Assembly: GCA_030622395.1 (NCBI GenBank)
Contig: JAUXGF010000037.1
Span: forward strand, 1 to 11,226
Direction: 5' to 3'
From: Calditrichaceae bacterium
GTDB lineage: Bacteria > Calditrichota > Calditrichia > Calditrichales > Calditrichaceae
DNA length: 11,226 nt
Shown here: positions 1 through 11,226 of the stretch, in pieces
Numbering within the stretch: position 1 is the first letter of the stretch
How the letters are laid out: each line of letters begins with the position of its first letter
Notes under the pieces: model-generated
What the model was told of the DNA's origin: nothing
Database searches by the model: none
Seen by the model: only the letters and a program-made list of their open reading frames with translations
Translations under genes and position numbers: made by a program

Positions 1-2261
1 AGTGGGTGCGGCAGGTGGTGCACGGCAAAATTACTCAGGATGAAATTGACATCGACGCCTCGGATGAATTGGGTGAAATTGCCCAGGCTTTCAATGAGAT
101 GACGGAGAAATTCCGCGAAGCACAAGTTGGTTTGATTGAGCAGCAAAAGCTTCAAAAAGAACTGCAGGTGGCTCAGGAAATTCAGCAGATGCTTTTGCCC
201 AGTGATTTTCCAAAAGTCGAAGGTTATGAAATTGCCTCTTACTACGAAGCGGCTAAAGAAGTGGGCGGCGATCTATTTGACTTTGTCGAAGTAGACGAAG
301 ATACGATCGGTATTTGTGTGGCGGACGTTTCAGGAAAAGGCGTTCCGGGATCATTAATTATGACCATGATTCGTACCGCCTTACGTTTGGAATCACGCGG
401 AAATAAAAATCCCGCCGATGTGTTGGCAAGGGTTAACCGTTTTGTCGTCGATGATATGAGACGCGGTATGTTTGTAACTATGTTCTATATCATCCTGGAT
501 TCAAGGAATCGAATTATCCACTATGCCAGCGCCGGTCATAATCCGATGATGCTTTACCGGGGATCGACTAAACAAACTTATTATTTAAATCCGTCCGGCT
601 TCCCTGTAGGTATCCAACTGCCTGACGTTGAACTTTTTGCCAGAAAGATCGAGACAGACTCCATTCGTCTGCAAGAGGATGATATTTTAGTGCTTTACAC
701 TGACGGTATTACCGAGGCAATGAATGCAAACCGCGAGCTTTACAGGGAAGAACGGTTTCTAAATTCAATTCGCAGCAATGCCCATTTGGATGTGGGTGAG
801 TTCATTAAAAGCATAAATGTAGAGTTGAAAAACTTTACCGGCGGCGCTCTTCAAAATGACGATATAACTTTTGTATCTATTAAAGAAAAATTAATGCACG
901 GCGACGTTATTTATAGAGTTCAAGAACAATTGAAAGAGTTGATTGCAGGCGGGACACCGGTTAAAAAGGCGCTTGAGCAGTTGAGAGTTTCACCCCATTA
1001 CTATTATAAATATAAAGATATCATTGATAGAAAAGGGATGGGCGCTTTAAAGAAATTTCTAAAAGGACAGGATTATATAGAAAAGAAACATATCTCTATC
1101 GAAGTTAAAACAAAGATTTTTGATATTATTCGTAAACATCCCGACTATGGCGCTAAACGCATTGCCAACGAACTGAAGACAGAAGAGTATGGATCTATAA
1201 AAATTGACTCGGGACGATTGTATAATGAATTAGTAAATTTGAGATTAAACACTCAGGAATTAAGAGAACGGTTTATTGAAAAAGGCGGTAAAAAGCGCCT
1301 CAAACAACCGGGTACGCCCTTGCTCACCCTGGACGGAAATGTTATTTTGGATTTTGAGTCCTCGGAGAAAGAAATTAAAAAACGCGGCAGCGCTGAATTT
1401 GAAAGCCGTTTAAAACCGATCAGTACACGAGAACCCGATAGTAAAAAAGCAATCATACGTCAAACCACTGTAGCTGCGGGCACAGAGATTAAAAGTGAGA
1501 CAGAAGTAAAAAAGGCTCCGCCAACAATTATTCATAAACAGGCAAAGCCGCTCCAGGCTGCAGCAGAGGTTCGTGAAACCAAACCGCCTGAAAAAGAAGA
1601 CAAAACAGAGATCAGTAAAAAAACCGCCCCTGTAAAAGAAAAACCGATCGAACAAAAAATACTTAAAAAAGAAGAGGCGAAACCAGTAAAAGAAGAATTG
1701 GAACTTGTACAGCCCAAAACAGCTTTTTCCAAAGAAGAAGTATTAGATCAGGTTTCAATTAAAATTGATGAAAATAAATTAGACAAGTTGTATAAATTAT
1801 TGGATGATGATCTTAAAGCGCTTGAATTATTAGAGAAAGACGTTGAATTTGATTCTGATTTGAAAGAAAATGTAAAAAAAATTAATTTAATACTGAAAAT
1901 TATCCTAACTCATCCGATACTAAAAGAACTGACAGATATTAAACAGATAATTAGTCAGATACATCAGGCGATGACGTTCATTAATGAAAATTTTGAACAA
2001 TTAGATAAGCGGTTAATTCTTTTAAAAGTTAAACAATTGTTGAAATATCTGAAAAAAGACCATAAATTAAGTAAATATAGTATAATAATTGAAGCAATCA
2101 ATGAAATTGGATTAGCTCAGCATCATTTAACTGAAAATATATCTGTTAAAAAAGTAAAAGAAACAAATGAGATGGATCGAATCCGGAAAAAATTATTGCA
2201 AAAGAAAATAATTACCAGAAAATCTCTGGTAGAATCATTAACAAGGGATGAAGCAAAATAG
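1..2261 (+). CDS. HAMP-PP2C (RsbU/SpoIIE-type) serine phosphatase with HTH-like C-terminal extension, 5' partial
   Basis: Partial at the left edge. The frame is open to base 3, and the GTG at 6 lies inside a HAMP domain, so the real start and any membrane sensor are outside. Numbering from that GTG, residues 1-40 are the end of HAMP (DELGEIAQAFNEM, 20-32) and 41-65 a short coiled linker. Residues 66-293 are a PP2C/SpoIIE phosphatase with the metal-binding acidic motifs intact: GGDLFDF (87-93), ADVSGKGVPGS (106-116), AGHNP (176-180), YTDGITEA (231-238) and QNDDITF (283-289). It should therefore be active, probably dephosphorylating a STAS protein such as its downstream neighbour. About 455 unusual residues follow: an HTH-like segment (298-355), a second HTH-like segment (366-425) matching one in the STAS neighbour, a K/E/P-rich linker (about 430-575) and a helical, Leu/Ile/Lys-rich domain (about 575-751). 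The phosphatase call is firm; the role of the extension is inferred. Confidence 0.93.
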   Translation, partial: WVRQVVHGKITQDEIDIDASDELGEIAQAFNEMTEKFREAQVGLIEQQKLQKELQVAQEIQQMLLPSDFPKVEGYEIASYYEAAKEVGGDLFDFVEVDEDTIGICVADVSGKGVPGSLIMTMIRTALRLESRGNKNPADVLARVNRFVVDDMRRGMFVTMFYIILDSRNRIIHYASAGHNPMMLYRGSTKQTYYLNPSGFPVGIQLPDVELFARKIETDSIRLQEDDILVLYTDGITEAMNANRELYREERFLNSIRSNAHLDVGEFIKSINVELKNFTGGALQNDDITFVSIKEKLMHGDVIYRVQEQLKELIAGGTPVKKALEQLRVSPHYYYKYKDIIDRKGMGALKKFLKGQDYIEKKHISIEVKTKIFDIIRKHPDYGAKRIANELKTEEYGSIKIDSGRLYNELVNLRLNTQELRERFIEKGGKKRLKQPGTPLLTLDGNVILDFESSEKEIKKRGSAEFESRLKPISTREPDSKKAIIRQTTVAAGTEIKSETEVKKAPPTIIHKQAKPLQAAAEVRETKPPEKEDKTEISKKTAPVKEKPIEQKILKKEEAKPVKEELELVQPKTAFSKEEVLDQVSIKIDENKLDKLYKLLDDDLKALELLEKDVEFDSDLKENVKKINLILKIILTHPILKELTDIKQIISQIHQAMTFINENFEQLDKRLILLKVKQLLKYLKKDHKLSKYSIIIEAINEIGLAQHHLTENISVKKVKETNEMDRIRKKLLQKKIITRKSLVESLTRDEAK
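897..1280 (+). other. Transposase-like tandem HTH region in the phosphatase extension
   Basis: Residues 298-425 of the phosphatase read as two consecutive helix-turn-helix units. The first (about 298-355) contains LIAGGTPVKKALEQLRVSP, then YYYKYKDIIDRKGMGALKKF. This follows the HTH_28/29-type pattern 'G.s..eaa..lgvs..tvy.w...y...G..gL'. The second (366-425) contains IIRKHPDYGAKRIANEL and then LYNELVNLRLN, the HTH_21/HTH_32-type pattern found ahead of the integrase core in IS3 and IS481 transposases. No DDE catalytic core follows, so this is a fused domain and not a transposase. The family assignment is by eye only. Confidence 0.55.
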
Positions 2262-2308
2262 CGCTTAACCAGTCAAATGCAGTTGAATTCAAATTAAATC
2301 CCTTTATT

Positions 2309-2315
2309 AAGGAGG
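2309..2315 (+). promoter_or_regulatory. Strong Shine-Dalgarno for the STAS gene
   Basis: AAGGAGG lies 5 nt before the ATG at 2321 and fixes that start. It is the best ribosome binding site in the window. This suggests the STAS protein is translated more efficiently than its upstream neighbour, as expected if the antagonist must outnumber the phosphatase; that last point is inference. Confidence 0.85.
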
Positions 2316-2320
2316 AATGA

Positions 2321-3019
2321 ATGGAAGGTATTCAGGTCTCAACCGAAATAGCCGGCAGCCGTAATCATATATCAATTATTAAGGTTGGCGGATATATTGA
2401 CACAACTACATCTTCTGAGTTAGAAAGGGCGCTTGATTCCTTATTAAAGCAAGGTCGTTTTTTCATAATCGTAGATTTAGGAAATGTTGACTATATAAGC
2501 AGCGCCGGCTGGGGTATTTTTATCAGTGAGATAAAATCCATACGGGAAAACGGCGGTGATTTAAAATTGGTGCGTATGGTGCCCGACGTCTATGAAATTT
2601 TTGAATTACTCGAATTTCATCATATTCTTGACGTTTATGATACGGTGGATGAGGCTATTAATAAATTTGAAATGCTCGAAGCCGCGGGGAAACCGGTTGC
2701 CAAGGAGATAACGTTGCCGCAAGCGGAAGCGGAACCCGCTCAAACGGAAGCTCAGCAATCGGAAGTTAAAACCGAAGAAGACGTTGCCGTTGCTGAAGAG
2801 GCGCCCGAAGAAATAAATCCGGCCTCTTTGAGCTTACAGGAAAAAATTAAAATGATCGTTAAAGAAAATCCTACTTACGGCGCTTTAAAAATAAAACGGG
2901 AACTTAATATGATAAAATATGGTTTTACTAGAATAGGCTGGGTGAAAGTGCGCGCCGAATTAAAAAGATTAAAATTAAACAACACCGCGCGTAGATATAA
3001 ATTTGCAACTTCTTCATAA
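2321..3019 (+). CDS. STAS-domain anti-sigma-factor antagonist with C-terminal HTH-like domain
   Basis: Residues 6-117 are a STAS domain of the SpoIIAA/RsbV type. The phosphoacceptor loop reads VDLGNVDYISSAGWGIF (51-67). Ser61 aligns with the serine phosphorylated in SpoIIAA, and the preceding Asp of the usual D-S-S/T-G motif is Ser60, a common variant. An acidic Ala/Glu/Pro linker (about 120-168) leads to a C-terminal domain (172-228) containing NPTYGALKIKREL and VRAELKRLKLN. This domain aligns without gaps to residues 370-423 of the upstream phosphatase, with about 20 identities in 54 positions by hand count. Ordinary STAS antagonists are about 100-120 residues and end after the STAS fold; this one is 232. 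The gene lies 59 nt after the phosphatase, its likely partner. The STAS call is firm. A DNA- or protein-binding role for the tail is inferred. Confidence 0.93.
   Translation: MEGIQVSTEIAGSRNHISIIKVGGYIDTTTSSELERALDSLLKQGRFFIIVDLGNVDYISSAGWGIFISEIKSIRENGGDLKLVRMVPDVYEIFELLEFHHILDVYDTVDEAINKFEMLEAAGKPVAKEITLPQAEAEPAQTEAQQSEVKTEEDVAVAEEAPEEINPASLSLQEKIKMIVKENPTYGALKIKRELNMIKYGFTRIGWVKVRAELKRLKLNNTARRYKFATSS
2834..3004 (+). other. Second copy of the shared HTH-like domain, in the STAS protein
   Basis: This covers residues 172-228 of the STAS protein. Positions shared with the phosphatase copy include the K-I...I start, P-x-YGA, I-x-x-EL, YG, EL, L-x-LN and a closing R and F. The pattern is that of a winged or homeodomain-like HTH of the transposase-associated type. 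The tail is rich in Lys/Arg (RRYKF near the end), compatible with nucleic-acid binding but not proof of it. Confidence 0.55.
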
Positions 3020-3033
3020 AAGGACGATTTAAG

Positions 3034-3534
3034 ATGCATTTAGTCATGGATATTGTGCTTATTTCAATAATAATGTTCTCTGTTTTTTCCAATTTTTATG
3101 GTTTGCCGGGCAATTCCATACTTGCTTTGAGCAGTCTTGTTTATGGTTTGACCACTGGTTTTGAATCTTTTTCATTTTCATTTATATTAACGCTTTTTGG
3201 AATAGTCGTTGTGTTAGAGTTACTTGAATTTTTGTTAATTTATTTTACGGCTAAAAAATACGGCTCTTCTAAGTGGGGTATAAGCGGCGCTATTATCGGG
3301 GGAATTGTCGGTGCTATAAGCGGAGCTTTTGTGACGCCTATTATGGGAGCCATTATCGGATCGATCTCCGGGGTTTTTCTTGGCGCGTTCCTTTTGGAGT
3401 TTATCAACACTACTAACGTTAAAGATAGTTTTTTTAGCGGGCTAGGCGCATTTTTGGGTAAATTAGGCGGACTTTCCATTAAGGTGATTGGCGGTGTAAC
3501 AATGGCTGTTATGGTAGCCTCAAGAATAATTTAA
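3034..3534 (+). CDS. DUF456 family integral membrane protein
   Basis: This is a 166-residue, very hydrophobic protein. It shows the DUF456 pattern: an N-terminal membrane segment ending in GLPG (23-26), a second pair of hydrophobic segments (about 28-40 and 48-72), the polar turn AKKYGSSKWG (73-82), a Gly-rich membrane stretch with small-residue spacing (83-122), Glu122 in LLEF, and a final Gly-rich segment (about 136-163). The length is normal for the family, whose function is unknown. The gene starts 14 nt after the STAS stop, with AAAGGA just upstream of the ATG; an in-frame ATG at 3046 is an alternative start. It is probably co-transcribed with the phosphatase and STAS genes and is the last gene before the terminator at 3567. 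Whether it takes part in the signalling pathway is unknown. Confidence 0.85.
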   Translation: MHLVMDIVLISIIMFSVFSNFYGLPGNSILALSSLVYGLTTGFESFSFSFILTLFGIVVVLELLEFLLIYFTAKKYGSSKWGISGAIIGGIVGAISGAFVTPIMGAIIGSISGVFLGAFLLEFINTTNVKDSFFSGLGAFLGKLGGLSIKVIGGVTMAVMVASRII

Positions 3535-3566
3535 TTTGTTATTTTAACATAAATGGTTTAATTTTT

Positions 3567-3600
3567 CCCGAAGTGATTTTTCGCTTCGGGATTTTTTTTA
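3567..3600 (+). terminator. Rho-independent terminator after the DUF456 gene
   Basis: A 9-bp stem with one G-U pair, CCCGAAGTG (3567-3575) pairing with CGCTTCGGG (3582-3590), closes a 6-nt loop. It is followed at once by a T-rich run (3591-3600). It lies 32 nt after the DUF456 stop and marks the end of the left operon. Confidence 0.9.
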
Positions 3601-3668
3601 TAGATGAAATGTGCAATACATCTTTGTTTAGTGTGGGGTTGTTTTGGGTGTATATTGGGAATAAAGAA

Positions 3669-3791
3669 AACCCACCCTTGCCTGCATCCCGATACTTCGG
3701 GGTAACCCCTCCCAAGAGGGGCATTGCTGATTCCACCCGTGAGTAAGTTATTACATTCTATCATTAGAAAAATTAGGGGGGGGTTAAAAAA
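3669..3791 (-). repeat. Hairpin-rich short interspersed repeat, copy A
   Basis: Most of the 262-nt gap between the terminated DUF456 operon and the DUF4159 gene is a non-coding element. It contains a CCCGA/TCGGG hairpin (3688-3692 with 3697-3701) and a CCCCTC/GAGGGG hairpin with a CCAA loop (3706-3711 with 3716-3721). Bases 3683-3708 are identical, in inverted orientation, to 8144-8169 of copy B. The right end (G8 tract then TTAAAAAA, 3776-3791), read as its complement, matches the left end of copy B at 13 of 16 positions by hand count. This supports the same element in reverse. The inner half differs from copy B. Exact boundaries, especially on the left, are uncertain. Confidence 0.7.
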
Positions 3792-3796
3792 TTTAA

Positions 3797-4489
3797 ATGC
3801 ATAAGCTCATCAAAACTGATCTTAATAAATTCACTAAATCAACAATATCTTTCATAATTATAATTTTAATGTTTTCTTTTAATCATTTATCCGCTCAACC
3901 GGTTATCCCTGTGCGCATTCAATACAGCGGCGGCGGCGATTGGTACGGTAATAAAACAACCTGGCGGAATATTTTAAGTAAAGCGCGGGATGAATTATCC
4001 GTCGACGCCGGGGAGCGTGAAGCAGCTCATCGTATTTTAGACGCTGAATTTAAACAATACCCGATAGCTTATATTTCCGGACACGGAAATATTGTTTTTT
4101 CCGATCTGGAGGCGCAGGCTCTGCGGCGCTATCTTATTGAAGGCGGCTTTTTATTTGCAGACGATGATTATGGAATGGACGCCTCTTTCCGCCGCGAAAT
4201 GAAAAAAGTCTTCCCTGAATTGAATTTTGTTGAACTGCCTTTTTCGCATCTTGTTTATCATATTTTCTATCATTTTGACCGGGGACTTCCTAAGGTGCAT
4301 GAACATGCCGGCGGCGCGCCAAAGGGTTTGGGATTATTATACGAAGGCAGACTAGTCTGTTTTTACAGTTTTAATACCGATATCAGCGACGGCTGTGAAG
4401 ACGCTGAAATTCATAAAGACGATCCGCAAAAAAGGGAACAGGCATTAAGAATGGCGTTGAACATATTTTTATTTGCATTGTTAAATTAA
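3797..4489 (+). CDS. Exported DUF4159 domain protein
   Basis: A basic N-terminus and hydrophobic stretch (about 15-31) ending in LSAQ form a signal peptide, probably cut after Ala33, so the protein should be periplasmic. The rest is DUF4159: IQYSGGGDWYG (41-51), YISGHGNIVFSD (92-103), LIEGGFLFADDDYG (113-126), FP.LNFVELPFSHLVYHIFYHF (139-160) and GRLVCFYSFNTDISDG (184-199). The fold of this family resembles ThuA/glutamine-amidotransferase-like proteins, and its biochemical role is not established. The start at 3797 has no good Shine-Dalgarno; a later ATG (codon 25) would spoil the signal peptide, so 3797 is preferred. The stop is 4 nt before the DUF4175 gene, a pairing common in Bacteroidota-type genomes, where the two are often near MoxR/DUF58/Bat genes. 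Those are not present here. Confidence 0.87.
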   Translation: MHKLIKTDLNKFTKSTISFIIIILMFSFNHLSAQPVIPVRIQYSGGGDWYGNKTTWRNILSKARDELSVDAGEREAAHRILDAEFKQYPIAYISGHGNIVFSDLEAQALRRYLIEGGFLFADDDYGMDASFRREMKKVFPELNFVELPFSHLVYHIFYHFDRGLPKVHEHAGGAPKGLGLLYEGRLVCFYSFNTDISDGCEDAEIHKDDPQKREQALRMALNIFLFALLN

Positions 4490-4493
4490 TCTC

Positions 4494-7400
4494 ATGAGCA
4501 GCGAAGAAAAAAAATTACTTTCCAATATTTACCGGTTCGGTAAAAGAAAATTATGGTATGAATTATTAGGGAAGATTTCCTGCCTGTCGCTGATAATATC
4601 GGCATTGTGGCTTAGCGCCGCTCTTGCCGACAATCTCTTTTATTTTTCGGAACTAACACGCTGGGGATTATGGTTTATTGGCGTCGGCGTTCTGCTATAT
4701 TTGTTATACCTCTTTTTTTTAATTCCGCTAAAAAATTTAACCGCCTTAAAGCCAAATTCCAATTTAACCGCCGCTGCAAGTCTATTAGGCAGATTTTATC
4801 CTGAAATTAAAGATTCCCTGGTTAATACATATCATCTGATCACCCGTGAGTTTGATGAAAATATCTCGGATGAATTACGTAAAGCGGGGATTAAAACAAA
4901 CATAGATAAATACGGCAACCACAATTTTAAAACACAGTTAAAGTTAAAACAATACCTGCCGGGAATTAAATTAGCCCTCCCTGTATTTATCAGCGCAATA
5001 GTTTTGTTAAGTTTTAAATTTGACGATATGTCTCATTCAACCTTACGTTTATTAAATCCTTCAAATGAATATTTAAGACTGCCTGCTTATCAATTTGAAG
5101 TAGAGCCCGGTAATATTAATATTATTAAAGGCGAATCAATTAATTTTGAAGCTCGCTATAACGGGCCTCCTTTACACTCCTGTCAGTTAATTATAAAAGA
5201 TGTTAACAGCGCCGGAAGCATGCGTATTTTGCCGATGAACCGAATTAGGGGAAGCTATACAATCAACGTTAAGGATATTAAAAAGCCGGTGGATTATCAA
5301 ATTAACGGGCTGCCGCTGAACAATAAACAACTACAGGATCATATCCGGTCAAAGAAATATCATATTGATATACGCATCCCTCCAATGATCAAAAACTTAG
5401 ACGTGACCTTAATTCCGCCGCGTTATTCGGGCTTGCAAAAGCAGCGTTTGGATAGAAATTTAGGCGATATTGCTGCTTTAGCGGGAACGCGGGCGAAGGT
5501 AAAATTAGAAACAAACAAAATGATCGAATCTGCTTCGCTTATCTTTGCATGCGGGGGGAAGATTGATCTGGACATACGAGGCAAACGTATCAGCGGTAAT
5601 TTTTCAATCAATAAAAATGATAGTTATAAAATTCTGCTTCAGGATACATCCGGTTTGGGGAATTTAAATCCGATTGATTATCAAATAGCGCTTTTGCCGG
5701 ACAATCCGTCTTTTGTTGAAATTAGCGAACCCGGGCAGGATGTTGAAACTCAGCTTGATGGCAGCCTGCAACTAAAAATTGAAGCTGGCGACGATTTTGG
5801 TTTAAGTGTTGTTAATTTATTTTATCAATATTTATACAGCTCTGAATCGGCTGCGGATACTACCTGGCGGCAAGCCTCGCTGAAACTGAAAAATAAATCA
5901 TCAAAACGGCAGGAGTTATATTATTTATGGAATTTTGACCTGCTCCCTTTAGCGTTTGACGATGGTATTAAATACTATGCCGAAGCTAAAGATAATAATT
6001 ATATCAGCGGGCCCGGCATTGGGAAAAGTAAAATATTCTATATCCGCTTTCCTTCTTTAGATGAGATTTTCGATTCGTTTACAGAAAACGAAGAGCAGGA
6101 ATCTGAAAAGTTAGAAGATGTGCGCCGGGAATCTGAAAACCTGAAAAAAAAGCTGGAAGAGATTAACCGCGAATTTAAACGGGCAAACGAAGTCGACTGG
6201 GAGACAAAACAACAGCTTGAAAAGACTTTAGAGCAACAAAAAGAATTGCAGGATAAAGTTAAAGAGATTCAGAAAAATCTTGAGGAGTTAATAGAAAAAC
6301 TGGATGCAAATAATTTGATAAGCGAAGAAATCCTTGAAAAATACATGCAGCTTCAGGAGCTCTTTAAAGAGATAGCTACCCCGGAACTTATGCAGGCTAT
6401 GCAGAATTTGCAAAAGGCTTTAGATAAATCCGACCCTAAACAAGTTCGGAATGCGCTGGAACAATTTAAATTAAACCAGGAGGCGTTTAAAAAAAATATT
6501 GAACGTACAATTGAACTATTAAAGCAGGTACAGCTTGAACAAAAACTGGATCAATTAGCGCAAAAGGCAAAAAGCCTTGCCGAACAACAGGAAAAAATCA
6601 GTAATACGCTTAACAATGATAAAACACCCGGCGACAAAGAATACAATCAATTAAAAAAACAACAAGCGCAGCAAAAAGAAAAATTAGAACAGCTTCAGAA
6701 TGACCTGAAAAAATTTTTGCAGGAGCCGCAGCTAACAAAATTCCCGCAGGCAAATCAGACGCTTGATTCTACGCAAAGCCGGATGAGCGATCCCACTTTG
6801 AGTGAACAAATGCAGAACATGCAGCAAAATCTTAGTTCCCAACAGAAAAAAAATGCAGCCGATTGTTCACAGAAACTTCAAAAGAAATTTGATGCAATCA
6901 AAAATTCGCTTATGCAGGCTCAGCAGCAGCTTCAAGGTCAACATAAAGCACAGATCAAAAAGAAGATGAACGCGGCTGCGCAAAAAATGCTGCAACTTTC
7001 TCATTCTCAGGAAAAGCTGCAGAAGCAAACGCAAAATGCTTCGGCTTTTAGCGGCGATTTAAAAGATATAGCCAACGGTCAGGGACAGGTAAAGGATAAT
7101 TTTCAAAAATTACTTTCGGAGTTGATGCAGCTTGCAAGGGAAACATTCTTTATCAGTCCTAAAATAAATAAATCGCTGGGCAAGGCTCAAAGCAATATGC
7201 AGCAAAGTCTTAATAATTTATCGGAACGCAATAAAGGGGCGGCGGCGTTGAGCCAGGAGCGGGCTTTAGCGGCTTTGAATGAAAGCGTTATGCAGATGCG
7301 CCGGTCAATGTCGCAAATGGAACAGTCGCAATCGGGTACTGGTTTTGAGCAATTTATGGAGCAGCTAAAGCAAATGGCTGGAAGCCAGGGACAGATAAAC

Positions 7401-7898
7401 GAAGAAACAATGGGTTTGCTTCAGGGTCAGGGTAACCAGGGGAAGCTTTCATTAATGCAGCAACAGGCAATGCGGCGTCTGGCAGCCGAGCAGGGAGCTT
7501 TGCGGGAAGCTTTGGAGAGTATGAACGAAAAGATGGGCGACCGCAGAGATATGTTAGGCAGATTGGGAGAGTTGTCCGGCAAGATGGAAGAAGTGGTGCA
7601 GGATCTTTTAAAACAAAATATCGACCGGAAAACAATTGAGCGGCAGCGGCAGATTTTATCCCGTATGCTTGACGCTCAGAAATCCATTCAGGAACGGGAA
7701 TTTTCCAAAAAGCGAAAGGCGGAAAGAGCAAAAAAATACCGCATAAAAGATCCGGGCAAGCTTGGGGATTTGGTTGACGCGGAGAAGAAAGCCATACAAG
7801 ACGCCTTGCGCCGGGCTTTGAATGAAGGCTACAACAGGGATTATCAGCAATTGATAGAGGCTTATTTTAAGTTATTGCTTTTAAAACAGAACGAATGA
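4494..7898 (+). CDS. DUF4175-type large membrane protein with long Gln-rich coiled coil
   Basis: 1134 residues. Three probable membrane helices lie near 28-50, 57-78 and 158-174. They are followed by a large, probably periplasmic, beta-rich region (about 180-520) with family-like motifs: IPPRYSG (307-313), ALAGTRAKVKL (328-338), GDDFGLSVVNLFYQY (432-446) and YYAEAKDNNYISGPG (494-508), then FPSLDEIF (519-526). From about 530 to 1010 the chain is almost wholly predicted coiled coil, rich in Gln, Lys, Glu, Met and Asn, with many QQ/QK runs. The C-terminal part (about 1020-1134) is charged and helical. There is no recognisable enzyme motif. The start is 4 nt after the DUF4159 stop with no Shine-Dalgarno, so translation is probably coupled. 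The pair may work together at the cell envelope; that is inferred from conserved neighbourhood, not from sequence. Confidence 0.85.
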   Translation: MSSEEKKLLSNIYRFGKRKLWYELLGKISCLSLIISALWLSAALADNLFYFSELTRWGLWFIGVGVLLYLLYLFFLIPLKNLTALKPNSNLTAAASLLGRFYPEIKDSLVNTYHLITREFDENISDELRKAGIKTNIDKYGNHNFKTQLKLKQYLPGIKLALPVFISAIVLLSFKFDDMSHSTLRLLNPSNEYLRLPAYQFEVEPGNINIIKGESINFEARYNGPPLHSCQLIIKDVNSAGSMRILPMNRIRGSYTINVKDIKKPVDYQINGLPLNNKQLQDHIRSKKYHIDIRIPPMIKNLDVTLIPPRYSGLQKQRLDRNLGDIAALAGTRAKVKLETNKMIESASLIFACGGKIDLDIRGKRISGNFSINKNDSYKILLQDTSGLGNLNPIDYQIALLPDNPSFVEISEPGQDVETQLDGSLQLKIEAGDDFGLSVVNLFYQYLYSSESAADTTWRQASLKLKNKSSKRQELYYLWNFDLLPLAFDDGIKYYAEAKDNNYISGPGIGKSKIFYIRFPSLDEIFDSFTENEEQESEKLEDVRRESENLKKKLEEINREFKRANEVDWETKQQLEKTLEQQKELQDKVKEIQKNLEELIEKLDANNLISEEILEKYMQLQELFKEIATPELMQAMQNLQKALDKSDPKQVRNALEQFKLNQEAFKKNIERTIELLKQVQLEQKLDQLAQKAKSLAEQQEKISNTLNNDKTPGDKEYNQLKKQQAQQKEKLEQLQNDLKKFLQEPQLTKFPQANQTLDSTQSRMSDPTLSEQMQNMQQNLSSQQKKNAADCSQKLQKKFDAIKNSLMQAQQQLQGQHKAQIKKKMNAAAQKMLQLSHSQEKLQKQTQNASAFSGDLKDIANGQGQVKDNFQKLLSELMQLARETFFISPKINKSLGKAQSNMQQSLNNLSERNKGAAALSQERALAALNESVMQMRRSMSQMEQSQSGTGFEQFMEQLKQMAGSQGQINEETMGLLQGQGNQGKLSLMQQQAMRRLAAEQGALREALESMNEKMGDRRDMLGRLGELSGKMEEVVQDLLKQNIDRKTIERQRQILSRMLDAQKSIQEREFSKKRKAERAKKYRIKDPGKLGDLVDAEKKAIQDALRRALNEGYNRDYQQLIEAYFKLLLLKQNE

Positions 7899-8032
7899 CT
7901 TTTGGAATATGCTCATTTAGTCATCTGTATGAATTTAGTTTTTGATAATGTCAAAAGTTATATAAAAAAATGAAAAATAATCTATCAGATAACTGTTATC
8001 TTGAATGGTGTAAGACAAATTTCACATGGGAG

Positions 8033-8188
8033 TTTTTTTACCCATCCCCCGGTCCCGAAAAATCGGGGTGAAAAAATCTGTATGGCTTGTATTATTCATA
8101 AATATGTAAATATCAGTATTCCCTTCCCTATTGAATTAGGGAAGGGTTACCCCGAAGTATCGGGATGCAAGCAGGGATGGGTAAAAAA
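8033..8188 (+). repeat. MITE-like hairpin element with perfect terminal inverted repeats, copy B
   Basis: The 452-nt gap between the DUF4175 stop and the minus-strand gene is mostly this element. Its ends are a perfect 15-bp inverted repeat, TTTTTTACCCATCCC (8034-8048) against its complement (8174-8188). Inside are three GC-rich hairpins in AT-rich surroundings: CCCGA/TCGGG at 8054-8067, a perfect 10-bp stem CCCTTCCCTA/TAGGGAAGGG (8121-8130 with 8137-8146), and CCCGA/TCGGG at 8151-8164. Bases 8144-8169 repeat the core of copy A inverted. No open reading frame of real character lies inside. A frame here and one in copy A both translate to a GYPEVSGC(K/R)QGW string, which only reflects the shared DNA. 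No target-site duplication is obvious. Confidence 0.78.
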
Positions 8189-8263
8189 TGCGCAGGTATC
8201 ATTTATTGTTCATTTCATTATTCTGATATAATATGCCAATAAAGGGTTTTGAAAATAAGGTTT

Positions 8264-8377
8264 ATGGGCCATAAAGAACAAAGACAAGAATCTAGGAGAA
8301 GAGGAATTGTTGAATTATTAGAAAAACACAAATTAAATAATTGGTGTTTTTTAGTTTGTTGTTTTAGAATTATTTAA
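8264..8377 (+). other. Possible small ORF or gene remnant (37 codons)
   Basis: An ATG at 8264, with AAGG three nucleotides upstream, opens a 37-codon frame. It begins MGHKEQRQESRRRGIVELL and ends in a Cys/Phe-rich tail, with its last 27 nt overlapping the end of the minus-strand gene at 8351. The first 26 residues look like a plausible charged helical protein N-terminus and the tail does not, so a truncated gene remnant is as likely as a real small protein. I do not recognise it. Confidence 0.15.
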
Positions 8378-8387
8378 TAATTCAACA
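8308..8387. repeat. 13-bp inverted repeat around the 3' end of the minus-strand gene
   Basis: TGTTGAATTATTA-type arms (8308-8320 with 8375-8387) are perfect complements. A second, inner pair (AAAAACAC 8322-8329 with GTGTTTTT 8344-8351) lies between them. The outer right arm is inside the coding end of the minus-strand gene and the inner pair straddles its stop. The nested stem could be a weak AT-rich terminator for that gene, but there is no GC-rich stem with a T tract, so this is tentative. Confidence 0.4.
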
Positions 8388-9163
8388 GCCTGGTTAAATA
8401 AATAATTTTTAATTTTAATAATATCAGTATATGTATTCCCCATCTCTTCGGTTTTCTGTACGATTATTAAAATTTCGTAGGGAACCCATATATTATTAAC
8501 TAAACTATTTTTTAATTGCACCTCAAAGCCGCTTTTAATTTCATCATTTTTAATATTTTGCACTACCCAGCCGCTGCACAGCCATTTTGTTTTTACCGTT
8601 TTGAACTTGGGATAAGTTACAACCCTCGTGCTCGTGTCGGGATTTAGTGTTTCTATTTTTAAACATAATCCGTTAAGCCCAAAAGTATAATTAAATTGTG
8701 TCCTATTATCCTGATCGCCAGCTTCAAATGATATCTCTATAATCTGATCATTATGTTTAATAAGATAATCGTCATTTATATTACCGTACAACCCGCTGAT
8801 ATAAAATCGCTGCAAGTCAATAAAGACGCCCTTTAACTGCCCTTTCAACCCATTAATAATATCCTGATATTCCTTAAATTTCCCCTCTTTGATTGTTGGT
8901 ACGCCCTGCTGTGATAAATACAATTTACCCGGAGCAAACCATATTAATTGAAAGGGGAAAATTTCTTTATTATTCCATTGTTCCTCTGCAAATGATTCCA
9001 TACCCGAATTTGTTATTAATGAAGTGAAGTTTTTCGCGCCCGTGCCGTTAAGCGTATAATAAGATTCTTTAATCTTCTTAAAAAATTCCTGTTCATTAAA
9101 ATCCTTTTCCTGGCAAAAGGCATTTGTAATTAATATTAGACTTATTAAAATAATCCGTATCAT
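8351..9163 (-). CDS. Exported protein of unknown function, possibly LolA-like
   Basis: 270 residues with a short N-terminal signal: MIRIILISLILITNAFC, then Gln18. Phe just before the Cys argues against a lipobox, so signal peptidase I cleavage near 17/18 and a periplasmic or outer-membrane location are more likely. The mature part begins FFKKIKESYYTLNG. It then shows alternating beta-like strands (IWFAPGKLYLS 74-84; IIEISFEAG 141-149; FNYTFGLNGLCLKIETL 157-173; VPYEILIIVQKT 227-238), compatible with a LolA/outer-membrane lipoprotein-sorting fold. This resemblance is weak and by eye. An AGGA 6 nt before the ATG supports the start. The gene is convergent with the DUF4175 operon and divergent from mtnA, and codon use is AT-rich like its neighbours. 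Confidence 0.75.
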   Translation of the reverse strand: MIRIILISLILITNAFCQEKDFNEQEFFKKIKESYYTLNGTGAKNFTSLITNSGMESFAEEQWNNKEIFPFQLIWFAPGKLYLSQQGVPTIKEGKFKEYQDIINGLKGQLKGVFIDLQRFYISGLYGNINDDYLIKHNDQIIEISFEAGDQDNRTQFNYTFGLNGLCLKIETLNPDTSTRVVTYPKFKTVKTKWLCSGWVVQNIKNDEIKSGFEVQLKNSLVNNIWVPYEILIIVQKTEEMGNTYTDIIKIKNYLFNQAVELLNNSKTTN

Positions 9164-9280
9164 TATTTATCCTATTTTTATTATATTTACTTGGTTTTAT
9201 CTAACAAAACTATTCTCTTTTTCTTGCGAATTTAATATATTTTTTGTAGTTTTTCAATTTATGTTAAAATCTTTAATAAT
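9164..9280. promoter_or_regulatory. AT-rich divergent intergenic region
   Basis: This 117-nt region separates the two divergent start codons and must hold the promoters of both the minus-strand exported protein gene and mtnA, if each has its own. It is extremely AT-rich, with several TATATT/TTAAAAT-like words, including TAAAAT at 9265-9270. No convincing -35/-10 pair or Bacteroidota TAnnTTTG box stands out, no riboswitch-like structure is visible, and there is no Shine-Dalgarno before mtnA. Confidence 0.4.
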
Positions 9281-10318
9281 ATGAATATTGAATCAATAGT
9301 TTTTGAAAATAATACTTTAAGAATAATAAATCAAAAAGAATTACCGCAAACTTTTAAATATATAACATTATCAACATTAAGCAACGTAATTGACGCCATT
9401 AAATCATTAAAAGTTCGCGGCGCGCCCGCCATAGGCATTTTAGCGGCTTATGGCATGTACAAACATGCGGAATTCTTATATAGTAAAAATCAATTGAATA
9501 TCAATAATCTAACTCAAGCTGCCGACGCCCTCAAAAGCAGCCGCCCCACAGCGGTAAATTTAGGATGGGCGGTCGATAAAATGATGAAAGCTTTTTTAAA
9601 ATATTCGGGATCTCCAATTGATGATGTTCTACTGTCAAAACTAAAAGAAACCGCGGTTAATATTCATTTAAATGATAAGAATACTTGCGCATCTATCGGC
9701 AAGTTCGGGGCGCAATTAATTAAAGACAGATCAAATATATTGACCCATTGCAACGCCGGTATTTTAGCCACTGGCGGCAGGGGAACGGCTTTGTCTGTTA
9801 TCTATGAAGCAAAAAAGCAGGGGAAAAATATTCACGTTTATGTTGACGAAACAAGGCCGGTCGGGCAGGGAGCGCGGCTTACATATTGGGAATTAACGAA
9901 GAACAATATCCCTGCAACTTTGATAGCGGATAATATGGCAGCTAGTCTAATGCAGTTAAATAAAATAGACTCTGTAATTGTAGGCGCGGATAGAATTGCA
10001 AAAAACGGCGACACGGCTAATAAAATCGGCACATATTCCTTAGCTGTTTTAGCTTACTATCATCAAATACCATTTTATGTCGCGGCTCCGCTTAGTACGT
10101 TTGATTTTTCAATTGAAAGCGGCGGTGAAATACCGATTGAATTTAGAAATAAAGAAGAGATTTTAGCTTTTTGGAACATTGATAATAAAAATGATTATAA
10201 TGTTTACAATCCCGCTTTTGATGTTACGCCAAATCATTTAATATCGGGAATTATCACAGAAAAGGGTATAATAAAAAATCCTGTTGAATTAAACCTTAAA
10301 CAATTTTATACAAACTAA
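9281..10318 (+). CDS. mtnA: S-methyl-5-thioribose-1-phosphate isomerase
   Basis: Converts 5-methylthioribose-1-phosphate to 5-methylthioribulose-1-phosphate in the cytosolic methionine salvage pathway. It is a full-length 345-residue member of the MtnA/eIF2B-alpha-like family. Motifs seen are KVRGAPAIG (44-52), RPTAVNLGWA (88-97), THCNAGILATGGRGTAL (155-171), VDETRPVGQGARLTYWEL (188-205), ADNMAAS (216-222), GADRIAKNGDTANKIGT (235-251) and PFYVAAP (264-270). Cys157 and Asp237 occupy the positions of the catalytic Cys and Asp known from Bacillus MtnA. One small departure is GGEIPIEFRN (281-290), where most members read IPIEER. No other salvage gene (mtnP, mtnK, mtnB) is in view. The TPR lipoprotein follows by 18 nt, probably in the same transcript. 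The start fits the family's N-terminus, despite lacking a Shine-Dalgarno. Confidence 0.97.
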   Translation: MNIESIVFENNTLRIINQKELPQTFKYITLSTLSNVIDAIKSLKVRGAPAIGILAAYGMYKHAEFLYSKNQLNINNLTQAADALKSSRPTAVNLGWAVDKMMKAFLKYSGSPIDDVLLSKLKETAVNIHLNDKNTCASIGKFGAQLIKDRSNILTHCNAGILATGGRGTALSVIYEAKKQGKNIHVYVDETRPVGQGARLTYWELTKNNIPATLIADNMAASLMQLNKIDSVIVGADRIAKNGDTANKIGTYSLAVLAYYHQIPFYVAAPLSTFDFSIESGGEIPIEFRNKEEILAFWNIDNKNDYNVYNPAFDVTPNHLISGIITEKGIIKNPVELNLKQFYTN

Positions 10319-10322
10319 ACTT

Positions 10323-10328
10323 AAGGAG
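10323..10328 (+). promoter_or_regulatory. Shine-Dalgarno for the TPR lipoprotein
   Basis: AAGGAG lies 8 nt before the ATG at 10337, which fixes the start. With the 18-nt gap to mtnA it supports co-transcription. Confidence 0.8.
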
Positions 10329-10336
10329 TTTTAAAG

Positions 10337-11226
10337 ATGAAAAGACTTATGTTAACGTTATCCGCCGCGCTGTTAATTATTTCGATGTTAACTTCGTGCC
10401 GGCCTCCGGAATTGGAAGGAGCCTTTGTTGATTTTAACGCCGGACGCTTCGACAAGGCATTAGAATTAGCGCTCGACGCAACACAAAAATATCCGAATAA
10501 TTCGGAAGCCTGGTGTTTATTGGGGAAACTTCAAGGCAAAAAAGACCTGATTAAAGAAATGATGGAATCGTTTGAAAAATCTCTTGCTATTGACTCTCAA
10601 TTTGCAAAGGATATTGAACAAGAAAAGAATTATTATTTTCAAACCTCTTTTAATAACGGGGCAAAAAATTACAACGCCTATAAAAAATCGGAAGATAAAA
10701 AATCTGAAAAAGCCGTTAAAACTTTAAATGAAGCTATTAAGAATTTTAGTAATGCAGATATCATTAAGAAAGATTTCAAAACTATCAATTTATTAGCCAC
10801 TTGTTATTTTTCTTTAGATGATAAAGAGAATTCCTTGGAAAATTATTTGAAATTAACTAAATCATTTCCTGATAGCGCCGCTTCCTGGTTTTCATTGGGA
10901 AATTATTATTTTTCCGAAAAGGAATATAATAAATCCGCTGAAAGCATTAATAAGGCGCTTGAAATTGATCCTAAAAACATAGAAGCTATTTCATTGCTAT
11001 CTCAAATCTACGATATTTTAAAAGACTTCGATAATGCCGTTAGTACATACAAAAAAGCGATTGAATTAAACCCTGAAGAAAAAGCTTTTCATTTTAACTT
11101 AGGTCTTTTATATTTTCACGCCAGCAACGACAGTATAGATGAAAATCTTAAAAAAACTTATTATGATGAAGCATTAATCTGTTTCGACAAATCAATTGCT
11201 CTTGATCCAACATTAAAAGACGGCTA
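10337..11226 (+). CDS. TPR-repeat lipoprotein, 3' partial
   Basis: The frame is open from the ATG at 10337 to the window end: 296 codons plus the bases TA, which could begin Tyr or a stop codon, so the true end is unseen. Residues 1-20 are a lipoprotein signal (MKRLMLTLSAALLIISMLTS) with lipobox LTSC, making Cys21 the lipidated residue. The protein should be membrane-anchored and face the periplasm. The rest is tetratricopeptide repeats. The clearest are near 26-59 (GAFVDFNAGRFDKALELA), 183-216 (SWFSLGNYYFSEKEYNKSAE, then ALEIDPKN), 217-249 (LLSQIYDILKDFDNAVSTY, then AIELNPEE) and 252-292 (FNLGLLYFHAS, then CFDKSIALDPT). A Lys-rich segment (about 100-135) separates the first repeats from the rest. 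TPRs mediate protein contacts and the partner is unknown. Its function need not relate to mtnA. Confidence 0.88.
   Translation, partial: MKRLMLTLSAALLIISMLTSCRPPELEGAFVDFNAGRFDKALELALDATQKYPNNSEAWCLLGKLQGKKDLIKEMMESFEKSLAIDSQFAKDIEQEKNYYFQTSFNNGAKNYNAYKKSEDKKSEKAVKTLNEAIKNFSNADIIKKDFKTINLLATCYFSLDDKENSLENYLKLTKSFPDSAASWFSLGNYYFSEKEYNKSAESINKALEIDPKNIEAISLLSQIYDILKDFDNAVSTYKKAIELNPEEKAFHFNLGLLYFHASNDSIDENLKKTYYDEALICFDKSIALDPTLKDG

Follow-up and report, generated by a model that had tools for sequence, protein, structure and literature searches.

A transposase-type helix-turn-helix on a PP2C phosphatase and on its STAS neighbour in Calditrichota, and its possible role as a nucleic-acid-binding output

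Why should a PP2C phosphatase and the STAS protein encoded beside it end in what looks like the same helix-turn-helix (HTH) domain? This question is raised by the first two genes of the stretch of Calditrichaceae DNA analysed here (11,226 nucleotides, hereafter the window). The usual end point of a partner switch is a sigma factor. PP2C, STAS and HATPase_c_2 domains are common to the RsbU/RsbV/RsbW (SpoIIE/SpoIIAA/SpoIIAB) switches and to the system described below, but here kinase and phosphatase are fused in one sensor, and a transposase-type HTH is present on both the phosphatase and the STAS protein. A literature search at title level found no published description of such a tailed phosphatase/STAS system.

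Two adjacent proteins with a related tail

All features given here lie on the forward strand. The first gene (3..2261, 751 aa), which is 5'-truncated by the contig start, encodes a sensor kinase/phosphatase of which the window retains part of a HAMP domain, the SpoIIE/PP2C domain (297..884; Pfam PF07228, E 4e-49), a double HTH, a linker and a variable C-terminal region. The first helix-turn-helix of its tail, HTHa (903..1076), has helices predicted at 2-15, 20-26 and 31-44 in the AlphaFold2 model of the phosphatase tail, and matches to HTH_28, HTH_23, HTH_29 and Tnp_1 occur in 15-19 of 22 orthologs; the second, HTHb (1083..1280), is the part in common with the neighbouring STAS protein (STAS1). 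In complete orthologs an RsbW-like kinase (HATPase_c_2) is fused N-terminally, followed by HAMP, PP2C and the double HTH; this kinase is absent from the truncated window copy. HAMP was found in most of the phosphatases scanned and sCache in two; none of them has a receiver domain. Precomputed Pfam assignments already reveal the domain make-up of this kinase-phosphatase-HTH protein: HATPase_c_2, SpoIIE and HTH_23/HTH_28 occur together in all 27 proteins examined. The enzyme is presumably located in the membrane.

The STAS1 gene (2321..3019), preceded by the Shine-Dalgarno sequence AAGGAGG (2309..2315), is an open reading frame encoding a protein of 232 aa. The closest solved folds to its STAS domain (2360..2656; Pfam PF01740, E 3e-20) include RsbV and SpoIIAA. 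Within this domain an SSAGWG motif (about 2498-2515) is near-invariant among the best 120 homologs, and S60 and S61 are invariant in 77 sequences; we take this loop to be the phosphoacceptor region, and the fused enzyme would phosphorylate the STAS proteins. A variable linker (2657..2821; mean top-residue frequency 0.53 in 120 homologs, and low pLDDT over most of its length) leads to the tail (2822..3016), which is supported by homology, profiles, charge and an AlphaFold2 model, and which comprises the second HTH (HTHb) only, not HTHa. STAS tails are strongly basic in 76 of 77 sequences.

The initial annotation proposed that the two neighbours share a C-terminal HTH, and this likeness is confirmed. 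A gapless BLASTP alignment joins phosphatase residues 365-424 to STAS1 residues 169-228 with 21/60 identities (E 2e-7), and a hand count over residues 370-423 and 175-228 returns the 20 identities in 54 positions that had been estimated. The Smith-Waterman score of tail against tail is 91, a value reached by none of 5,000 shuffles (mean 30.5, sd 5.1, maximum 66). The profile comparison suggested earlier likewise shows the tails to be related, as hhalign gives a probability of 98.9 (E 2e-17, 58 columns) for profiles of 17 orthologs each, drawn from 30 STAS and 29 phosphatase tails. Moreover, AlphaFold2 models built separately for the two tails (pLDDT 97-98 over STAS1 residues 171-230, and 91-97 over phosphatase-tail residues 71-120) predict the same helix layout: H172-182, H188-195, H207-216 and H222-231 in STAS1, and H66-78, H84-91, H103-112 and H118-126 in the phosphatase tail (tail numbering), the last three helices starting at a constant offset of 104. 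Since HTH domains are widespread, and since the matches of the window's two single tails to Pfam HTH models all fall short of the curated cut-offs, a chance or generic resemblance might be suspected. However, this explanation is hardly credible, being refuted by the shuffles, the hhalign result, the equal helix register and conservation of the tails in several phyla.

Transposase likeness and the pairing of tails across phyla

The tails had been likened to the HTH_21/HTH_32 class of IS3/IS481 transposases, an assignment that the wider families bear out. At E<=0.1, HTH_21 is matched by 14 of 17 STAS tails, the best at 7.8e-6, and HTH_32, HTH_23, HTH_28, Tnp_1 and HTH_29 by 15 to 20 of 22 phosphatase tails. 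The double-HTH profile also finds an IS481-type transposase that bears an rve domain (E 4e-11). The best structural matches are the N-terminal HTH pair of IS481/IS3-type transposases and the paired domains of Tc1/Pax, which, like the phosphatase tail, consist of two HTH units of three helices each, arranged in the same order. Sequence searches of the PDB with tail queries returned weak matches only (1v71 at 0.14 and Sleeping Beauty 5unk at 0.2 for one query; 3o60 at 0.005 over positions 15-79 as the best for another). Whereas an IS481/IS3 transposase has a DDE/rve catalytic domain, scans of the phosphatases and STAS proteins revealed none.

Co-occurrence of the two tails, which the initial annotation had proposed to check, is found throughout the Calditrichota loci read: the tailed phosphatase and STAS1 genes are adjacent in 29/29, followed in the window by genes for a DUF456 membrane protein (3034..3534; a neighbour in 15/29 loci), a DUF4159 protein (3797..4489; 29/29) and a DUF4175 protein (4494..7898; 29/29). 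A whole-genome search with the tail profile, covering Calditrichota, KSB1, Zixibacteria and Krumholzibacteriota, found the tailed system in the first three phyla and in part in the fourth.

One explanation for paired tails, put forward earlier as homotypic tethering, is that they are docking modules, in which the HTHb copies on phosphatase and STAS protein pair with each other, or sit on a common scaffold, insulating cognate enzyme and substrates from other PP2C and STAS proteins. Indeed, the source genome has the tail on two STAS proteins and one PP2C, among five SpoIIE and eight STAS matches; each of the 20 Zixibacteria genomes that have a phosphatase tail encodes a further tail on an ORF of STAS size or below; in the single Krumholzibacteriota phosphatase scanned, the double HTH is followed by three fused STAS domains; and the phosphatase HTHs are only weakly basic. 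However, 61 of 97 Zixibacteria genomes keep a STAS or out-of-frame tail with no phosphatase tail detected (eight C-termini were read among genomes of this kind), and in four Krumholzibacteriota genomes the profile matches the phosphatase only. Obligatory pairing is weakened by these one-sided genomes, tethering itself retaining the 20 partnered Zixibacteria in its favour. Additionally, two basic domains form no obvious electrostatic pair, and we regard docking as unlikely. Putative binding of DNA or RNA agrees better with the basic charge of the STAS tails and with the matches in fold.

A poly-A junction in Zixibacteria

Among Zixibacteria there is a group in which 9-11 consecutive A join the STAS domain to the tail in 32/32 loci read, a junction not seen in the window, and in 22 of these loci the tail lies out of frame behind the run. 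This arrangement raises the possibility of recoding into two isoforms, STAS and STAS-HTH. In dnaX-type recoding (Thermus and others) and in IS-element slippage, runs of 9-10 A are described as losing or restoring frame, so that two products arise, one short and one long (PMC1088944, PMC3711429). The Zixibacteria run likewise sits where frame is lost or restored, but unlike the cases described in those sources, it would decide whether a STAS protein carries an HTH tail.

Transcriptional slippage is favoured at this junction, though not proven, because no Shine-Dalgarno-like helper site was found in 30 of the 32 loci and no structure was found downstream of the run (mean z -0.14 against mononucleotide shuffles, with 1/32 below -2). 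The same two results stand against ribosomal frameshifting with helper signals. Phase variation may occur at the run, yet its length is 10 in 25/32 loci, whichever the frame. Under-calling of the homopolymer is unlikely, since A11 is seen in 0/9 in-frame relatives and not in one further relative, while 21 of the 22 out-of-frame tails are -1. The out-of-frame position of the tail after the run casts doubt on a separate small tail gene, as does the lack of any ATG, GTG or TTG ahead of the HTH in 6 of 12 loci checked; in the remaining 6 a separate start is possible. When one out-of-frame tail served as query in a protein search, only 5 small proteins were matched.

A candidate output at envelope and polysaccharide genes

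The reading that we put forward, tentatively and with a probability close to evenly balanced, is that these genes form a partner-switch module whose output is the STAS tail, a phosphorylation-gated nucleic-acid-binding domain controlling envelope and exopolysaccharide genes. A membrane sensor (RsbW-like kinase, sensor region, HAMP and PP2C) would set the phosphorylation of two or more HTH-tailed STAS proteins; phosphorylation of the STAS domain would gate the activity of the tail, a putative small basic nucleic-acid-binding domain, most likely DNA-binding; and envelope and exopolysaccharide genes would be the regulated targets. The double HTH of the phosphatase probably recognizes sites of the same kind or else the STAS complex, which would keep enzyme and substrate together. 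The module is read from domain make-up, homology, conservation, gene neighbourhoods and charge, from which we infer nucleic-acid binding by the STAS tail and the identity of the regulated genes.

STAS2, another STAS protein that bears this tail, is encoded beside exopolysaccharide-export genes in 12/13 Calditrichota and 11/11 KSB1 loci, and export machinery adjoins both the STAS2 and the STAS3 genes, whereas polysaccharide genes were found near STAS1 in 0/29 Calditrichota and 0/17 KSB1 loci within the flanks fetched. The STAS2 setting recalls that of SypA of Vibrio fischeri, described as a STAS protein tied to a polysaccharide locus and acted on by SypE, a bifunctional serine kinase/phosphatase (PMC4517449, PMC8256260). 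Like SypE, the complete orthologs here combine kinase and phosphatase in one protein. However, as those accounts present them, SypE is a response regulator and SypA consists of STAS only, whereas here the enzyme has HAMP, sometimes sCache, in place of a receiver, and the candidate substrate is STAS plus HTH. The same sources propose that SypA acts on a partner other than SypE, of unknown identity, and the output of SypA-like switches at polysaccharide genes is given as unknown (PMC4517449). Having a probable DNA-binding domain of its own, a tailed STAS protein would supply the output directly, which makes the question of output testable.

An alternative is that the basic tail packs against the acidic STAS domain, or attaches to a secretion or envelope component, and is freed by phosphorylation, nucleic acid playing no part. 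The opposite charges of STAS domain (-9.2) and tail (+8.7), the adjoining export machinery and the proposed non-SypE partner of SypA are consistent with this. Nevertheless, the linker is modelled with low confidence (pLDDT 50-57 over residues 131-160 of STAS1, pTM 0.57), so no packing of tail on STAS domain is confidently predicted, and transposase-like sequence has been kept (two STAS3 tails read STVYRWLR and another STVYRFLR). We consider this alternative improbable.

With a nucleic-acid-binding STAS tail, a classic protein switch would gain a probable DNA-binding output of its own, in many cases next to genes for capsule or slime, and if this is true, a transposase DNA-binding domain has been domesticated into phospho-signalling and kept across phyla; the Zixibacteria junction would add cellular recoding of the dnaX kind in a regulator. 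The fullest form of the proposal, which is possible but appreciably more doubtful than the module itself, is that a paired-type transposase HTH became a phosphorylation-gated DNA-binding STAS output in several phyla, bypassing the anti-sigma step, and that one lineage sets its STAS:STAS-HTH ratio by slippage at a conserved A10, which would yield both isoforms in either frame.

Candidate sites upstream of STAS2 were sought in 22 loci. Inverted repeats number 63 against 27 expected from base-order shuffles, many of them overlapping and A/T-rich, and none common to distant genomes was seen among these loci; no Rfam match was found in the window. Calditrichota STAS2 upstream regions have only A/T-rich 8-mers in common. 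In KSB1 these regions share an element and a sigma-54-like promoter, neither of them necessarily connected with the tail.

A transposase-type domain in the phosphatase and its STAS neighbour

The window forms contig C322 of a 3.05-Mb draft genome. Pfam domains in the 752-aa phosphatase frame (3-2261, forward strand) comprise a partial HAMP and a SpoIIE/PP2C domain followed by the tail, and the frame is the C-terminal portion of a larger protein truncated by the contig start; uncut orthologs begin with HATPase_c_2, as in genome G001 (1,201 aa; HATPase_c_2, HAMP and SpoIIE by Pfam) and in the complete protein at locus L113 (1,079 aa, HATPase_c_2 first). STAS1 (2321-3019, forward strand), comprising a STAS domain, a linker and a tail, lies upstream of genes for DUF456, DUF4159 and DUF4175.

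The initial annotation proposed that both proteins end in the same transposase-like HTH, and their homology is confirmed: an ungapped BLASTP alignment gives 21/60 identities (E 2e-7), its score is equalled by none of 5,000 shuffles, and a profile-profile comparison of the orthologs of each tail agrees (hhalign 98.9%, E 2e-17). Structure prediction gives a matching helix register, as the last three helices start at a constant offset between separate AlphaFold2 models, and the offset of the first helix differs little from it. The phosphatase tail proved longer than the single HTH first described, with an additional HTH (HTHa) preceding the shared one (HTHb).

The suggested HTH class was also borne out. 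Among 22 orthologous phosphatase tails, Pfam matches at E<=0.1 were found to HTH_32 (20), HTH_23 (19), HTH_28 (17), HTH_Tnp_1 (16) and HTH_29 (15), and 14 of 17 STAS tails matched HTH_21; the Zixibacteria phosphatase at L182 exceeds Pfam's own cut-offs for HTH_28, HTH_23, HTH_29 and HTH_Tnp_1. Moreover, positions 7-132 of the double-HTH profile are matched by a 331-aa rve transposase in genome G014 (E 4e-11). We consequently regard the tails as transposase-type, and infer descent from transposase to signalling domain rather than the reverse.

Distribution of the tails and a possible docking role

A search with the STAS1 protein gave matches in 40/40 Calditrichota genomes, at STAS1 level in 39 (E 7e-59 or better, some split in two pieces) and at paralogue level only in G010 (72% complete). 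Taxon-labelled entries among the best 120 of 2,422 STAS1 relatives are Calditrichota, and mean top-residue frequency in the best 120 homologs is 0.98 for the STAS domain, 0.53 for the linker and 0.72 for the tail. At all 29 Calditrichota loci read, the phosphatase gene directly neighbours that of STAS1, and DUF4159 and DUF4175 genes come after the pair; at 15 of these loci a DUF456 gene intervenes. The STAS-tail profile matches three times in 27 of the 40 genomes, four times in 2, twice in 9 and once in 2; judged by position and ORF size, they correspond to STAS1, the phosphatase and a further tailed STAS protein, STAS2, and the fourth is an extra fragment in G020 and marginal in G023 (E 0.009). 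Inspected STAS2 C-termini end in R-Y/F-R-F/Y-Y-R-S, and STAS2 of the window's own genome lies at the edge of contig C28. In all, five SpoIIE matches and eight STAS matches occur in that genome, and the tail is therefore confined to a subset.

In genome G009 the phosphatase ORF (L058:4513-7770) is broken within the tail, with one stop reported, which may be real or an assembly error. Upstream of the phosphatase, for example at L182:2151-3983, L127:1823-3925 and L100:14205-16121, lies a gene for an outer-membrane protein that resembles UPF0164/PorV and carries TPR repeats (identified by Pfam at L182 only, and by eye in a set of eight loci and at L100), which may be a component of the sensor system.

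A scan with the double-HTH profile across 84,980 species genomes gave 83 confirmed stretches, of which 80 were kept. The 63 examined (L127-L189) all lie within an ORF resembling the window's phosphatase, some truncated at contig ends, and come from Calditrichota, KSB1, Zixibacteria, Krumholzibacteriota and a few otherwise-labelled MAGs. Every KSB1 genome searched (61/61, at a required completeness of at least 85%) matches the STAS-tail profile, with three matches in 44, more in 13 and fewer in 4. Among 97 Zixibacteria genomes, classed by ORF size and profile thresholds with eight tail-less phosphatase C-termini directly inspected, 81 carry the tail on an ORF of <=350 aa, 20 on a phosphatase-sized ORF (17 full-length, 2 partial, plus G207 from another search) and 16 on neither. 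A phosphatase-sized ORF is tailed in 28 of 69 Krumholzibacteriota genomes (one with internal stops, one partial), and loci were read in four of these.

This distribution bears on the proposal that the phosphatase and STAS tails dock by pairing with each other, which deserves a fair share of the probability. In Zixibacteria, every genome with a tailed phosphatase also has a smaller-ORF tail (20/20), and the one scanned Krumholzibacteriota phosphatase, at L187, joins kinase, HAMP, PP2C, double HTH and then three STAS domains in a single protein. However, the smaller-ORF tail occurs alone in 61 of the 97 Zixibacteria, and in the four Krumholzibacteriota genomes searched the STAS-tail profile matches only the phosphatase. 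As either tail can stand alone, pairing could not be their sole role. The shared-tail observation is confirmed and its initial interpretation partly supported.

The Krumholzibacteriota phosphatases at L186-L189 measure 1,423-1,493 aa, and two nearby STAS genes without a detected tail are present at L186, L187 and L189. In Zixibacteria and Krumholzibacteriota, a ParA/MinD-type ATPase gene (Pfam for L182 only, the rest by eye) lies between phosphatase and STAS genes at L182:6818-7558, L187:8190-9002, L189:8278-9027 and L235:537-1328.

The tail as a proposed switch output and a run of As in Zixibacteria

By family knowledge, as for SypE/SypA, the HATPase_c_2 kinase would phosphorylate the serine loop of the STAS domain and PP2C would remove the phosphate, with the STAS tail serving as the output of the switch. 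In SypE/SypA the STAS protein is active when unphosphorylated (PMC4517449, PMC8256260). We favour a putative nucleic-acid-binding output domain, given the tail's likely origin, its basic charge, its persistence without a phosphatase tail and its possible attachment by recoding.

The last of these arises in one Zixibacteria group with a tail-less phosphatase, in which the STAS frame ends after about 130 aa and the tail lies downstream in another frame. Loci were chosen by ORF size, covering all 23 genomes with a tail ORF of 100-121 aa and all 9 with a STAS-tail ORF of 225-228 aa, plus L237; L242 was left out, as no STAS frame was found there. All 32 loci (L220-L231, L240, L241, L243-L259 and L237; besides L237, the tail is out of frame in 22 and in frame in 9) have an A run at the STAS/HTH junction: A10 in 25, A9 in 6 and A11 in 1. 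In the out-of-frame genes the STAS stop falls 2-6 codons past the run, and the tail frame is -1 in 21/22 and +1 in L247; all nine in-frame genes have A10, with stops in both other frames within 2-14 codons. Elsewhere in the 22 out-of-frame loci, A/T runs of at least 8 number 8 in 116,208 bp. No consistent Shine-Dalgarno site or structure was found at the 32 junctions. Among 77 other-search STAS-tail genes, A8 occurs in 2 and A10 only in L237, which is common to both sets, and the window's STAS1 gene lacks the run. According to PMC1088944 and PMC3711429, A/T runs are selected against in many bacterial genomes, as is evident at nine bases; they also describe nine As in Thermus dnaX and a dnaX cluster in which ten As are present in nine genes. 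The junction is a candidate for transcriptional slippage or frameshifting, and we infer that this group produces both STAS and STAS-HTH.

Polysaccharide-export neighbourhoods

Wza-like or Wzc-like genes lie near STAS2 at 12/13 Calditrichota loci, including that of the window's own genome, and at 11/11 KSB1 loci; the sole Calditrichota exception, L052, contains a masked stretch. The G001 neighbours (Pfam) are sugar transferase, polysaccharide export, GNVR/Wzz and FemAB. Near STAS1, no such genes were found in the flanks fetched (0/29 Calditrichota, 0/17 KSB1 loci). Two sets of Zixibacteria tailed-STAS loci have them in 13/19 and 8/9 cases, and a third, longer tailed STAS protein in some KSB1 genomes has an export-type gene nearby at 6/7 loci. 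These third proteins (L202-L208) have a long, mostly acidic linker (386-754 aa at six loci, L207 being cut at a contig end); some of their tails read STVYRWLR/STVYRFLR.

About 40-260 bases before KSB1 STAS2 (L209-L219), a scan found a sigma-54-like promoter (TGGCAY-N5-TTGC) at 8/11 loci, with two more apparent variants by eye; the scan found none before STAS2 at 11 Calditrichota loci. Vibrio SypG is reportedly likewise sigma-54-dependent. The same KSB1 region holds an element with core GAAACAATGTT, at <=2 mismatches in 7/11 loci and <=1 mismatch in 5/11; at <=1 mismatch there are 9 matches across all 127,002 bp. Finally, a GGDEF gene (L230:4098-5732, by Pfam on L230 only; similar in L220-L231) separates the STAS-tail gene from the genes for polysaccharide export, which hints at a c-di-GMP input.
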